A stretch of 64,000 bases of DNA from contig NZ_JAKZLB010000001.1 in assembly GCF_022808865.1 (NCBI RefSeq), forward strand, positions 372,001-436,000, written 5' to 3'. A program made the translations under genes and the position numbers. The notes beneath the pieces are model-generated. The model ran no database searches and had not been told where the DNA came from. It saw only the letters and a program-made list of their open reading frames with translations. Below, in pieces: positions 1 through 64,000 of the stretch (the first letter of the stretch is position 1; each line of letters begins with the position of its first letter). The DNA is from Geothrix oryzisoli. GTDB lineage: Bacteria; Acidobacteriota; Holophagae; Holophagales; Holophagaceae.

Positions 1-670
1 GGTACTTGCCGGACTTCACGGCCTCGTTGGAACAGGCGACGCCGTTGTAGGCGATGCCGGCGACGCGGGCCTTGTTCTTCTCGAGGTGCTCCAGCTCCAC
101 GAAGGAGATGGCGCCAGGGGTGGTGGCGACCGCGGTGACCACGGCCCCCGTGGAATCCTGGATCAGGACGTTCTTGCTGAAGTCCTGGTCGTGCAGGATC
201 ACCTTCTTCTGGACAGCGCGGGTGCCCGACGACTCGGGGCGGATCACGCGGACGATCTTCTGATCCTTGCCGCCGACTTCCTTCCAGTTGTTGATCTTGC
301 CCGTGAAGACCTGCTCGGCCTGCTGGGCGGTGAGGTTGCCCACGCCGACGCCCGGGTGGGCGATGAGGGTGAAGGGCTGGACCACGATGTTGTAGTTCTT
401 CACGCCGGCCTTGTCCTGATCGGGGGTGGCATAGACATCGGAGATGCCGATGTGGCAGCCGCCGCTGGTCACCTGGTTCAGGCCGGTCATCGACCCGCCA
501 CCGCTCACCGCGATCTGGACGCCGGGGTGGGCCTTCATGTAGTCATCGGCCGCCTTCTTGACGATGGGCCCCAGGGCGGTGGAACCCATGACGGTGACGG
601 TCTGGGCCTGGGCTGCCCCGGTCACGAGCAAGCCCGCCAGGATGGTCTGGGCCAGGAATCGGATCTTCAT
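1..670 (-). CDS. pstS: phosphate ABC transporter substrate-binding protein PstS (3' end outside window)
   Basis: Periplasmic phosphate-binding protein of the high-affinity PstSCAB importer. The first 223 residues are visible; the C-terminus lies beyond base 1. A Sec signal peptide ends at AQA (residues 20-22). The mature protein opens with the GSTALGP motif near residue 29, then SGGGSMTG and the phosphate-contacting ESSGTR loop, all typical of PstS-like solute-binding proteins. The ATG at 670 is preceded by a GGGAGAT Shine-Dalgarno. The gene reads away from the RNase E/G operon, and a Pho-box-like repeat lies 63-79 nt upstream of its start, which fits phosphate control. Related sulfate or molybdate binders are less likely given the SSGT motif. 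Confidence 0.9.
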   Translation of the reverse strand, partial: MKIRFLAQTILAGLLVTGAAQAQTVTVMGSTALGPIVKKAADDYMKAHPGVQIAVSGGGSMTGLNQVTSGGCHIGISDVYATPDQDKAGVKNYNIVVQPFTLIAHPGVGVGNLTAQQAEQVFTGKINNWKEVGGKDQKIVRVIRPESSGTRAVQKKVILHDQDFSKNVLIQDSTGAVVTAVATTPGAISFVELEHLEKNKARVAGIAYNGVACSNEAVKSGKY

Positions 671-732
671 GGGTATCTCCCTCAGATGCTTCCCATCCTG
701 GTGACCGGGGGTGAACGCCTCGGCGACTGGTT

Positions 733-749
733 GTGACATCGGTGTAACT
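733..749 (-). promoter_or_regulatory. candidate Pho box upstream of pstS
   Basis: On the minus strand this reads AGTTACACCGATGTCAC. The second half is a perfect TGTCAC half-site; the first half (AGTTAC) matches only partly, with an 11-bp period as in PhoB boxes. It sits 63-79 nt upstream of the pstS start, a reasonable activator position. The degenerate first half keeps confidence low. Confidence 0.35.
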
Positions 750-790
750 TCGGCCAACCCTGACGCCCAGGGCCCCAGGGCGCTCTTTGC

Positions 791-819
791 TTGCCCCTCC
801 GGAAATAAGTGGGTTTAAT
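791..819 (+). promoter_or_regulatory. sigma70-like promoter of the RNase E/G operon
   Basis: TTGCCC at 791-796 and TTTAAT at 814-819 are separated by 17 bp. This is the only convincing -35/-10 pair on the plus strand in the 351-bp gap 671-1021. A start site near 826 would give a leader of about 195 nt before the TTG start at 1022. Confidence 0.5.
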
Positions 820-825
820 GATTGA

Positions 826-1021
826 AGATCCTGTGGGCAGATCGAGGCATCGCCCTTTGCCCCCCAGGGATCGCGACCATCCCTTTTTTCCATCCCGGGT
901 GGCCGAAGCCAGGGCAGGGCCCCCTTCGGTTTCCCGACCTCCCATCCCGATATCCATCCCCATGCAAGGCCGCCGCGCACGCCCTGCGCCAGCCGCAGCC
1001 TGGGAACCCACAGGAGAATCC
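826..1021 (+). other. long 5' leader of the RNase E/G mRNA
   Basis: About 195 nt between the inferred transcription start and the coding start. An open frame runs through it, but the encoded residues are Arg/Pro-rich and unlike any RNase E/G N-terminus, so I treat it as untranslated. Long leaders that mediate autoregulation are known for enterobacterial rne; a similar role here is only an inference. Confidence 0.35.
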
Positions 1022-3232
1022 TTGAACCCCAAGAAAATCATGATGATCAATGCCACGGACCCGGAAGAGATCCGCGTGGCCACCCTGATCGACGGTGTGC
1101 TGTTCGATTACGACGTGGAATTCCTCCACAACGAGAAGATCAAGGGCAACCTCTACAAGGCCAAGGTCATGCGGGTGGACACCAGCCTGCAGGCCGCCTT
1201 CGTGCATTTCGGCGGCCAGAAGAACGGCTTCCTGCCGCTCGGTGAGCTGCCCCGGGACATGAGCGAAGGCCGCCGGGGCCGCATCCAGGAGATCCTCCAG
1301 CGGGACCAGGAGATCCTCGTCCAGGCCGTGCGCGAGGAACTGGGCTCCAAGGGCGCCATGATGACCGGCCAGATCAGTCTGGCGGGCCGCTACCTGGTGA
1401 TCACTCCCGGCAACCCCGTGAACGGCATCAGCCGCAAGATCGAGGGCACGGATGAGCGCCGCCACTTCAAGCAGCTCGTCGACACCCTTGAGATCCCCGA
1501 GGACATTGGCGTGATCGTCCGCACCGCCAGCCTCGGCGTCACCAAGGAGGACTTCCAGCGCGACCTGGAGTACCTGCTGGATACCTACAAGGAAGTGTTG
1601 AACCGCTACAAGCACCGGCAGGGCCCGGGCCTCGTCTGGCAAGAGGATGACGTCGTCACCCGCACCCTGCGCGACACGTTCAGCGCCGATGTGGAGGAAG
1701 TGCAGATCGACGACCTGGACACCTTCCACGCCGCCCAGTCCTTCTTCAAGCGCACCATGCCCCAGCACCTGGACGTGCTGAAGCACTACACCGGCAAGAA
1801 GCCCCTTTTCTCCCGCTTCCAGCTGGAGGAGCAGATCGACCGCATCTACGGCCGCAAGGTGCCGCTGCCCAGCGGCGGCGCCCTGGCGCTGGATCAGACC
1901 GAGGCCCTGGTGGCCATTGACGTGAACAGCGGCAAGACCTCCGGCGACGGCGTGGAGGACATGGCCTTCAAGACGAACATGGAGGCGGCCGAGGAAGTGG
2001 CCCGCCAGCTGCGCCTGCGCGATCTGGCCGGCCTCATCGCCATCGACTTCATCGACATGAAGCGCGAGTCCCACATCCGCTCCGTCCAGGACCGCCTGGT
2101 GGACTGCCTCAAGGCCGACAAGGCCCGCATGGAGGTCGGGAAGATCAACCGCTTCGGCGTGCTCGTCATGACCCGCCAGCGCATCCGCCCCAGCCTGCAG
2201 CACGTGAACCATGAGGCCTGCCCCACCTGCGCGGGCACCGGCAAGGTGAAGACCATGGAGGCCCTGGTGCTGTCCGTGGTGCGTCGCCTCCAGGGCATCC
2301 TGGCCAAGGGCGGCATCGGAGAGATCCGCGTGAAACTGGCCCCGGCCATTGCCACCGCCCTCCTGAACCAGAAGCGCCGCGATCTCTCCCTGATGGAAGA
2401 GCAGAGCGACGCGAAGGTCATCATCCAGGCCGATTGGTCCATGTCCTACGGCGAGATGTCGGCCGAGATCGAGCGGGCCGAGGAGGCTCCGGTGGAGAAG
2501 CCCACGCCCAAGCCTCACCGCGAGAAGGGCACTCCCGAGGACGAGACGGTGGTCCTGGGTGGCGACAGCCCCATCTCCTTCGACAAGGCGCTGGGTGTCC
2601 ATGGCGAAGGACCCAAGGAAACCAAGAAGGAAGCCTTCAAATACGACCGCCGGGACCTCCAGCGGGCGGCCCTGGATGAGCGGGAGCGCCTGCGTGCCCT
2701 GTTCGAGAGCGCCAAGCCCGAAGACGAGGACGAGGAAGAGGGTGCCGAGGCCGGCGGCGAAGAAGGCAAGGGTGACGGCGCCAAGCGCAAGCGCCGCCGC
2801 CGTCGTCGCAAGGGCGGCGCCGAGCGGAATGGCGAGGCTGCGGTCACGACCTCTGAAGATTCCACCTCCGAGCCCGCTCCCCGGCCGACGCCCCAGTACG
2901 AGGCTCAGCCCGAGCCTCCCAAGGCCACGCCGGATCTGGTCGCCAGCCTCCTGACGCCCAGCCCGCGGCCGAAGATTGGCGCTGCGCCGACGGCGGCTCC
3001 CGAACCGGCGGCTCCGGCCAAGCCCAAGCGCACGCCCCGCGCGAAGGTGCCCGCCACACCAGAGTCCGTGGCACCAGTGGCCCCGGTGGTCCCCGAACCA
3101 GCGGCCGAAGCCCCGGCCAAGAAGAAGGCCGCGCCCAAGGCCAAGGCCAAGAGCGCCGCCAAGGCGGAAGACGCTCCTGAAACCGCGCCCAAGCCCAAGG
3201 CCACCCGCGCCAAGAAGCCCAAGGCCGAGTAG
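1022..3232 (+). CDS. ribonuclease E/G family endoribonuclease
   Basis: Single-strand-specific endoribonuclease for mRNA decay and rRNA/tRNA processing, 736 aa. The N-terminal S1-type RNA-binding region is followed by the catalytic core with the metal-binding Asp pair: IDVNSGK (D300) and IDFIDM (D342). The zinc-link motif CPTC is at residues 400-403. The last ~230 residues are low-complexity, with a KRKRRRRRR block near residue 590 and a Pro/Ala/Lys-rich tail, resembling the scaffold/RNA-binding tail of RNase E more than the short RNase G. The TTG at 1022 has AGGAG at 1012-1016 with 5-nt spacing; an ATG at 1040 is the alternative. First gene of an operon with the ZIP transporter (6-nt gap) and lptD (6-nt gap). 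Confidence 0.93.
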   Translation: MNPKKIMMINATDPEEIRVATLIDGVLFDYDVEFLHNEKIKGNLYKAKVMRVDTSLQAAFVHFGGQKNGFLPLGELPRDMSEGRRGRIQEILQRDQEILVQAVREELGSKGAMMTGQISLAGRYLVITPGNPVNGISRKIEGTDERRHFKQLVDTLEIPEDIGVIVRTASLGVTKEDFQRDLEYLLDTYKEVLNRYKHRQGPGLVWQEDDVVTRTLRDTFSADVEEVQIDDLDTFHAAQSFFKRTMPQHLDVLKHYTGKKPLFSRFQLEEQIDRIYGRKVPLPSGGALALDQTEALVAIDVNSGKTSGDGVEDMAFKTNMEAAEEVARQLRLRDLAGLIAIDFIDMKRESHIRSVQDRLVDCLKADKARMEVGKINRFGVLVMTRQRIRPSLQHVNHEACPTCAGTGKVKTMEALVLSVVRRLQGILAKGGIGEIRVKLAPAIATALLNQKRRDLSLMEEQSDAKVIIQADWSMSYGEMSAEIERAEEAPVEKPTPKPHREKGTPEDETVVLGGDSPISFDKALGVHGEGPKETKKEAFKYDRRDLQRAALDERERLRALFESAKPEDEDEEEGAEAGGEEGKGDGAKRKRRRRRRKGGAERNGEAAVTTSEDSTSEPAPRPTPQYEAQPEPPKATPDLVASLLTPSPRPKIGAAPTAAPEPAAPAKPKRTPRAKVPATPESVAPVAPVVPEPAAEAPAKKKAAPKAKAKSAAKAEDAPETAPKPKATRAKKPKAE

Positions 3233-3238
3233 CCGATC

Positions 3239-3961
3239 ATGTCCATCTACTGGCTGGCCCCTCTCGCGTCTCTGGCCACCCTCCTGGGCGGCTGGGGCGT
3301 GGTGCGGTTCCTCCAGGGCCGGGCCCAGTTCATGCGCCTGCTTTCGGGTGTGGCCGCAGGCTACCTGCTCTCGGTCACCCTGGTCCGCATCATCCCGGAA
3401 TGCATGGAGGCCAGGGGTGGCGAGGGCAATGCCCTCTGGGTCCTCGCGGGCTACCTCCTGGTCCACGTCATGGAGCACGGCATCACGCTTCATTTCCACT
3501 ACGGCGAAGAGACCCACAAGGACGGTTCCCCGCTCAGCGGGGTGCTCGCGCTGGTGGGCCTTTCCCTGCACAGCCTCATGGATGGCGTGGCCATCGCCGC
3601 GGCCCTGGCCACCCACAGCAACCTGGGACCCCTGGTGGTGCTGGGCATCCTGTTCCACCGCATCCCGGAAGGCGGCACCATCGCCTCGATCTTCCTGGTG
3701 CGGGGCTTCGGGAACCGGGGCGCACTCCTGGCTGCCGGAACCCTGGCTCTGGCGGCCCTGGTGGGCGCGGCCGGACAGTCCATGCTGGGCCTTCCCACGG
3801 GCCCCGTCCTGGGCCTCACCGCGGGCCTGGCGCTCTACGTGGCCAGTTCGGACCTGCTGCCGGAAGTGCAGAAGGTCTCCGGACTGCGCAGCACGGTGGC
3901 GCTCCTGGGCGGGGTCGGGATCTTCCTCGTCAGCGCGCGGCTGCTGCCGCACCAGCACTGA
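3239..3961 (+). CDS. ZIP-family divalent metal transporter
   Basis: Inner-membrane metal (probably zinc) transporter, 240 aa, with about eight hydrophobic segments. The two signature metal-site motifs are present: HSLMDG (H111) in the fourth helix and HRIPEG (H140) in the fifth. A short His-containing loop (HFHYGEETH, near residues 84-92) lies before them, as in many ZIPs. It begins 6 nt after the RNase E/G stop and ends 6 nt before lptD, so it is co-transcribed with both. Metal preference cannot be read from the sequence. Confidence 0.9.
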   Translation: MSIYWLAPLASLATLLGGWGVVRFLQGRAQFMRLLSGVAAGYLLSVTLVRIIPECMEARGGEGNALWVLAGYLLVHVMEHGITLHFHYGEETHKDGSPLSGVLALVGLSLHSLMDGVAIAAALATHSNLGPLVVLGILFHRIPEGGTIASIFLVRGFGNRGALLAAGTLALAALVGAAGQSMLGLPTGPVLGLTAGLALYVASSDLLPEVQKVSGLRSTVALLGGVGIFLVSARLLPHQH

Positions 3962-3967
3962 CCCCCG

Positions 3968-6280
3968 ATGGCCATCCCCGGGAGGTCCCGAGGCCTGCTG
4001 CTGGGCGCCCTGTCGGCCCTGCTGGCGGCCCAGGGCCTGCCCGACATTCCCCATCCGGCTCCGCTCGAGGCGCCCACGCCTGCCGAGCTGCTGCCCCTCC
4101 GCCCCTTCCAGGTGGAGCGGGGGCCCGGGCTGTCCCGGGTGCCCTTCGATTACCGGGGTGAGGGCGTCTTCGAAAAGGGGGATGTCTGGATCCTGGAGCA
4201 GGGCGCCATCCAGTCCGAGGGTCTGCTGCTCCTGGCGGACCGCATCGAGTACCACATCACCGATGGCCGCCTGGTGGCAGAGGGGCACATCCGACTGGAG
4301 GGGCCGGCGCTCCGCCTCCGCGGTGAACGCCTGCAGATGGATTGGGAGCGGCGGTCAGGCGAGGCCTGGGCGCTCCAGATGGACCTGCCGCCGAGTTGGA
4401 CCTTGCGCTCCAGCCATGTCGCTTTTACTACGCTGCGCACCTGGGTCTTCGACGCCGTGGAGCTCAGCCCCTGCCCGGAAGAGCGGCCGGGCTGGAAGGC
4501 GCGGCTCTCCTCCCTGAAGGTGGACCTCGACGGCTTCGCCAGCATGTGGAATGCGCGGGTGCTGCTGGGGGCGGTCCCGATCTACTACGTGCCGTACGCC
4601 TTGTATCCGGCCCAGGCGGAGCGGACTTCCGGCCTGCTGCCTCCCAAGATAGGGATGTCCAGCTCCTTCGGCACCAACCTGGGACTTTCCTACTACCAGG
4701 TCCTGGGCGACTCGGCTGACGCCACCTTGGCGCCCGAGTACTACACCAAGGAAGGAGTCCTCTGGGGCGGGGAGGCGCGGTGGCACCCGGATCTGACCCA
4801 CGAGGGCAGTTTCTCGGGCCAGACCATCCACCAGCAGAGCCTCGACACCCGTCGCTACCGCTATTCCCTCAAGGAGGTGTGGCAGCGCGAAGACGGCTGG
4901 CAGCTCACGGCGGACGTGAACCAGGCGTCGGACAACCTGGTGGACGCTGATTTCGGCAAGGGCATCGGGTACCTGGGCTCCACCAGCTTCGATTCCGCCC
5001 TCTACCTGGGCCGCACCTACACCTTCGGGAGCCTCAACCTCTCGGCGGCCGAGCAGCGCAGCTTCTTCTACACCAAGGACCAGGGCGACCCCTTCTACAG
5101 CCCGGACTTCCCGGCTTCGCTCCGGCGGCAGACTCTGCCCCAGGCCGAGTTCCGCTTCTTCCCCGTCCCGCTGCTGGGCCCGCTGTATCTCGATGGCGGC
5201 ATCCGCCTGGGCCGCTTCGCCTACCGGGTCGAGGGCAGCGCCACGACCTCGAGCCAGACCTATGCCTGGGATCGGCAGGACGCGAACACCCGCATCCACG
5301 GACGCCTTGGGCAGTGGGGCCCCTTCCGGGCGGACTTCGAGGCCATGGGACGGGCCACCCACTACAGCGCGAGCCTGGGGTCCGCGGTGTTCGATCCGAT
5401 GGGCGGGGAAACGGACACGGCGGTGAATCCCGCGACCAGCCCCTTCCAGGTGGATGGCGCCGCGGCCACGCGCTTTCTCGCCTCTGAGCACCTGCGGCTG
5501 TCCGGTCCCCAGGTGGGCCGGACCTTCAAGGAGGTCTCGATCCTCGGCTACCAGGGCGAGCTCAAGCATGTGGCCGAACCCTATTTCGGCTGGACCCAGA
5601 CCAGCCTGTACGGCGAGGCCGGCAGGCTGCCGCGCTTCGATACCGTGGACTCCTTTCCCGGCGTGAACGAGAGCGCCTCCGGCGAGCGGAGTTTCGAACT
5701 GGGCCTCAAGCAGCACCTCCTCGGACGGCCCGGCGCCGGTTCCGGGTTCGCGGACATGGCCCGCCTGCGCATCGCCACCCGCTACCACTCGTCCCCCATC
5801 ATCCTCAGCGACGGCCGCTACAAGAAGGGCTGGTCCAGCGTGGATACCGACCTGGACGTGGAGCCCGACGAGCGGCTGCGGATCAGCCTCCGCCGCTCCT
5901 CGGACCTGGGGGCCGGCGGCTCGGACAACGCCCTGAGCATGGACGTGAAGGCCAAGAACGGCAGCCACTTCAACCTGGCCTACTTCTCCACCGGCATCAA
6001 CCGGTTCCTGGTGCGCCAGAAGGGCCTGCAGGTGGGCGGGGTCCAGCGCATCTGGGACGACCGCCTGCGCCTGGAGTTCAGCGCCAACTACGATTTCCAC
6101 ATGAGCGGCTTCGCCTCCAGCCAGGTGGCCCTGGCCTATGTCGAGCCCTGCGTGGCCTACGTGCTGAAATACACCCATGTGGCCCTGAACACGAACCTCG
6201 TCTCGGGGGGGCGGGAGGATCGAGTCGACCTGACCCTGACCCTGCGCGGACTGGGGGATCTCTTCAGCTTCCGGCGCTGA
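3968..6280 (+). CDS. lptD: LPS-assembly outer-membrane protein LptD
   Basis: Outer-membrane translocon that inserts lipopolysaccharide, 770 aa, close to the usual LptD length. After a signal peptide (about residues 1-21) comes an OstA/LptA-like beta-jellyroll (about 50-150, with repeated LADRIEYHITDGRLVAEG-type strands). The large C-terminal beta-barrel region then runs from about residue 190, with many alternating aromatic strands and the conserved PIYYVPY stretch near residue 205. The C-terminus ends in an amphipathic strand with Phe close to the end. Together with kdsB and gmhB in this window it supports a KDO/heptose-containing LPS. It converges on alr with a 9-nt gap. Confidence 0.9.
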   Translation: MAIPGRSRGLLLGALSALLAAQGLPDIPHPAPLEAPTPAELLPLRPFQVERGPGLSRVPFDYRGEGVFEKGDVWILEQGAIQSEGLLLLADRIEYHITDGRLVAEGHIRLEGPALRLRGERLQMDWERRSGEAWALQMDLPPSWTLRSSHVAFTTLRTWVFDAVELSPCPEERPGWKARLSSLKVDLDGFASMWNARVLLGAVPIYYVPYALYPAQAERTSGLLPPKIGMSSSFGTNLGLSYYQVLGDSADATLAPEYYTKEGVLWGGEARWHPDLTHEGSFSGQTIHQQSLDTRRYRYSLKEVWQREDGWQLTADVNQASDNLVDADFGKGIGYLGSTSFDSALYLGRTYTFGSLNLSAAEQRSFFYTKDQGDPFYSPDFPASLRRQTLPQAEFRFFPVPLLGPLYLDGGIRLGRFAYRVEGSATTSSQTYAWDRQDANTRIHGRLGQWGPFRADFEAMGRATHYSASLGSAVFDPMGGETDTAVNPATSPFQVDGAAATRFLASEHLRLSGPQVGRTFKEVSILGYQGELKHVAEPYFGWTQTSLYGEAGRLPRFDTVDSFPGVNESASGERSFELGLKQHLLGRPGAGSGFADMARLRIATRYHSSPIILSDGRYKKGWSSVDTDLDVEPDERLRISLRRSSDLGAGGSDNALSMDVKAKNGSHFNLAYFSTGINRFLVRQKGLQVGGVQRIWDDRLRLEFSANYDFHMSGFASSQVALAYVEPCVAYVLKYTHVALNTNLVSGGREDRVDLTLTLRGLGDLFSFRR

Positions 6281-6289
6281 AGGCGGTGG

Positions 6290-7429
6290 TCACGGCGAAA
6301 ACCGGCGGGTGATCCGGCGGTGGAGGGCGCAGGTCAGCTCGTAGGGGATGGTGCCGAGCACCTGGGCCAGGCGCTCCAGGCTGTGCGGCGCGGCCGGGTC
6401 CGAACTGTAGAGGGTCATGGGCTCTCCCGGCACCACGGGCACGTCCAGGGGCAGGGCCACCGTGAGGTAGTCCATGGAGATGCGGCCCACCACGGGGAAG
6501 GTCCGCCCCCGGAAGCCCACCACCCCGCGGTTGCCAAGATCGCGGCGATAGCCGTCGGCGTAGCCGCAGGTCAGGGTGGCGATCTGGAGGGGGTGGGGCG
6601 CCACGAAGGTGCGGCCGTAGCCCACGGTAGTGCCCGCCGGCATGGCCTTCACCCGGGCCACCTCGGCCACCAGCTCCAGCGCGGGCTCCAGGCCGAGGAC
6701 ATGGCCTTCGGCCAGCAGGGTGAGCCCGTACAGGGCCAGACCCGGCCGTGCGTGGGTGTCCTGGTCCAGCAGGCCGCGCAGGCAGGCGTCGCTGTTCCCG
6801 TGGTGGCGCTGGGTCGGATGGATGCCCGCGTCCGCCAGCTGCGCGAGGCAGGCATCGAAGACGCGGCGCTGGCGCTGGGCGAAGCCCGGATCCGGGTCGT
6901 CCGCCGTGGCGAAGTGGGCCATGGCCCCCTCGAGCCAGGGCGACAGGCGCTGGAGCTGGGGAAGGTGCTCCCCGAGCTCCGATGGGAGCAGACCGAAGCG
7001 GCCCATGCCCGTGTCCAGCTTCAAGTGGAGCCGGACGGGGTGCTGAGGCAGGAGGCGGGCGTAGTCGTCGAGGTGTTCCGGCCCGACCAGGGCGATGGTG
7101 AGGTTCTCGGCGCTGGCGGCGGGGAGGGCCTCGGGCCGCAGGCCGCCCAGCACGAGGATCGGGCACTCGATGCCACCCCGACGGAGTTCCAGGCCCTCCT
7201 CGAGGTTGGACACAGCCAGGCCGTGGACGCCCGCTTCCTCCAGGGCCCGCCCCACCGGCACGGCGCCATGCCCGTAGGCATTGGCCTTCACCACGCCCCA
7301 GATGCCCCGGCCCCCCGCCGCCGCCCGGATGCGATCCAGGTTGCGCGCGATGCGGCCCAGGTCCACCTCCGCCCGCAGGGCACGACCCTCCGGGTGCCGC
7401 TTCAGGGGTTCGAGATTCTGCTCATTCAC
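6290..7429 (-). CDS. alr: alanine racemase
   Basis: PLP-dependent interconversion of L- and D-alanine for peptidoglycan, 379 aa, normal length. The PLP lysine lies in VVKANAYGHG near residue 45 and the second catalytic base in the CGYADGYRRDLGNRG segment near residue 270; the family motif GRISMDY is near residue 311. The GTG at 7429 is chosen because it overlaps the trxB stop (GTGA), is followed by a normal Alr N-terminus, and the longer upstream frame is an out-of-phase reading of trxB. Last gene of kdsB-trxB-alr. Confidence 0.93.
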   Translation of the reverse strand: MNEQNLEPLKRHPEGRALRAEVDLGRIARNLDRIRAAAGGRGIWGVVKANAYGHGAVPVGRALEEAGVHGLAVSNLEEGLELRRGGIECPILVLGGLRPEALPAASAENLTIALVGPEHLDDYARLLPQHPVRLHLKLDTGMGRFGLLPSELGEHLPQLQRLSPWLEGAMAHFATADDPDPGFAQRQRRVFDACLAQLADAGIHPTQRHHGNSDACLRGLLDQDTHARPGLALYGLTLLAEGHVLGLEPALELVAEVARVKAMPAGTTVGYGRTFVAPHPLQIATLTCGYADGYRRDLGNRGVVGFRGRTFPVVGRISMDYLTVALPLDVPVVPGEPMTLYSSDPAAPHSLERLAQVLGTIPYELTCALHRRITRRFSP

Positions 7430-8394
7430 TCCGCGAGGCCCTGCTCGACCAGCCAGCGCTCGGCGTCGATGGCGGCCATGCATCCGCTACCCGCGGCCGT
7501 GATGGCCTGCCGGTAGACGTGGTCCTGCACATCGCCGCAGGCGAAGACCCCGGCAAGGGCCGTGCGGGTAGAGCCCTTCTCCACCTGGAGGTAGCCGGTC
7601 TCGTCCATGGCCAGTTGGCCCTTGAAGAGGCCGGTGTTGGGCTGGTGGCCGATGGCCACGAACAGCCCCTCCACCGGCAGCTCGGACTCGCTGCCATCCA
7701 CGGTGTCCTTCAGCTTCAGGGCGCGGATCTTCTCGACTTTCTCGCCCATGGGGGTCTCGTGGGTGGCCGTGAGCACATCCAGCACGGTCTTGTTCCAGAC
7801 CGGATGGATCTTCTCGTTCTTGAGCGCGCGGTCCTGCATGGCCTTCGAGGCGCGGAGCTTGTCGCGGCGATGGATGAGATGGACTTTCGTGGCGAACTTG
7901 GTGAGGAAGGTGGCCTCCTCGATGGCCGTGTCGCCGCCGCCCACCACGGCAATCTCCTTGCCGCGGAAGAAGAAGCCATCGCAGGTGGCGCAGGCGCTGA
8001 CGCCGCCGCCGGACCGGGAGAGCTGCTCGTCCTTGCTGATGCCCAGCCACTTGGCCGAGGCGCCGGTGGCGATGATGACGGCATCCGCCGTGTACTCGCC
8101 CTTGTCCGTGGTCAGCTTGAAGGGGCGGTCCTGAAGATCAGCCTTGAGGACGGTCTCGGACTTGATGATGGTGCCGAAGCGGAGCACCTGCTCGCGCATC
8201 TCATCCATCAGGGCCGGCCCGGCGATGCCCTGGCGGAAGCCCGGGAAGTTCTCCACCTCGGTGGTGATGGTGAGCTGGCCGCCGGGCTGGACGCCTTCGA
8301 AGACCAGGGGAGCCAGGTTCGCGCGAGAGGCGTATAGCGCCGCTGTGTAGCCTGCGGGGCCGGTTCCGATCACGACGACTTTATGGTGGCTCAC
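7426..8394 (-). CDS. trxB: thioredoxin-disulfide reductase
   Basis: FAD/NADPH flavoenzyme reducing thioredoxin, 322 aa. The N-terminal FAD motif GTGPAG is at about residues 10-15, the redox-active disulfide is in CATCDG near residue 140, and the NADPH Rossmann motif GGGDTAIEEA lies near 160, followed by HRRDKLRA for the 2'-phosphate. The C-terminal FAD motif GVFACGDVQD is present. The GTG at 8394 has AGGAGAA 5 nt upstream. Its stop overlaps the alr start, so the two are translationally coupled. Confidence 0.95.
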   Translation of the reverse strand: MSHHKVVVIGTGPAGYTAALYASRANLAPLVFEGVQPGGQLTITTEVENFPGFRQGIAGPALMDEMREQVLRFGTIIKSETVLKADLQDRPFKLTTDKGEYTADAVIIATGASAKWLGISKDEQLSRSGGGVSACATCDGFFFRGKEIAVVGGGDTAIEEATFLTKFATKVHLIHRRDKLRASKAMQDRALKNEKIHPVWNKTVLDVLTATHETPMGEKVEKIRALKLKDTVDGSESELPVEGLFVAIGHQPNTGLFKGQLAMDETGYLQVEKGSTRTALAGVFACGDVQDHVYRQAITAAGSGCMAAIDAERWLVEQGLAE

Positions 8395-8437
8395 GGGATT
8401 CTCCTGGCAAGGAACGGGCGTTGGCCTCGAGCAGAGT

Positions 8438-9223
8438 CTACCGCGCCAGTCCCCGCTCCCGCAGCAGGGCTTCGGCCGCGGGGACATCCGACGGCACATC
8501 CACACCCAGGCTCAGGAAGGGGGTATCCGCCACGCCGATGGGGATGCCCGCGGCCAGGGCCCGCAGCTGCTCCAGCATTTCGAACTGCTCGAGGGGATGG
8601 GGTGCCAGTCGGGTGAAAGCCTTGAGCGTCTCCGGCCGGTAGGCGTAAAGCCCCAGGTGGCGCTTGAAGTGGGCCAGCTGCTCCGGCTTCATCCAGGGCC
8701 GGAAATCCGGCTCGAAGATGGTGCTGCTGCGCAGATAGGGGATGGGGCTGCGGCTGAAATAGAGGGCCCGACGGTGGTCATCCACCACCACCTTCACGGC
8801 ATTGGGATTGAACAGCTCGTCCGCGTGGGCGAAGGGGCAGGCGGCCGTGCCCATGGGCAGGTCCGGCTGGTCGCGCATGAGCGCCACCACGGCGGCGACG
8901 GTCTCGGGGTGCATGGCGGGTTCGTCGCCCTGGATGTTCAGCACACAGTCGAAAGGTTCACCCACGGCCTCCAGGGCCGCCGCCGTGCGATCCGTGCCGG
9001 AGGGCAGGGCGGGATCCGTCAGTACGGCCTCGCCGCCGAATCCACGCACCACCTGGGCGATGCGGTCGTCATCGGTGGCCACCACCACCCGGTCCACTCC
9101 CTCGGCGCGGCGGGCCGCCTCGAAGACCCACTGGATCATGGGTTTCCCGGCGATGAGGGCCAAGGGCTTGCCGGGGAAGCGGGAGGCCTGGAAACGGGAG
9201 GGGAGGACGGCAAGGGTACGCAT
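8438..9223 (-). CDS. kdsB: 3-deoxy-manno-octulosonate cytidylyltransferase
   Basis: Activates KDO to CMP-KDO for the LPS inner core, 261 aa. The N-terminal nucleotide-binding signature is present (LPSRFQASRFPGKPL), as are the LNIQGDEP motif near residue 100 and the SRSPIPYLR motif. The ATG at 9223 is preferred over the adjacent in-frame GTG at 9226. It is divergent from the chemosensory operon across 176 bp and is probably the promoter-proximal gene of kdsB-trxB-alr (43-nt gap to trxB). Confidence 0.93.
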   Translation of the reverse strand: MRTLAVLPSRFQASRFPGKPLALIAGKPMIQWVFEAARRAEGVDRVVVATDDDRIAQVVRGFGGEAVLTDPALPSGTDRTAAALEAVGEPFDCVLNIQGDEPAMHPETVAAVVALMRDQPDLPMGTAACPFAHADELFNPNAVKVVVDDHRRALYFSRSPIPYLRSSTIFEPDFRPWMKPEQLAHFKRHLGLYAYRPETLKAFTRLAPHPLEQFEMLEQLRALAAGIPIGVADTPFLSLGVDVPSDVPAAEALLRERGLAR

Positions 9224-9256
9224 CACGACAGTTTAAGCGCCTTGGAGGCTGTCGCT

Positions 9257-9275
9257 GATGATCGGATCATCCGAT
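9257..9275. promoter_or_regulatory. nested palindromes between kdsB and cheA
   Basis: Two overlapping odd-centre palindromes occupy the divergent intergenic region: GATGATC-G-GATCATC (9257-9271) and ATCGGAT-C-ATCCGAT (9261-9275). Both are exact over 7-bp arms. The position suits an operator governing one or both divergent operons. No specific regulator can be named. Confidence 0.35.
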
Positions 9276-9399
9276 GGCCGGAGGTCATGGAGCTGACGGG
9301 CCCTCTGGGCGGCGGATCTGGTGGCTCCGGCGATCCGACCACCGATCCAGATTCCAGTCCCCGGACTGTCCTGCCGATGGCACGGCATCGGGAGTGCTC

Positions 9400-11424
9400 T
9401 TGGATCCATCCTTCGACGATGTCTGGGCTGAATGCGAGGACCTGTTCGCCCAGGCCCGGGAGCGGCTGGCGACGCTGAAGACGCCCCAGCCTGCGCACGT
9501 GGTGCAGGCCTCGGTGAACGCGCTCTTCCGCTCGACCCACACCCTCAAGGGCATGGCCGGGATGCTCGGCTTCCCCCGGTTCAGCCAGGCCGCCCACCGC
9601 ATGGAGGACATCTTCGACCTGATGCGCCAGGGCCGCCTGCGGTCCACCGACTCGCTGATCGAGACGCTCGAATCCGGCATCCAGGCCCTGGAATCCGGCC
9701 TGGCGGGCCTCCAGCGGGGGCAGCCGGAACCGGACGACTACCTGCATGCCATCCGGCGCCAGCTCGGGGAGCTGGAGGCGCTGGCCCGACCGCCCGATGG
9801 CGCGGTCCTGGATCTCACCTCACTGCTGGATCTCCCCCCGGATGTCCTGAAGGCGCTGTCCGAGTACGAGCGGACCCGGGTGACGGCGGTGCTCCTGGCC
9901 GGCATCCCCATTCACGGGATCCGCGTCAGCCTGGAACTCGCCACCTTCGACGAGCGCCTCCGGGCCCTCAGCGAGGCCGCCGGGGCCCAGGGGGAACTCA
10001 TCTCCGCCCTGCCTCTGGAGGCGGCCGAGGGCCAGGACGGACTGAGCTTCCTCCTGCTGGTGGCAGCGCCCATCTTGGAGTTCCAGGGCCTGGGGGCAGG
10101 TCCGGACGAGGCCCTGGAGATCCTCAGGCTCGCCGACCCCGAGCGGATCCCCGCCAGCCTGAGGGCCGCCCCCGAATCGCCCGAGGCCTCGTCCCAGGCC
10201 GCCGAACCGCTGCAGGCCTCCCCACCCCCGGCGGCCCAGGACGCCGAAGTGCTCCGGCTGCCGGCCCAGCGGGTGGAAGCGCTGGAAGCCCGCCTCATGG
10301 CCGTGGCGCAGGTGCGGGACACCGCCAGCCAGGTGCTGCGCCAGTTGGAGGATCCGGACCTGGACCGGCCCCGGGCGATGATGGGCGAGATCGAAACGGG
10401 TCTGCTGGAGGTTCAGAAATCCCTCCTCCAGATGCGCATGGTGAAAGTGGAGAGCCTGTTCCAGCGGATCGAACCCATGGTGAAGGCGCTCAGCCGCGAC
10501 ATGGGGAAGCCGGTGCGGGTCTCCTTCCAGGGCGGTGAACTGGAGTTGGAGCGCAGCCTGCTCGGGCGGCTCACCGAGCCCTTCCTCCACCTGGTCCGGA
10601 ATGCCCTCGACCATGGCCTCGAAGGGGCGGCGGAGCGGGTGGCCCAGGGCAAGGCTGAAATCGGTTCGTTGAAGATTTCGGCCTCGCAGCGGGGCCGGAA
10701 CCTCCGGTTCGACATCCGGGATGATGGACGAGGGTTCGACCTGGCCCGGATCGAGGCACGCGGCCTCGCCATGGGGCTGCTCCGGGAAGGGCAGGTCCAC
10801 ACGGCTGAGGATCTCCATCGGCTGACCCTGGAACCGGGTTTCTCCACACGAGAGCGGGCCTCCCAGATCTCGGGCCGGGGGGTGGGCATGGATGTCGTCC
10901 GGGCGGAGGTGGTGGGCATGGGCGGCGAAATCCAGATCTCCAGCGAGCCGCGCCGGGGCAGCCTCGTCCGCCTCAGCCTGCCGCTGTCCCGGGCCGTGGT
11001 CGGCTGCCTGAAAGTCCGCTGTGGCAAGCAGATCTTCGGGATCCCCCTGAGTCACGTGCTGCGGGTCCAGGCGAGCCCTGAGGCCCTGCGGGGCGGCAGC
11101 CGTGCCGAGGTGCTGGGGGAGAACCTTCCCATGGAATCCCTCCAGGCCTGTCTCGGACTGCCCGAACCGGCCCAGGGGCAGCGCCTCCTCGTGGTGCTCC
11201 GCCAGCAGGGCGCCTCCGCCGATGCGAGCCTGGACCTTGCCCTGGGCGTCGATGAAGTCTCGGGCCGGGCCGAACTCCTCCTGCGGAGCCTGCCGGAATT
11301 GGCCCACGCCCCGGGGATCATGGGTGGCAGCCTCCAGGAGGAGGGCATCCTCTGGGTGCTCGATCCCGAAGACCTGATGGGCCTGGCCATGGATTCCCTC
11401 ATGCGGCGGGTGGCCGGTGTCTGA
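9400..11424 (+). CDS. cheA: CheA-type chemotaxis histidine kinase
   Basis: Cytoplasmic sensor kinase of a chemosensory array, 674 aa. The N-terminal HPt domain carries the phosphorylated His in STHTLKGMAG (H47). A middle region (about 130-270) resembles the linker/P2-like domain of non-enteric CheAs. The dimerisation helices follow, then the ATPase core with the N box HLVRNALDHG, G1 DDGRGFD and G2 SGRGVGMDVV, and a C-terminal CheW-like P5 domain. The TTG at 9400 follows GGGAG with 5-nt spacing and gives a natural N-terminus (MDPSFDDVW); GTG at 9394 is the alternative. CheW overlaps its end. No CheY, CheB or CheR is nearby, so the phosphoryl acceptor may be the REC protein at 17662. Confidence 0.9.
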   Translation: MDPSFDDVWAECEDLFAQARERLATLKTPQPAHVVQASVNALFRSTHTLKGMAGMLGFPRFSQAAHRMEDIFDLMRQGRLRSTDSLIETLESGIQALESGLAGLQRGQPEPDDYLHAIRRQLGELEALARPPDGAVLDLTSLLDLPPDVLKALSEYERTRVTAVLLAGIPIHGIRVSLELATFDERLRALSEAAGAQGELISALPLEAAEGQDGLSFLLLVAAPILEFQGLGAGPDEALEILRLADPERIPASLRAAPESPEASSQAAEPLQASPPPAAQDAEVLRLPAQRVEALEARLMAVAQVRDTASQVLRQLEDPDLDRPRAMMGEIETGLLEVQKSLLQMRMVKVESLFQRIEPMVKALSRDMGKPVRVSFQGGELELERSLLGRLTEPFLHLVRNALDHGLEGAAERVAQGKAEIGSLKISASQRGRNLRFDIRDDGRGFDLARIEARGLAMGLLREGQVHTAEDLHRLTLEPGFSTRERASQISGRGVGMDVVRAEVVGMGGEIQISSEPRRGSLVRLSLPLSRAVVGCLKVRCGKQIFGIPLSHVLRVQASPEALRGGSRAEVLGENLPMESLQACLGLPEPAQGQRLLVVLRQQGASADASLDLALGVDEVSGRAELLLRSLPELAHAPGIMGGSLQEEGILWVLDPEDLMGLAMDSLMRRVAGV

Positions 11425-11848
11425 AACCTCGCTTCTGCTTCGGGCCAAGGCGGCCGGTCGGGACATCCTGCTGCCCATGTCCGGCCTTCGCGAGGTGGTG
11501 GCGCTCGCACCGATCACGCCCCTTCCCGGCGGCCCCCCCGGCATCCAGGGTGTGGTGCTCTACCAGGGGGAATTCCTCCCCGTGCTCGACTGGACCGCGC
11601 TCCAAGGTTGCCCGGCCCGCCTGGAATCTGCGGTGGCGATGGCGGTCCTCATGCCTCGCCTGGGCCTTCCCCTGGAGGGGTTGACCGGCACCCTGGAAGC
11701 TCCGGAGGAAGGGTGGTCCGACCCGGCGGAAGGCGACCCCTGGGCTCCGATCCTGGCGAAGGTGTGCCGGGTCGGTGGCGAGGAACTGGCCCTGCTGGAT
11801 CCGGATCATCTCCTGGCGCTGCTGCACCGTCTTCGCAAGGACCGCTGA
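11417..11848 (+). CDS. cheW: CheW-like coupling protein
   Basis: Small (143 aa) CheW-fold adaptor linking chemoreceptors to CheA. The weakly conserved CheW pattern is visible: an opening strand, the LREVV segment, GIQGVVLYQGEFLPVLD (the GxxNLRGxVxPVxD-type hallmark) and a closing strand. The GTG start at 11417 lies inside the cheA coding end (8-nt overlap), implying translational coupling. Divergence from canonical CheW is notable, but the context makes the assignment solid. Confidence 0.8.
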   Translation: MSETSLLLRAKAAGRDILLPMSGLREVVALAPITPLPGGPPGIQGVVLYQGEFLPVLDWTALQGCPARLESAVAMAVLMPRLGLPLEGLTGTLEAPEEGWSDPAEGDPWAPILAKVCRVGGEELALLDPDHLLALLHRLRKDR

Positions 11849-11898
11849 CGGACCCGGGCGTCCATGCGATGATGACTGTTTCGTGCCCGGAGGCTCCC

Positions 11899-12900
11899 TT
11901 GAATCGTCGCCTTGCCGCCCCCGTTGGAATCACTGCCACTGGGCAATGTTTTCCTCCAAAAGTGGTCACCAACGACGATCTGTCCAAGATCATGGACACC
12001 AACGACGAGTGGATCCGGACCCGCACGGGCATCCGAGAGCGCCGGTGGGTCGAACCCGGCACCGGGGCCTCCCAGCTGGGGGCGCCGGCCCTTCAGATGG
12101 CCCTGGACAACCGCGGCATCAAGGCCTCGGAACTCGACCTGATCCTGGTCACCACCGTGACCCCCGATACGCTGTTCCCCGCCACGGCCTGCCGCATCCA
12201 GCACATGGTGGGCGCCAGCAACGCCTTCGGCTTTGACCTGAACGCCGCCTGCTCCGGCTTCCTCTACGCCCTGACGACCGCCGCCAGCCTGGTGGCCGCC
12301 GGGGGCGTCCGCCGGGTCGCCGTGGTGGGCGTGGACATCATGTCCACCATCATCAACCTGGAGGATCGGGCCACCTCCGTGCTGTTCGGCGATGGCGCCG
12401 GCGCCGTGATCGTGGAGCGGGTGGAGGAGGGCCTCGGCATCCTCGACTTCGAGCACAAGGTGGACGGCGCTGGAGGCTGCTTCCTCTACATGCCGGCCGG
12501 CGGCTCCCTGAAGCCCGCCACCGCGGAGACCGTGGCCGCCAAGGAGCACTACATCCACCAGGCCGGCAGCGAAGTCTTCAAGAACGCCGTGCGCGAGATG
12601 GCCGACAACAGCAAGCTGCTCATGGACCGCAACGGCTTCCGGGGCGACGAGCTCAAGCTGTTCGTGCCCCACCAGGCCAACATCCGCATCATGGATGCCG
12701 CCGCCAAGCGGCTGGAACTGGATCCCTCCCGCATGATGGTGAACATCGACCGCTACGCCAACACCACCACCGCCACCATCCCCACAGCGCTGCATCAGGC
12801 CGTGGAGGCCAAGCGGGTGGAGAAGGGCGACCTCGTGGTGCTGTCGGCCTTCGGTGCAGGCTTCACCTGGGGTTCCACGCTCCTGCGCTGGGCGTACTGA
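11899..12900 (+). CDS. fabH: beta-ketoacyl-ACP synthase III
   Basis: Initiates fatty-acid synthesis by condensing acetyl-CoA with malonyl-ACP, 333 aa. The catalytic triad is explicit: Cys118 in NAACSG, His258 in HQANIR and Asn288 in YANTT. The C-terminal GAGFTWGS motif is intact. The TTG at 11899 has GGAGG at 11889-11893; the longer frame upstream overlaps cheW out of phase and is rejected. It sits between the chemosensory genes and rsmD, an unusual place for a lipid gene. Confidence 0.93.
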   Translation: MNRRLAAPVGITATGQCFPPKVVTNDDLSKIMDTNDEWIRTRTGIRERRWVEPGTGASQLGAPALQMALDNRGIKASELDLILVTTVTPDTLFPATACRIQHMVGASNAFGFDLNAACSGFLYALTTAASLVAAGGVRRVAVVGVDIMSTIINLEDRATSVLFGDGAGAVIVERVEEGLGILDFEHKVDGAGGCFLYMPAGGSLKPATAETVAAKEHYIHQAGSEVFKNAVREMADNSKLLMDRNGFRGDELKLFVPHQANIRIMDAAAKRLELDPSRMMVNIDRYANTTTATIPTALHQAVEAKRVEKGDLVVLSAFGAGFTWGSTLLRWAY

Positions 12901-12911
12901 ACCCCGGCAGC

Positions 12912-13442
12912 ATGAGGATCATCGCCGGGACCCTGAAGGGAAGACGGCTCGCGGCGCCGCCCCCGGGGGACCAGCGGGTGCGGCCGACCTCTGACCGGGC
13001 CCGCGAGGCCCTGTTCTCGATCCTCCAGCGGTGGCCCTCCGGGCCGTTCCTCGACCTGTGCGCCGGGACCGGTGCCGTGGGACTCGAGGCCCATTCCCGT
13101 GGGTACGGGCCCGTCGCCTGCGTCGAGGCCTCCGAGCCCGGCTGGTCCTGTCTGGTCCGGAATGCCAAAGGCACGGGGATCCAGGCGCTGCACACGGACC
13201 TGCGCCGTCTTCCGGAGGATGCCTTCGCCGGCCAGGCCGTGGTGTTCCTGGATCCCCCCTACGACCAGGCTGCGGACCTCTGGGCTCGCCTGGCCACCCG
13301 CCTGAGGGCCTGGATGGCCCCAGGAGGGATCCTGGTCTTCGAGACGGACCGCCAGACCGAGCTGGAATTACAGAGCGGCTGGATTTTGGCCGAAAGGCGC
13401 GAATATGGTGCAGCCCGATTCCATTTCTGGGCCCCGGCCTGA
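12912..13442 (+). CDS. rsmD: 16S rRNA (guanine966-N2)-methyltransferase
   Basis: SAM-dependent methylation of G966 in 16S rRNA, 176 aa, the usual size. It starts with the family signature MRIIAGTLKGRRL and the RPTSDRAREALFSIL segment, has the SAM motif FLDLCAGTGAVGLEA (about 47-61), and the catalytic DPPY near residue 117. It lies 11 nt after fabH, and its 3' end overlaps the next gene by 38 nt in another frame. Confidence 0.93.
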   Translation: MRIIAGTLKGRRLAAPPPGDQRVRPTSDRAREALFSILQRWPSGPFLDLCAGTGAVGLEAHSRGYGPVACVEASEPGWSCLVRNAKGTGIQALHTDLRRLPEDAFAGQAVVFLDPPYDQAADLWARLATRLRAWMAPGGILVFETDRQTELELQSGWILAERREYGAARFHFWAPA

Positions 13443-15954
13443 ACTCAGGGTCGAAGGGCCCGCCCAGGTGGACCCAGCCGTCCTCAACCTGGTGGTCAAC
13501 CGTCTCCGCACGGGGACGGGCTTCGTCTGGCTTGCGGCCTTCCTGGTGGGTTTCGGACTGTTTCTGTTCGTGGCCCCGCCGGGATTCCACCTCTCCATGG
13601 GGGGGGTGGCGGCCGCGCTGGGCCTGCTGCTTCTGGCGGCGGGGATCTCCGTGCTTCAGATCAATGCCCTGGGGCGGACCCTGGCCGGCGGAACGCTCGG
13701 GCCGGACCTCTACCGCTCCCTGACCCGCTTTCCACAGACCTCATCCCTGCTGTTCTTCTATCAGGGAACCTGCCTGAGCGTGGGGACCTACCTCTGGATC
13801 AAGCTCCATCTCGGCCAGAGCACCCTGGTGAGTTCCGTCACCGCCGCGGTGTTCCTGGTGCTTGGGTCCCTGGCGTCCATCAGCCAGTATTTCCTGAGCA
13901 AACAGAACCTGATGAAGATCTACAAATGCCTGGCGGGCCAGCCCGGATTCACCGAATCCGAAGCCCGGTTCTCCACCAGCCTGCGGGCCAAGTTCGGCTT
14001 CGGCATCCTGGCCATGACCGGCGGTGTGCTCGTGCTCTCCATCCTGGTGTCCGGGCTTACTCTCCAGTCATCGATCCGCACCAAAGTCACGAGTTATGCC
14101 AACAACGAACTCGCCAATCTTGCCGATTCCGTGGCCTTCGTGCAGGAGATGAACAGCACCCAGGACGACCTCGACGCGTTCATCGGAACCCTGAAACTGG
14201 GCGCGGGGGGAGGGCTTTCCCTCCGGCTGCCGGCGAGCAAGGGCGGGGCGCTCCTCGGCTCCCGGCTCCAGGTTTCGGGGGCCGGGGACATCGTCGTGGG
14301 GCAGATGCTTCCGGACGGATCCGAACTCCGGGCGGTGATCCCCGAAGCGGAGTACGCCGATGCCATCTGGAAGGCCCTGCGGCCCAGTCTCGCCATCCTC
14401 CTCCTGGCCGTGGTCTTCCTGGTCTATTTCATCCAGCTGATCCTCCGCGACGTGCAACGGCCCCTGCTCCTGCTGAGCCACAATGCCAAGCGGGTGGGCG
14501 AAGGCCGCATCGACACCCTCGAGTCGGTCTACAGCGACGACGAGGTGGCGGCTCTGGCTCAGGGGTTCGGCCGCATGGTGGGAAGCCTCCGGGGCATGGT
14601 GGTCCAGATCCGCGCCGCCAGCCGGGACCTGTCCAAGGCCTCCAGCGCCATCCGGGAATCCGCCGACGGCGTCCGCCAATCCAGCCATGGCCAGCGCGAG
14701 CTCATCGAATCCTTCCACGAGGAGATCAACGAGCTGACCGATACCTCCATCAGCATCAGCGCGAGTTCCATGGAGCTGAGCCTGGCCTCGGAGAACACCA
14801 ACGCCACCATCGTGCAGATGGCCGCCAGCGTCCAGCAGATCAACCAGAGCATGGATGAACTGCTCATGGTGGTGGAGGGGATCACCTCCGCGATCCGGGA
14901 CTTCGACGTATCCATCAAGAACGTGGGCAAGAACGTGGATCGCCTCGCGGATCACGCCGAGCACACCCGGGAGTTTGCGGAAAACCTGGAGCAGAGCACC
15001 TCGGCCATCGATGACAACGTGAAGATCGCGCAGCGCCACGCCAAGAACGTGATCCACACCGTGGCCCGGGGCATGGAGCTGGTGGCCCGGAACAAGGACA
15101 AGATCCAGGTGATCGATCGGGTCGTCCAGGACTTCCACGGCACCACCCGCACCCTGCTCCAGCTGGGCACCGACATCGCCAAGATCCTGGACTACATCGG
15201 CGATCACGCCCAGCAGACGAACCTGCTGGCCTTGAACGCGGCCATCATCGCCTCCCAGAGCGGCACGGCCGGGGACGGGCAGGCCAAGGGCTTCTCGGTG
15301 GTTGCAGACGAGATCAAGCAGCTCGCCGAGCAGACCGGGCGTTCGACCCAGGAGATCCAGCAGATCATCGGGACGCTCCAAGCTGAGATCCGGAAGGCCT
15401 ACCAGCAGGTGGAGCTGGGGATCGATGCGGTGCGCGACGGGGCCGAATCCATGGGGCAGAGCGAGGAGGCCCTCCAGGCGATCCTCGAGTCGGTGGGCGG
15501 AATGGATCGGGTTGTGGAGAGCATTCTCAGCGAGACCCTCCAGCAGGGTGGCCAGGCCAGCCTCATCCACGAGGCCAACCGCAACATCCACCACCAGGTG
15601 GAAACCATCCGGTCGGTCATCGTGGAGCAGCAGCAGACGAGCAACTACATCCTGTCCCTGGCCATGAATGTCCAGCAGGCCACCAGTGTGGTCCGCGACT
15701 CCACCCGGGAGCAGAGCGCCGGCAGCGACGAGATCGCCCGCGCCACCGAGCAGGTCCGGGCCCTGGCCAGCAGCCTCCACGAGATCCTGGCCCGGCAGGA
15801 GAGCCACGTGCTGTCGCTGAAGGAGACCATGAACCGGGTGCTGGGCAAGGCCGTGGAGAGCGAGCGGGCCATCGGGGCCTCCAGCGGGGCCGTGGAACAG
15901 CTGGGCGTCCAGGTCCACATGCTCAACCGGGAAGTGAACCTCTTCAAGCTGTAG
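13405..15954 (+). CDS. membrane-bound methyl-accepting chemotaxis-like receptor
   Basis: 849-aa chemoreceptor. The N-terminus has about five hydrophobic segments (near residues 37-58, 65-86, 112-135, 141-163 and 193-216), a small extracytoplasmic region and a further helix near 330-350, so this is not the classical two-helix topology. A HAMP-like segment (about 351-403) precedes a long coiled-coil cytoplasmic domain whose hairpin tip reads QQTNLLALNAAIIASQSG then KGFSVVADEIKQLAEQTG, the MCP signalling signature. The ATG at 13405 is inside rsmD. It is probably the input for the CheA/CheW pair upstream; its ligand is unknown. Confidence 0.88.
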   Translation: MVQPDSISGPRPELRVEGPAQVDPAVLNLVVNRLRTGTGFVWLAAFLVGFGLFLFVAPPGFHLSMGGVAAALGLLLLAAGISVLQINALGRTLAGGTLGPDLYRSLTRFPQTSSLLFFYQGTCLSVGTYLWIKLHLGQSTLVSSVTAAVFLVLGSLASISQYFLSKQNLMKIYKCLAGQPGFTESEARFSTSLRAKFGFGILAMTGGVLVLSILVSGLTLQSSIRTKVTSYANNELANLADSVAFVQEMNSTQDDLDAFIGTLKLGAGGGLSLRLPASKGGALLGSRLQVSGAGDIVVGQMLPDGSELRAVIPEAEYADAIWKALRPSLAILLLAVVFLVYFIQLILRDVQRPLLLLSHNAKRVGEGRIDTLESVYSDDEVAALAQGFGRMVGSLRGMVVQIRAASRDLSKASSAIRESADGVRQSSHGQRELIESFHEEINELTDTSISISASSMELSLASENTNATIVQMAASVQQINQSMDELLMVVEGITSAIRDFDVSIKNVGKNVDRLADHAEHTREFAENLEQSTSAIDDNVKIAQRHAKNVIHTVARGMELVARNKDKIQVIDRVVQDFHGTTRTLLQLGTDIAKILDYIGDHAQQTNLLALNAAIIASQSGTAGDGQAKGFSVVADEIKQLAEQTGRSTQEIQQIIGTLQAEIRKAYQQVELGIDAVRDGAESMGQSEEALQAILESVGGMDRVVESILSETLQQGGQASLIHEANRNIHHQVETIRSVIVEQQQTSNYILSLAMNVQQATSVVRDSTREQSAGSDEIARATEQVRALASSLHEILARQESHVLSLKETMNRVLGKAVESERAIGASSGAVEQLGVQVHMLNREVNLFKL

Positions 15955-15994
15955 TCCTGCTGGTAGGCTGGAGGCCGCTTCCCCGGGCCCCTGC

Positions 15995-17665
15995 ATGTAT
16001 CGCCTGTCCATCAAGACCAAGCTGAGCGCCGTCATCAGCATCCTGGTCCTCTCATTCATCGCCTTCAACCTGCTGTACTACCCTCGCTGGGTGGAGCAGC
16101 AGATCCTGACCCAGGCTGAACTGAGCGCGCGCCAGGTTGCCGAGACGGCCAGCTATGCCCTGGGCCCGGCCGTGAGCACGGGGAACACCCGGGACATCGC
16201 CAAGGTGCTCCAGGGCGTCCAGAACATCCCCTCCTTCCGGTTCAGCGCCGTCTACGGCGCCCATGGGGAGGCGCTGGACAGCACTCCCACCACCCCAGAG
16301 TGGGCCACGGGGCAGGTCCTGCGGGACGGCATCTCGCGCACCTATGCCCGGCGGGAGAGCAACATGCTGGTGGCGGTGGCTCCGGTCTTCTACGAGGAGC
16401 CCCGGGCGGACCAGGTGGGCACGCTGGTCATCGGGTTCACCACGGAAGGAACCCAGCGGGCCGTCCGCGAGAACATCCGCGCCAGCCTGGCCGTGGGCCT
16501 GGTCACCTTGGTGGTGGGCATCGGTGTGGCGGTCTTCCTGTCGAACCGCTACCTCCGACCGGTGATCCAGCTCACGGAGGCCGCCCAGAAGGTGGCCCAG
16601 GGCCACCTGGAGACCGTTTCCGTGAAGGTCTACACCCACGACGAGATCCAGGATCTGGGGCATTCCTTCGAGGTCATGACCGACAAGCTCCGGGTCTCCC
16701 GGGACGAGATCGAGCGCCAGAACCGCCTGCTGGAGTACCGGGTCCAGGAGCGCACCCGCCAGCTCATGGAGACCATCTGGGAGCTGGAGGAGATCCGGGC
16801 CAACCTCGAGCAGCTCGTCCAGGAGCGGACCCGCGGGCTCGAGCAGAGCCGTGTGGAACTCAGGGCCTGGGCCAGCACCCTCGAAGAGAAGGTCCAGGAG
16901 AAGACCCAGGAGCTGCGGGAACTGAATGACAGCCTGGTGACCAGCTACCAGAAGCTGAAGGAAGTGGACCGCCTGAAGGATGAGTTCCTGGCCAACGTCA
17001 GCCACGAGCTCCGCACCCCGCTGAACTCCATCATCGGTTTCTCGGGCATGCTCATGCAGGATCCGGATGGGCGGCTGGGCGAGGAGGCCAGGGAGGATCT
17101 CCAGATCATCTACCAGAACGGCCGTGCCCTCCTGGGGCTGATCGACTCGATCCTGGACCTCTCCAAGATCGAGGCGGGCAAGATGGAGCTGGAACTGGAA
17201 GAGGTGGATCCCGTGGCGCTGCTGGACGAAGTGAGGGCCATGGCGGCCGGCCTGGTGCAGAATCGCCCCATCACCCTCGAGTACCGGCGGCCCGATGATC
17301 CGGTGCGGGTCCTGGGCGACCCGGATCGGCTCCGGCAGGTCTTCACCAACCTCGTGGGCAACGCCATCAAGTTCACGGAAAGCGGCTCCGTGGCCATCTC
17401 CGCCGAGACGGTCGGAGAACGCTTCCTGGTCCGCATCGCGGACACCGGCATCGGCATGACCGAGGAGGACCTGGGCCGCCTCTTCAAGCCCTTCCAGCAG
17501 GTGGATGGCAGCATTTCCCGGCGGTTCGGCGGGACGGGTCTGGGGTTGGCCATCAGCCAGCGGTTCATGGGGCTCATGAAGGGCCACATCCGGGCCACCA
17601 GCCGCAAAGGCGAGGGCAGTGTGTTCGTAGTGGAAATGCCGTTGGCGTCCGGGGGAAAGGTATGA
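15995..17665 (+). CDS. membrane sensor histidine kinase (HAMP, HisKA, HATPase)
   Basis: 556-aa sensor kinase. TM1 is at about residues 9-29, an extracytoplasmic sensor at about 30-163, and TM2 at about 164-186, followed by HAMP and an extended coiled coil (about 240-325, rich in E/R/Q heptads). The HisKA domain has H337 in SHELRTPLNS. The HATPase domain has an intact N box (NLVGNAIKFT), G1 (DTGIGM) and G2 (GGTGLGLAI). A TAGGCT -10-like element lies 25 nt before the ATG. The stop overlaps the next gene by 4 nt (ATGA), pairing it with the REC pseudo-kinase. Confidence 0.92.
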   Translation: MYRLSIKTKLSAVISILVLSFIAFNLLYYPRWVEQQILTQAELSARQVAETASYALGPAVSTGNTRDIAKVLQGVQNIPSFRFSAVYGAHGEALDSTPTTPEWATGQVLRDGISRTYARRESNMLVAVAPVFYEEPRADQVGTLVIGFTTEGTQRAVRENIRASLAVGLVTLVVGIGVAVFLSNRYLRPVIQLTEAAQKVAQGHLETVSVKVYTHDEIQDLGHSFEVMTDKLRVSRDEIERQNRLLEYRVQERTRQLMETIWELEEIRANLEQLVQERTRGLEQSRVELRAWASTLEEKVQEKTQELRELNDSLVTSYQKLKEVDRLKDEFLANVSHELRTPLNSIIGFSGMLMQDPDGRLGEEAREDLQIIYQNGRALLGLIDSILDLSKIEAGKMELELEEVDPVALLDEVRAMAAGLVQNRPITLEYRRPDDPVRVLGDPDRLRQVFTNLVGNAIKFTESGSVAISAETVGERFLVRIADTGIGMTEEDLGRLFKPFQQVDGSISRRFGGTGLGLAISQRFMGLMKGHIRATSRKGEGSVFVVEMPLASGGKV

Positions 17666-19482
17666 GCGGGGCGACTCAGAAGATCCTCTGCATCGAGGAC
17701 AACGCCATGAACTGGCGCCTGGTCCAGCGGCTTCTCTCGCAGGCCGGCTTCGAGCCCCACTGGGCCGAGGATGGCCTCAAGGGGTACGAACTGGCCGTGC
17801 AGCTGAAGCCCGCCCTGATCCTCCTGGACATCAACCTGCCCGGTCTCTCCGGGTTCGAGGTGGCCACCAAGCTTCGCCAGAACCCGGCCATGGACGGCGC
17901 CCTGATCGTGGCCCTCACCGCCAAGACGATGCGCAGCGATCGGGAGACCGCCCTGGTGACCGGCTGCGATGGCTTCATCTCCAAGCCCATCGACCCGTTC
18001 CTGTTCGTCGGGCAGGTGGAATCCTACCTGGGGGGCCACCGGGACCGGCTAGAGCAGGGGCGGGAAGGGGCGGCTCTGCGGCAGTTCACCCACCAGGTGG
18101 TCGAGCACCTCGAGGCGCAGCTGCGGGAGGCCCAGGAGGGCAACCGGAAGCTCCTGGAAGCCCAGGGGGCGCTGGAGCAGCGCAGCCACCACCTCTCCAG
18201 ACTGCTGGCCCTGGGCAAGGACACCATCCCGGTCCGGGATGCGGACGAGATCATGGCGAGGATTCTCGGGCAGCTGAGGGAAGAACTCGCCCTCGACCAC
18301 CTCAGTGCCTACCGCCTGCATTCAAGCGGGGCCTATTTCCAGGGGCGGGCCTGGAGTGACGGTGGATTCGGGGAGACCCCGGTACTGCCCAGGGAGCAGG
18401 CCCTGGCCGCCGGCGCGGAGGCCCTTCCACCAGGCGAAGTCCTCGGGAACGCCGACCTTCGCCAGACAGCGGTCTGGGAGCAGGGCATCGACCTCGGACT
18501 GTGGGATCCGAGGGCCCAGGCCCTGCTGCTGCCGCTGCGCAGCCGCTCGGGGGAAGAGGGGCTCTGGGGTTTCCTGGCGGCGGATCGCCCCGGGCAGGCC
18601 TTCCAGCCGTTCGAGATGGAACTGGCGGCCCTGTATGCCGGGACGCTGCAGGTGAGCCTGGAGAATGCGGAGCTCATCGCGCACCTGGATGAAACCAGCC
18701 GGGCCCTGGGCACCAGCTACGAGGGGCTCGAATCCACCTATGTGGCCCTCAAGGATGCCCAGAGGGCCCTGGGGGCCCAGGACCGCAAGACCGCCTTGGG
18801 CGGCCTGTTCATGCAGATGGCCCAGCGCCTCCAGAAGCCAGTCCTCACCCTGAAGGAGGAAAGCCACACGCTGTCCGTCCACATGGAGCGGACCGAGGTC
18901 CCACTTCCCGAAGAGCGGGAGATCTGCCACCGGTCCATGGAATCGATCCGGAATGCCATCGCCCAGGTGGATGATCTGGTCCGCGCCCTGCTCCGCCGCG
19001 CAGGCCAGGTCGAGGCCAGCGCCCCGGAGTGGATCCACCTGCACGACCTGTTGCGGCAGGAACTCGAGATCTTCCAGGCGGACGGGACCCTGGCCGCGGA
19101 ACTGGCGGTGGAACTGAACCTCCATGCCCCCCGGGACCTGATCTTCGGTGTCTCCACGGATTTCTCGGAGCTGCTCGGGCACCTGGTCGCCCACGCCCTG
19201 GGCGGCAGTCCCGGGTGCCTCCGGCTGCGCACCTGGGGAGGGAAGCGGCACTTCCGGCTGGAGCTGGAGGATGACGGGGGAGCCATACCCCCCGGGCTCA
19301 TCGAGCGCGCCTTTGAGCCCTTCTCGGGTTTGCGGCCGGAGGATCCCGTCCTGGATTCCGGCCGCCGGCCGGGGAGTGGACTGCCTTCCTGCGCCCAGCT
19401 CATGACCGCCTATGGCGGTGCCGTGGAGCTCCTGGGGACCCCGCAGGGGACCATCGTCCGGCTCAGCCTTCCGATGGGTTGA
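17662..19482 (+). CDS. REC-GAF protein with degenerate histidine-kinase module
   Basis: 606 aa. Residues 1-125 form an intact receiver: acidic pair ED in CIEDN, phospho-Asp D56 in LLDINLPG and K in SKPID. A coiled coil, a GAF-like domain (about 190-335) and a second coiled coil follow. The next segment aligns cleanly with kinase DHp helices (ALGxLxxxxAHExxxPL), but Gln388 occupies the His position and Arg the following Glu (MAQRLQKPV). The ATPase-like end lacks the N-box Asn (HLVAHALGG) and has G1 as DDGGAI. It therefore looks catalytically dead, perhaps an allosteric or scaffold partner of the kinase encoded immediately upstream (ATGA overlap). Confidence 0.82.
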
Positions 19483-20173
19483 TCCGCGTCACCACTTTCT
19501 CGATGCGCTTCTCATAGGCCGTTCCCAGGACCAGCCGATGGACGAAGATGCCCGGCGTGTGGATGGCATCGGGGGCTAATTCACCCACCTCGACGATCTC
19601 CTCCACCTCCGCGATGCAGACCTTCCCGCAGGTGGCTGCCAGGGGATTGAAGTTGCGGGCGGTCTTGCGGAACACCAGGTTGCCCAGGCGGTCCGCCTTC
19701 CAGGCCTTCACCAGGGCGAAGTCCGCGAAGATGCCTTGCTCCAGCACGCATTCCCGGCCGCGGAACTGCCGGGTCTCCTTTCCCTCGGCGACCTTGGTGC
19801 CGGCCCCCGTGGGCGTGAAGAAGGCCGGGATGCCCGCGCCGCCGGCGCGCATCCGCTCGGCCAGAGTGCCCTGCGGCACCAGCTCGACCTCCAGCTCGCC
19901 GCTGAGGAACTGCCGGGCGAACTCGGCGTTCTCGCCCACGTAGCTGCTGACCATCTTGTGGATCTGGTGGTTCTTGAGCAGGATGCCCAGGCCGAAATCG
20001 TCGACGCCGGCATTGTTGGAGTAGCAGGTCAGGCCCTTCGCCCCGGTCTGGGCCAGCGCCGCGATGAGATGCTCGGGGATGCCGCAGAGGCCGAAGCCGC
20101 CCACGGCCAGGTGGGCGCCGTCCGGGATGTCCTTCACGGCTTCCAGGGCAGTGCTGATGCGCTTGTCGATCAT
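19463..20173 (-). CDS. 3-oxoacid CoA-transferase subunit A
   Basis: Alpha subunit of a class I CoA-transferase moving CoA between succinyl-CoA/acetyl-CoA and acetoacetate-type acids, 236 aa. Signature features are [12 protein letters not shown] near residue 25 and the late [29 protein letters not shown] segment. The ATG at 20173 is preceded by GGTTCCCTCC, a weak SD, and gives the normal family start MIDKRIST. The beta subunit, which carries the catalytic Glu, is not adjacent: downstream is the converging REC protein (20-nt overlap) and upstream the divergent gmhB. The partner must be elsewhere in the genome. Confidence 0.9.
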
Positions 20174-20255
20174 GGAGGGAACCTCGGAACGGCCCAACAG
20201 TGTGCCATCTCTGGCATTCTGCTCGAATCCCTGTTTGAACCGGAAGGAGATCTCC

Positions 20256-20807
20256 ATGAAGCCGGCTGTGTTCCTCGATCGGGACGGGACCCTCAACGAA
20301 GAGGTGGACTACCTCAGCGATCCGGATCGGCTGGTGATGATTCCCGGGGCCGCCGCGGCCGTGGCCCGCCTCAATGCCCGGGGCATCCCGGTGGTGGTGG
20401 TGACCAACCAGAGCGGCATCGGCCGCGGCAAGTACGATTGGCGGGATTTCTCCGCCGTCATGAGCCGCATGGGAACGCTGTTGGCCCTGGAGAACGCCCA
20501 TATCGACGCCGTCTACGCCTCGCCGCACCACGAACAAGGGCAGGGGGACTATGCCGTGGCGGACCATCCCGATCGGAAGCCCAACCCGGGCATGCTGCTG
20601 AGGGCGGCCGCGGAGCATGATCTCGACCTCGACGGATCCTGGATGGTGGGGGACAAGGCCATCGATCTGGAGGCGGGCCGTCGGGCGGGGTGCCGAGTGG
20701 CCTTGGTCCGCACGGGCTACGGGGCCGAGGTGGAGGAAGCCTCGGCCGACCTGGTGGCCGCGGACCTGCCGGAGGCCGTGGACCGCATCCTGGCCCAGTG
20801 GCCATGA
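20256..20807 (+). CDS. gmhB: D-glycero-D-manno-heptose 1,7-bisphosphate phosphatase-type HAD hydrolase
   Basis: HAD-superfamily IIIA phosphatase, 183 aa. The nucleophile motif is DRDGTLNEE (residues 8-16), motif [12 protein letters not shown], motif III KPNPGM and motif [17 protein letters not shown] Cys/His zinc loop is less obvious than in E. coli GmhB (the HHEQGQ region), so histidinol-phosphatase activity cannot be excluded, but heptose metabolism fits the LPS genes here. Start chosen at ATG 20256 with AAGGAGA upstream. The stop overlaps sfsA (ATGA). Confidence 0.85.
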
Positions 20808-21544
20808 TCCTGGTCGAGAAGACCGGCCTGGTGCAGGGCACGCTGATCCAGCGCTACAAGCGGTTCCTGGCGGATGTCCGGTTGGAGGATGGCACCGTCA
20901 TCACCGCCCACACCACCAATACCGGCTCGATGAAGACCTGCTGGGAGCCCGGCGACCGGGTGCTGCTGGAACCCGCCGCCAATCCGGACCGCAAGCTGAA
21001 GTTCACCTGGCTGGTCGTGGAGCGGCCCGGAGGCTGGGTGGGGGTCGAAACCGGCATGCCGAACCGGGTGGTGGCCGAGGCCGCCCGCCGCGATGCGCTG
21101 CCGGGCCTGCCAGGCCTGCACGGGGTGCGCACGGAGGTGAAATATGGCTCCGAAAACAGCCGCATCGACGTGCTGGCCCTGGATGGGGAGGGCCGCCAGG
21201 TCTTCATCGAGGTGAAGAACACCACCTTGAAGGATGGCGCCTGGGCCCTGTTTCCGGACGCGGTGACCGAGCGTGGCACCAAGCATCTTCGGGAGCTTCA
21301 GGCCATGGTGCGCGAGGGGCACCGGGCCGCCATCGCCCTGTTCGTCCATCGTACGGACGTGGACCGGTTCGACGCGGCCCGCGAGATCGATCCGGCCTAT
21401 GCGGCGGAACTGGAGCGCGCGGCGGAGACCGGAGTCACTGTCCTGCCGCTGGCTGTGCGTCTTGTCACAAGGACGGAACCAGGTGGTCTGTGGAGCTTGG
21501 GCTGGGAATTGCCGGGCCTTCTGCCTTGGGTTCCCCGGCGATAG
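20804..21544 (+). CDS. sfsA: SfsA-family protein
   Basis: 246 aa, SfsA (sugar fermentation stimulation protein A) family, with a DNA-binding N-terminal OB-like part and a PD-(D/E)XK nuclease-like core. Visible signatures are the early RYKRFLADV, HTTNTGSM, then KYGSENSRIDVLA and VFIEVKNTTL (the E-x-K pair), and FPDAVTERGTKHLREL. The molecular role is unsettled even in model bacteria. Coupled to gmhB by a 4-nt ATGA overlap. Confidence 0.9.
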   Translation: MILVEKTGLVQGTLIQRYKRFLADVRLEDGTVITAHTTNTGSMKTCWEPGDRVLLEPAANPDRKLKFTWLVVERPGGWVGVETGMPNRVVAEAARRDALPGLPGLHGVRTEVKYGSENSRIDVLALDGEGRQVFIEVKNTTLKDGAWALFPDAVTERGTKHLRELQAMVREGHRAAIALFVHRTDVDRFDAAREIDPAYAAELERAAETGVTVLPLAVRLVTRTEPGGLWSLGWELPGLLPWVPRR

Positions 21545-21570
21545 ACTGGGGCTTCGCACTGGAGATTCCC

Positions 21571-22686
21571 ATGTCCACTTCCGCCACCGAGCTGATGAAG
21601 ACGCCGCTGAATGCGGCCCACCGTGCCCTGAACGCCAAGATGGTGGATTTCGGCGGGTGGGATATGCCGGTGCAGTACCCGGCGGGGATCCTCGCGGAGC
21701 ACGAGGCGGTGCGCACCAAGGCCGGCCTCTTCGACGTGAGCCACATGGGCGAGATCCGCGTGAAGGGCCCGGGCGCCCTGGCGCTGGTGGAGCACCTGAC
21801 GCCCAACGCCGTTTCCAAGCTGGCCCTGGGCCAGGTCCACTACACCGCCTTCCTCTACGAGAACGGCACCTTCGTGGACGATCTGCTGGTCTACCGGGAA
21901 GGCGAAGAGGAGTTCCTGCTGGTGGTGAACGCCGGCAACTCCGACAAGGACTTCGCCTGGGTGCAGCAGCAGGCCAAGGGCTTCGACTGCACCGTGGTGA
22001 ACGAAAGCCCCGCCACCGGCCAGATCGCCCTGCAGGGCCCGCTGGCCGTGGGCATCCTCCAGCCCCTGACGAAGACCCCGCTCGACCCCATCGGCTACTA
22101 CTTCTTCACCCACGGCGAGGTGGCCGGGATCAAGTGCCTCATCAGCCGCACAGGCTACACGGGCGAGGATGGCTTCGAGCTCTACTGCGCCGCCGGCGAC
22201 ACCGAGCGGCTCTGGAATGCCGTGCTGGCCGCCGGGAAACCCGCCGGATTGATCCCTGCCGGCCTGGGCTGCCGCAACACCCTGCGCCTGGAGTGCAAGA
22301 TGGCCCTCTATGGTCACGAGATCGATGACACCATCCATGCGTTGGAGGCTGGCCTCGGCTGGATCGTGAAGCTGGACAAGGGCGACTTCATCGGGCGCGA
22401 GGCCCTGCTGGCCGCCAAGGCGGCGCCGGCTCCGCGCAAGCTCGTGGGCTTCAAGACCCTGGAGAAGCGCGACATTGCCCGCGATCACATGCCCGTGGTG
22501 CAGGACGGCCGGCAGATCGGCTTCGTCACCAGCGCGGCCCCCTCACCGACCTGCGGATTCAACCTGGGCCTGGCCTACGTCCCCACCGACCTGGCCAAGA
22601 TCGGCGGGCGCATCCAGATCGAGATCCGCGGCCGGGCCGTGGATGCGGAAATCATCCCCACGCCGTTCTACAAGCGGGCAAAGTAG
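21571..22686 (+). CDS. gcvT: aminomethyltransferase (glycine cleavage T protein)
   Basis: Transfers the methylene of the lipoyl-bound aminomethyl group to tetrahydrofolate, 371 aa. Hallmarks are FGGWDMPVQYPAGILAEHEAVR, GLFDVSHMGE with the folate-site Asp, and RTGYTGEDGFELY near residue 195. The ATG at 21571 follows GGAG. gcvH comes 40 nt later, but no gcvP gene is in the window, so the P protein is encoded elsewhere. A TAGACT -10-like element is 23 nt before the start; there is no room for a glycine riboswitch in the 26-nt gap. Confidence 0.95.
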   Translation: MSTSATELMKTPLNAAHRALNAKMVDFGGWDMPVQYPAGILAEHEAVRTKAGLFDVSHMGEIRVKGPGALALVEHLTPNAVSKLALGQVHYTAFLYENGTFVDDLLVYREGEEEFLLVVNAGNSDKDFAWVQQQAKGFDCTVVNESPATGQIALQGPLAVGILQPLTKTPLDPIGYYFFTHGEVAGIKCLISRTGYTGEDGFELYCAAGDTERLWNAVLAAGKPAGLIPAGLGCRNTLRLECKMALYGHEIDDTIHALEAGLGWIVKLDKGDFIGREALLAAKAAPAPRKLVGFKTLEKRDIARDHMPVVQDGRQIGFVTSAAPSPTCGFNLGLAYVPTDLAKIGGRIQIEIRGRAVDAEIIPTPFYKRAK

Positions 22687-22726
22687 TTCCCTTCCCCCTG
22701 CACATCCCACACTCCATGGAGGATCC

Positions 22727-23113
22727 ATGTTCCCTGCCGACCTGAAGTACACCAAGGACCACGAGTGGCTGAAGCCCGCGGGCGATGGCACTGCGCTGGT
22801 GGGGATCACCCACTATGCCCAGGATGCCCTGGGCGACGTGGTCTTCGTGGATCTGCCCGAAGCTGGCGCGGCCTTCGGCCAGGGCGAGGAATTCGGCACC
22901 GTGGAGTCCGTGAAGACCGTCTCTGAGCTGAACATGCCCACGGCCGGCGAAGTCCTCGAGGTGAACGCGGCCCTGACGGATCATCCGGAGGCTGTGAATG
23001 AGGATCCCTACGGCAAGGGCTGGATGGTCAAGATCAAGCTGACCGGCGCCCTGGCCGGCGACCTCCTGGACGCTGCCGCCTACGAAGCCCTGGTGAGCGC
23101 GGAAAGCCACTAG
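22727..23113 (+). CDS. gcvH: glycine cleavage system H protein
   Basis: Lipoyl carrier of the glycine cleavage complex, 128 aa. The lipoylated lysine is K63 in ESVKTVSEL, preceded by the DALGDVVFVDLPE strand. The ATG at 22727 has GGAGG (22719-22723) upstream. Operon with gcvT. The lytic transglycosylase gene starts 4 nt after its stop, so that gene may be read from the same transcript. Confidence 0.96.
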   Translation: MFPADLKYTKDHEWLKPAGDGTALVGITHYAQDALGDVVFVDLPEAGAAFGQGEEFGTVESVKTVSELNMPTAGEVLEVNAALTDHPEAVNEDPYGKGWMVKIKLTGALAGDLLDAAAYEALVSAESH

Positions 23114-23117
23114 GCTC

Positions 23118-25070
23118 ATGCCGCTGCCGCTTCTGACAGCCCTGCTCTGGGGGGCGGCGCCGGTCCAGGGACCGCCGCCGCCCCCCCAGCCCCAGGCCGT
23201 GATCGCCCCTGTCCGGGCCCCCGAATCGGATGCGGCCCGGCTCGCCCGCCTGCGGTCCCTTGTGGAGGCCGCGGAACAGGCGCTGGAAGCGGACGATGAA
23301 GATGCGGCCGAGGCGCGTGCCGATGAGGCGGATGTCCTCACGGCCGACTGGCCGCCGGAACTGCTGCGTACGGCGGCGGTCCAGGATCTGCTTCAGCGGC
23401 TGAAGGAGGTCCAGGAACAGCTCTCGGCCGAGGAGCCGCCGGCCCCGGGTGAGGCGGAACCGGGCCTCAAAGCCGCGGAGGAGGTCATCTCCCTCAGCGG
23501 GGAGGAACTCCGGAGCGAGCTGGAGAAGGTCCGGGCGGCGGAGCAGGGTGCCACCTACGACTTCCCCATCGACCTCAATGACAAGGTGCTCACCTGGGTG
23601 AGCGTCTTCACGACCAGCAAGCGCGGCTTCATGGAAAATGCCCTGACCCGCGCCTCGGTGTACATGCCGATGATCCGGCAGGTCTTCGCCGAAGAGGGCG
23701 TCCCTTCGGACCTGGCCTACCTGGCGGTCATCGAATCGGGCTTCCGCAACGAGGCCAAGAGCCGCGCCAAGGCCGTGGGCATGTGGCAGTTCATCCGTTC
23801 CACCGGGCGCATCTACGGACTGACCGGCAATGCCTGGGTCGAGGAGCGCCGCGATCCGGTCAAGTCCGCCCGCGCCGCCGCGCGCTACCTGAAGCGCCTC
23901 TACGAGATCTCCGGCGACTGGTATCTGGCGGCCTCCGGCTACAACGCCGGCCCGCTCACGCTCGAGCGCGCGATCCAGAACATCGGCACCCGCAACTTCT
24001 GGGATCTCGCCCGTTCCCGCTGGCTGCGCACCGAGACCAAGAACTACGTGCCGGAACTCTGCGCGGCGATCCTGGTGGGGCGCAACCCCGAGCGGTACGG
24101 CCTGAACATCGTGCCGATGACACCGTACGTCTACGAGACGGTGACGGTTCCCACCATGACCAGTCTGGCCGTGCTGGCGCGCTGCGCCGGAACGGACTCC
24201 GCGACCCTGAAGGCCCTGAACCCCGAGCTGCTGCGTGGCTCGACGCCTCCCGGGAGCTATACGCTGCGTGTCCCCCCAGGCAAGGCCCTGGAGTGCCTGC
24301 GCCAGCTGGCCCGCATGCCGGCCGGCAAGCGGCTGGATTTCCAGCACTACACCGTCCGCAGGGGCGACACCCTGGCCAAGGTGGCCAAGCGGTTCAAGCT
24401 CGCTCCGGACGATCTGCTGGATGCCAACGACATCACCGCGCGGCAGTTCAAGCCCGGGAAGCGCCTCCTGGTGCCGCCGGCGCCGAGCCTGGCCCTGGAT
24501 GCCCGCGACCTCGCCCCCAGGATCGAGCGCGTGAAGCTGCTGGGAGACCGGCCTCTGGAACCCCTTCCGGTGGTTCCCGCCGACCCCGGCCCCGCCGCTG
24601 CCCCTGGGGGCGCGGTGGCCGGGAAGGTGGAGGACAGCGCCGCTCCCGCCCTCCCCAAAGCGACTGCATCCGCGGCGGTCGAGCCTCCAGCCGCTGCGGC
24701 GGAGAGGCCGCCGACGGCCGCCGTTCGCGAACCCGCCTCCGAGGGCGCCACCTATCGGGCCAAGCCGGGCGATACCCTCGCCAAGATCGCACGGGCACGG
24801 AAGGTTCCGCTGGGGCAGCTGATGCGGCTGAATCCGGTGGCCGCGAAGGCGCTGCACCCTGGAGACACCGTCCGACTGCCCGGTTCCGATGCCTCCGGAT
24901 CCGCGCAGCCCGCCACTGCCACCCCGCGGTCGCACCTGGTGCGGCGGGGGGAGACGCTCGCCGCCATCAGCCGGAAGTACGGTCTGGATCCCGAGGATCT
25001 CAAGGCCTGGAACCGGATGAAGGGCGATCGTGTTCAGGCAGGCCAGCGGCTCCGTCTGGTTCCCCGATGA
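23118..25070 (+). CDS. MltD-like membrane-bound lytic murein transglycosylase with three LysM domains
   Basis: 650-aa peptidoglycan lyase. A short N-terminal signal-like segment is followed by an Ala/Glu-rich coiled region and a Slt-type catalytic domain (about 185-330) with Glu206 in AVIESGF and the GMWQF and SGYNAGPLT motifs. Three LysM repeats bind glycan: HYTVRRGDTLAKVAKRF (about 412), YRAKPGDTLAKIARAR (about 545) and HLVRRGETLAAISRKYG (about 608), separated by a Pro/Ala-rich spacer. No lipobox cysteine is present, unlike E. coli MltD. It follows gcvH by 4 nt, although the functions are unrelated. Confidence 0.9.
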   Translation: MPLPLLTALLWGAAPVQGPPPPPQPQAVIAPVRAPESDAARLARLRSLVEAAEQALEADDEDAAEARADEADVLTADWPPELLRTAAVQDLLQRLKEVQEQLSAEEPPAPGEAEPGLKAAEEVISLSGEELRSELEKVRAAEQGATYDFPIDLNDKVLTWVSVFTTSKRGFMENALTRASVYMPMIRQVFAEEGVPSDLAYLAVIESGFRNEAKSRAKAVGMWQFIRSTGRIYGLTGNAWVEERRDPVKSARAAARYLKRLYEISGDWYLAASGYNAGPLTLERAIQNIGTRNFWDLARSRWLRTETKNYVPELCAAILVGRNPERYGLNIVPMTPYVYETVTVPTMTSLAVLARCAGTDSATLKALNPELLRGSTPPGSYTLRVPPGKALECLRQLARMPAGKRLDFQHYTVRRGDTLAKVAKRFKLAPDDLLDANDITARQFKPGKRLLVPPAPSLALDARDLAPRIERVKLLGDRPLEPLPVVPADPGPAAAPGGAVAGKVEDSAAPALPKATASAAVEPPAAAAERPPTAAVREPASEGATYRAKPGDTLAKIARARKVPLGQLMRLNPVAAKALHPGDTVRLPGSDASGSAQPATATPRSHLVRRGETLAAISRKYGLDPEDLKAWNRMKGDRVQAGQRLRLVPR

Positions 25071-25077
25071 TCTGTGC

Positions 25078-25106
25078 TTGCAGAAGCGGAGAAGGGGTGT
25101 GATACT
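25078..25106 (+). promoter_or_regulatory. promoter of tRNA-Ala
   Basis: TTGCAG (25078-25083), a 17-bp spacer and GATACT (25101-25106), with an extended -10 TGT immediately upstream of the -10. The predicted start is about 8 nt before the mature tRNA 5' end. Confidence 0.6.
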
Positions 25107-25120
25107 AGGTTTTCCCGATT

Positions 25121-25196
<76 letters not shown>

Positions 25197-25200
25197 AAAC

Positions 25201-25226
25201 CGAAGGCCACCGGAAGGTGGCCTTCG
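25201..25226 (+). terminator. hairpin after tRNA-Ala
   Basis: Perfect 11-bp stem CGAAGGCCACC / GGTGGCCTTCG with loop GGAA, five bases after the tRNA. No T-tract follows, so it may be a factor-assisted terminator or a 3'-trailer processing structure. Confidence 0.55.
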
Positions 25227-25229
25227 CGC

Positions 25230-25300
25230 TGTCAGCCGTCAGCTATCAGCTGTCAGTCGCACCTCCACCGATAGCTGGCAGTTGATCGCCGAGAGCTGAA
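25230..25300. repeat. short degenerate GTCAGC(TA) repeat cluster
   Basis: Between the tRNA hairpin and the ABC-F gene lie tandem units GTCAGCC, GTCAGCTA, TCAGCTG, TCAG (25231-25256). An inverted partner GATAGCTG at 25270-25277 pairs perfectly with CAGCTATC at 25240-25247. This looks like an intergenic short-repeat family and could fold as RNA. No coding signal. Confidence 0.5.
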
Positions 25301-25306
25301 TCGCCC

Positions 25307-27298
25307 ATGCTCGCTTCCCTCAACCATGTCGATCTCCGCTTCGGCCCCCAGGAGGTGCTGAAGGATGTGACCTGGGCCATCCAGGAGGGGGAGTGCTGGG
25401 GCGTCATCGGGCGCAACGGTGCGGGCAAGAGCACAGTCTTCAAGCTGCTGCTCGGCCAGCTGGAAGCCGACAGCGGCACGGTGGTGAAGCCCACGAAGGA
25501 GCGCGGCATCCGCATGGGCCACTACGCCCAGGACCTGGTGCCTGAGACCCAGGGCAGCGTGCTGGAAGAGGCTCTGGCGGCCTTCGGCGACGTGGAACGC
25601 CTCCAGCATGAGATGCGCGAGCTGGAGCACCGCATGGGTGAGGCCGGCGCTGAGCTCGACGAGGTGATGGAGCGCTACCAGAAGGTGACGGAGATATTCG
25701 AACACCTCGACGGGTTCACCATCCGCGCCCGGGCCGAGAGCATCCTGCAGGCCCTCGGCTTCAGCGCCGCCGATTTCGAACGCCCCGTGGAGACCCTGTC
25801 CGGTGGCCAGAAGAGCCGGGTGATGCTGGCCAAGGCCATCCTCCAGGGCCAGGACCTGCTGCTGTTGGACGAGCCCACCAACCACCTGGACCTGCCCAGC
25901 CTGCGCTGGCTCGAGTCGTTCATCCAGGACACCGATGCCACCGTGGCGGTCATCAGCCACGACCGCTACTTCCTGGACAAGATCGCCACCGAGATCCTGG
26001 AGCTGGAGCTGGGCCGCTCGCGGGCCTACGACGGCAACTACTCCGAGTTCATGGAGAAGAAGGAACAGGAACTTGAGCTGCTGGAGCGCCACTACGAGCA
26101 GCAGCAGGCCTACATCAAGAACCAGGAAGAGTACATCCGCCGCAACATCGCAGGCCAGAACACCAAGCAGGCCCGCGGCCGCCGGACCCACCTCGCCAAG
26201 CTGGACCGCATCCAGAAACCCCTGAAGGACCGGCGGAAAGTGAAGTTCAGCTTCCCCGAGACTCAGCGCAGCGGGGATGTGGCCCTGGTGTTGGAGAACG
26301 CCAGCGTGGGTTGGGGCGGGAAACCGCTCTACGCGCCTCTGGAGCAGCTGCAGATCAAGCGTGGCCAGAAGATGGGCATCGTGGGCCTCAATGGTACCGG
26401 GAAGTCCACCCTGCTGAAGGCCATCTCCGAGGAGATCCCCTTCATCACCGGCCGGGCCCGCCTGGGCAGCCAGGTGAAGCTGGGCTACTTCGACCAGCAC
26501 CACAAGAACCTGGATCCGCGGAACACCGTGTTCCAGCAGATCCACGCCGTGAATCCCCAGGCCCTCAAGCAGGATGTCCTGGGCTTCCTGGCCAAGTTCC
26601 AGTTCCGCGGTGATGAGGTGGACAAGCCCGTGACGGCCCTTTCAGGCGGCGAGCGGGCGCGCCTCAGCATCGCCACCCTCATTCGCCACGGCGTGAACCT
26701 GCTGCTGCTGGACGAACCCACGAACCACATGGACATCCCCAGCATGGAAGCGATGGAGGACACCATCCTGAGCTTCACCGGCGCCGCCATCGTGGTGACC
26801 CACGACCGCTACCTGCTCGGCCGTGTGGCGGACTCCCTGCTGCGCATCCACGAGGGCAGGGCGGAGTTCCGAGAGGGCGGCTATGAGGACCACCAGGCTT
26901 GGGTGGACCTGGATCTGAGCGCCGAGACGGAATCAGGCAGCCCTGAACCCGAAGCCACCAGGAAGCCCCCTTCGCCGCAGGCGAGGCAAAGTTCTGGGGC
27001 GAAGCCGCAGAGCGCCGCCACCGCGCCGATTCAGCCTTCCAAGCCCACCGCCATCGACAAGGACAAGCAGCGGGCGGTGAAGCGCTTCGAGAAGCATGTG
27101 GCCGAGGCCGAGGCCAAAGTGGCGGACCTCGAGGCGAGACTGGCGGACCTGCAGAAGGAGATGGCCGCCATGGATCCTGCCGACTGGCAGGCCTTCAGCG
27201 CCAAACTCGATGCCCAGAAGACGCTCGAGGCGGACCTGGCCTACGCCATGAGCGACTGGGAAGCCGCCCAGACGGCCCTGGAGGAAGCCCAGCGCTGA
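25307..27298 (+). CDS. ABC-F family ATPase (Uup/EttA-like ribosome-associated)
   Basis: 663 aa, two ABC domains and no membrane segment. Walker A motifs are GRNGAGKST (about 36-44) and GLNGTGKST (about 362-370). The signatures LSGGQKSR and LSGGERAR and Walker B LLLLDEPTNHLD/MD occur in both halves. The inter-domain linker has the charged helical P-site tRNA-interacting motif region (EKKEQELELLERHYEQQ onward). The C-terminal ~100 residues have a Pro/Ser-rich tether and a coiled coil, as in Uup/ABCF3 types. Such proteins act on stalled ribosomes or in antibiotic tolerance; which one cannot be told here. ATG at 25307, no strong SD. Confidence 0.9.
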   Translation: MLASLNHVDLRFGPQEVLKDVTWAIQEGECWGVIGRNGAGKSTVFKLLLGQLEADSGTVVKPTKERGIRMGHYAQDLVPETQGSVLEEALAAFGDVERLQHEMRELEHRMGEAGAELDEVMERYQKVTEIFEHLDGFTIRARAESILQALGFSAADFERPVETLSGGQKSRVMLAKAILQGQDLLLLDEPTNHLDLPSLRWLESFIQDTDATVAVISHDRYFLDKIATEILELELGRSRAYDGNYSEFMEKKEQELELLERHYEQQQAYIKNQEEYIRRNIAGQNTKQARGRRTHLAKLDRIQKPLKDRRKVKFSFPETQRSGDVALVLENASVGWGGKPLYAPLEQLQIKRGQKMGIVGLNGTGKSTLLKAISEEIPFITGRARLGSQVKLGYFDQHHKNLDPRNTVFQQIHAVNPQALKQDVLGFLAKFQFRGDEVDKPVTALSGGERARLSIATLIRHGVNLLLLDEPTNHMDIPSMEAMEDTILSFTGAAIVVTHDRYLLGRVADSLLRIHEGRAEFREGGYEDHQAWVDLDLSAETESGSPEPEATRKPPSPQARQSSGAKPQSAATAPIQPSKPTAIDKDKQRAVKRFEKHVAEAEAKVADLEARLADLQKEMAAMDPADWQAFSAKLDAQKTLEADLAYAMSDWEAAQTALEEAQR

Positions 27299-27332
27299 GG
27301 GTGATAGCATCCTGGGGATCCCCGAGGTTCCC

Positions 27333-28145
27333 ATGACGGCTCTCCGCGGCGCCCACGTCCTCATCACCGGTGCGGCCAGTGGCCTGGGCCGTCTCATGGC
27401 CCTGGAGGCAACGCGCCGTGGGGCCCGGGTGAGCCTGGTGGACCGTGAGGCCAAAGGCCTTGGCGAGGTCTGCGAGGCCATCCGCGGCCGGCAAGGGGAT
27501 GCCGAGGGGTTCGTGGTGGACCTCTCCGACAAGGCCGCTGTCCAGGCTGCCTGCGCTGAAATACGCCAGCACCGCGGGGCGGTCGATATCCTCATCAACA
27601 ACGCGGGCATCGTCTCCGGGAAGACCCTGCTGGAGTGCAGCGACGAGGCCATCGAGCGCACCTTCCAGGTGAATGTCCTGGCGAATTTCTGGACGGTTCG
27701 GGCCTTCCTGCCGGACATGCTGGCGGCGGGGAAGGGGCATATCGTCACGGTGGCCTCCGCCGCGGGCCTGGCGGGCACCTCGCGCCTGGTGGACTACTCC
27801 GCATCGAAGTTCGCCGCGGTGGGTTTCGACGAGTCCCTGCGCATGGAACTGAAGCGGCTGGGCAGCCCTGTGCGCACCACCGTGGTGTGTCCCTTCTTCA
27901 TCGACACCGGCATGTTCGAAGGGGTGAAGACCCGCTTCGCATGGCTGCTGCCCATCCTCAAGCCCGACTACGTGGTGCGGCGCATCCTGGACGCCATCGA
28001 AGGCAATCGCTCACGCCTGATCATGCCCCGCTTCGTGATGACCGTGCCCGTGATCCGCGTGCTGCCGCCCTTCCTCTTCGACGCCGTGCTCAGCTTCTTC
28101 GGCGTGAACCGGAGCATGGACGAGTTCGTGGGCAGACACGAGTAA
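27333..28145 (+). CDS. short-chain dehydrogenase/reductase (retinol/17-beta-HSD-like)
   Basis: NAD(P)-dependent oxidoreductase, 270 aa. The cofactor motif TGAASGLG is at residues 12-19, NNAG at about 89-92, and the catalytic Ser142 / Tyr155 / Lys159 in YSASK. The acidic residue after the second strand (LVDRE) suggests NAD preference. The hydrophobic, basic C-terminal part (LPILKPDYVVRRILDAI then FLFDAVLSFFG) resembles membrane-associated lipid or retinol dehydrogenases of the SDR16C group. Substrate unknown. A TAGCAT -10-like element is 22 nt upstream of the ATG. Confidence 0.85.
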   Translation: MTALRGAHVLITGAASGLGRLMALEATRRGARVSLVDREAKGLGEVCEAIRGRQGDAEGFVVDLSDKAAVQAACAEIRQHRGAVDILINNAGIVSGKTLLECSDEAIERTFQVNVLANFWTVRAFLPDMLAAGKGHIVTVASAAGLAGTSRLVDYSASKFAAVGFDESLRMELKRLGSPVRTTVVCPFFIDTGMFEGVKTRFAWLLPILKPDYVVRRILDAIEGNRSRLIMPRFVMTVPVIRVLPPFLFDAVLSFFGVNRSMDEFVGRHE

Positions 28146-28152
28146 CTTGAAA

Positions 28153-28197
28153 CGCTCACCCTTCGGGGGGATCATTCACCGGTCTCCAGGGTGAGCG
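28153..28197 (+). promoter_or_regulatory. inverted repeat covering the SD of the lipoprotein gene
   Basis: Perfect 10-bp arms CGCTCACCCT (28153-28162) and AGGGTGAGCG (28188-28197) with a 25-nt loop. The right arm contains the AGGGTGAG Shine-Dalgarno and ends directly before the ATG at 28198. As RNA it would hide the ribosome-binding site; as DNA it could be an operator or a terminator of the SDR gene. Confidence 0.55.
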
Positions 28198-29817
28198 ATG
28201 AACCTCCGAGCCCCCTGCCTTACGAGTGGTTTGCTGTTGTCCCTACTCCAGGGATGCCTGGTCGTTCCTTATAAACCCGCATCCACACTGCCGGACCAGA
28301 GGGTGGTGGATTCGCTGGCCCAGGGAGACGAGACCCGGCAGAGCCTGCGCGCGAAGATGGGCCCCCCCAATTTGTTGGAACTTCAGTCCATCTATGCGTG
28401 GGAATGGGAGGGAGACCGGACGGATATTCTCTGGTCTGCCGGGTGGGTTTACGGGGGCAGCGGGGGCCATAAAGAGGGCTCTCCTAAAGTATTCCGGGTC
28501 CTGGCTCGGTTTGAAGGCGACAGGGTCATCCGGATGGAACGGGATGTCGCCTTCTACAAGTTCAACACTCTCCCTTCAGACCCGGACAAGGTTTGGGGTG
28601 CCTGGTCGGGAGACCGCCATCGGAGGAGGGGGCGCCTTCTCCCACCCTCCGAGTGCATCCGGATGGAGCGTTCCAGCGGCCTCAAGTCCGTGCTGATGCT
28701 CCCGGAAGGGCGTATCTTCGCCGTGGATGCCCACGGGGCCCTGTGGGCCCGGGGAATGGGCCAAACCGGTCCCTCCTCTGGCCTGCTGGATTCCGTGGAC
28801 GCGCGAGAGGGATCAGAGACAGCTGTTCCTCGGCTGGCGGTCGACCCCTCTGGGCGGTTCGTGGCCGTTGGCTTCCAGGGGAAGGTGCGGGTCTGGGACA
28901 ACAGAGAGAACTGCCGGGTACTGGACCTGGGTGAACCTGGAATCGGACCTGTGGGGACCTCCTTTTCGGAGATACAGGAAGTTGTCTTTTCCCCGAATGG
29001 CCAATGGCTGGCTGTGCTGGGTTCTCGCGCCTCGGTTCTGCTCAAGACGGCAGACTGGAAGGCGGCCGCGAGGCTCGCAGGCGAGGACAAAGTTTCCCGA
29101 GCGGCCTTCTCTCCCGATAGCCGGCGCCTGATCATCCAGGGGGGGCGGTTCCAGATCCTCGACGCTGCCTCCGGAGATCTCCTTGGGGAGCTTGCGGATG
29201 CATCATCAGGAAGCTTCGCCATGCAGGGCTCCCGGCTCGTCATTTCAGGGGTCGAGCTGCAAGTCGTTGACCTGGAAACAGGTAGGGAGCTTGGTCGCAT
29301 AAGGAGACCGCCCACCAGTTCCACCACCGCCTCTGAGCTTCGCTTCTCGTCCGGGGGCGTTTGCACCGTCTATACCCGGGAGACCTTGGAACAATGGAGC
29401 CTCATCGAGGTCGAACGCAGCTTCAGGGCTGGGAGCAAGCGGTTGGAATTGAGCGGGGATGCGGAAGTCCCAGCTCTCCTGGATATCCGGATGGTGCCGA
29501 TCTCCCCGGCAAGCCTCTTCCCGTGGTACACGACCACGGAACGGCTGTTCTCGCCGGATGGCCAGTGGCTCGTGGACCACTGGCATCCCTACATTCAGAT
29601 CCTGTCGGCCACGACGCTGCAACCTCTTGGCAGCATCCGCATCACGGAGAAACCTGAAGATATCCGCATCGGATTCTCCGGGGATGGGCGGCTCTTCGTG
29701 CTCACACCGAACGAGATCCGCCTCTGGAACCTTGCATCCATCCAAGCTGAGACAACCCCCAGAAAGAACCCGGAGGGGAAAGGCCTCCCTGCGAAGGGCT
29801 CAGCCATGGGGCACTAG
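28198..29817 (+). CDS. lipoprotein with BamE/OmlA-like N-terminus and WD40-like repeats
   Basis: 539 aa, not a recognised named family. The signal peptide ends in lipobox LLQGC (Cys20). Residues about 35-125 follow the SmpA/OmlA (BamE-like) pattern: LAQGDETRQSLRAKMGPPN then an aromatic strand YAWEWEGDRTD. The remainder has repeated blade-like units such as AVDPSGRFVAVGFQGKVRVWD, VFSPNGQWLAVLG, AFSPDSRRLIIQGG and LFSPDGQWLVDHW, i.e. a beta-propeller. Base composition is visibly less GC-rich and codon choice more relaxed than in neighbours, suggesting recent acquisition or weak selection. Probably outer-membrane anchored, facing the periplasm. Confidence 0.7.
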   Translation: MNLRAPCLTSGLLLSLLQGCLVVPYKPASTLPDQRVVDSLAQGDETRQSLRAKMGPPNLLELQSIYAWEWEGDRTDILWSAGWVYGGSGGHKEGSPKVFRVLARFEGDRVIRMERDVAFYKFNTLPSDPDKVWGAWSGDRHRRRGRLLPPSECIRMERSSGLKSVLMLPEGRIFAVDAHGALWARGMGQTGPSSGLLDSVDAREGSETAVPRLAVDPSGRFVAVGFQGKVRVWDNRENCRVLDLGEPGIGPVGTSFSEIQEVVFSPNGQWLAVLGSRASVLLKTADWKAAARLAGEDKVSRAAFSPDSRRLIIQGGRFQILDAASGDLLGELADASSGSFAMQGSRLVISGVELQVVDLETGRELGRIRRPPTSSTTASELRFSSGGVCTVYTRETLEQWSLIEVERSFRAGSKRLELSGDAEVPALLDIRMVPISPASLFPWYTTTERLFSPDGQWLVDHWHPYIQILSATTLQPLGSIRITEKPEDIRIGFSGDGRLFVLTPNEIRLWNLASIQAETTPRKNPEGKGLPAKGSAMGH

Positions 29818-29844
29818 GGCCTGTTCGATTATCAAAACAAATGC

Positions 29845-31248
29845 CTAGAAATAGCGAAGCGTCAGGTCGATCATCCGGCGCACGAAGCTGGTGTAGGGCG
29901 GATACATGAGTTGGATGGCGGAGAACCGGGTCCGCTGGCGCAGGATGCCGCGCGCATTGGAGAAGGCCTCGAAGCCGTGGATGCCGTGTGCCTTGCCGAA
30001 GCCGGAGGTGTTCACGCCGCCGGTGGGCAGACTGGTGTGGGCGAAGTGCAGCACCGTGTCGTTGATGCAGGTTCCACCCGCCGTGGTGCGGGCGATGAGA
30101 TCCCCGGCGGTCCGGCGGTTGCCGCTGAAGACATAGAGGGCCAGGGGCTTGGGGCGGGCGTTGACGAAGGCCACGGCCTCGCCCATGTCCTTCACCTTCA
30201 GGACCGGCAGGAGGGGTCCGAAGATCTCCTCCTGCATGACCGGCGAGGCCGGATCCACGCCCGTGAGCACCGTGGGGCCGATGTAGCGGGAGGCCGCATC
30301 GACCTCCCCGCCGAAGGCGATCTGCCCGCCAGACCCGTGCAGCAGGGCCTGGACTCGGGTGAAGTGCCGGTCGTTGATGATCCGGGCGAGATCGGGGCTG
30401 GCCTGGCGAGCCTCGGGGGTGGCGCCGTAGAAGGCCGTGAAGGCCTGCTTCAGCTCGTCCACCAGGCGGTCGTGGACCCGTTCGTGGACCAGGAGGTAGT
30501 CCGGGGCCACGCAGGTCTGGCCGCCGTTGAGCCCCTTGCCCCAGGCGACCTTGCGGGCGGCCTCGCGCAGGTTGGCATCCGCGTCCACGAGCACGGGCGA
30601 CTTGCCGCCCAGTTCCAGCGTCACCGAGGCCAGATGCTCGGCCGCGGCCTTCATCACGGCCTTGCCCACGCCTGGGCTGCCCGTGAAGAAGACATGGTCG
30701 AAGGGCAGGGCCAGCAGGGCTTTGGAGGCTTCCGCATCCCCCTCCACCAGGGCCACCTCCTCCTCGGGGAACAGGCTGGCCAGAAGCTCCCGCAGGAAGG
30801 CCGTGGTATGGGGCGTCAGCTCCGAGGGTTTGAGGATGGCGCAGTTGCCGGCGGCGAGGGCGGAGACCAGGGGCCCCAAGGTGAGGTAGATGGGGTAGTT
30901 CCAGGGGCTGATGATGAGCACCACGCCCTTGGGCTCGTGGCGGATGGTGCCGGCGCTGCCGAGGAGGCCGATGGGGGTGGGCACCCGCCGCAGCTTCATC
31001 CAGCGGGGAAGGTGCCGCAGGGCCTCCTTGATCTCAGAGATGACGGGATAGAGTTCGGTGAGGTCGACTTCCTCCGGGGCCTTCCGGAAGTCCGCGGCCA
31101 GGGCCGCCCGGGCCTCGTCTCTGCGGGCCATGAGCGCTTCCAGGAGGGTAAGCAGCTTGGCCCGGCGCTGGTCGGCGGATGACGCCGCCACCCGCCAGCG
31201 GGCCGCCTGCTGGCGGGCGAAGAGGGCTTCCAGCGGGGTCGTGGTCAT
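29845..31248 (-). CDS. class 3-type aldehyde dehydrogenase
   Basis: NAD(P)-dependent oxidation of aldehydes to acids, 467 aa. Motifs: ISPWNYPIYLTLGPLVSALAAGN (cofactor/oxyanion Asn), FTGSPGVGK, the general base in LELGGKSP and catalytic Cys in NGGQTCVAPDY. The short length and a C-terminal hydrophobic/aromatic tail (QLMYPPYTSFVRRMIDLTLRYF region) resemble class 3 (fatty-aldehyde) enzymes that attach to membranes. ATG 31248 chosen; the open frame further upstream is an out-of-phase reading of tryptophanase. It follows tnaA by 35 nt, so the two are probably co-transcribed. Confidence 0.9.
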   Translation of the reverse strand: MTTTPLEALFARQQAARWRVAASSADQRRAKLLTLLEALMARRDEARAALAADFRKAPEEVDLTELYPVISEIKEALRHLPRWMKLRRVPTPIGLLGSAGTIRHEPKGVVLIISPWNYPIYLTLGPLVSALAAGNCAILKPSELTPHTTAFLRELLASLFPEEEVALVEGDAEASKALLALPFDHVFFTGSPGVGKAVMKAAAEHLASVTLELGGKSPVLVDADANLREAARKVAWGKGLNGGQTCVAPDYLLVHERVHDRLVDELKQAFTAFYGATPEARQASPDLARIINDRHFTRVQALLHGSGGQIAFGGEVDAASRYIGPTVLTGVDPASPVMQEEIFGPLLPVLKVKDMGEAVAFVNARPKPLALYVFSGNRRTAGDLIARTTAGGTCINDTVLHFAHTSLPTGGVNTSGFGKAHGIHGFEAFSNARGILRQRTRFSAIQLMYPPYTSFVRRMIDLTLRYF

Positions 31249-31283
31249 GGGCGGTCCTGGGGGTGGTTCCGCCCATGATAGTC

Positions 31284-32654
31284 CTACGCCCAGGCCATCT
31301 CCGCGGTGAAGTGCCGCAGGTACTTGCTCTGCTTGACGATCTTCACGCCCCGGATCTCCTTGGCCTTGGCCTTCACTTCGGCGATGACCTCGGCCGCGAA
31401 GTCGAAGTGGCTCTGGGTGTACATGCGGCGGGGGAAGGCCAGGCGCACGAGTTCCATGGAGTGGTAGGTCTCGGTGCCGTCGTCCAGGTGCTTGCCGAAC
31501 ATGACGGAGCCGATCTCCACGCCCCGGATGCCGCCTTCCAGGTAGAGGGCGTTGCAGAGGGCCCAGGCCGGGTACTGCGACACCGGCATGTCGGGAAGGA
31601 CGGTCTTGGCGTCGATGTAGACTGCGTGTCCGCCGGTGGGCTTCACGAACCCCACGCCCGCGGCCTCCAGCTTCTCGCCCAGGTACTCGGCGGTGCGCAG
31701 GCGGTAGCGGAGGTAGTCCTCGTGCATGCCCTCCTCCAGGCCCACGGCCATGGCCTCCAGGTCCCGTCCGGCCAGGCCGCCGTAGGTGGGGAAGCCCTCC
31801 GTGAGGATGAGCATGTTGCGCACGGGGTCGAGCCACTCGTCGCTGCGCAGCATGATGAAGCCGCCCATGTTCACCAGGGCGTCCTTCTTGGCGCTCATGG
31901 TGCAGCCATCGGCATAGCTGAACATCTCCTGGCAGATGGCCTTGATGGGTGTGTCCTGATAGCCGTCCTCCCGGAGCTTGATGAACATGGCGTTCTCGGC
32001 GAAGCGGCAGACGTCCATGATCAGGGGCTTGCCGTACTTCTTCAGGAGCGCGGCGTAGGCGCGGAGGTTCGCCATGGAGACCGGCTGGCCGCCGCCGGTG
32101 TTGTTGGTCACGGTGATCATGCCGAAGGGGATGCGGGCGCCGTCCTTCTTGAGCACCTCCTCCACGCGGGCCAGGTCGATGTTGCCCTTGAAGGGGTGGA
32201 TGAGGCTGGGCTGGAGCCCTTCGGGGATCACCAGGTCCACGGCCTCGACGCCGTTGTACTCCAGGTTGGCCCGGGTCGTGTCGAAGTGGCAGTTGTTGGG
32301 CACCAGATCGCCCTTCTTGCATACCGCCGTGAAGAGCACCTTCTCGGCGGCGCGGCCCTGGTGGGTGGGGATGAAATGGGCCATGCCCGTAATGTCCTGG
32401 AGGACTGCCTCCAGCCGGAAGAAGCTGCGGGCGCCGGCATAGCTCTCATCGCCCACCATGATGGCGCCCCACTGGGCGGAGCTCATGGCGCCCGTGCCGG
32501 AATCCGTCAGCCAGTCCAGCAGCACGTCCTCCGCCCGCAGCTTGAACACGTTCAGCTTGGCGGCCTCCAGCAGCTCCAGACGCTCGGCGGCGCTGGTCAT
32601 GCGGATGGGCTCCACGGACTTGATGCGGAAGGGCTCGATCATGGTGCGGGGCAT
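31284..32654 (-). CDS. tnaA: tryptophanase (beta-eliminating lyase)
   Basis: PLP lyase splitting L-tryptophan into indole, pyruvate and ammonia, 456 aa. The PLP lysine is K257 in GCTMSAKKD. The sister enzyme tyrosine phenol-lyase (TPL) has the same length and fold, so specificity residues matter. Here Asp125 in HFDTT (TPL has Thr), Ile381 in VEIGS (TPL has Arg) and His448 in LRHFTA (TPL has Phe) all match tryptophanase. ATG 32654 has GGAG upstream with 6-nt spacing. No TnaC-like leader peptide or TnaB permease is visible. Divergent from coaX across 108 bp. Confidence 0.87.
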   Translation of the reverse strand: MPRTMIEPFRIKSVEPIRMTSAAERLELLEAAKLNVFKLRAEDVLLDWLTDSGTGAMSSAQWGAIMVGDESYAGARSFFRLEAVLQDITGMAHFIPTHQGRAAEKVLFTAVCKKGDLVPNNCHFDTTRANLEYNGVEAVDLVIPEGLQPSLIHPFKGNIDLARVEEVLKKDGARIPFGMITVTNNTGGGQPVSMANLRAYAALLKKYGKPLIMDVCRFAENAMFIKLREDGYQDTPIKAICQEMFSYADGCTMSAKKDALVNMGGFIMLRSDEWLDPVRNMLILTEGFPTYGGLAGRDLEAMAVGLEEGMHEDYLRYRLRTAEYLGEKLEAAGVGFVKPTGGHAVYIDAKTVLPDMPVSQYPAWALCNALYLEGGIRGVEIGSVMFGKHLDDGTETYHSMELVRLAFPRRMYTQSHFDFAAEVIAEVKAKAKEIRGVKIVKQSKYLRHFTAEMAWA

Positions 32655-32762
32655 GGTGGCTCCAGGCAGAACCCCCAGGGTAATGGAGGCTCCGGGAATC
32701 GGCATCACAAGAGGGTGGCGGGCGCCGCCTCGTCAGGCGATCCTAAATGGCTCGGAGTGCGC

Positions 32763-33557
32763 ATGAGTCTTCTGTTGGCCGTCGATGTGGGCAACACCAA
32801 CGTGGTGCTGGGGATCTACGATCTGTCAAAAGGACCGGACTCGCCCCTGGTCTGTTCGTGGCGCCTGGCCACCAGCCGGGAGCGCACGGTGGACGAGTAC
32901 GGCGTGTCCGCCCTGGCGCTCATGCGCCATCAGGGCATCGAGGCCAGCCAGATCAAGCACGTGGCCATCTCCTGCGTGGTGCCGCCACTGCACCCCATCC
33001 TCATGAGCCTGGCCTCGATCTACTTCGGTGTGGAGGCCTTCTATGTCGAGCCCGGCGTCAAGACGGGCGTCAAGGTGCTCATCGACAACCCCGCGGAGCT
33101 GGGGGCGGACCGGCTGGTGAACGCGGTGGCCGCCATCGAAGCCTACGGAGCGCCTGTCATCGTCGTGGACTTCGGCACCGCCACCACGTTCGATGTGGTC
33201 AACGCCAAGCGGGAGTATCTGGGGGGCCTCATCTGTCCCGGCCTCAAGATCAGCGCGGATGCGCTCTTCCAGCGGGCCAGCCGCCTCCCCCGCGTGGAGG
33301 TGGCCGAGCCCGAGCGCCTGGTGGGGCGCAACACCGTGCAGGCCATGCAGGCCGGCATCTTCTACGGCTATGTCGGCATGGTGGACGGCATCCTGGACCG
33401 CCTGCTGGCCGAGTGCCCCGAGGCGAAGGTGGTATCCACCGGGGGGCTGGCGAGGGTGATCGGGCCCCACACCCGGGCCATCCGCCTGGAGGCGCCGGAC
33501 CTCACCCTGGACGGCCTGCGCATCCTCTGGCTCCGCAACCAGGGCAGCCGGAAGTAG
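32763..33557 (+). CDS. coaX: type III pantothenate kinase
   Basis: First step of coenzyme A synthesis, 264 aa. ASKHA-fold motifs: DVGNTNVVLGIYD near residue 6 (phosphate 1), the GADRLVNAVAA motif with catalytic Asp near residue 118, and DFGTATTFDVV (phosphate 2). The ATG at 32763 follows CGGAG. birA begins 1 nt after its stop, so the two vitamin/cofactor genes form an operon, an association also known from BirA-CoaX pairs and fusions elsewhere. Confidence 0.94.
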   Translation: MSLLLAVDVGNTNVVLGIYDLSKGPDSPLVCSWRLATSRERTVDEYGVSALALMRHQGIEASQIKHVAISCVVPPLHPILMSLASIYFGVEAFYVEPGVKTGVKVLIDNPAELGADRLVNAVAAIEAYGAPVIVVDFGTATTFDVVNAKREYLGGLICPGLKISADALFQRASRLPRVEVAEPERLVGRNTVQAMQAGIFYGYVGMVDGILDRLLAECPEAKVVSTGGLARVIGPHTRAIRLEAPDLTLDGLRILWLRNQGSRK

Positions 33558-33558
33558 C

Positions 33559-34239
33559 GTGGAGCTCCCCCTGATCCGCCTGGCCGAGGTGGATTCCACC
33601 CAGGCCTTCCTGCGCCGGCATCCCCACCTGGGCTTCTGCGCCGTCCTGGCGGACCGCCAACTCCAGGGCCGAGGGCGCCAGGGCAACCGCTGGGAGAGCG
33701 CCGCTGGAGCCGGTCTGTGGCTGTCCGCGGCGCTGCCCGCGGCCGCCGGCGTGGCCCCAGGTCTGGTCCTCCAGCGCGCCATGATCGCCGCCGCACAGGT
33801 GCTTGATCCGGAAGGGCGAGCTCTGGGGCTGAAGTGGCCCAACGACCTCGTGGCCTGGAAGGCGGGCCGCCTGATGAAAGTGGGGGGCATCCTGGGCGAG
33901 CAGGTCGGCCCTCGCCTCATCCTGGGGCTGGGCGTGAACCTCAGCTCGGCCCCCGACCTCCCCGATCGGGCGATCCCTCCGGCATGTCTGGCGGAACTGG
34001 GGTTGCCGATCCCAGCGACAACCAATCTTGCCGTCCACATCATCAAGGCATGGAGTTGTTTGACGCAGGATGTTCAACCGCTCTTCCGATGGCCGGAGAC
34101 TGGTACTTCCCTGCGCTGGGAAGAGGGGCAGGGTACCTGCCTGGACTGGGAACCGGACGGCCGCCTGAAGGTGGCCACGGCGCACGGCGTCCAGCGGCTC
34201 AGCGCCGGGGACATCTCCGGGATCGGGCAGGGAGCCTGA
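33559..34239 (+). CDS. birA: biotin-[acetyl-CoA-carboxylase] ligase, monofunctional
   Basis: Attaches biotin to the carboxylase carrier protein, 226 aa. It has the biotinyl-AMP motif GRGRQGNRWES (about 37-47) and KWPNDL near 92, then GGILGE. The N-terminal DNA-binding winged helix of E. coli BirA is absent, so this is a group I ligase with no repressor role. GTG start at 33559, one base after coaX. The C-terminal cap domain is short but present. Confidence 0.9.
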   Translation: MELPLIRLAEVDSTQAFLRRHPHLGFCAVLADRQLQGRGRQGNRWESAAGAGLWLSAALPAAAGVAPGLVLQRAMIAAAQVLDPEGRALGLKWPNDLVAWKAGRLMKVGGILGEQVGPRLILGLGVNLSSAPDLPDRAIPPACLAELGLPIPATTNLAVHIIKAWSCLTQDVQPLFRWPETGTSLRWEEGQGTCLDWEPDGRLKVATAHGVQRLSAGDISGIGQGA

Positions 34240-34267
34240 TCCAGGCTGCTCTCCTCGGCCTTCCTGA

Positions 34268-34286
34268 TCGGGTTTCAAACACCCGA
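34268..34286. promoter_or_regulatory. inverted repeat upstream of the NO reductase operon
   Basis: TCGGGT (34268-34273) and ACCCGA (34281-34286) flank a 7-nt centre, 82-100 nt upstream of the norZ start. It could be an operator for an NO- or redox-responsive regulator, or the end of the birA transcript (no T-tract). I see no FNR/NNR-type TTGAT-N4-ATCAA site here. Confidence 0.3.
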
Positions 34287-34367
34287 GTCCGAATTGTCCT
34301 TGAGCATTGATCCATTCGAGCGCACTGTTTGATGGGTTTTTCCGAATCCACCAAGGAGATGCGCGCG

Positions 34368-36656
34368 ATGAGCGGTTCCCACCAGGATTCCACACCCCTT
34401 TCCCCACGCTGGCGCCAGGCGGTCATCCTCGTGATGATCTTCGGCTTCAGCCTGCTGATCTGGGTCACGGCGAAGACTTATGCCGGCGCGCCGCCCATCC
34501 CGGCGCGGGTCGTGGGGGAATCGGGCCAGGTCCTCTTCACGGGAGAGGAGATCAAGGACGGCCAGGAGGTCTTCCTGAAGTACGGCCTCATGGAGCACGG
34601 CACCCTGTGGGGCCACGGCGCCTACCTGGGGCCGGACTACACCGCGGAGTACCTGCACCGCCAGGCGGAGATCGGTCGGGATGTCCTGGCCCAGGCCCGC
34701 TACGGCAAGGCCTTCAAAGAGCTGGACCCGGCCCAGGCGCTGGAGATCGGCGCCCAGCTGGCCTCGCAGACCAAGCAGAACCGCTACGACCCCGGCACGG
34801 ACACCCTCCGGTTCACGGACCTGGAAGCCGCGGCCTACCGCACCCAGACGACCGAATGGAAAACCTACTTCTCCGGCGACAAGGCAGCCGTGGGCCTCCC
34901 CACCAAGTTCATCCAGGACGAGGGGGAACTCAGGAACCTGACGGCCTACTTCGCCTGGGCCACCTGGGCCACCGTGGCGCCGCGCCCCGGGAAGGACTAC
35001 TCCTACACCAACAACTGGCCCTACGAACCCCTGGTGGGCAACACGCCCACGGCGTCGACCTACCTGTGGAGCGCCATGAGCCTCATCGCGCTGCTGGGCG
35101 GCCTGGGCCTCATCCTCTTCATCTTCGGGAAGTTCGACTACCTGGGGTGGGGCGGCGAGGCGGGCTGGAAGCACGCAGAGGAGGGCCGGCTCCACGCTTG
35201 GACCCTCACCCCCAGCCAGAAGGCCGTGGGCCTCTTCTTCGCGGTGGTGGCCCTGCTGTTCCTGGGCCAGACGGCCCTGGGCGGGGCCCTGGCACACTAC
35301 CGCGTCGAGCCCGGGGGCTTCTATGGCTTCGACCTGGCCCGCATCCTGCCTTACAACCTCGCCCGGACCTGGCACCTGCAGCTGGCCATCTTCTGGATCG
35401 CCACGGCCTGGGTGGGCGGCGGGCTCTTCCTGGCCCCCCTGGTGGGTGGCGTGGAACCCAAGGGCCAGAAAGCGGGCGTGCTCCTCCTCCTGGGTGCCCT
35501 CGCCATCGTGGTCTTCGGCAGCCTGTTCGGCGAGTTCCTGGGAATCAACGGCTATCTGGGCAGCCTCTGGTTCTGGCTGGGCCACCAGGGCAGCGAGTAC
35601 CTGGATCTGGGACGGTTCTGGCAGATCCTCCTGGCCGTCGGTCTCATCTTCTGGCTCTTTCTCATGTTCCGGGCCCTGCGTCCGGCCATGAAGGGCGGCG
35701 AGCAGGGGGAGCTGCCCTCCCTCTTCTTCTACGCGGCCATCGCCATCCCGCTCTTCTACGTGCCGGCCCTGTTCTACGGGCCCCGCACCAACTTTGCCGT
35801 CATCGACAACTGGCGCTTCTGGATCATCCACCTGTGGGTGGAGGGCTTCTTCGAGCTCTTCGCCACGGTGCTGGTGGCCGTGATGTTCTACCAGTTGGGC
35901 CTCGTCACCGCGAAGTCCGCCACGCGGCTCGTGTACCTCGACGCCATCCTCTACCTGGCTGGCGGCATCATGGGCATCGGCCACCACTGGTACTTCACGG
36001 GGCAGGGGACCCTGAACATGGGGCTGGCGGCCAGTTTCTCCGCCCTGGAGGTGGTGCCGCTCACCCTGCTGACGCTGGACGCCTGGGACTTCATCCGCCT
36101 GCAGGACAAGGACTGCGAGGACTGCGGGAAGCCCTTGGCGGCGCGGCAGCGCTGGGCCATCAAGTTCCTCATCGCCGTGGGCGTGTGGAACTTCGTCGGG
36201 GCGGGCGTCTTCGGGTTCCTCATCAACCTGCCCATCGTGTCCTACTTCGAGATCGGCACGACCCTCACGGCCAACCATGGCCATGCGGCCATGTTCGGCG
36301 TCTTCGGCATGCTGGCCCTGGCCGTGCTGGTGTTCTGCCTGCGGGAACTCAAGGGCGACCGCGCCTGGGAACGGGTGGAGAAGGCCATCCGCTTCGGGTT
36401 CTGGGGGCTCAACATCGGGCTGGGCCTGATGCTGCTGCTGGATCTGTTCCCCGCCGGCGTCCTCCAGCTGTGGGACGTGCTCTCCAACGGCTACTGGCAC
36501 GCCCGGCGCCTGTCCTACCTCATGGGCGGTACCTTCCACACGCTGGAGTGGATCCGCATCGTCGCCGACACGATCTTCCTGCTCGCGGGGGCGCTGCCCA
36601 TCGCCTACGCCACCCTGAAGCTGGTGTTCACCTCTGAACCGCAAGACGCGGCCTGA
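34368..36656 (+). CDS. norZ: quinol-dependent nitric oxide reductase (qNOR)
   Basis: Reduces 2 NO to N2O with electrons from quinol, 762 aa: a NorB-type haem-copper subunit with the NorC-like extension fused at the N-terminus. TM1 (about 18-37) is followed by a ~180-residue periplasmic domain without a CxxCH haem c motif, as in qNORs (LMEHGTLWGHGAYLGPDY). About 13 further helices carry the haem/Fe ligands, including WHLQLAIFW, the GEFLGINGYLG Glu segment, HLWVEGFFELF, GIGHHWYFTG and TANHGHAAMFG. The ATG at 34368 is chosen with AAGGAG at 34353-34358; the in-frame ATGs at 34332 and 34359 lack an SD. It heads the norZ-cupin-ndh cluster. Confidence 0.93.
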   Translation: MSGSHQDSTPLSPRWRQAVILVMIFGFSLLIWVTAKTYAGAPPIPARVVGESGQVLFTGEEIKDGQEVFLKYGLMEHGTLWGHGAYLGPDYTAEYLHRQAEIGRDVLAQARYGKAFKELDPAQALEIGAQLASQTKQNRYDPGTDTLRFTDLEAAAYRTQTTEWKTYFSGDKAAVGLPTKFIQDEGELRNLTAYFAWATWATVAPRPGKDYSYTNNWPYEPLVGNTPTASTYLWSAMSLIALLGGLGLILFIFGKFDYLGWGGEAGWKHAEEGRLHAWTLTPSQKAVGLFFAVVALLFLGQTALGGALAHYRVEPGGFYGFDLARILPYNLARTWHLQLAIFWIATAWVGGGLFLAPLVGGVEPKGQKAGVLLLLGALAIVVFGSLFGEFLGINGYLGSLWFWLGHQGSEYLDLGRFWQILLAVGLIFWLFLMFRALRPAMKGGEQGELPSLFFYAAIAIPLFYVPALFYGPRTNFAVIDNWRFWIIHLWVEGFFELFATVLVAVMFYQLGLVTAKSATRLVYLDAILYLAGGIMGIGHHWYFTGQGTLNMGLAASFSALEVVPLTLLTLDAWDFIRLQDKDCEDCGKPLAARQRWAIKFLIAVGVWNFVGAGVFGFLINLPIVSYFEIGTTLTANHGHAAMFGVFGMLALAVLVFCLRELKGDRAWERVEKAIRFGFWGLNIGLGLMLLLDLFPAGVLQLWDVLSNGYWHARRLSYLMGGTFHTLEWIRIVADTIFLLAGALPIAYATLKLVFTSEPQDAA

Positions 36657-36685
36657 TTCCCAGACCGCCGAGACAAGGAATCCCG

Positions 36686-36994
36686 ATGACCATCACCAAC
36701 CTGCAAGAAGCCCTTCCCATGCCGGAGTCCCAGCGGGCCACCTTGCCGCTCATTGATGTGGAGCACGGCACCAAGGTCGTCCTGGTGGCCCTGCCCGGAG
36801 GCGTCAAGATCGCCCCCCACAAGGCACCCTATACCGCCAGCGCCCAGCTCCTGACCGGCCGCATCGAGGTGCTCAAGGGCGAGACCTGGCTCCCCATGGC
36901 CCCCGGGGACCGGGTGATCTTCGACAAGGACCAGCCCCACGCCCTCACCGGGATCGAGTCCTCCTACGTCCTCGTGACCCACATGCGGGGCTAG
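36686..36994 (+). CDS. small cupin-fold protein
   Basis: 102-aa single-domain cupin. The barrel pattern is visible: KVVLVALPGGVKIAPHKAP (motif 1, His near residue 45), GRIEVLKGE, then APGDRVIFDKDQPHALTG (motif 2, His near 84). With only two clear His ligands, metal binding is plausible but the site is sparse. Wedged between NO reductase and NDH-2 (29-nt and 5-nt gaps), it may be an NO- or redox-related accessory protein. No specific function can be claimed. Confidence 0.75.
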   Translation: MTITNLQEALPMPESQRATLPLIDVEHGTKVVLVALPGGVKIAPHKAPYTASAQLLTGRIEVLKGETWLPMAPGDRVIFDKDQPHALTGIESSYVLVTHMRG

Positions 36995-36999
36995 GGGCG

Positions 37000-38271
37000 G
37001 TGGCAGATCCAGCGCCTGTCCTTCCCACGGTCCTCATCGTCGGCGGCGGATTCGGGGGGCTGAAGGCCGCCCGGATCCTCGCCGAGGCGCCGGTCCGGGT
37101 CGTGCTGGTGGACCGCCAGAACCACCATCTGTTCCAGCCCCTCCTCTATCAGGTGGCCTCGGCCACGCTCTCCCCGGCCGACATCGCCGCCCCCATCCGC
37201 CACATCCTCCGCGAGCAGGCCAACGCCGAGGTGGTGCTGGGCGAGGTGACCTCCGTGGATCTCGCCGCCCGGCAGGCGCGCCTGGCGGAGGGCGGGACGC
37301 TGGCCTACGACTTCCTGATCCTCGCCGCAGGATCCCGCAGTTCCTACTTCGGCCAGGACGCCTGGGCCCGTGTGGCCCCAGGCCTCAAGACCCTGGAGGA
37401 CGCCCTGGAGATCCGGCGGCGCTTCCTCCTCACCTTCGAGCGGGCGGAGCAGGAGGAAGATGCGGAACTGCGCCGGGAGTGGCTGACCTTCGTCATCGTG
37501 GGAGGCGGGCCGACCGGCGTGGAGCTGGCCGGCACCCTGAAGGAGATGGCCCGGCTCACCCTGCCGCGGGAGTTCCGGCGCATCCGCACGGACCGCGCCC
37601 GGGTGATCCTGGTGGAAGCCGGGCCGGGCATCCTGGCCAACTTCGGCTCCGGGTTGTCCGAGCAGGCGGTGCAGGGCCTGGAGCGCATCGGCGTCGAGGT
37701 CCGGCTCGGGCAGCCCATCACGGGCATCGACGAGCATGCCGTCCAGCTGGGCGGGGAGCGCATCCCCACCCGGACCGTGCTCTGGGCCGCGGGCGTGTCG
37801 GCGGTGCCCCTCGGGGCAAGCCTGGGCGTGCCGACTGATCGCATCGGCCGGGTGCTCGTCGAGCCCGACCTCAGCCTCCCCGGCCATCCCGAGGCCTTCG
37901 TCGTGGGGGACCTGGCCGCGTTCACGCATGGGTCCGGCGGGCCTCTGCCGGGCGTCGCCCCCGTGGCGATCCAGCAGGGAACCTGCGCCGCGGAGAACCT
38001 CCTGGCGACCCTCGCCAACCGGCCCCGGCGGACCTTCCGCTATCGGGACAAGGGCAGCATGGCCACCCTCGGCCGGGGCAAGGCCGTGGCCCACATCGGC
38101 CGCCTGAACTTCACCGGCTACCCCGCCTGGCTGGCCTGGTTGTTCGTCCACCTCATGCTGCTCGTGGATTTCCGCAGCCGCGTGTTCGTCCTCTTCGAAT
38201 GGCTATGGGCCTACCTCACGACCCAGCCCAGGGCGAGGCTGATCGTCGAGAGGAAGAGGCGTGATGGCTAA
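37000..38271 (+). CDS. ndh: type II NADH:quinone oxidoreductase
   Basis: Non-proton-pumping NADH dehydrogenase, 423 aa. The FAD motif GGGFGG is at about residues 15-20, the NADH motif IVGGGPTGVELAG near 165-177, and the quinone-side AIQQGTCAAENL segment near 325. The C-terminal amphipathic/hydrophobic helices (AWLFVHLMLLVDFRSRVFVLF) dock it to the membrane. GTG start at 37000, 5 nt after the cupin stop. Next to a quinol-fed NO reductase it would supply quinol directly. Converges with the minus-strand synthase gene with a 4-nt overlap. Confidence 0.92.
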   Translation: MADPAPVLPTVLIVGGGFGGLKAARILAEAPVRVVLVDRQNHHLFQPLLYQVASATLSPADIAAPIRHILREQANAEVVLGEVTSVDLAARQARLAEGGTLAYDFLILAAGSRSSYFGQDAWARVAPGLKTLEDALEIRRRFLLTFERAEQEEDAELRREWLTFVIVGGGPTGVELAGTLKEMARLTLPREFRRIRTDRARVILVEAGPGILANFGSGLSEQAVQGLERIGVEVRLGQPITGIDEHAVQLGGERIPTRTVLWAAGVSAVPLGASLGVPTDRIGRVLVEPDLSLPGHPEAFVVGDLAAFTHGSGGPLPGVAPVAIQQGTCAAENLLATLANRPRRTFRYRDKGSMATLGRGKAVAHIGRLNFTGYPAWLAWLFVHLMLLVDFRSRVFVLFEWLWAYLTTQPRARLIVERKRRDG

Positions 38272-39467
38272 AGCACGGCCCGGATCTCGGCTTCGCTGAG
38301 GATCCGGGGGCTGTTCTTGGCTGCCTGGAGGATGCGTTCGACGCGGTCGGGACTGGTGTCGTACCCATTGAGCTCGAGCCAGTAGATGACGTTGCTGTGG
38401 CCTGCCATGGGGCCGATCTCGATTTCCTGGCGCCGGCCCACCAGGGCGGCGGGGACCCCGGAGTAGACCGCGTCAGCCAGGTCCACGTCGCCGCGATGCA
38501 GAGCCTTCACGATGGCGGCGGCATGGACGCCCGTGCCGGTGCGGAATGCGTCCCGACCCAGCACCGGATAGTTGGCGGGGATCTCCACGCCGCACAATTC
38601 AGCCACGCGTTCCGCCAGGGCCGGGAGGTCGGAGAGGTCGCCCTTGGGGAAACCCATGAGGTGCAGGTTGATCATGAGCTGGTCCAGGGCCACGTTGCCG
38701 CAGCGTTCGCCGATGCCCAGGATGGTGCCGTGGAGGCGGTCCGCGCCCGCCTCGAAAGCGGCGATGGCATTGGCCACGCCCAGGCCCCGGTCGTTGTGAC
38801 CGTGCCAGTCGATGTGCACGGAGCGGTCCTTGACGACCTCGTCCTTGATGAAGCGCACCAACCGCCGCACGCCGTCAGGGGTGGCGTGGCCGCAGGTGTC
38901 CGACAGGCAGAGGGACTGGGCCCCTTCATCCAGGGCGGCACTGTAGATGGCTTTGAGCACCTCCGGCCGGGCGCGGGTGGTGTCTTCCGTCACCATCATC
39001 AGGGGCACTTCATGGCGGCGGCAGAAGGCCGCGGCCTTGCGTGCCATGTCCACCAGGAAGGCGAGATCCCACCCTTCCACGTCCATGCGGATGGGGCTGG
39101 AGCCCAGGAAGGCGCCGGCCTCCAGCGGGAGGCCCACCCGCTGCTGGATCTCGGCCACCTGCGCGAGGTCCACCTCCATGGTCCGGACGGCCACCTGGGG
39201 ATGGATGGGCAGGCGGTGGTCTCGGATCTCCACCATGAGGGCCCGCACGGCCGCCAGGGCCTTGGGGCCCGCGCCGGGCATGCCCAGATCCACGGCATCC
39301 ACGCCCAGGCGGGCCAGGAGGTGGATGAGGTCGCGCTTGGCGGCGATGTCCGGATCGCGAACGGAAGGACTCTGGAGGCCGTCGCGCAGGGTCTCGTCGA
39401 GGAGTATCGGGATGCGGCCTTCCGCCAGGGGGCCGTTCCAGTCGTTGATCAGCTCATCGAGTGTCAT
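38268..39467 (-). CDS. DRE-TIM metallolyase of the isopropylmalate/homocitrate/citramalate synthase family
   Basis: 399-aa acyl-CoA condensing enzyme. It has the metal/catalytic motif LLDETLRDGLQ near residue 22, the HGHNDRGLG motif (two His ligands) near 222 and GTILGIGERCGN near 248. The C-terminal LeuA allosteric domain is missing, so it is not a classical LeuA1. Candidates are a LeuA2-like enzyme, citramalate or homocitrate synthase, or an Re-type citrate synthase; the sequence alone does not decide. It starts 7 nt downstream of the ppx stop on the same strand. Confidence 0.78.
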   Translation of the reverse strand: MTLDELINDWNGPLAEGRIPILLDETLRDGLQSPSVRDPDIAAKRDLIHLLARLGVDAVDLGMPGAGPKALAAVRALMVEIRDHRLPIHPQVAVRTMEVDLAQVAEIQQRVGLPLEAGAFLGSSPIRMDVEGWDLAFLVDMARKAAAFCRRHEVPLMMVTEDTTRARPEVLKAIYSAALDEGAQSLCLSDTCGHATPDGVRRLVRFIKDEVVKDRSVHIDWHGHNDRGLGVANAIAAFEAGADRLHGTILGIGERCGNVALDQLMINLHLMGFPKGDLSDLPALAERVAELCGVEIPANYPVLGRDAFRTGTGVHAAAIVKALHRGDVDLADAVYSGVPAALVGRRQEIEIGPMAGHSNVIYWLELNGYDTSPDRVERILQAAKNSPRILSEAEIRAVL

Positions 39468-39474
39468 GGAGGAA

Positions 39475-40971
39475 TCAGACTACGGTGACTTCGATCCTAC
39501 GGTCCAGCAGGGTGCCCAGGAGGACGGCCTTCTCGCGGAAGGCCTCCATCTCTGGTTCCACATCCCCGGTGGCCTCCAGGCGCACCCGCAGGGTCTCCTC
39601 ATCGATGTCCACCGATAGGTCACGCACCGTCTGGCGGCGCCTGCGGTCCAGGGCATCAGCCCCCCGCACCAGGGCCGCCAGCTTGCGGACCACCTGCCGG
39701 TGCCAGGGTGCCAGGGCCCGGAAGGCCTCATGTTTCGCGTGGTGGGGCGGCTTGCCCCGGTGGAAGCGCACCACCTGGGCGAGCACATCCACCTCCTCGG
39801 GCCAGAAGCCGGGCAGGGCGGCATTCCGCAACAGATACTCGCCATGCTTGTGGTGGTCCTTCTCGGAAACCGAGAATCCGATGTCGTGGACCCTAGCCGC
39901 GAAGGCCAGCCACTGGCGCTCGGTATCCCCCAGCTCGAAGTGGGGCTGGAGGGCGAGGAAGAGCTGGTCCGCCAGCCGGGCCACATGGCGGCTGTGGCCG
40001 GGGTCGGGATCCAGGCGCGCCGCCAGCTGCTCGATGGAGGCCCGCCGGCGGTCCGCCAGCGGCGGGATCGCGGCGCCGCCGTGCTTCAGGGCCTCCCAGA
40101 TCATGCCTTCGCGCAGGCCCACGGGCAGGTGGCGCAGGGGCGGGGTGCCCAGCCACTCCATCAGGGACAGGGCCCAGATGGCACCCACATGCAGCACCTC
40201 CGCGCGCTTGGGGTCGACACCCAGGCGCTCGGTCCGCTGCTGGGCATCTGTCCGCCAGAGTTTCAGGGTGTAGGCCCGGAGCTGCTCCACGGTGAAGCCC
40301 CGGCCGTCATCCGAGCCCTTCGCCAGGTCCTCCAGCGTGCCCGATGTCCCCAGAAGGAGCGTGGGTTCCGGCAACTCCGTGGGCAGGTCCTTGCGGGCTT
40401 TCTTCAGGATGCGGCGGATCATCTTCCGCAGCCGCTTGAGGTCGGGGGCCGTGGGCGGGTCCGCCGTCTGGGCCGCATCCGCCAGCCGCTGGAGGCCCCG
40501 GGGCAGGGAGATGCTGGCCGCCACCCGGCCTCCGGCCACCCAGGTCAGCTCGGTGCTGCCGCCGCCGATGTCCACCAGGGTGACGGGCTCCGGAGGGAAG
40601 GGGATGGCGTGGGAGACGGCCTGGTAGATGAGTCGGGCCTCCTCCTCGCCCGAGATCACCTGGATGGCGATGCCCAGTGCTTCGGCCTCCATGACGAAGG
40701 CCTGGGCGTTCTTCGCATCCCGCAGGGCCGCCGTGCCGCAAGCCATGACGGTCTCGCACTCGAAGCCCTGGATGACCTTCGCCATCTGGCTGAGGGCATC
40801 CAGGCCAGCCTGGAACGCCTCGGGGCCGATTTCGCCGGAGCTCGCCTCGCCGCGGGCCAGGCGCACCATGGCCTTCTCCCGGGCCAGAACCTGCTGCCCG
40901 CCCATGGGATCCGCTTCCACCACCACCAGGTGGATGGAATTCGATCCAACGTCCACGGCCGCAATCCGCAT
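39475..40971 (-). CDS. exopolyphosphatase / guanosine pentaphosphatase (Ppx/GppA)
   Basis: Hydrolyses inorganic polyphosphate and/or pppGpp, 498 aa. The N-terminal ASKHA fold has VDVGSNSIHLVV (residues 6-17), the catalytic-Glu region ISGEEEARLIY near 120, and DIGGGSTEL near 145. The C-terminal half is an HD-type helical domain (ARVHDIGFSVSEKDHHKHG near 375), as in long-form Ppx. ATG 40971 was chosen; the longer frame enters the divergent gene region. Which of poly-P or pppGpp is preferred cannot be read off. Confidence 0.9.
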   Translation of the reverse strand: MRIAAVDVGSNSIHLVVVEADPMGGQQVLAREKAMVRLARGEASSGEIGPEAFQAGLDALSQMAKVIQGFECETVMACGTAALRDAKNAQAFVMEAEALGIAIQVISGEEEARLIYQAVSHAIPFPPEPVTLVDIGGGSTELTWVAGGRVAASISLPRGLQRLADAAQTADPPTAPDLKRLRKMIRRILKKARKDLPTELPEPTLLLGTSGTLEDLAKGSDDGRGFTVEQLRAYTLKLWRTDAQQRTERLGVDPKRAEVLHVGAIWALSLMEWLGTPPLRHLPVGLREGMIWEALKHGGAAIPPLADRRRASIEQLAARLDPDPGHSRHVARLADQLFLALQPHFELGDTERQWLAFAARVHDIGFSVSEKDHHKHGEYLLRNAALPGFWPEEVDVLAQVVRFHRGKPPHHAKHEAFRALAPWHRQVVRKLAALVRGADALDRRRRQTVRDLSVDIDEETLRVRLEATGDVEPEMEAFREKAVLLGTLLDRRIEVTVV

Positions 40972-41130
40972 GGGTCGATTGTGGCGAGTGCCGCCGACCT
41001 GGCCAGAAGATTCTTGGCGGGCCGGGGTTCTCCGGAGCACGGATGAGGCCCGATGGACCTGCGGGGCTGCGAGGCGGGCTCCTTTGTGGTTCAATCAATA
41101 CCTGTTCATCCACAAAACAGGGGGCGTCGC

Positions 41131-42294
41131 ATGATCCACCGCTGGTGCATCGGATTGATCCTTGGAGTCGCTTTGGCCGCCGGCCAGCCGGACCCGGCGC
41201 GGGCCCAGGCCTGGGTCCTGGCGCTCGATACTCGCGGGGCCCTAGTGGGGGACCTCCGGGCCGAGGACTTCAAGGTCCAGGTCGATGGGAAGGTCCGTGC
41301 GGTGGTCCAGGTGAAGACTCCCGCTCAGACCGCCGATGCCCCGCAGTCCTGGGTGCTCGTGTTCGAGCCCATCCGGGACACGAACCTCCGGGCCATGGCC
41401 TTCCTGGCTGCGGCAGACTTCCTGACCAAAGTGCCCGGCGGGGACCGGGTACTCATTGTGGCCCGCGGGAAGGATGCCCTGGAGTCCCTGATGCCCGGCT
41501 TTTCGGTCCGGCGGGCGCTGTGGGCCGAGGCCCTGGCCAAGGTTCCGGACCTGCTGCCCGAGAGCCTGACCGGATCGTCCAGAGAGCGTCTCCAGGGCCA
41601 GGGTTTTCAGAGGGACTTTACGGATGCCTCCGATGGCGAGGCTGGCCAGGACACCCTGAATGCCATGCTGGCCCGGTTCAAGGTGGCGGCGCCTGGCTGG
41701 GCCAGGGGCACGACGGACCAGCGCGGCATCAATGTCCTGGACCGGCTGAATTTCAGCAGCCAGTCATTCATCACTGGCATGTTGACCACCATCGGGCGGG
41801 AGTCCCAGGCCCTGGAATCCATCCTCGAGGCCATCGCTGCGGTGCCGGGCCAGAAGCATGTCGTCGTCTTCTCGCGCTGTGAGGCGGATGACATGGCCCA
41901 TCCGACCGTGAAACGGGCCGCGGGCCAGAACTTCAAGCGCGAACGGGGGGATGCGGGGGGACCTGCGGAGACCGCCTCTCTGGCCACTCGGGACATGGCC
42001 CTCTTCCAGGCCTCGCTCAAGGCGAAGGCCGCTGCCACCGGCGTCACCCTCTACTCCGTGGCTGGAGCCGGGCAGAACGTCACGGGTCATGTGGGCGCCA
42101 TCGCACCCGCCACCGGAGGCTTCGCCTTTCCGCTGAAGGTCGGGCTCGAGGCCCGGTTTGGACAGAGCATTCAGGCCTTCGGTTCCCGCTACCTGGTGCA
42201 GTGGTCGGAGGGTTCCCCTTCCGCTAGACCGCTGCCCCTTGAGGTCAGCACCGCCCGAAAAGGCGTGACCCTGTACGCTCCATCCGTCCGGTAG
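41131..42294 (+). CDS. exported VWFA-related protein (Acidobacteria-type)
   Basis: 387 aa with a Sec signal peptide (cleavage near ARAQA, residues 23-27). The mature N-terminus shows the pattern of the acidobacterial VWFA-related family: a strand, then DTRGALVGDLRAEDFKVQVDGK. A von Willebrand A-like fold follows (WVLVFEP at strand 1, ESILEAIAAVPGQKHVVVFS in the middle, ATGVTLYSV late). The canonical MIDAS DxSxS is not clear: the first strand has FEPIRDTN instead, so metal binding is doubtful. Probably periplasmic or surface. An inverted repeat CCTGTT/AACAGG (41101-41121) sits just before the start. Confidence 0.75.
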   Translation: MIHRWCIGLILGVALAAGQPDPARAQAWVLALDTRGALVGDLRAEDFKVQVDGKVRAVVQVKTPAQTADAPQSWVLVFEPIRDTNLRAMAFLAAADFLTKVPGGDRVLIVARGKDALESLMPGFSVRRALWAEALAKVPDLLPESLTGSSRERLQGQGFQRDFTDASDGEAGQDTLNAMLARFKVAAPGWARGTTDQRGINVLDRLNFSSQSFITGMLTTIGRESQALESILEAIAAVPGQKHVVVFSRCEADDMAHPTVKRAAGQNFKRERGDAGGPAETASLATRDMALFQASLKAKAAATGVTLYSVAGAGQNVTGHVGAIAPATGGFAFPLKVGLEARFGQSIQAFGSRYLVQWSEGSPSARPLPLEVSTARKGVTLYAPSVR

Positions 42295-42312
42295 GGGGCC
42301 GCGTCCAAAAGT

Positions 42313-42354
42313 ACGAATCGATTCGTTGACAAATTACGAATCGGTTCGTATGTT
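42313..42354 (+). promoter_or_regulatory. promoter with two BlaI-type operators
   Basis: -35 TTGACA (42326-42331), 17-bp spacer, -10 TATGTT (42349-42354). Operator 1 is a perfect palindrome ACGAATCGATTCGT (42313-42326) abutting the -35. Operator 2, TACGAATCGGTTCGTA (42335-42350, one mismatched pair), fills the spacer and reaches the -10. The centres are 23 bp apart, about two helical turns. A dimeric BlaI bound here would block RNA polymerase, so the blaI-M56 operon should be autorepressed. Confidence 0.85.
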
Positions 42355-42378
42355 GTCTCCAGATCCCCTGGAGGCTCC

Positions 42379-42765
42379 ATGTCCACCGCGCCCATCCGCC
42401 CTTCCGATGGCGAGCTCGCCATCCTGCGGGTCCTCTGGTCGCGGGGCTCCTCGACGGTTCGGGATGTGCACACCGAGCTGTCGAAGGACCGGGACATGGG
42501 CTACACCACCGTGCTGAAGCTCATGCAAATCATGGTGGAGAAGGGCCTGGTGGCGCGGGACGAACGCGCGCGTTCCCACACCTACCAGGCCCTCCAGGGG
42601 GAGGCCGAAACCCAGCGCTGCCTGCTGAAGGAACTTCTGCAGAAGGCCTTCGCAGGCAACCGTCGGGACCTTGTCCTCCAGGCTCTGGAAGCCGAGCCTG
42701 CCTCGGCGGAGGAACTGGAGGACATCCGCAAGCTGCTGAATGAAGCCAAGGGCAGGGCCCGATGA
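42379..42765 (+). CDS. BlaI/MecI/CopY-family transcriptional repressor
   Basis: 128-aa winged-helix repressor. The N-terminal helix-turn-helix matches the family (LAILRVLWSRGSSTVRDVH then DMGYTTVLKLMQIMVEKGLV), followed by the dimerisation region with the family's cleavable segment near residues 70-105. The SD is GGAGG at 42370-42374. Its start is 24 nt downstream of a promoter bearing two matching operators, and its stop overlaps the M56 metallopeptidase gene (ATGA). By family precedent the membrane peptidase triggers its inactivation. Confidence 0.93.
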   Translation: MSTAPIRPSDGELAILRVLWSRGSSTVRDVHTELSKDRDMGYTTVLKLMQIMVEKGLVARDERARSHTYQALQGEAETQRCLLKELLQKAFAGNRRDLVLQALEAEPASAEELEDIRKLLNEAKGRAR

Positions 42766-44078
42766 GCGACCTGGCCTCCCTCCCGCTGCTTCGGACCATC
42801 GGCTGGGCCCTGCTCCACAGCCTCTGGCAGGGCGCGCTGCTGGCCCTGCTGGCGGCGGTCGCGCTCTGGCTGGCGCGCCGTCGTTCTGCGGAACTCCGCT
42901 ATGCCATCGCGTTCGCCACCCTCGGCCTGCTGGTCCTCGCCTTCGCGGGAACCCTGGCCTGGATCTCGATCGGCGGGGACCCGCTGGCCGCGGCCGATGC
43001 GGTCTTGATCACCCCCGTCGGCGAGGGGGGCGGCCTGGTGGGATGGCCATTCCGGCTGCACGCCGCGCTCGCTCCCTGGATCCCCTGGCTGTTCCTCGCC
43101 TGGATCCTGGGCTTCAGCCTCCGGCTCGTGCAGGTGGGACATGCCATGGCTTGGCTCTACGGGTCCTGCCTCCGCAACCTCCGGCCGCCGCCGGCCGAAT
43201 GGCTGACGCGGTTCGAGGCCCTGAGGGTCCGCGCCCGTGTTCAGCTTCCGGTCCGCCTTGGGTTGTCCGATCGGGTGGACTCGCTCGTGGTCCTGGGCTG
43301 GCTGAAACCCGTGGTGCTCATTCCGGCCGCGGCCCTGCTGGCCCTGTCTCCCGAAGCTCTGGAAGCCCTCCTGGCCCATGAACTGGCCCACGTCCGACGG
43401 GGCGACTTCCTCGCGAACCTCGTCCAGACCCTCGCGGAGGCCCTGCTGTTCTATCACCCCGCCGTCTGGTGGCTCTCCCGGCGCATTCGCCAGGAGCGTG
43501 AGCACTGCTGTGATGACGCCGCCGTGAACACCTGCGGTGACCCGATCCTCTACGCCTCCGCCCTCCTCGGGTTGGAGGAACTCCGAACCCCATCGAACCT
43601 GATTCCCGATCTGGCCCCCGCGGCCAGTGGAGGTCATCTCATGCTCCGCATTCAGCGCCTGCTGCGCCCCCATCCCACCCATGTGGCGGCTTCACCTGCC
43701 GCCGCACTGCTCCCCGTCCTTTTGCTGGCGGGGGTCCTCGGCCTCACCACGCTGTCCGCCACCGGCACCCCGAAGCCCGCAACGATGGCTTCGGAGCCCG
43801 TGGAGATGGATTTCAAGCAGATCCGTGTCAAGCATCAGCCCGAGGCACCGGTCTATCCTCCCGAGGCCAAGGCCGCGCGCATCCAGGGCACGGTGGTGGT
43901 GGTCCTGGTCATCGACACCAAAGGCAAGGTCACCAGCGCCAAGGCCATCTCCGGCCCGCCCGAACTGCACGCCTGCGCCGTCGACTATGCGGAGGCCTGG
44001 GAGTTCGAACCCGCCAAAGTCAAGGGCAAGGCCGTGCCCGCCAGGTTCAAGCTCACCATGCCGTTCCGCCTGAGATGA
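42762..44078 (+). CDS. M56 (BlaR1-like) membrane metallopeptidase with TonB C-terminal domain
   Basis: 438 aa. Four hydrophobic segments (near 14-38, 46-68, 100-125 and 318-338) surround a gluzincin site: HELAH with H206, E207, H210, and a downstream EREHCCDDAA third-ligand segment near 248. In place of BlaR1's penicillin-binding sensor, residues about 355-436 form a TonB_C-like domain (YPPEAKAARIQGTVVVVLVIDTKGKV then EFEPAKVKGKAVPARFKLTMPF). It therefore probably senses an envelope signal other than beta-lactam acylation, or uses TonB-like contacts. Coupled to blaI by a 4-nt overlap and followed by a strong hairpin. Confidence 0.88.
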   Translation: MSDLASLPLLRTIGWALLHSLWQGALLALLAAVALWLARRRSAELRYAIAFATLGLLVLAFAGTLAWISIGGDPLAAADAVLITPVGEGGGLVGWPFRLHAALAPWIPWLFLAWILGFSLRLVQVGHAMAWLYGSCLRNLRPPPAEWLTRFEALRVRARVQLPVRLGLSDRVDSLVVLGWLKPVVLIPAAALLALSPEALEALLAHELAHVRRGDFLANLVQTLAEALLFYHPAVWWLSRRIRQEREHCCDDAAVNTCGDPILYASALLGLEELRTPSNLIPDLAPAASGGHLMLRIQRLLRPHPTHVAASPAAALLPVLLLAGVLGLTTLSATGTPKPATMASEPVEMDFKQIRVKHQPEAPVYPPEAKAARIQGTVVVVLVIDTKGKVTSAKAISGPPELHACAVDYAEAWEFEPAKVKGKAVPARFKLTMPFRLR

Positions 44079-44091
44079 GGCTTTCCACTCT

Positions 44092-44125
44092 GACGAAGAA
44101 GGGGCCGGCCGGCCCCTTCTTCGTC
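44092..44125. terminator. 34-nt perfect palindrome terminator after the M56 gene
   Basis: Every base of 44092-44125 is part of a perfect inverted repeat (arms GACGAAGAAGGGGCC... and its complement around a GGCC centre). The end CTTCTTCGTC is pyrimidine-rich but not a T-tract. It separates the blaI-M56 operon from the SCP2 gene and argues that the latter starts downstream, at 44219. Confidence 0.75.
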
Positions 44126-44218
44126 GGGAGAAAGGCCTGCGGCAGCTTGACCTCTGGTAACCGTTGCGTGAAGTCCGAGGGCCCGGCCATGCTCGATCCC
44201 ACATTCCGAGGTGATCAA

Positions 44219-45433
44219 ATGGCTTTGACGGTGGATGGCATCTTTACGCTCATGCCTGAACTCTTCCTGCCCGAAAAGGCACAGGGTCTCACGGTCTCCG
44301 TCTACTACCAGGTGACGGGCGAGGGCGGTGGCGACTACACCTGCCTGATCGAGAACGGCGCGTTCTCCCTGAAGCGGGAAGCCAAGCCCGACGCCACCTC
44401 CGTGGTGGTCATCGCAGCCGAGGACTGGATCGCCCTGAACGAAGGGAAGCTCGATCCCATGCAGGCCTTCATGACCGGCAAGCTCAAGGGCACCGGCGAC
44501 CTGGGTCTGCTCCAGAAATTCCCGAAGTTCTTCAAGAAGCCGCAGAAGGAAAGCGGGCCGGTGAGGCCCCTGAAGGACCTGGTGCCGGCGCGGCTCGCGC
44601 TGGCCGGGGCCGGCATCAAGGTGACCGTGGGCGGTGACACCTGGGGCGACGGCGCCGAGGTGGCCGGCGACGAAGCAGCCATGCGCGCCCTGGTCTGCGG
44701 CCTTTCCGATCCCGGACCGGCCCTCCTGGGCGGCCAGCTCCGCTTCTCCGGCGACATGGCCGTCCTCCGCAAGGCCTGGAAGACCTGGTCGCAGGAGCCT
44801 GAGATCACCTTTCCGGACACGCCCGGTGGCAAGGCCCTGGCCTCGCTCCGCAAGCGCTACAAGGGCGGCGCCACCGGCACCATGGAGGTGAAGGTGGACG
44901 GCGTGCCCTACCGCCTCGATTTCAGCCCCGAGGGGCTGTCCGTGCGGCCCGGCGAGGTGGAGGGCGGGGCGGCCCTGGGCATCTCCGATGCGGATTTCGC
45001 GGCCCTCAACGTCGGCAAGCTGAACCTGGTGGCGGCCCTGCTGGGTGGCGCCATCACGGTGAAGGGGGATGTGAGCGAGGTGGCGTCCTACACGGCCCAT
45101 TTCGAGGCGGCCGTGAACCCGGCGGAAGCCCTCCTGGAATCCATGCCTGAGCGTTTCAACGCCGAAAAAGCCGGAGATCTTGAAGCGGCCGTGGGTTACC
45201 AGATTGATGACCTGGGCTACACGCTGTTCGTCCGGAATGGCGCCTGCATGGTGTTCCCCCGGCTGATGAAACCCTGTGATACGCTCCTGAAAGCCAAGGC
45301 CGACGACTTCATTGCCATGAGCACCGGAACGCTGAACGCCCAGGAGGCTTTCATGACCGGCAAGATCCAGATCGAGGGCGACCCTCTGCTCATGCAGAAG
45401 GTTGCGAAGAGCTTCAAGCGTCCGGAAGCCTGA
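44219..45433 (+). CDS. tandem SCP2-like sterol/lipid carrier protein
   Basis: 404 aa, cytosolic (no signal peptide). At least three SCP2-fold modules in tandem: residues about 1-105, about 220-290 (more degenerate) and about 298-404. The ends share the pattern QAFMTGKLKGTGDLGLLQKF / EAFMTGKIQIEGDPLLMQKV, the hallmark SCP2 closing helix and strand. The stretch 110-190 looks like a further decayed copy. SCP2 modules bind lipids or acyl-CoA; the ligand here is unknown. ATG 44219 has the exceptional SD GAGGTGAT with 3-nt spacing; the frame extending to 44075 crosses a terminator hairpin and is rejected. Confidence 0.8.
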   Translation: MALTVDGIFTLMPELFLPEKAQGLTVSVYYQVTGEGGGDYTCLIENGAFSLKREAKPDATSVVVIAAEDWIALNEGKLDPMQAFMTGKLKGTGDLGLLQKFPKFFKKPQKESGPVRPLKDLVPARLALAGAGIKVTVGGDTWGDGAEVAGDEAAMRALVCGLSDPGPALLGGQLRFSGDMAVLRKAWKTWSQEPEITFPDTPGGKALASLRKRYKGGATGTMEVKVDGVPYRLDFSPEGLSVRPGEVEGGAALGISDADFAALNVGKLNLVAALLGGAITVKGDVSEVASYTAHFEAAVNPAEALLESMPERFNAEKAGDLEAAVGYQIDDLGYTLFVRNGACMVFPRLMKPCDTLLKAKADDFIAMSTGTLNAQEAFMTGKIQIEGDPLLMQKVAKSFKRPEA

Positions 45434-45440
45434 GCCTGCC

Positions 45441-45662
45441 ATGACCCCCGCCGCCCCTTCCCGCAAGAAGTCCCTGGCTCCGAAGCCCGGGAAGGCGGCT
45501 GCGGGCACCATCCGTGTGGCCAAAGTCATCGTGCCGATGATCACCAAGCCCGGGGCCAAGGCTCCGCTCGAGCCCGAGGAGGATCTCGCGCCGGGCCCGC
45601 CCTGCGAGGGGCGCTGCGGGCACTGCCATCACCACCCCTGCCGCCTGCACGGCGGGATCTGA
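45441..45662 (+). CDS. 73-aa protein with Cys/His-rich C-terminus
   Basis: Small hypothetical protein 7 nt after the SCP2 stop. The first ~50 residues are basic and Ala/Pro/Lys-rich. The last 16 have C-x3-C-x2-C-x4-C with interspersed His (CEGRCGHCHHHPC), a plausible metal or Fe-S site. Codon usage resembles neighbours. It ends one base before the converging LytTR gene. No homology is claimed; it may be a genuine small protein or a chance frame. Confidence 0.5.
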   Translation: MTPAAPSRKKSLAPKPGKAAAGTIRVAKVIVPMITKPGAKAPLEPEEDLAPGPPCEGRCGHCHHHPCRLHGGI

Positions 45663-46412
45663 TCAGGCTCCTTCCCACAGCTCCCGCAGCCGCTGGTAGC
45701 CGGCCCGGCTGACAGGCAGGCGCGTGCCATCGCGCAGGATGGCGTCGCGGTGCTCCTTGGTGTCCTGCTCCACCCGCACGAGGCGGTCGAGGTTCAGGAG
45801 GTAGCTCCGGTGGATGCGGATGAAGCGGGCCGGGTCAAGCTGACCCTCCAGGCTGGCCAGGGTCTGCTGCTTCAGGAGGTTCTTCCCCTCGGTGCGCAGC
45901 AGCACGTAGTCGTCCTGGGCCTGCACCCAGTCCAGGCGCTCCAGGTGGATCACGGTCACCTTGGGGCCGTCCTTCACCACGATGCGCTCGAGGGGCCGGC
46001 CCTGCCGGGCGGCGGCGGCCAGTTCCGCGGCGGGGGGCGGCGCGGGCTGGGCGGCGTGCAGGGCACGCGCCTTGGCCAGGGCCGCGTCGAAGCGCTCCTT
46101 CGAGAAGGGCTTCAGCAGGTAGTCCACCGCGTGCGCTTCGAAGGCCCGCAGGGCGTGCTGGTCGTAGGCGGTGACGAAGACTACGGCGGGACGCTTCCCC
46201 TCCGCTTCCAGCAGCTCCAGCACCTCGAAGCCATCGAGCTTGGGCATCTGGATGTCCAGGAAGATGAGATCGGGCTGGTACTGGGCCGCGGCCTTCAGGG
46301 CCTCGAAGCCGTTGGCACACTCGGCCGCGACTTCCACGTCCGGATGGGCCGCCAGATGTTCCCGCACCACGGCACGGGCCAGGTCTTCGTCATCGATGAT
46401 CAGGGCTTTCAT
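45663..46412 (-). CDS. LytTR-family response regulator
   Basis: 249 aa. The receiver domain has acidic pair DDED (residues 7-10), phospho-Asp D53 in FLDIQMPKLDG, Thr near 81 and K in LLKPF. The LytTR DNA-binding domain is at about 145-247 (IVVKDGPKVTVIHLERLDWVQAQDDYVLL then IRIHRSYLLNL). It overlaps the kinase gene by 4 nt. LytTR regulators bind paired direct repeats, and such a pair lies upstream of this operon at 48737-48769. Confidence 0.93.
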   Translation of the reverse strand: MKALIIDDEDLARAVVREHLAAHPDVEVAAECANGFEALKAAAQYQPDLIFLDIQMPKLDGFEVLELLEAEGKRPAVVFVTAYDQHALRAFEAHAVDYLLKPFSKERFDAALAKARALHAAQPAPPPAAELAAAARQGRPLERIVVKDGPKVTVIHLERLDWVQAQDDYVLLRTEGKNLLKQQTLASLEGQLDPARFIRIHRSYLLNLDRLVRVEQDTKEHRDAILRDGTRLPVSRAGYQRLRELWEGA

Positions 46413-47473
46413 GGTTCTGTCTCCAAGGGGAAGACCAGGGTCACGCGGTGGACGTCCTGCTGCACGCCCGCCTCGAAGCGGGCCCGGCTGCCGAACCGTC
46501 CGAGCAGCCGCTGGCGGACCTGGCGCAGGCCGAGGCCCAGGCCCTGGGGGGCCGGCGCCTCGAGATCCGCGGGGTTCTCCACCCGCAGGGTCACGTGGCC
46601 TTCCACGATGTCCGCCGCGACCAGGAGGGTGCCGCCATCGGGCAGGGCAGCGATGCCGTGCTTGATGGCGTTCTCCACCAGGGGTTGCAGCAGCAGGGTA
46701 GGCAGGAGGGCTGGTTCGGCCGCGGGATCGATGCGCCAATCCAGCTTCAACCGGGCCCCGAAGCGGATCTGCTCGATGGCCAGATAGGCCCGGGCCAGGT
46801 CCAGTTCCTCCCGCAGCGCCACCAGGCGGCGCTCCCCCAGGCCCAGGCTGCGGCGGAGGAAGTCGGAAAGCAGCACGCACATCTCCCGGGCCCGGGCGGG
46901 ATCCACGGCCGTGAGCGCCGACAGTGAGTTCAGGCTGTTGAACAGGAAGTGGGGGTTGAGCTGGGCGCGCAGGGCCTTCAGCTCGGATTCCTGGGCCAGG
47001 AGCTGCAACTCGGCCCCCCGGCGTTCAGCCTCCAGGGCCCGGTCCTGGGCCAGCATGAGGTAGCTGAGGGCCACCGAGGCCAAGTAGAGCAGGATGCCCA
47101 CACCCGTGAGCACCGGCAGGGCGAGGTCCACCCGCTGGGGGAGCGCGCCCAACCCCGGGATCCAGGCCAGGATCCGGGCCAGCAGCCAGGCCAGCCCGGC
47201 CCAGATGCCGCCCATGAGCACCGCCGCCAGGCCCCAGGCTGCCCCGTGCGAGCCGAGGGCCTCCACCTGGCGACCCAAGGGCAGCGCCCGGCAAAGGAAC
47301 CAGGCGGACAGGAACAGGAAGGCCGCCACCAGGCAGAGGGGTACGGCGAGCATGCTGGCTTCGACCCAGCTCCAGCCCTGGCTCCGGGCGATGCCCGTCA
47401 GCAGCAGGGCGATGGGGGCCCACCCCAGAAGGTAGGCCCCCAGACGCGCACGGCTGGCCAGCAGAGGATGCAT
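46409..47473 (-). CDS. LytS-type sensor histidine kinase
   Basis: 354 aa. Four membrane helices (about 12-28, 40-60, 78-108 and 118-142), almost no extracellular loops, then the His_kinase domain with His175 in QLNPHFLFNSLNSL. The HATPase domain has N box PLVENAIKHG and a terminal GLGLRQVRQRL. The lack of a sensor loop suggests sensing in the membrane or via the LiaF-like partners encoded just upstream, as in LiaFSR/VraTSR systems. Coupled at both ends (ATGA with the regulator, 1-nt overlap with the LiaF-like gene). Confidence 0.9.
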   Translation of the reverse strand: MHPLLASRARLGAYLLGWAPIALLLTGIARSQGWSWVEASMLAVPLCLVAAFLFLSAWFLCRALPLGRQVEALGSHGAAWGLAAVLMGGIWAGLAWLLARILAWIPGLGALPQRVDLALPVLTGVGILLYLASVALSYLMLAQDRALEAERRGAELQLLAQESELKALRAQLNPHFLFNSLNSLSALTAVDPARAREMCVLLSDFLRRSLGLGERRLVALREELDLARAYLAIEQIRFGARLKLDWRIDPAAEPALLPTLLLQPLVENAIKHGIAALPDGGTLLVAADIVEGHVTLRVENPADLEAPAPQGLGLGLRQVRQRLLGRFGSRARFEAGVQQDVHRVTLVFPLETEP

Positions 47474-48183
47474 CAGCTCTTGACCTCGGTGCCGCCGAAG
47501 AGGATGAGCCCGGTGATCACCAGGCGGGGCCGGCTGTCCGGAGATGCCGGCCCGTGGTGCGTGCCGTCGTTGAGGGCCCCGGCGATGGCGGTGGCGCGGT
47601 TGGAGATCTCCCAGCCTTCGGGCACCCGGATCTCGCCGCCGCCGAACAGCACGAACACATCGATGCGGGCCTGGCCGTTTTCGAGCACCGCCTGGCGCAG
47701 GTCCACTTCGTAGCCGCCGAAGATGGCCGTCAGTTCGCCGCCCTTGAAGGCCTGGGTGGAGATCCGCCGCTTGAAGCCGCCAAAGATGGCCGTGCCCTGG
47801 AGGAAATCCTCGGAGCGCGCCAGCTCCGGGGGCACGCCCCGGGTCTGCTTGAGCGCCTTGATCACGATGAGGATGCCCACGGCCACCACCAGCATGGGTC
47901 CCAGGGCGTCGGCCAAGTGGCCATGGCCGAAGGTGAAGAGCAGCAGGAAGGCCCCGCCCAGCACCAGGAACCAGCCGCCCAGGTTGCTACCGCCCCGGTC
48001 CTGACGGATCTTCGCCACGCCCATGGCCACGAGGACCAGGGGCCAGAGCTTGAAGATGGTGTGGGCTTCGATGAGCCCGAGGTTATCCAGGGTGAGCACC
48101 AGGCCCGCCACGATGATGGCCACGCCCACCACCAGCTTGGGGCTGAAGGGGCTTGGGGCCTTGGTGTCGTCGGGGGCGGTCAT
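47473..48183 (-). CDS. LiaF-like membrane protein
   Basis: 236 aa. An N-terminal block of short helices (about 18-35, 44-56, 70-85 and 90-108; DUF5668/LiaF-TM-like) is followed by a soluble domain with the repeated FGG pattern: TAIFGGFKRR, TAIFGGYEVDLR and FVLFGGGEIRVPEGW. This is the C-terminal LiaF-like fold that controls cell-wall stress kinases in Firmicutes. The stop overlaps the kinase start by one base, so it is likely the direct regulator of that kinase. Confidence 0.85.
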   Translation of the reverse strand: MTAPDDTKAPSPFSPKLVVGVAIIVAGLVLTLDNLGLIEAHTIFKLWPLVLVAMGVAKIRQDRGGSNLGGWFLVLGGAFLLLFTFGHGHLADALGPMLVVAVGILIVIKALKQTRGVPPELARSEDFLQGTAIFGGFKRRISTQAFKGGELTAIFGGYEVDLRQAVLENGQARIDVFVLFGGGEIRVPEGWEISNRATAIAGALNDGTHHGPASPDSRPRLVITGLILFGGTEVKS

Positions 48184-48605
48184 GGCTTCACCTGGGCGGA
48201 GTCGTGTTCAGGATCACAGGAAACCCCGGGCTCTGGCGATGGGGGTTGCGACCGGTTCCGGCGAGGCCTCCGAGGTTGGGGGAAGATGGCCCGTAGAGCC
48301 ACGACCACACCGCCCCAGATCAGGAGGACCGGCCACCAGCGCTCCAGCAGGCCCCAGGGCCCGAACTGGGAGATGAACCCCGCCACGGCGAAGCCCAGCC
48401 AGATGTGGCCGCGCAGGCTGAGAGGGCCATCCTGGACCAGCCGCGCAAGCCCGAAGGCGGCCAGGGCCACCGGCCACCAGGCCAGCAGGTGCCAGGCATC
48501 GTACCAGTGCAGGCTGTCCAACAGGAGGATGAGGCCGGTGGCGATGACCACCAGGCCGAGAACCAGCTTGACCGAAAAGACCGGGGGGCGTTCCTGGGGG
48601 CTCAT
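48180..48605 (-). CDS. DUF5668/LiaF-TM-like small membrane protein
   Basis: 141 aa with four predicted helices (about 12-28, 35-50, 62-80 and 86-104). It is homologous in pattern to the N-terminal part of the next gene (KLVLGLVVIATGLILLLDSL against KLVVGVAIIVAGLVLTLDNL), but lacks the soluble FGG domain, so the two look like a duplication. ATG 48605 overlaps the stop of the upstream 37-aa peptide, and its own stop overlaps the LiaF-like start. Confidence 0.8.
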   Translation of the reverse strand: MSPQERPPVFSVKLVLGLVVIATGLILLLDSLHWYDAWHLLAWWPVALAAFGLARLVQDGPLSLRGHIWLGFAVAGFISQFGPWGLLERWWPVLLIWGGVVVALRAIFPQPRRPRRNRSQPPSPEPGVSCDPEHDSAQVKP

Positions 48606-48715
48606 GGGCGGTATTCCTTTCTTCCTGAACCGAAGGGGACGGCGAAGGCCAGGGAGGGGAGCCACAGCGCCAGCCACCACCAGGGGCTGTCGAGGAACCA
48701 CCCTGCGTGGACCAT
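48602..48715 (-). CDS. 37-residue hydrophobic peptide heading the LiaF/LytTR operon
   Basis: ATG at 48715 with a near-ideal Shine-Dalgarno AAGGAGG 5 nt upstream, the best RBS in this operon. The peptide has an amphipathic start (MVHAGWFLDSP), a Trp-rich hydrophobic stretch (WWWLALWLPSLAFAVPF) long enough for one membrane span, and a basic tail (GSGRKEYRP). Its TGA overlaps the ATG of the next gene (ATGA). RBS, hydrophobicity and coupling together argue that it is translated, perhaps as a small regulatory or accessory subunit. It is too short to be picked up by most gene finders. Confidence 0.65.
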   Translation of the reverse strand: MVHAGWFLDSPWWWLALWLPSLAFAVPFGSGRKEYRP

Positions 48716-48736
48716 GTCCGCCTCCTTCCGCATGAC

Positions 48737-48769
48737 CAGGCTACGGGCGTCCTGACAGGCATACGGGCG
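48737..48769 (-). promoter_or_regulatory. direct repeats upstream of the LiaF/LytTR operon
   Basis: Minus strand reads CGCCCGTATGCCTG then, 19-20 nt on, CGCCCGTAGCCTG, identical but for one inserted T. They lie 22-54 nt upstream of the first start codon. Spacing of about two helical turns between direct repeats is how LytTR regulators bind, so this is a candidate autoregulatory site. Confidence 0.4.
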
Positions 48770-48805
48770 AGGATCGGCGAATGGAGGGCAGGGACCGGCG
48801 AGCGG

Positions 48806-49414
48806 TCAGTCCCAGGCGATGCTGCCGCCGCGGCTGCGTTCCTGCCAGGCGTGGTCGAGGGTGGGGCACTGTTCCGGAGGGCACTCGAAGCGCAGGGTGG
48901 CCCATTCACCCTCGAAGGCCTGTTCCACCAGGGCCGCATCCGGGAAGGCCCCCAGCAGGGCGAAGGGCAGGTGGGCCAGGGCCGCAGGCACCCGGATCAC
49001 ACCTGTGCGGAGCACCTTCACCTCCTCCCAGAGGCCCCGGCCATCGGCCTCGGCCAAGGCGCCCTGCACCCCCTCGGTGTAGGCCCGCACCAAGCCGCCG
49101 GTGCCGAGTTTCGTGCCTCCGTACCACCGGATGCAGATGGCGATGAGGTCCGTGGCCCCGGCCCCCTCCAGTACCGCCAGCATCGGCCGTCCGGCGGTAC
49201 CGGAGGGTTCGCCGTCATCGTCGGCGCCGGAAGCCGTGACTGGAACGCCCTCGCGCCAGGCACTGCAGTGGTGGGTGGCATCGAAGTCCCGCTTGCGGAG
49301 CGAGGCCAGCACGGCCGCCCGCTCGGCCCCATCCCGGGCCGGGTGCAGTTCCGTGAGGAAGACGGAGGCCTTCTCGCGGAAACGGTGGCTCACGACCTCT
49401 TTCAACCGACGCAT
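48806..49414 (-). CDS. YigZ/IMPACT family protein
   Basis: 202 aa, UPF0029/IMPACT family, possibly acting in translation or RNA binding. Characteristic motifs are RDFDATHHCSAWR near residue 43, DDDGEPSGTAGRPML near 65 and IRWYGGTKLGTGGLVRAY near 95. The C-terminal ferredoxin-like domain is present but divergent. A monocistronic minus-strand gene, divergent from fhs. Confidence 0.9.
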   Translation of the reverse strand: MRRLKEVVSHRFREKASVFLTELHPARDGAERAAVLASLRKRDFDATHHCSAWREGVPVTASGADDDGEPSGTAGRPMLAVLEGAGATDLIAICIRWYGGTKLGTGGLVRAYTEGVQGALAEADGRGLWEEVKVLRTGVIRVPAALAHLPFALLGAFPDAALVEQAFEGEWATLRFECPPEQCPTLDHAWQERSRGGSIAWD

Positions 49415-49465
49415 GGATCCAGCATGGATGCGGCTGTGACGGGAATCAACAAGTGCAGGTCAATG

Positions 49466-49495
49466 ACGACCGCTCAGTCGTTTTTTACTTATAGT
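49466..49495 (+). promoter_or_regulatory. hairpin with T-run and TATAGT -10 upstream of fhs
   Basis: ACGAC/GTCGT (49466-49481, loop CGCTCA) is followed by six T (49481-49486), then TATAGT (49490-49495), which lies 27 nt before the fhs ATG. The TATAGT looks like the fhs -10, but no matching -35 is visible. The hairpin could be a factor site or a terminator for read-through transcription. AT-rich by local standards. Confidence 0.4.
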
Positions 49496-49522
49496 TAAGG
49501 TGGATCTTTTCGAGGAGACGGC

Positions 49523-51430
49523 ATGGATACCGTCATGCGGCCCTTCACGCCCACGGTCCTGCAACGCAGGACCCCCGTGCCCTCAGATCTGGACATCGCC
49601 CAGGCGGCCACCCTGAAACCCATCGCGCTCATGGCGGCCGAATTGGGCCTTCGGGAAGACGAACTGGAGCCCTACGGCCCCACCAAGGCCAAGGTGCGCC
49701 TCGAAGTCCTGGATCGCCTGCGCGGTCGGCCCAATGGCAAGTACATCGATGTCACGGCCATCACCCCGACGCCCTTGGGCGAGGGCAAGACCACCACCAC
49801 CGTAGGTCTCAGCCAGGCTCTGGGAGCGCATCTCGGCCAGCACGCGGTCACCTGCATCCGGCAACCCAGCCAGGGGCCCACCTTCGGCATCAAAGGGGGC
49901 GCTGCGGGCGGCGGCTACAGCCAGGTGGTTCCCATGGAGGACTTCAACCTCCACCTCACGGGGGACATCCACGCCATCACCGCGGCCCACAACCTCTGCG
50001 CGGCGGCCATCGACGCCCGCCTCCTCCATGAAGCCGGTGCTTCGGACGAGCAGTTGTTCGAGCGCATTTTCCCGAAGGGGAGATCTGGCCGGAAGTTCCC
50101 GCGGTCGCTGCAGCTGCGCTGCGCGAGGCTGGGCATCACGAAGGGGAACCCGGAGGACTTCACCCCCGAGGAGCGCCGCCGCGTCTGCCGGCTGGACCTC
50201 GATCCCGCCGCCATCACCTGGCGCCGTGTCCTGGATACCAGCGACCGTTTCCTGCGGGGCGTGACTGTGGGCCGAGGTGAAGAAGAGCAGGGCTTCGCCC
50301 GGGAGACGGGCTTCGACATCACCGTGGCCAGCGAGATCATGGCCGTGCTGGCCCTGACCACGGGCCTCCTGGACCTGCGGCGCCGCCTGGGCGACATGGT
50401 GGTGGGGCTCAACCGGCAGGGCGAAGCCGTGACCGCCGAAGATCTGGGGGTGGCGGGCGCCATGACCGTGCTCATGCGGGACGCCCTCAAGCCGACCCTC
50501 ATGCAGACGCTGGAAGGCACTCCCGTGTTCGTGCATGCGGGACCCTTTGCCAACATCGCCCACGGCAACAGTTCCATCCTCGCGGACCAGATCGCCCTCA
50601 AGCTGGCCGACTATGTGATCACCGAATCGGGTTTCGGCGCCGACATGGGCATGGAGAAGTTCTTCGACATCAAGTGCCGCGTGTCAGGGCTGGTGCCCGA
50701 TGCAGTGGTGCTGGTGGCCACGGTGCGCGCCCTCAAGATGCACGGGGGCGGTCCCAAGGTGGTGGCCGGGAAGCCGCTGGATCCGGTCTACGTGGAGGAG
50801 AATCTGGATCTCCTGCGCCAGGGCCTGCCCAACCTGCTGCACCACATCCGCATCGCCCGGAAATTCGGCGTGCCCGTGGTGGTGGCCGTGAACGGCTTCG
50901 CCACGGACAGTCCCGCCGAGCTGGACCTGGTGCGCCGGGCTTCGCTGGAAAGCGGCGCCGAGGATGCCGTGGTCTGCCTCAACTGGGCCCTGGGCGGGGA
51001 AGGGGCCCTGGACCTGGCACGGGCGGTCATGCGGGTCTGCGAGCGGCCTTCGACGTTCCGTTTCCTCTACGGTGTGGACGAGCCCATCAAGCAGAAGATC
51101 GAGACCATTGCCCATGAGATCTACGGCGCCGATGGCGTGGACTTTGCGCCCGAGGCCGAAGCGAAAATCGCGACCTATACGCGCCTAGGCTATGACCGCC
51201 TGCCCATCTGCATGGCCAAGACCCACCTGAGCCTGAGCCACGATCCGGCCCTCAAGGGCGTACCCACGGGATTCCGCATCCCCGTGCGGGACATCCGGAT
51301 CAGCGCCGGAGCAGGCTTCCTCTACCCTCTGCTCGGCAAGATGGCCACCATGCCGGGACTGCCCACCCGACCCGGCTTCTACGATGTGGACATCGACCCG
51401 GAGACCGGCCGCGTGGTCGGTCTGTTCTGA
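49523..51430 (+). CDS. fhs: formate-tetrahydrofolate ligase, long (eukaryote-like) form
   Basis: ATP-dependent formylation of tetrahydrofolate, 635 aa, against about 555-560 for most bacterial enzymes. The P-loop [11 protein letters not shown] is at about residues 82-92, with the [22 protein letters not shown] region after it. The extra length lies around residues 200-250, in the segment [13 protein letters not shown]...[28 protein letters not shown], which resembles the C1-THF synthase domain of eukaryotes. ATG 49523 follows GAGGAG. Stands alone; it links to the one-carbon flux fed by gcvTH. Confidence 0.92.
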
Positions 51431-51467
51431 TCGCATGACCTCCGGGAACCGAGGGGGCCACTGGTAG

Positions 51468-51482
51468 CATGAAGCCTTCATG
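51468..51482. promoter_or_regulatory. palindrome before the 870-aa exported protein
   Basis: CATGAAG-C-CTTCATG, exact 7-bp arms around one base, overlapping a TAGCAT -10-like element (51465-51470). A repressor site is possible; nothing more specific can be said. Confidence 0.3.
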
Positions 51483-51496
51483 ACATGGGTTCTGTG

Positions 51497-54109
51497 ATGC
51501 CGACCGGTCCGCTTCCTTCCTTCCGCAGGTGTCTCCGCGGCCTGGCAGCCTTGTCGGCTGGGATCCTGCTCCTGACGGGCTGGCCGGGCCGGGCCGAGGG
51601 TGTCTCTGCGGCACCCGCGAAGAGCCTGGCTGAGGCCTTCGAGAAGGGTCCCATCTCCCTGAATGCCAGGGTCCTCCGGCGCGGAGCCGACGGCCAAGAG
51701 CAGGCACTGCCGCTCTTCCAGACCCCGATCCTCCGGTACCAGGATCGGGTGGAGCTCTCGTTGTCCGGCGAGGCCTTCGATCCCCGGGTCACCCGCTCCG
51801 ACTGGACCCTCATCGTTGTCTTCCTGCCCAGGACCGTGGCGCCGACCACCCAGGGCGTGGCCGAGCTGCGCCTCAAGCGGCAGGGCGGCCAGATGGTGGC
51901 ACCCGTCCTCCAGGCCCCTTACGACGCCATTCCGATGTTCTTCCTGGTGCCCGACAACGGAGGACGGCGGAAGGTCCTGGCGGATGTCCTGGCCCACCTG
52001 GAGGCTTTCCGCTCCATCTGCCTCAAGCTCTCGGATCTGACCGAGCAGCGGGCCCATGCCGACCGCTTCCTCACCGGCCTGGACACCATCCGGAAGGACC
52101 AGTCCCCCGCCGCCTACGATGCGGCCGTCTTCAACTTCCTGAAGGCCTACGGGGGACAGGTTTCCCAGGATCTGCAGGTCTTCCTGAGCCGGAACAGCGC
52201 CTCGAATCTCGACAAGTTCCAGTTCCTCACCCAGGAGTTCCGCCGGACCAACATCCTGGTCCCGGCCAATGATGCCGGCGACAGGACCACCACCGTCCAG
52301 GGCCAGTCGGTCTCGGGGCCTGCCCGGGCCTCCTCCGCCTACATCTCCATCGTGTTCGACCTGGTGCAGATCTTCCAGAACCTCTGGCCGGGCCACCGGT
52401 TCCAGTATGTCCCGGCCCTGGCCAAGGACTTCGACGGGACCCGTTCGCAGCTCTGGTACGGCGACTGGATCCATACCACCGGCGATGTCCTCGGAGCCCT
52501 GGTCTTCAGTCCCTGCCGCTGGGAGGATGCCGAGCCGCCCGCCTTCACCTTCTCGGTCCCCCCGGACAGCGCCCTGGTCCAGCCGTACGGCCAGCTGCTG
52601 ATCCAGCCCAAGGCCGGGAGCAACCTGCCCTTCGCCCTGTTCGGTCATGACTGGCGGCTGATCGTCGAAGGTCCCAAGGGAGAGAAGCTCTCCCCGCTGC
52701 CCCTCGTGCCGAGCCCGGGCAAGCAGGCTTTCATGATCGTTCCAGGCGCCCCGTTGGAGGCCCTGCGCCAGCATGGCTTCCTGGCCGTGAAGGCCCACAT
52801 CGAGGGGGCCTGGGGCTTCCAGGCGGTGGCCACCGAGGCCCAGGAGCTTCCCACCGGCCTCGATCCCGCATGGCGTCCCTCCGCGGCGGAGCGGGCCCAC
52901 TTCATGGTGGGGGAAGCCAGTGTGCTGCGCCTCCCCGCGCCCTGGGCCGCCTGCCTCGGCCGCATCGCCTTCCGTCCAGGCAAGGGTGGGACTTCTCCCC
53001 TGGAGGGCGATCTGAAGCTGCAGCCGGACGGGTCACGGCTGGCCACGTTCAGGCCCTTGGGGAACCTCTCTGGGCCGGGGAATCTGGAGTTGTTCCTGCC
53101 CGGGGCCGAGCGGCCCGCCTTGAGCCTCCCCATGACCCTGCTGCCTCCCCTGCCGGTGGTGGACCGTGTGGAGGTCCACCAGGGCGAAGCCACCGTCCTC
53201 ATCTCCGGGCGCAACCTCGGTGAGGCTTCCCAGTGCGTCCTCGGAGGCCAGGTCCTGGCCCGGGGCAAGGAGAACAGCGACGGCTGGACCTTCGATGCCA
53301 CCAAGGGGCCGATCGCCGGAACCGCCGGGGCCCTGCTGCAGGGGGAGCTCCCATTGGCCGATGGGCGGACGCTGGCCCTGAAGGATGTGCGGCTGCTCCC
53401 CCCGCGCCCGGTGCTGGGCGGTCTGCAGGTGCTGGCCGAGCAGCCCGCTCCGGGCCTCCCGCTCTCTGCAGAACCACCGCTCCTGTCCACCACCAGCCCG
53501 GTGATGGTGTCGATCCTGTCGGGCCGCAAGGGGGCCTTCCCCTTCGGGCACAGTCCCAAGCTGTCCCTTCGCCTCGCGGATGAGCCGGGCACCGTGCGTG
53601 CGGTGCCTCCCGCCGCGGTCCGCCTGCTGGGGCGTGGTCAGCGCCTGATCGCCACGCTCCGGGTGGCGGAGCTCTTCGGCCCCACCGCTTCTGGACGCCT
53701 GGAGATCCAGGTGGAGGACGCCTCCGCGGGCGCCAGTGCCTGGGTCACCCTGCCGCCGCTGTTCCTGGACCTGCCCATCATCAAACGGCTCTACCAGGAT
53801 GCCACCGGCACCCACCTGGAGGGCCCGGCCCTGGAGGCGATCGAGGCCGTGGCCCCCAGTCCCGCCGGTCCCTGGGTGCCACTGGCCATGGGCTTCCGGA
53901 ACGGAAGCCAATCCGCCGAGGTCCCACCGCCTCCGGCTGGGGAGCACCTCTGCCTGCGGCTCTACGGCTGGCCCGAGGTCGTGGTGCGGCTCCTGGAGCC
54001 GGTGGCCCCGCTCGTGCCGGTCGCTGCACCGGCGCCGGCAGCACCTCCCGCGCCGGTGGGCACCGCCGGGCCCGAGCCCCGGCCCGGCCCAGCGCAGGAA
54101 CCCAAATAG
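51497..54109 (+). CDS. large exported protein of unknown function
   Basis: 870 aa, not recognised. A Sec signal peptide (Arg-rich n-region, GLAALSAGILLLTG core, cleavage near RAEG) is followed by a long mature region with no membrane helix. It has mixed beta-rich segments, an IPT/TIG-like stretch near 555-590 (VDRVEVHQGEATVLISGRNLGEA) and a Pro/Ala/Val-rich tail (last ~40 residues). Repeated Ig-like beta patterns in the second half suggest an extended periplasmic or surface protein. ATG 51497 is preferred over ATG 51485 because it keeps the usual ~26-nt distance to the TAGCAT element; neither has a good SD. No neighbour clarifies the role. Confidence 0.6.
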   Translation: MPTGPLPSFRRCLRGLAALSAGILLLTGWPGRAEGVSAAPAKSLAEAFEKGPISLNARVLRRGADGQEQALPLFQTPILRYQDRVELSLSGEAFDPRVTRSDWTLIVVFLPRTVAPTTQGVAELRLKRQGGQMVAPVLQAPYDAIPMFFLVPDNGGRRKVLADVLAHLEAFRSICLKLSDLTEQRAHADRFLTGLDTIRKDQSPAAYDAAVFNFLKAYGGQVSQDLQVFLSRNSASNLDKFQFLTQEFRRTNILVPANDAGDRTTTVQGQSVSGPARASSAYISIVFDLVQIFQNLWPGHRFQYVPALAKDFDGTRSQLWYGDWIHTTGDVLGALVFSPCRWEDAEPPAFTFSVPPDSALVQPYGQLLIQPKAGSNLPFALFGHDWRLIVEGPKGEKLSPLPLVPSPGKQAFMIVPGAPLEALRQHGFLAVKAHIEGAWGFQAVATEAQELPTGLDPAWRPSAAERAHFMVGEASVLRLPAPWAACLGRIAFRPGKGGTSPLEGDLKLQPDGSRLATFRPLGNLSGPGNLELFLPGAERPALSLPMTLLPPLPVVDRVEVHQGEATVLISGRNLGEASQCVLGGQVLARGKENSDGWTFDATKGPIAGTAGALLQGELPLADGRTLALKDVRLLPPRPVLGGLQVLAEQPAPGLPLSAEPPLLSTTSPVMVSILSGRKGAFPFGHSPKLSLRLADEPGTVRAVPPAAVRLLGRGQRLIATLRVAELFGPTASGRLEIQVEDASAGASAWVTLPPLFLDLPIIKRLYQDATGTHLEGPALEAIEAVAPSPAGPWVPLAMGFRNGSQSAEVPPPPAGEHLCLRLYGWPEVVVRLLEPVAPLVPVAAPAPAAPPAPVGTAGPEPRPGPAQEPK

Positions 54110-54113
54110 ACGC

Positions 54114-54143
54114 GAAACGGGCCCGCGCTGGCGGGCCCGTTTC
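54114..54143. terminator. bidirectional terminator hairpin
   Basis: Perfect 13-bp stem GAAACGGGCCCGC / GCGGGCCCGTTTC with loop GCTG, lying between the converging exported-protein and icd genes. The A/T ends (GAAA...TTTC) serve either direction. Confidence 0.8.
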
Positions 54144-54160
54144 AGGCGTTTCCGGGGCTG

Positions 54161-56464
<2,304 letters not shown>

Positions 56465-56550
56465 TCAGGCAGGCTCCCACGGGGGATGCCAGCCTTCAAG
56501 CAGCTTTCCCTGTGAGGACGGGGATTTGGGACTTCCGTCACGCCCCGGCG

Positions 56551-57480
56551 CTATCCCACCACCGGCATGGCAGCTCCGGAGGCGGCCTTCACTTCGCCGC
56601 GGGCCAGCGCGAAGTCCATGCGCCCGAGGTTCACGCCGCCGAAGCCCACCTGGAAGACGAGGGTCTCACCCTGGGCCTGCTTCACCTTGACGGGGGCGTC
56701 CAGGAAGGTGTGGCTGTGACCGCCGATGATGGCGTCGATGCCGGCGACCTGGCCGGGCATGCGCAGGTCGTCGTAGCCTGCGTCCTTGACGTCGTAGCCC
56801 AGGTGGGAGAGGACCACCACCAGGTCCACCTTCTCCACCTCGCGGAGCCGCTTCACCACCGGCTTGAGGCTCTCGAAGGGATCCTTCCAGCTGACGCCCT
56901 CGTGGTTTTTCGGCGCGACCAGCCCGGCGAAGGCCACGCCGACTCCCGTGATGCCGACCTTCACCCCCGGGAAGTCCCGGACGAGGTAGGGGCGGATCCG
57001 CTTGGCCAGCTCCGGGGCGCCCTTGCAATCGAAGTTGCAGTTCAGGAAGGCGAAGGGCGGGTTCCGATGCTCGAGCTGTTCCATGGAGGCCATGGCCTCC
57101 ACCAGCATCCCCACCCCATTGTCGAAATCGTGATTCCCGAGGGTCGTGGCGTCGTACCCGATCATCCGCATGAGCTGGTAGTCGAGGCGCCCCTTGTAGC
57201 GGTTGAAGTAGGGCGTCCCCTGGAAGGTGTCGCCCGCGTCCAGCAACAGCACGGAACCCAGCTGCCGGCGGAGCTGCTTCACCAGGGTGGCCCGGCGGGC
57301 CATGCCGCCCTTGCCGCTGATGGCGCCATTGCCGGGGCCGAAGGGCTCGATGCGGGAGTGGGTGTCGTTGGTGTGCAGCAGGGTGATGCGGCCCGAAGCG
57401 GGGCCTTCGGCGGCCTTGAGGGGCACCTGGGAGGCGACGGCGGCGGCACCGAGAGAGGCGAGGAAATGGCGGCGGTCCAT
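56551..57480 (-). CDS. 5'-nucleotidase metallophosphatase subunit (Tat-type signal)
   Basis: 309-aa calcineurin-like phosphoesterase corresponding to the N-terminal catalytic half of UshA-type 5'-nucleotidases. Metal ligands appear in order: LLHTNDTHSR, LLDAGDTFQG, LGNHDFDNG, VLSHLGYD and GGHSHTF. The N-terminus MDRRHFLASLGAAA is a twin-arginine signal, implying folded, possibly metal-loaded export. The substrate domain is missing here and is encoded by the gene just upstream (8-nt gap), so the enzyme is split. ATG 57480 follows AGGAA; ATG 57486 is the alternative. Confidence 0.87.
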   Translation of the reverse strand: MDRRHFLASLGAAAVASQVPLKAAEGPASGRITLLHTNDTHSRIEPFGPGNGAISGKGGMARRATLVKQLRRQLGSVLLLDAGDTFQGTPYFNRYKGRLDYQLMRMIGYDATTLGNHDFDNGVGMLVEAMASMEQLEHRNPPFAFLNCNFDCKGAPELAKRIRPYLVRDFPGVKVGITGVGVAFAGLVAPKNHEGVSWKDPFESLKPVVKRLREVEKVDLVVVLSHLGYDVKDAGYDDLRMPGQVAGIDAIIGGHSHTFLDAPVKVKQAQGETLVFQVGFGGVNLGRMDFALARGEVKAASGAAMPVVG

Positions 57481-57488
57481 GGGCATTC

Positions 57489-58289
57489 CTACAGCTTGAA
57501 CGTCTTGTCGCGGATGGCTTCCAGGATCGGCACGGGCACCGCATAACGGCCCGTGGCCGGGGGCAGCAGGTCCTTGCCGGCCTTGCCCAGGACCGCGCAC
57601 TGGTCGAGCAGCATCTGGCGCAGGGTGATGCCCGTGGTGAAGGGCTTCCGCCCCTTCTTCAGCGTCGGGATGGAGTCCCCGCCTCCGTAGAGGTAGTCGG
57701 TGGTGGCGACCTTTACGACGGTCGCGGGATCGATGGGGCTCCCGTCCTCCCAGGTGACCGTGAGGGTGGCCTGCTGAGGGGTGCCCTCGACCTTGACCTT
57801 CACGCCGGAGCAGGGTTCGCCGCCACGGCGCAGCAGTCCTTCCTTCACCACCTGGATGACCTCGGCGCCGGTGAGCTCGACGACGACCAACTCGTTCTCG
57901 AAGGGCATCAGCTCGAAGATGTCCCCCACCTTGAGCTGGCCCGGGCGCAGGTTGGCCCGCAACCCGCCCGCATTGGTGATGGCGAAGCGGACCGGCACGC
58001 CGACCAGAGGCTGGGCGGCCTGGCGCATGACGTCCGACACCCAGTAGCCCAGCAGGTTCTCCTCACCCCGCCGCCCTCGGAACAGGCCCTGGGGCGCCTG
58101 CACGAGCGGCTGGCCGAAGCTGGCCTTGATCTCTTCGGCCAGGGGGGCGATGACCTTCTGGACCTCCGGATCATCGGGGAGGGCCTCGGTGATGGGGATG
58201 ACTTCGGCGGTCACCTTGGGCGGCTGCGCCGCCAGGTGAAGGGGGAGCAGGGCAAGGGCGAGGAACGCGCTAGAGAGCTTGAGCTTCAC
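57489..58289 (-). CDS. 5'-nucleotidase C-terminal (substrate-binding) subunit
   Basis: 266 aa, matching only the C-terminal domain of UshA-like nucleotidases. It has a Sec signal peptide (residues 1-21, ending HLAAQ), FAITNAGGLRANL (the NGGxIR-type motif) near residue 103, GDIFELMPFENELVVVELTG near 122 and DYLYGGGDSIP (the GGDG-type loop) near 198. It should pair in the periplasm with the Tat-exported phosphatase encoded immediately downstream. Gene order is C-domain first, the reverse of the fused protein. Confidence 0.87.
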   Translation of the reverse strand: MKLKLSSAFLALALLPLHLAAQPPKVTAEVIPITEALPDDPEVQKVIAPLAEEIKASFGQPLVQAPQGLFRGRRGEENLLGYWVSDVMRQAAQPLVGVPVRFAITNAGGLRANLRPGQLKVGDIFELMPFENELVVVELTGAEVIQVVKEGLLRRGGEPCSGVKVKVEGTPQQATLTVTWEDGSPIDPATVVKVATTDYLYGGGDSIPTLKKGRKPFTTGITLRQMLLDQCAVLGKAGKDLLPPATGRYAVPVPILEAIRDKTFKL

Positions 58290-59229
58290 GGGGTTGGTCC
58301 TTCATGGCGGCGCGGGCGTCCCGCACGGCGGCATCATGGGTCCAGAACAGGGCGGCAGTTCGCAGGAGCCAACCCATCAGCCAGCCATTGAGCAGGGTGA
58401 CGGCCAGCTGCAGGAACAGGAACAGCCCCACGCGGAAGGTGGTGCCACCTCCCATGCGCCAGGCCAGGACGAGCACGAGGAAGGGCAGGAGCGACCGCAG
58501 CGCGGCGCCGCCGAGGGACACCAGGCCCCACTGGACCGGGTGCGCCCACAGCCGCAGGAAACAGTCAGCCAAGTGGTGCCGGTAGCCGCGGGCCAGCCCG
58601 GCGGTGCGCCCAAGACGGCAGAACCACCACTGGAGGTTCAGGGTGGCCACGGCCGCCATCCAGAACAGGGGGCGTCCGAAGAAGGCCATCCAGCCGAGGC
58701 CGTCGATACCGAGGCCGCCCAGCCAGGCGAGCACCACATCTCCGAGCCAGGCGGCGAGGCCCACGGGAAGGAAACCGATCAGAACCGTGTCCAGGGCGCC
58801 CAGCAGCCAGGGCCCCAGGCTGGCCTTCTGGCCCACCCGCTCCGCCTGCATACGCCAGCCGCACCAGAGGACGATCACGAGGCCCAGGCCGAAGAGATGC
58901 ACGGTCGGCGAGTTCGCCAGACGATGCTGGAGACCGCCGTTTTCCCAGAGTTCCCAGATGTCCCTGGCGCTGATGCGCTCGCCCCAGTGGCTGGGCAGGG
59001 CGCTCCAGCCCGCGGACCGGCGCAGATGGCCTGCCCAGCCCAGGACCGGACCCAGCAGCACCAGCATCCAGCCGGCCATGAGACCCGAGCCCCAGCGGCT
59101 GAAGCCGCCCGGCAGGCCGGGGCGGAGGAAACGCCAGGGATCCCTCGGCGCAAGGGCGTCTTCGGTATGGATGGTGGTGGGGCGTTCCGTGTCCGTAAGC
59201 TGCATGGCCGTCCGCAAGCAATCCTTCAT
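58270..59229 (-). CDS. multi-pass membrane protein of unknown function
   Basis: 319 aa, not recognised. About five or six hydrophobic segments (near residues 50-70, 110-127, 141-165, 178-200, 240-262 and 268-290) are joined by Arg/Trp-rich loops. Resembles uncharacterised integral membrane proteins of the DUF4013 type only loosely. It overlaps the nucleotidase C-subunit gene by 20 nt, so it is probably the first gene of that three-gene operon. ATG 59229 is used (an in-frame TTG precedes it); ATG 59205 is an alternative. Divergent from the trp promoter. Confidence 0.6.
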   Translation of the reverse strand: MKDCLRTAMQLTDTERPTTIHTEDALAPRDPWRFLRPGLPGGFSRWGSGLMAGWMLVLLGPVLGWAGHLRRSAGWSALPSHWGERISARDIWELWENGGLQHRLANSPTVHLFGLGLVIVLWCGWRMQAERVGQKASLGPWLLGALDTVLIGFLPVGLAAWLGDVVLAWLGGLGIDGLGWMAFFGRPLFWMAAVATLNLQWWFCRLGRTAGLARGYRHHLADCFLRLWAHPVQWGLVSLGGAALRSLLPFLVLVLAWRMGGGTTFRVGLFLFLQLAVTLLNGWLMGWLLRTAALFWTHDAAVRDARAAMKDQPREAQAL

Positions 59230-59239
59230 CAAACCACAC

Positions 59240-59269
59240 TTGACAGGGCCCGCGCCGATGGGGTTTCAT
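59240..59269 (+). promoter_or_regulatory. promoter of the tryptophan operon
   Basis: Consensus -35 TTGACA (59240-59245), 18-bp spacer, -10 TTTCAT (59264-59269). Transcription would begin at about 59275-59277, at or next to the trpL ATG, so the leader mRNA may be leaderless or nearly so. The -35 lies in the 47-bp gap to the divergent membrane-protein gene. Confidence 0.6.
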
Positions 59270-59276
59270 CGGTCTT

Positions 59277-59369
59277 ATGCCGCTGTCCTTTCCGACCCTC
59301 CGCCAGGGCCTCCTTCACGGGGCTTGGTGGTGGCGTACGGGCTTGGACGGCTCCCTGTGCGAGGCCTAG
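59277..59369 (+). CDS. trpL: trp operon leader peptide with three tandem Trp codons
   Basis: 30-residue reading frame, ATG 59277 to TAG 59367-59369, with Trp17-Trp18-Trp19 encoded by TGG TGG TGG (59325-59333) in the context GAWWWRTG. Three adjacent Trp codons immediately upstream of trpE, followed by mutually exclusive RNA hairpins, are diagnostic of ribosome-mediated transcription attenuation. There is no SD, consistent with a transcript starting at or beside the AUG. The frame is not fused to trpE. Confidence 0.85.
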   Translation: MPLSFPTLRQGLLHGAWWWRTGLDGSLCEA

Positions 59370-59401
59370 CGGCCCACGCCACCCCGGACCCTCCAAGCCC
59401 G
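59338..59401 (+). promoter_or_regulatory. antiterminator of the trp attenuator
   Basis: CGGGCTTGGA (59338-59347), starting 5 nt after the last Trp codon, is the exact complement of TCCAAGCCCG (59392-59401), which contains the left arm of the terminator; the two pairings exclude each other. In addition GGTGGCGT (59329-59336), which overlaps the Trp codons, pairs perfectly with ACGCCACC (59376-59383), giving a leader structure that a ribosome stalled at Trp would melt. This is a classical alternative-hairpin switch. Confidence 0.8.
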
Positions 59402-59421
59402 ACCCCATGGTCGGGCTTTTT
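59395..59421 (+). terminator. trp attenuator terminator
   Basis: Intrinsic terminator: 10-bp perfect stem AAGCCCGACC / GGTCGGGCTT, loop CCAT, then TTTTT (59417-59421). It lies between trpL and trpE, only 18 nt before the trpE start. It should end transcription when Trp-tRNA is plentiful. Confidence 0.9.
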
Positions 59422-59439
59422 CGTATGTGGACGACAACC

Positions 59440-60840
59440 ATGGCTCCTGAATCCAGGCTCCTGATCCGCCATCCCTTCCCCGCGGACCTGCTCACGCCCC
59501 TGGCCGCCTACCTGGCTTTGCGCCCCGTGGGTGCCAGCCTGCTGCTGGAATCCTGCGACCAGGGCGAGCGCGTGGGCCGCCACAGCTTCGTGCTGCTGGA
59601 GGGCCCCGCCGAATGCCGGCTGGACCCACCCGCCCGGGGCTGGGTGGAGGCCCTGCGCGACCTGGGCGGTCCCGTTCCTTCGGGCACCGTCAGCGACCCC
59701 GCTGCCGAACTGGCCGCCTTGAGGGAACCTCTGCCTGTCGGGGTGGGTTGCGCGGGCTACCTGGGTTTCGAGGCCGTGGGTGCCCTGGAGCCCACCCTGC
59801 CTCAGCCCGCCGGGAACAGTCTGGGCCTGCCTGGCCTGTGGGTGCGCCGCTTCGAGGTGGCCCTGGTCTTCGACCACCTGCACCAGGTGGCAGAGCTCCA
59901 GACCGTGGATGAGGATGCCGAGGCGGGATTCCGCCGGCTCCGGGACCTCCGGGCACGCCTCCTGGGCGGGGTGGCGGATCCCGGCCCCAGCGCCTCCGAA
60001 CCTCGTGCCACCGCCCAGATGACCCGCGAAACTTATGAAGGCGCGGTGCGGACCGCCCAGGAACTCATCCTGGACGGTGACATCTACCAGCTGGTGCCCA
60101 GCCAGCGCTTCCGCATCGAGGACCCGCCGCCGCCCCTGGAGGCCTATCGCCGCCTGCGCCGCCTGAATCCCAGCCCCTACGGTTTCCTGCTGGAATGGGA
60201 TGGCTTCGCACTGGTGGGTGCCTCACCGGAGATGCTGGTGCGGGTGCAGGGCGACGAGGCCGAGACCTTGCCCATCGCCGGCACTGTGCCCCGGGGAGGG
60301 AGTGCCGAGGAGGATGCCGCGCGCTTCGAGGCCTTGAAGCGGGATCCCAAGGAACTGGCCGAACACCAGATGCTGGTGGACCTGGCCCGCAACGACCTGG
60401 GTCGTGTGGCCGTGCCCGGCGGCGTGCGGGTGGAGAAGCCGCTGGCCCTCCAGCGCACCAGCCATGTGCTGCACCTGACCACCACCGTGAAGGCGAAGCT
60501 GAGCCTCGGAGTGGATGCCCTGGATGTGCTGGCGGCGACCTTCCCCGCGGGAACCGTCAGCGGCGCCCCCAAGCTCCGCGCCTGCCAGCGGATCGCCGAG
60601 CTGGAAGGCGAGATGCGCGGTCCCTACGGTGGCGTGCTGCTGCGGCTGGGCACCGACGGGGCTCTGGACACGGCCCTCATCCTGCGCACCGCGGTCTACG
60701 CCGGCGGCGCGGCCTACATCCAGGCCGGGGCCGGTGTGGTGCGGGCCTCGAAACCCGAGTCGGAATACTTCGAAACCCTGCACAAGCTGGGCGCCATCGC
60801 CCAGGCCCTTGGGGTCCAATGGCCCGGAGCCGCCCGATGA
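59440..60840 (+). CDS. trpE: anthranilate synthase component I
   Basis: Chorismate to anthranilate, 466 aa. The N-terminal feedback site motif is present (SLLLES near residue 28), as are the chorismate-binding landmarks ILDGDIYQLVPSQRF near 210, PIAGTVPRGG near 280, ELAEHQMLVDLARNDLGRV near 306, GTVSGAPKLRA near 370 and IQAGAGVV near 428. Start ATG 59440 is preferred to ATG 59425, which abuts the terminator; neither has a strong SD. The stop overlaps trpG (ATGA). PabB is unlikely given the operon. Confidence 0.94.
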   Translation: MAPESRLLIRHPFPADLLTPLAAYLALRPVGASLLLESCDQGERVGRHSFVLLEGPAECRLDPPARGWVEALRDLGGPVPSGTVSDPAAELAALREPLPVGVGCAGYLGFEAVGALEPTLPQPAGNSLGLPGLWVRRFEVALVFDHLHQVAELQTVDEDAEAGFRRLRDLRARLLGGVADPGPSASEPRATAQMTRETYEGAVRTAQELILDGDIYQLVPSQRFRIEDPPPPLEAYRRLRRLNPSPYGFLLEWDGFALVGASPEMLVRVQGDEAETLPIAGTVPRGGSAEEDAARFEALKRDPKELAEHQMLVDLARNDLGRVAVPGGVRVEKPLALQRTSHVLHLTTTVKAKLSLGVDALDVLAATFPAGTVSGAPKLRACQRIAELEGEMRGPYGGVLLRLGTDGALDTALILRTAVYAGGAAYIQAGAGVVRASKPESEYFETLHKLGAIAQALGVQWPGAAR

Positions 60841-61415
60841 TCCTCCTGATCGACGCCCTGGATTCCTTCACCTACAACCTGGTGCAGGCCTTCGAGACGC
60901 TGGGCGCGCCTGTGAAGGTCGTCCGCCACGACGCCATCACCCTCGACGAGGCCAAGGCCCTCCGGCCCGAAGCCGTGGTGCTGTCCCCGGGCCCGGGCCA
61001 CCCCACGGAAAGCCCGGCCCACATGGCCCTGGCGGGTTCCGGCTGGGGCGTCCCCCTGCTGGGCGTGTGCCTGGGGCACCAGGCCCTGGCCGCGGCCACC
61101 GGTGGCCGGGTCATCCGCGCGGTGGAACCCCTGCATGGTGAGGCCACGCCCCTCGAACACGACGGGACGGGCCTCTTCCAGGGTCTGCCCATGGGCCTTC
61201 CCGTCGGTCGCTACCACAGCCTCATCGCGGATCCCACCACGCTGCCCGCCTGCTGGCGGGTCACGGGCCGCAGTCCCGGCGGCGAGATCATGGCCATGGC
61301 CCACCGGGAGCTGCCCCGCTGGGGTGTGCAGTTCCACCCCGAAAGCATCCTCACGCCGGACGGCCCGGCGATGCTCGCCAACTTCCTCCGCCTTGCCAAG
61401 GACGCGACCCGATGA
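60837..61415 (+). CDS. trpG: anthranilate synthase component II (glutamine amidotransferase)
   Basis: Supplies ammonia to TrpE, 192 aa. Class I GATase triad: Cys78 in GVCLGHQ, His167 and Glu169 in FHPES. The N-terminus ILLIDALDSFTYNLVQ and SPGPGHPTE loop are typical of TrpG/PabA. It starts inside the trpE stop and ends inside the trpD start (4-nt ATGA overlaps at both ends). Confidence 0.95.
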   Translation: MILLIDALDSFTYNLVQAFETLGAPVKVVRHDAITLDEAKALRPEAVVLSPGPGHPTESPAHMALAGSGWGVPLLGVCLGHQALAAATGGRVIRAVEPLHGEATPLEHDGTGLFQGLPMGLPVGRYHSLIADPTTLPACWRVTGRSPGGEIMAMAHRELPRWGVQFHPESILTPDGPAMLANFLRLAKDATR

Positions 61416-62440
61416 CCCTGCTGACCACCCACAACCCCATCCGCCCGCTGCCGGAGGCCACGGCCTCGGAGCTCATGCACATCTTCATCGACCAGGACAC
61501 GGACGCCCTGCTGGTGGGCGCCTGCCTGGCCCTGCTGGCCCAGCGGGTGCCCGAAGCCCACGAGCTGGCGGCCTTCGCGGATTCGCTCTTCGAGGTGGCC
61601 GTGCCGTTTCCGCAGGTGCCCGAGGGCGCCATCGATGTGGTGGGCACGGGCGGCGATGGCGCTTCCACCGCCAACCTCAGCACCCTCACGGCCCTGTTCC
61701 TCTCGACCCTCGGCGTACCCGTGGTGAAGCACGGGAACCGCGCCGCCACGGGTGTCTGCGGCAGCGCCGACCTGATGGAGGCCCTGGGCTACGACCTCTC
61801 CAGGGCGGTCTCGGATCTGGAGACGGACCTCCGGGAGCACCGGTTCGTCTTCCTCTTCGCACCCGCCTACCACCCGCTGATGGGCCGGCTCCGGGAGATC
61901 CGCCGCCGGTTGGGCATCCCCACGATCTTCAACCTGCTGGGGCCGCTGCTGAATCCCGGACATCCGCCGCTGCAGGTGCTGGGCGTGGCGCGCGAGGAAC
62001 TGCTGGCGCCCATGGCCGGGGCCCTGGCCCGGCGCGCCCGCCTGGAGCGGGCCTTCGTCATCCACGGCAAGGACGCGGAAGGGAAGGGGATGGATGAAGC
62101 CTCCATCGAGGGTCCCACCACGGTCCTGGCTGTGGCGGAGGGCCGCGTCCAGGCCCCCCAGGTGCTGGTGCCGCGGGAACTCGGCATCACCCAGCCCAGC
62201 CGCCACGCCCTGCGTGTGGCCGACCGGGCCGAGGCGCTGGCGGTGGCCCGGGGCATCTTCGGCGGGGCCGGTCACGCGGATTTCCGCCCGGCCGTGGCGG
62301 ATGCCGTGGCCTTGCAGGCCGGCTTGGGGCTGGTCTTGCACCGGGGCGGCACGCTGGACGGCCTGGCCCCGACCTTCCGCGACCTGCGGGCCGCCCTCGA
62401 GCACGGCTTCAGCCTGCCGTTTCCCGTGGCGGGGGTGTAG
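61412..62440 (+). CDS. trpD: anthranilate phosphoribosyltransferase
   Basis: Joins anthranilate to PRPP, 342 aa. It has the PRPP motif DVVGTGGDGASTANLST near residue 75 and KHGNRAATGVCGSADLMEALG near 107. The anthranilate-site motif is FAPAYHPLMGRLREIRRRLG near 150, followed by TIFNLLGPLLNP. Normal length; not fused to trpG. The GTG of trpC comes 2 nt after its stop. Confidence 0.95.
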   Translation: MTLLTTHNPIRPLPEATASELMHIFIDQDTDALLVGACLALLAQRVPEAHELAAFADSLFEVAVPFPQVPEGAIDVVGTGGDGASTANLSTLTALFLSTLGVPVVKHGNRAATGVCGSADLMEALGYDLSRAVSDLETDLREHRFVFLFAPAYHPLMGRLREIRRRLGIPTIFNLLGPLLNPGHPPLQVLGVAREELLAPMAGALARRARLERAFVIHGKDAEGKGMDEASIEGPTTVLAVAEGRVQAPQVLVPRELGITQPSRHALRVADRAEALAVARGIFGGAGHADFRPAVADAVALQAGLGLVLHRGGTLDGLAPTFRDLRAALEHGFSLPFPVAGV

Positions 62441-62442
62441 CC

Positions 62443-63279
62443 GTGAGTCGCCTGCCTGATCCCACCTCCCTGGTCCGGGGCACCGGGCTGCCCAAGAGCT
62501 CGCATCTTCAGCGCGTGCTGGTCTCCGAACTCGCCCGCCTCTCCCAGGCCGCGCCCGCCGCGCCCCCGATCCGCGCGCGCCTGGACGGCCCAGGCCCCTT
62601 CGAGGCGGCCCTGAGACGGGGTGCCGCGGCCCGCGGCGGGGCCGTGATCGCCGAGTACAAGCAGGCATCGCCCTCGCTTGGCCCCTTCGCCGCCGGCACG
62701 CCCCTCCAGGCCCAGCTCCAGGCCTATCGCGAGGGAGGCGCGGCGGCCTTCTCCATCCTGGCGGAGCCAGCCTACTTCCGTGGAGCGGCGGCGCACCTGG
62801 CCTCCGCGGCGGACTTTGGCCTGCCGCGCCTCTACAAGGGCTTCGTCATCTCCGAGGCCCAGCTGGCCGAGGCCGAAGCCTGCGGCGCCGAGGCGGTACT
62901 GCTCATCGTTCGGGTGCTGAAGGAGCATACGGCCGACTTCGCCGAGGCTGCCCGCCAGCGCGGGCTGGAGGCGCTCGTGGAGCTGCACGACCTCACGGAG
63001 GTGCCCTACGCCCAGGAGGCCGGGGCCCGCATGGTGGGCATCAATGCCCGGGATCTCTCCACGTTCACCCTGGGCGAACCCACAGCCGGGCCTCTGCGCC
63101 AGGCTTTCCCGGAAGCGGTGCTGGTCCGCGAATCCGGCCTGGCCACCCCGGAGGACGCCCAGGCTTCGCTGCGCGCCGGCTTCGACGCCGTGCTCATCGG
63201 CGAAGCGCTCATGCGCAGCCCGGACCCCCGGGGCTTCCTGGGGCGCGTCTTCGCCGAGCTCCGCCAGGAGGCCCGATGA
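62443..63279 (+). CDS. trpC: indole-3-glycerol-phosphate synthase
   Basis: (beta/alpha)8 barrel enzyme closing the indole ring, 278 aa. Motifs: IAEYKQASPSLG near residue 69 (the usual IAEIKxxSPSxG, with Tyr for Ile), AFSILAEPAYFRG near 101 (usual TDxxxFxG, here AEP), YKGFVIS near 125, ALVELHDLTEVPYA near 180 and GINARDLSTF near 199. VRESGLATPED carries the phosphate site. Minor deviations in the barrel signature (Ala-Glu for Thr-Asp) are worth noting, but all key positions are recognisable. GTG start. Confidence 0.92.
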   Translation: MSRLPDPTSLVRGTGLPKSSHLQRVLVSELARLSQAAPAAPPIRARLDGPGPFEAALRRGAAARGGAVIAEYKQASPSLGPFAAGTPLQAQLQAYREGGAAAFSILAEPAYFRGAAAHLASAADFGLPRLYKGFVISEAQLAEAEACGAEAVLLIVRVLKEHTADFAEAARQRGLEALVELHDLTEVPYAQEAGARMVGINARDLSTFTLGEPTAGPLRQAFPEAVLVRESGLATPEDAQASLRAGFDAVLIGEALMRSPDPRGFLGRVFAELRQEAR

Positions 63280-63914
63280 CCCTCCTGGCCAAGGTCTGCG
63301 GCCTCACCTCGGCTGCGGATGCGACCTTCGCCGCAGGGCAGGGCGCGGACCTGCTGGGCTTCGTGTGTCATCCGCCCAGCCCGCGTCACTGCGCGGACCT
63401 GTCCTTGGCGGAGGCCTTCCTGGACCGGGCGGTGCTCGTGATGGTGGCCGACCAGGCCGAGGCCATCCTCGCCACGGCCCGCCGCCATGGCTTCCGCCGG
63501 GTTCAGCCCTACCTGCCGGCGGCGGAGCGGGAGAGCGGCGTCGCGCTGCTGAAGGCTGCGGGCCTGTTCGTCCTCTTGCCCTGGGCCGATGAACCGGGCC
63601 AGGCGCCCGTGCCCGCGGACCTCTACTTGTGGGAGTCCAGCCCAGCCCAGACGGGCGTGGCCGGTGGCTCGGGGCAGGGGCATGCCGCCGCCTTCCCGCC
63701 GCCCGGCCCCTTCCTCCTGGCCGGGGGCCTGGACGGGACCAACCTGGCGGCGCGGGCCGCGGCGCTTCCGGCAGCATCTCGGAGCCGCCTGCGGGGCTTC
63801 GATGCGGCCAGCCGGCTGGAGGCCCGCCCTGGGATCAAGGATCCATCGAAGGTGGCTGCGTTCCTGGCGGCCCTGAGACATGAAACCTCGGAAGGAAAGG
63901 GCACCCATGACTGA
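63276..63914 (+). CDS. trpF: phosphoribosylanthranilate isomerase
   Basis: Amadori rearrangement step, 212 aa. N-terminal KVCGLTSAADA with the catalytic Cys at residue 8, GADLLGFVCHPPSPRH near 24, and the C-terminal GFDAASRLEARPGIKDPSKV, where the general-acid Asp lies in GFDAASRLE. PFLLAGGLDGTNL supplies the phosphate loop. Overlaps trpC by 4 nt (ATGA) and trpB by 8 nt. Confidence 0.93.
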   Translation: MTLLAKVCGLTSAADATFAAGQGADLLGFVCHPPSPRHCADLSLAEAFLDRAVLVMVADQAEAILATARRHGFRRVQPYLPAAERESGVALLKAAGLFVLLPWADEPGQAPVPADLYLWESSPAQTGVAGGSGQGHAAAFPPPGPFLLAGGLDGTNLAARAAALPAASRSRLRGFDAASRLEARPGIKDPSKVAAFLAALRHETSEGKGTHD

Positions 63915-64000
63915 TTCGTTCGCGCTTCCCACTCGGTTCGGAGCCCAGCAGCTCGGCGGCTGCTATGCCCCGGAAACGCTCATGCAGCCGCTGTTCGATC
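63907..64000 (+). CDS. trpB: tryptophan synthase beta subunit (5' part only)
   Basis: Only the first 31 residues are in the window. They read MTDSFALPTRFGAQQLGGCY and then APETLMQPLFD, matching the FGxxGGxYxPETLMxxL start of TrpB (here with Cys for the usual Arg/Gln between GG and Tyr). The ATG lies inside the end of trpF. trpA is expected just outside the window. Confidence 0.88.
   Translation, partial: MTDSFALPTRFGAQQLGGCYAPETLMQPLFD

Follow-up and report, generated by a model that had tools for sequence, protein, structure and literature searches.

In the window (the whole 64,000-nucleotide stretch of Geothrix oryzisoli DNA that was analyzed), a 37-codon open reading frame on the minus strand encodes a Trp-rich small membrane protein with one hydrophobic span. 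We regard it as almost certainly a real gene, and it is kept in nearly all Geothrix species examined at the head of an operon that continues with two LiaI/LiaF-type membrane proteins, a LytS-type histidine kinase, and a LytTR response regulator. Our explanation as a whole, in which this real small membrane protein is the product of the leading cistron in an envelope-stress operon of LiaI/LiaF-LytS-LytTR type that is autoregulated, and serves as an accessory or feedback subunit, is one to which we give equal weight for and against. A broader proposal is made more tentatively, with doubt somewhat outweighing confidence: that the peptides belong to a new family of small single-span proteins, fast-diverging and represented in most Holophagaceae genera examined, that they act as induced feedback subunits of LiaF-LytS, and that the LytTR operator defines a small envelope-defence regulon comprising the operon itself, a NatAB-like exporter, a PF13796 gene, and an exported protein.

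The small gene and its operon

The gene and its neighbors have the following positions.

48602-48715, minus strand: Trp-rich single-span small membrane protein of 37 aa (MVHAGWFLDSPWWWLALWLPSLAFAVPFGSGRKEYRP), supported by frame conservation, pN/pS, and a family-wide slot
48721-48727, minus strand: Shine-Dalgarno sequence AAGGAGG of the peptide, 5 nt ahead of its ATG
48615-48620, minus strand: AAAGGA, the Shine-Dalgarno sequence of the next gene, read from the sequence within the C-terminal codons of the peptide
48180-48605, minus strand: LiaI/LiaF-TM-like membrane protein, 141 aa (PF18917 and PF22570 above cut-off)
47473-48183, minus strand: LiaF, 236 aa (PF22570 and PF09922 above cut-off)
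46409-47473, minus strand: LytS-type membrane histidine kinase, 354 aa (PF06580)
45663-46412, minus strand: LytTR response regulator, 249 aa (PF00072 and PF04397)
48806-49414, minus strand: UPF0029 (YigZ/IMPACT-like; PF01205), an upstream neighbor conserved in synteny and outside the system

The peptide frame runs from an ATG at 48715 to a stop at 48602, and its coordinates, strand, and length of 37 codons proved exact. Its strong Shine-Dalgarno sequence is present as described, and the stop of the peptide and the start of the LiaF-TM gene form an exact ATGA overlap, which supports the proposed translational coupling. An alternative in-frame ATG upstream (48733, giving 43 aa) is not conserved, whereas the start at 48715 is, and a GGAG/GAGG-type Shine-Dalgarno sequence lies upstream of nearly all of the homologues. 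The window's genome has one copy of the gene. The peptide has no match in Pfam or NCBIfam, the LiaI-LiaF-TM domain is absent from its 37 residues, and a gene of this kind is easily missed by annotation. Its AlphaFold model (mean pLDDT 73) consists of helices at residues 3-9 and 11-25 with a break at residue 10. Across genera, the N-terminal flank of the span has a charge of 0 to -3 and the C-terminal flank is mostly positive; judged from these charges, the topology is probably N-out, C-in. The Rfam search gave, at 48670-48706 of the window on the minus strand, just a sub-threshold prion-pseudoknot match on the TGG repeats of the peptide (E 0.013); a reading of the segment as an RNA leader, for which this match was the sole support, was rejected and the match taken as chance.

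Pfam confirms the composition proposed for the operon. The second gene has LiaI-LiaF-like_TM1 and LiaF-TM domains; the third combines the N-terminal LiaF-TM with the C-terminal LiaF-like_C domain, the arrangement that identifies LiaF, although the NCBIfam model LiaF_C_term scores below its cut-off on this protein (22 versus 57 bits). The His_kinase gene and the Response_reg-LytTR gene overlap by 4 nt and constitute a LytS/LytTR two-component system, and successive overlaps along the five-gene chain are 4, 4, 1, and 4 nt, within the range of 1-4 nt claimed for them. The operon does not hold a LiaS/LiaR (REC-HTH) pair, its kinase being of the PF06580 type and its regulator a LytTR protein, nor is it a LytTR Regulatory System in the sense of a regulator and a membrane inhibitor with no kinase, as both a receiver domain and a kinase are present.

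Conservation in Geothrix and its sister genera

A match to the peptide was found in 44 of the 47 Geothrix genomes searched. The three genomes with no match are all incomplete: two give no LiaF hit either, and in the third LiaF is present only as a fragment, the contig ending within that gene. The frame, read directly, is intact in all 43 of the full-length copies compared, each of which starts with ATG and ends at a stop that the ATGA overlap supplies, with a recognizable Shine-Dalgarno sequence in nearly all. Lengths are 35, 36, 37, or 39 codons, so that every indel consists of whole codons. The pooled pN/pS among these copies is 0.49 (codon bootstrap 0.35-0.63), with values of 0.42 (0.28-0.61) for the Trp/TM core and 0.50 (0.35-0.71) for codons 2-29, from which the C-terminal tail is excluded; these intervals are approximate because sequence pairs are not independent. 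Neutral simulation to the same divergence gave pN/pS of 0.88-1.11, with a stop gained in 34-67% of simulated sequences, and the Ka/Ks-type check suggested for the 37 codons thus points to purifying selection. It should be noted that conservation of the C-terminal tail (RKE) is partly explained by the AAAGGA that it encodes for the next gene, and it is for this reason that the test on codons 2-29 matters. The residues that vary least across the alignment are Met1, Trp6, Trp12, Leu17, Pro20, Leu22, Pro27, and Lys33. A subset-profile search of genome contigs brought up records under the names Geothrix, Holophagaceae, or Acidobacteria, and the named relatives are G. fermentans, G. campi, G. fuzhouensis, G. 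rubra, G. limicola, G. terrae, and G. paludis. The peptide of G. fermentans, a culturable species, is 92% identical.

The order UPF0029, small ORF, LiaF-TM, LiaF, kinase, LytTR is kept through much of the family, and six sister genera (g17, g18, g19, g20, g22, and g23) have a single-span ORF of 34-46 aa in the same slot. For g20 and g23 there are two and five sequences, respectively, with pN/pS of 0.44 and 0.34, again a sign of purifying selection; for the other four genera the assignment is by single sequences and position. The ATGA overlap is present in Geothrix and in four of the six sister genera that have a small ORF. Profile comparison of the g23 and Geothrix peptides with hhalign gave a score of 32.8 and a probability of 94%, a score reached by none of 200 block shuffles (maximum 27.4), and by this measure the g23 ORF is a detectable homologue. 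Beyond Geothrix and g23, homology was undetected where tested, namely for the small ORFs of g20. In one g17 genome the slot is occupied by an ORF of 100 aa (L071 2628-2930).

The first-pass annotation staked the peptide on an unbroken frame among close relatives in which the operon is retained. This is the case in the 43 full Geothrix copies, but one metagenome-assembled genome (G033) has a copy split by an insert, and g21, g24, and g25 have the operon and no small ORF. Because these three groups carry the operon without it, the sensor works without the peptide, which is therefore an accessory rather than an obligatory subunit. In g23, which has no LiaF-TM gene, the peptide is found by itself ahead of LiaF; this argues that the peptide is retained for itself, beyond any coupling.

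Predicted operator, putative regulon, and known systems

A LytTR-type operator spanning 48773-48802 lies just upstream of the peptide gene and consists of two 9-bp repeats with a 12-bp spacer; the first-pass annotation mentions neither it nor the putative regulon.

48794-48802, minus strand: direct repeat 1 (CTCGCCGGT)
48773-48781, minus strand: direct repeat 2 (TTCGCCGAT), 21 bp start-to-start from repeat 1
48738-48743, minus strand: TAGCCT, a TANNNT -10-like box at a constant distance of 38 bp from where repeat 2 starts

In front of the tested operons, the consensus is YTCRCCGRY for the first repeat and YTCRCCGAW for the second. In a scan that allowed spacings of 18-25 bp start-to-start, 21 bp was the best in all 64 loci, two of which (L069 and L072) are a poor fit to the repeats. 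A CCGTA box follows the start of repeat 2 by 35 bp in 57 of the 64 loci and by 36 bp in one, which makes the TANNNT hexamer a -10-like element and puts a likely -35 region some 6 bp beyond repeat 2. Within the window, the repeat pair is the only match at one mismatch or fewer (0.01 expected), and the 77 family genomes contain about 130 exact matches against none for a reversed control; two-mismatch matches in the window's genome hardly exceed the control and were left out of the results. The operator is present in 62 of the 67 genomes with a LiaF operon and in 2 of the 10 without (Fisher p 2.4e-6, with no correction for phylogeny), including at operons that lack the small ORF, and its presence tracks the LiaF operon and not the number of LytTR genes. 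Since the window's genome has four LytTR genes, we infer the cognate pair from this co-occurrence, which suggests that the LytTR protein of the operon binds the operator directly. Published LytTR systems rely for positive autoregulation on direct repeats separated by a 12-bp spacer and located immediately ahead of the -35 region (PMC6193735), and the present arrangement conforms to the spacing rule for such promoters, with direct repeats of about 9 bp separated by 11-13 bp upstream of the core promoter (PMC6193735). The operator thus makes it probable, and in our estimation quite strongly so, that the operon is autoregulated by its own LytTR protein, with the peptide as the first product after induction.

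The same operator arrangement and TANNNT box precede other targets in the family. In at least seven genomes, these include a NatA/NatB-like ABC exporter (L109, L111, L114, L115, L117, L118, and L126), of which L118 belongs to the window's own genome and has one mismatch in the operator. Also behind the operator are a PF13796 "Sensor" gene (L119, in the window's own genome with one mismatch, and L123), HlyD-type genes in g23 (L120 and L122), and an exported protein of 466-472 aa (L108, L110, L112, L113, L116, L125, and L127). The exported protein (L108 625-2043 and relatives) contains internally similar segments, and its first 110 residues have no Pfam match.

In Bacillus subtilis, the LytTR-type two-component system NatK-NatR controls natAB, which encodes a NatA/NatB ABC exporter, and is not known to include LiaF, LiaI, or a small peptide; the exporter considered here, unlike that of NatK-NatR/natAB, lies elsewhere in the genome. 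The Bacillus LiaIFSR and PSP-linked LiaI-LiaF-TM/Toastrack operons resemble the present one in combining a small membrane protein with LiaF and a two-component system, and share the LiaI-LiaF-TM and LiaF C-terminal domains (PMC11237479). However, Bacillus LiaI is itself of the four-TM LiaI-LiaF-TM type (PMC11237479), which is here preceded by the additional single-span peptide, and the Bacillus pair is LiaS/LiaR (REC-HTH) rather than LytS/LytTR; PspA/LiaH is also absent from the present operon. The HdrRM and BrsRM LytTR Regulatory Systems share a LytTR regulator, a LiaF-type DUF2154 membrane partner (HdrM), direct repeats with a 12-bp spacer upstream of the -35 region, autoregulation, and links to ABC transporters, but have two core genes and no kinase (PMC6193735), whereas the present operon has a full two-component system, a pair of LiaF-type proteins, and the small peptide. 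An association of LytTR with LiaI-LiaF-TM/Toastrack operons has been noted in Firmicutes (PMC11237479), and the membrane proteins of LytTR Regulatory Systems can carry DUF2154 (PMC6193735). The kind of system is therefore known; what is new is the small-protein family and the operator with its putative regulon in this Acidobacteriota family, no description of the peptide or operon in Geothrix having been found in the literature searched. LiaF-type sensors are widespread, and they raise the question of how an intramembrane-sensing kinase is controlled by LiaF together with small partners in the membrane. The present operon offers a compact natural system, having lineages with and without the small protein and a predicted promoter and regulon as readout. 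It also contributes a gene for a small protein that no Pfam or NCBIfam model covers, together with an explicit sequence code for a putative LytTR regulon in Acidobacteriota.

Possible roles of the peptide

In the mechanism that we favor, envelope stress would relieve LiaF-type inhibition or activate the kinase, and the phosphorylated LytTR protein would then bind the pair of 9-bp repeats that lies directly ahead of the promoter, switching on the operon along with envelope genes and the NatAB-like exporter. The peptide, being made first, would insert as one helix and may join the LiaF-kinase membrane complex and tune it, as an accessory or feedback subunit. That the peptide acts on the sensor complex is a claim that, on our analysis, falls just short of an even balance; the regulatory-subunit role put forward in the first-pass annotation is plausible. 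Feedback inhibition of this kind is exerted on the kinase PhoQ by MgrB, whose gene lies outside the phoPQ operon. MgrB, of 47 aa, is, like the peptide, a small single-span membrane protein from the regulon of its kinase (PMC8404706, PMC10576120); MgrB-PhoQ serves here as a model for the proposed mechanism, and not as a demonstrated relative.

The main rival, which we consider unlikely, is that the peptide is an independent stress effector, induced by the system and acting on the membrane, the NatAB-like exporter, or another envelope protein instead of the kinase complex. Small membrane proteins rich in Trp frequently target the bilayer or serve as subunits of transporters, the promoter class is common to the peptide, the ABC exporter, and the exported proteins, and the peptide is dispensable to the sensor in some genera. 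Against this, the gene is always within the sensor operon and adjoins LiaI/LiaF, and in the loci examined none lies beside the exporter.

Less probable again is that the ORF is a leader cistron that chiefly delivers ribosomes to the LiaF-TM start by coupling, its peptide sequence mattering little. The ATGA overlap in Geothrix and four sister genera, the position of the next Shine-Dalgarno sequence inside the ORF, and the frame that stays open through the G033 insert are in keeping with such a role, but purifying selection acts on the N-terminal and TM codons, outside the tail that bears the Shine-Dalgarno sequence, g23 keeps and conserves the peptide though no gene overlaps it, and g21 has LiaF-TM with no small ORF. 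LytTR quorum systems pair a peptide gene with a LytTR two-component operon, and by this analogy the product could be a secreted, processed signal sensed by the kinase in the manner of Agr or Com; this is very improbable, as no processing or export gene was found within the operon, the N terminus is not positively charged, and the alignment does not resolve into a constant leader and a hypervariable mature part. A chance ORF in GC-rich DNA, to which the shortness of the frame and its want of a family hit might point, is scarcely credible and was rejected by the selection tests, given the conserved start, Shine-Dalgarno sequence, and stop, whole-codon indels, and purifying selection across 43 species.

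The insert in G033 (L057 1581-1858, G033:C22) is a MITE-like element of about 278 bp with inverted repeats, which splits the peptide ORF. It is predicted to fold very stably (z -9.6) and has no Rfam match, and no copy was found in the window; matches to it occur in 41 of the 47 Geothrix genomes, often 15-20 or more in each.
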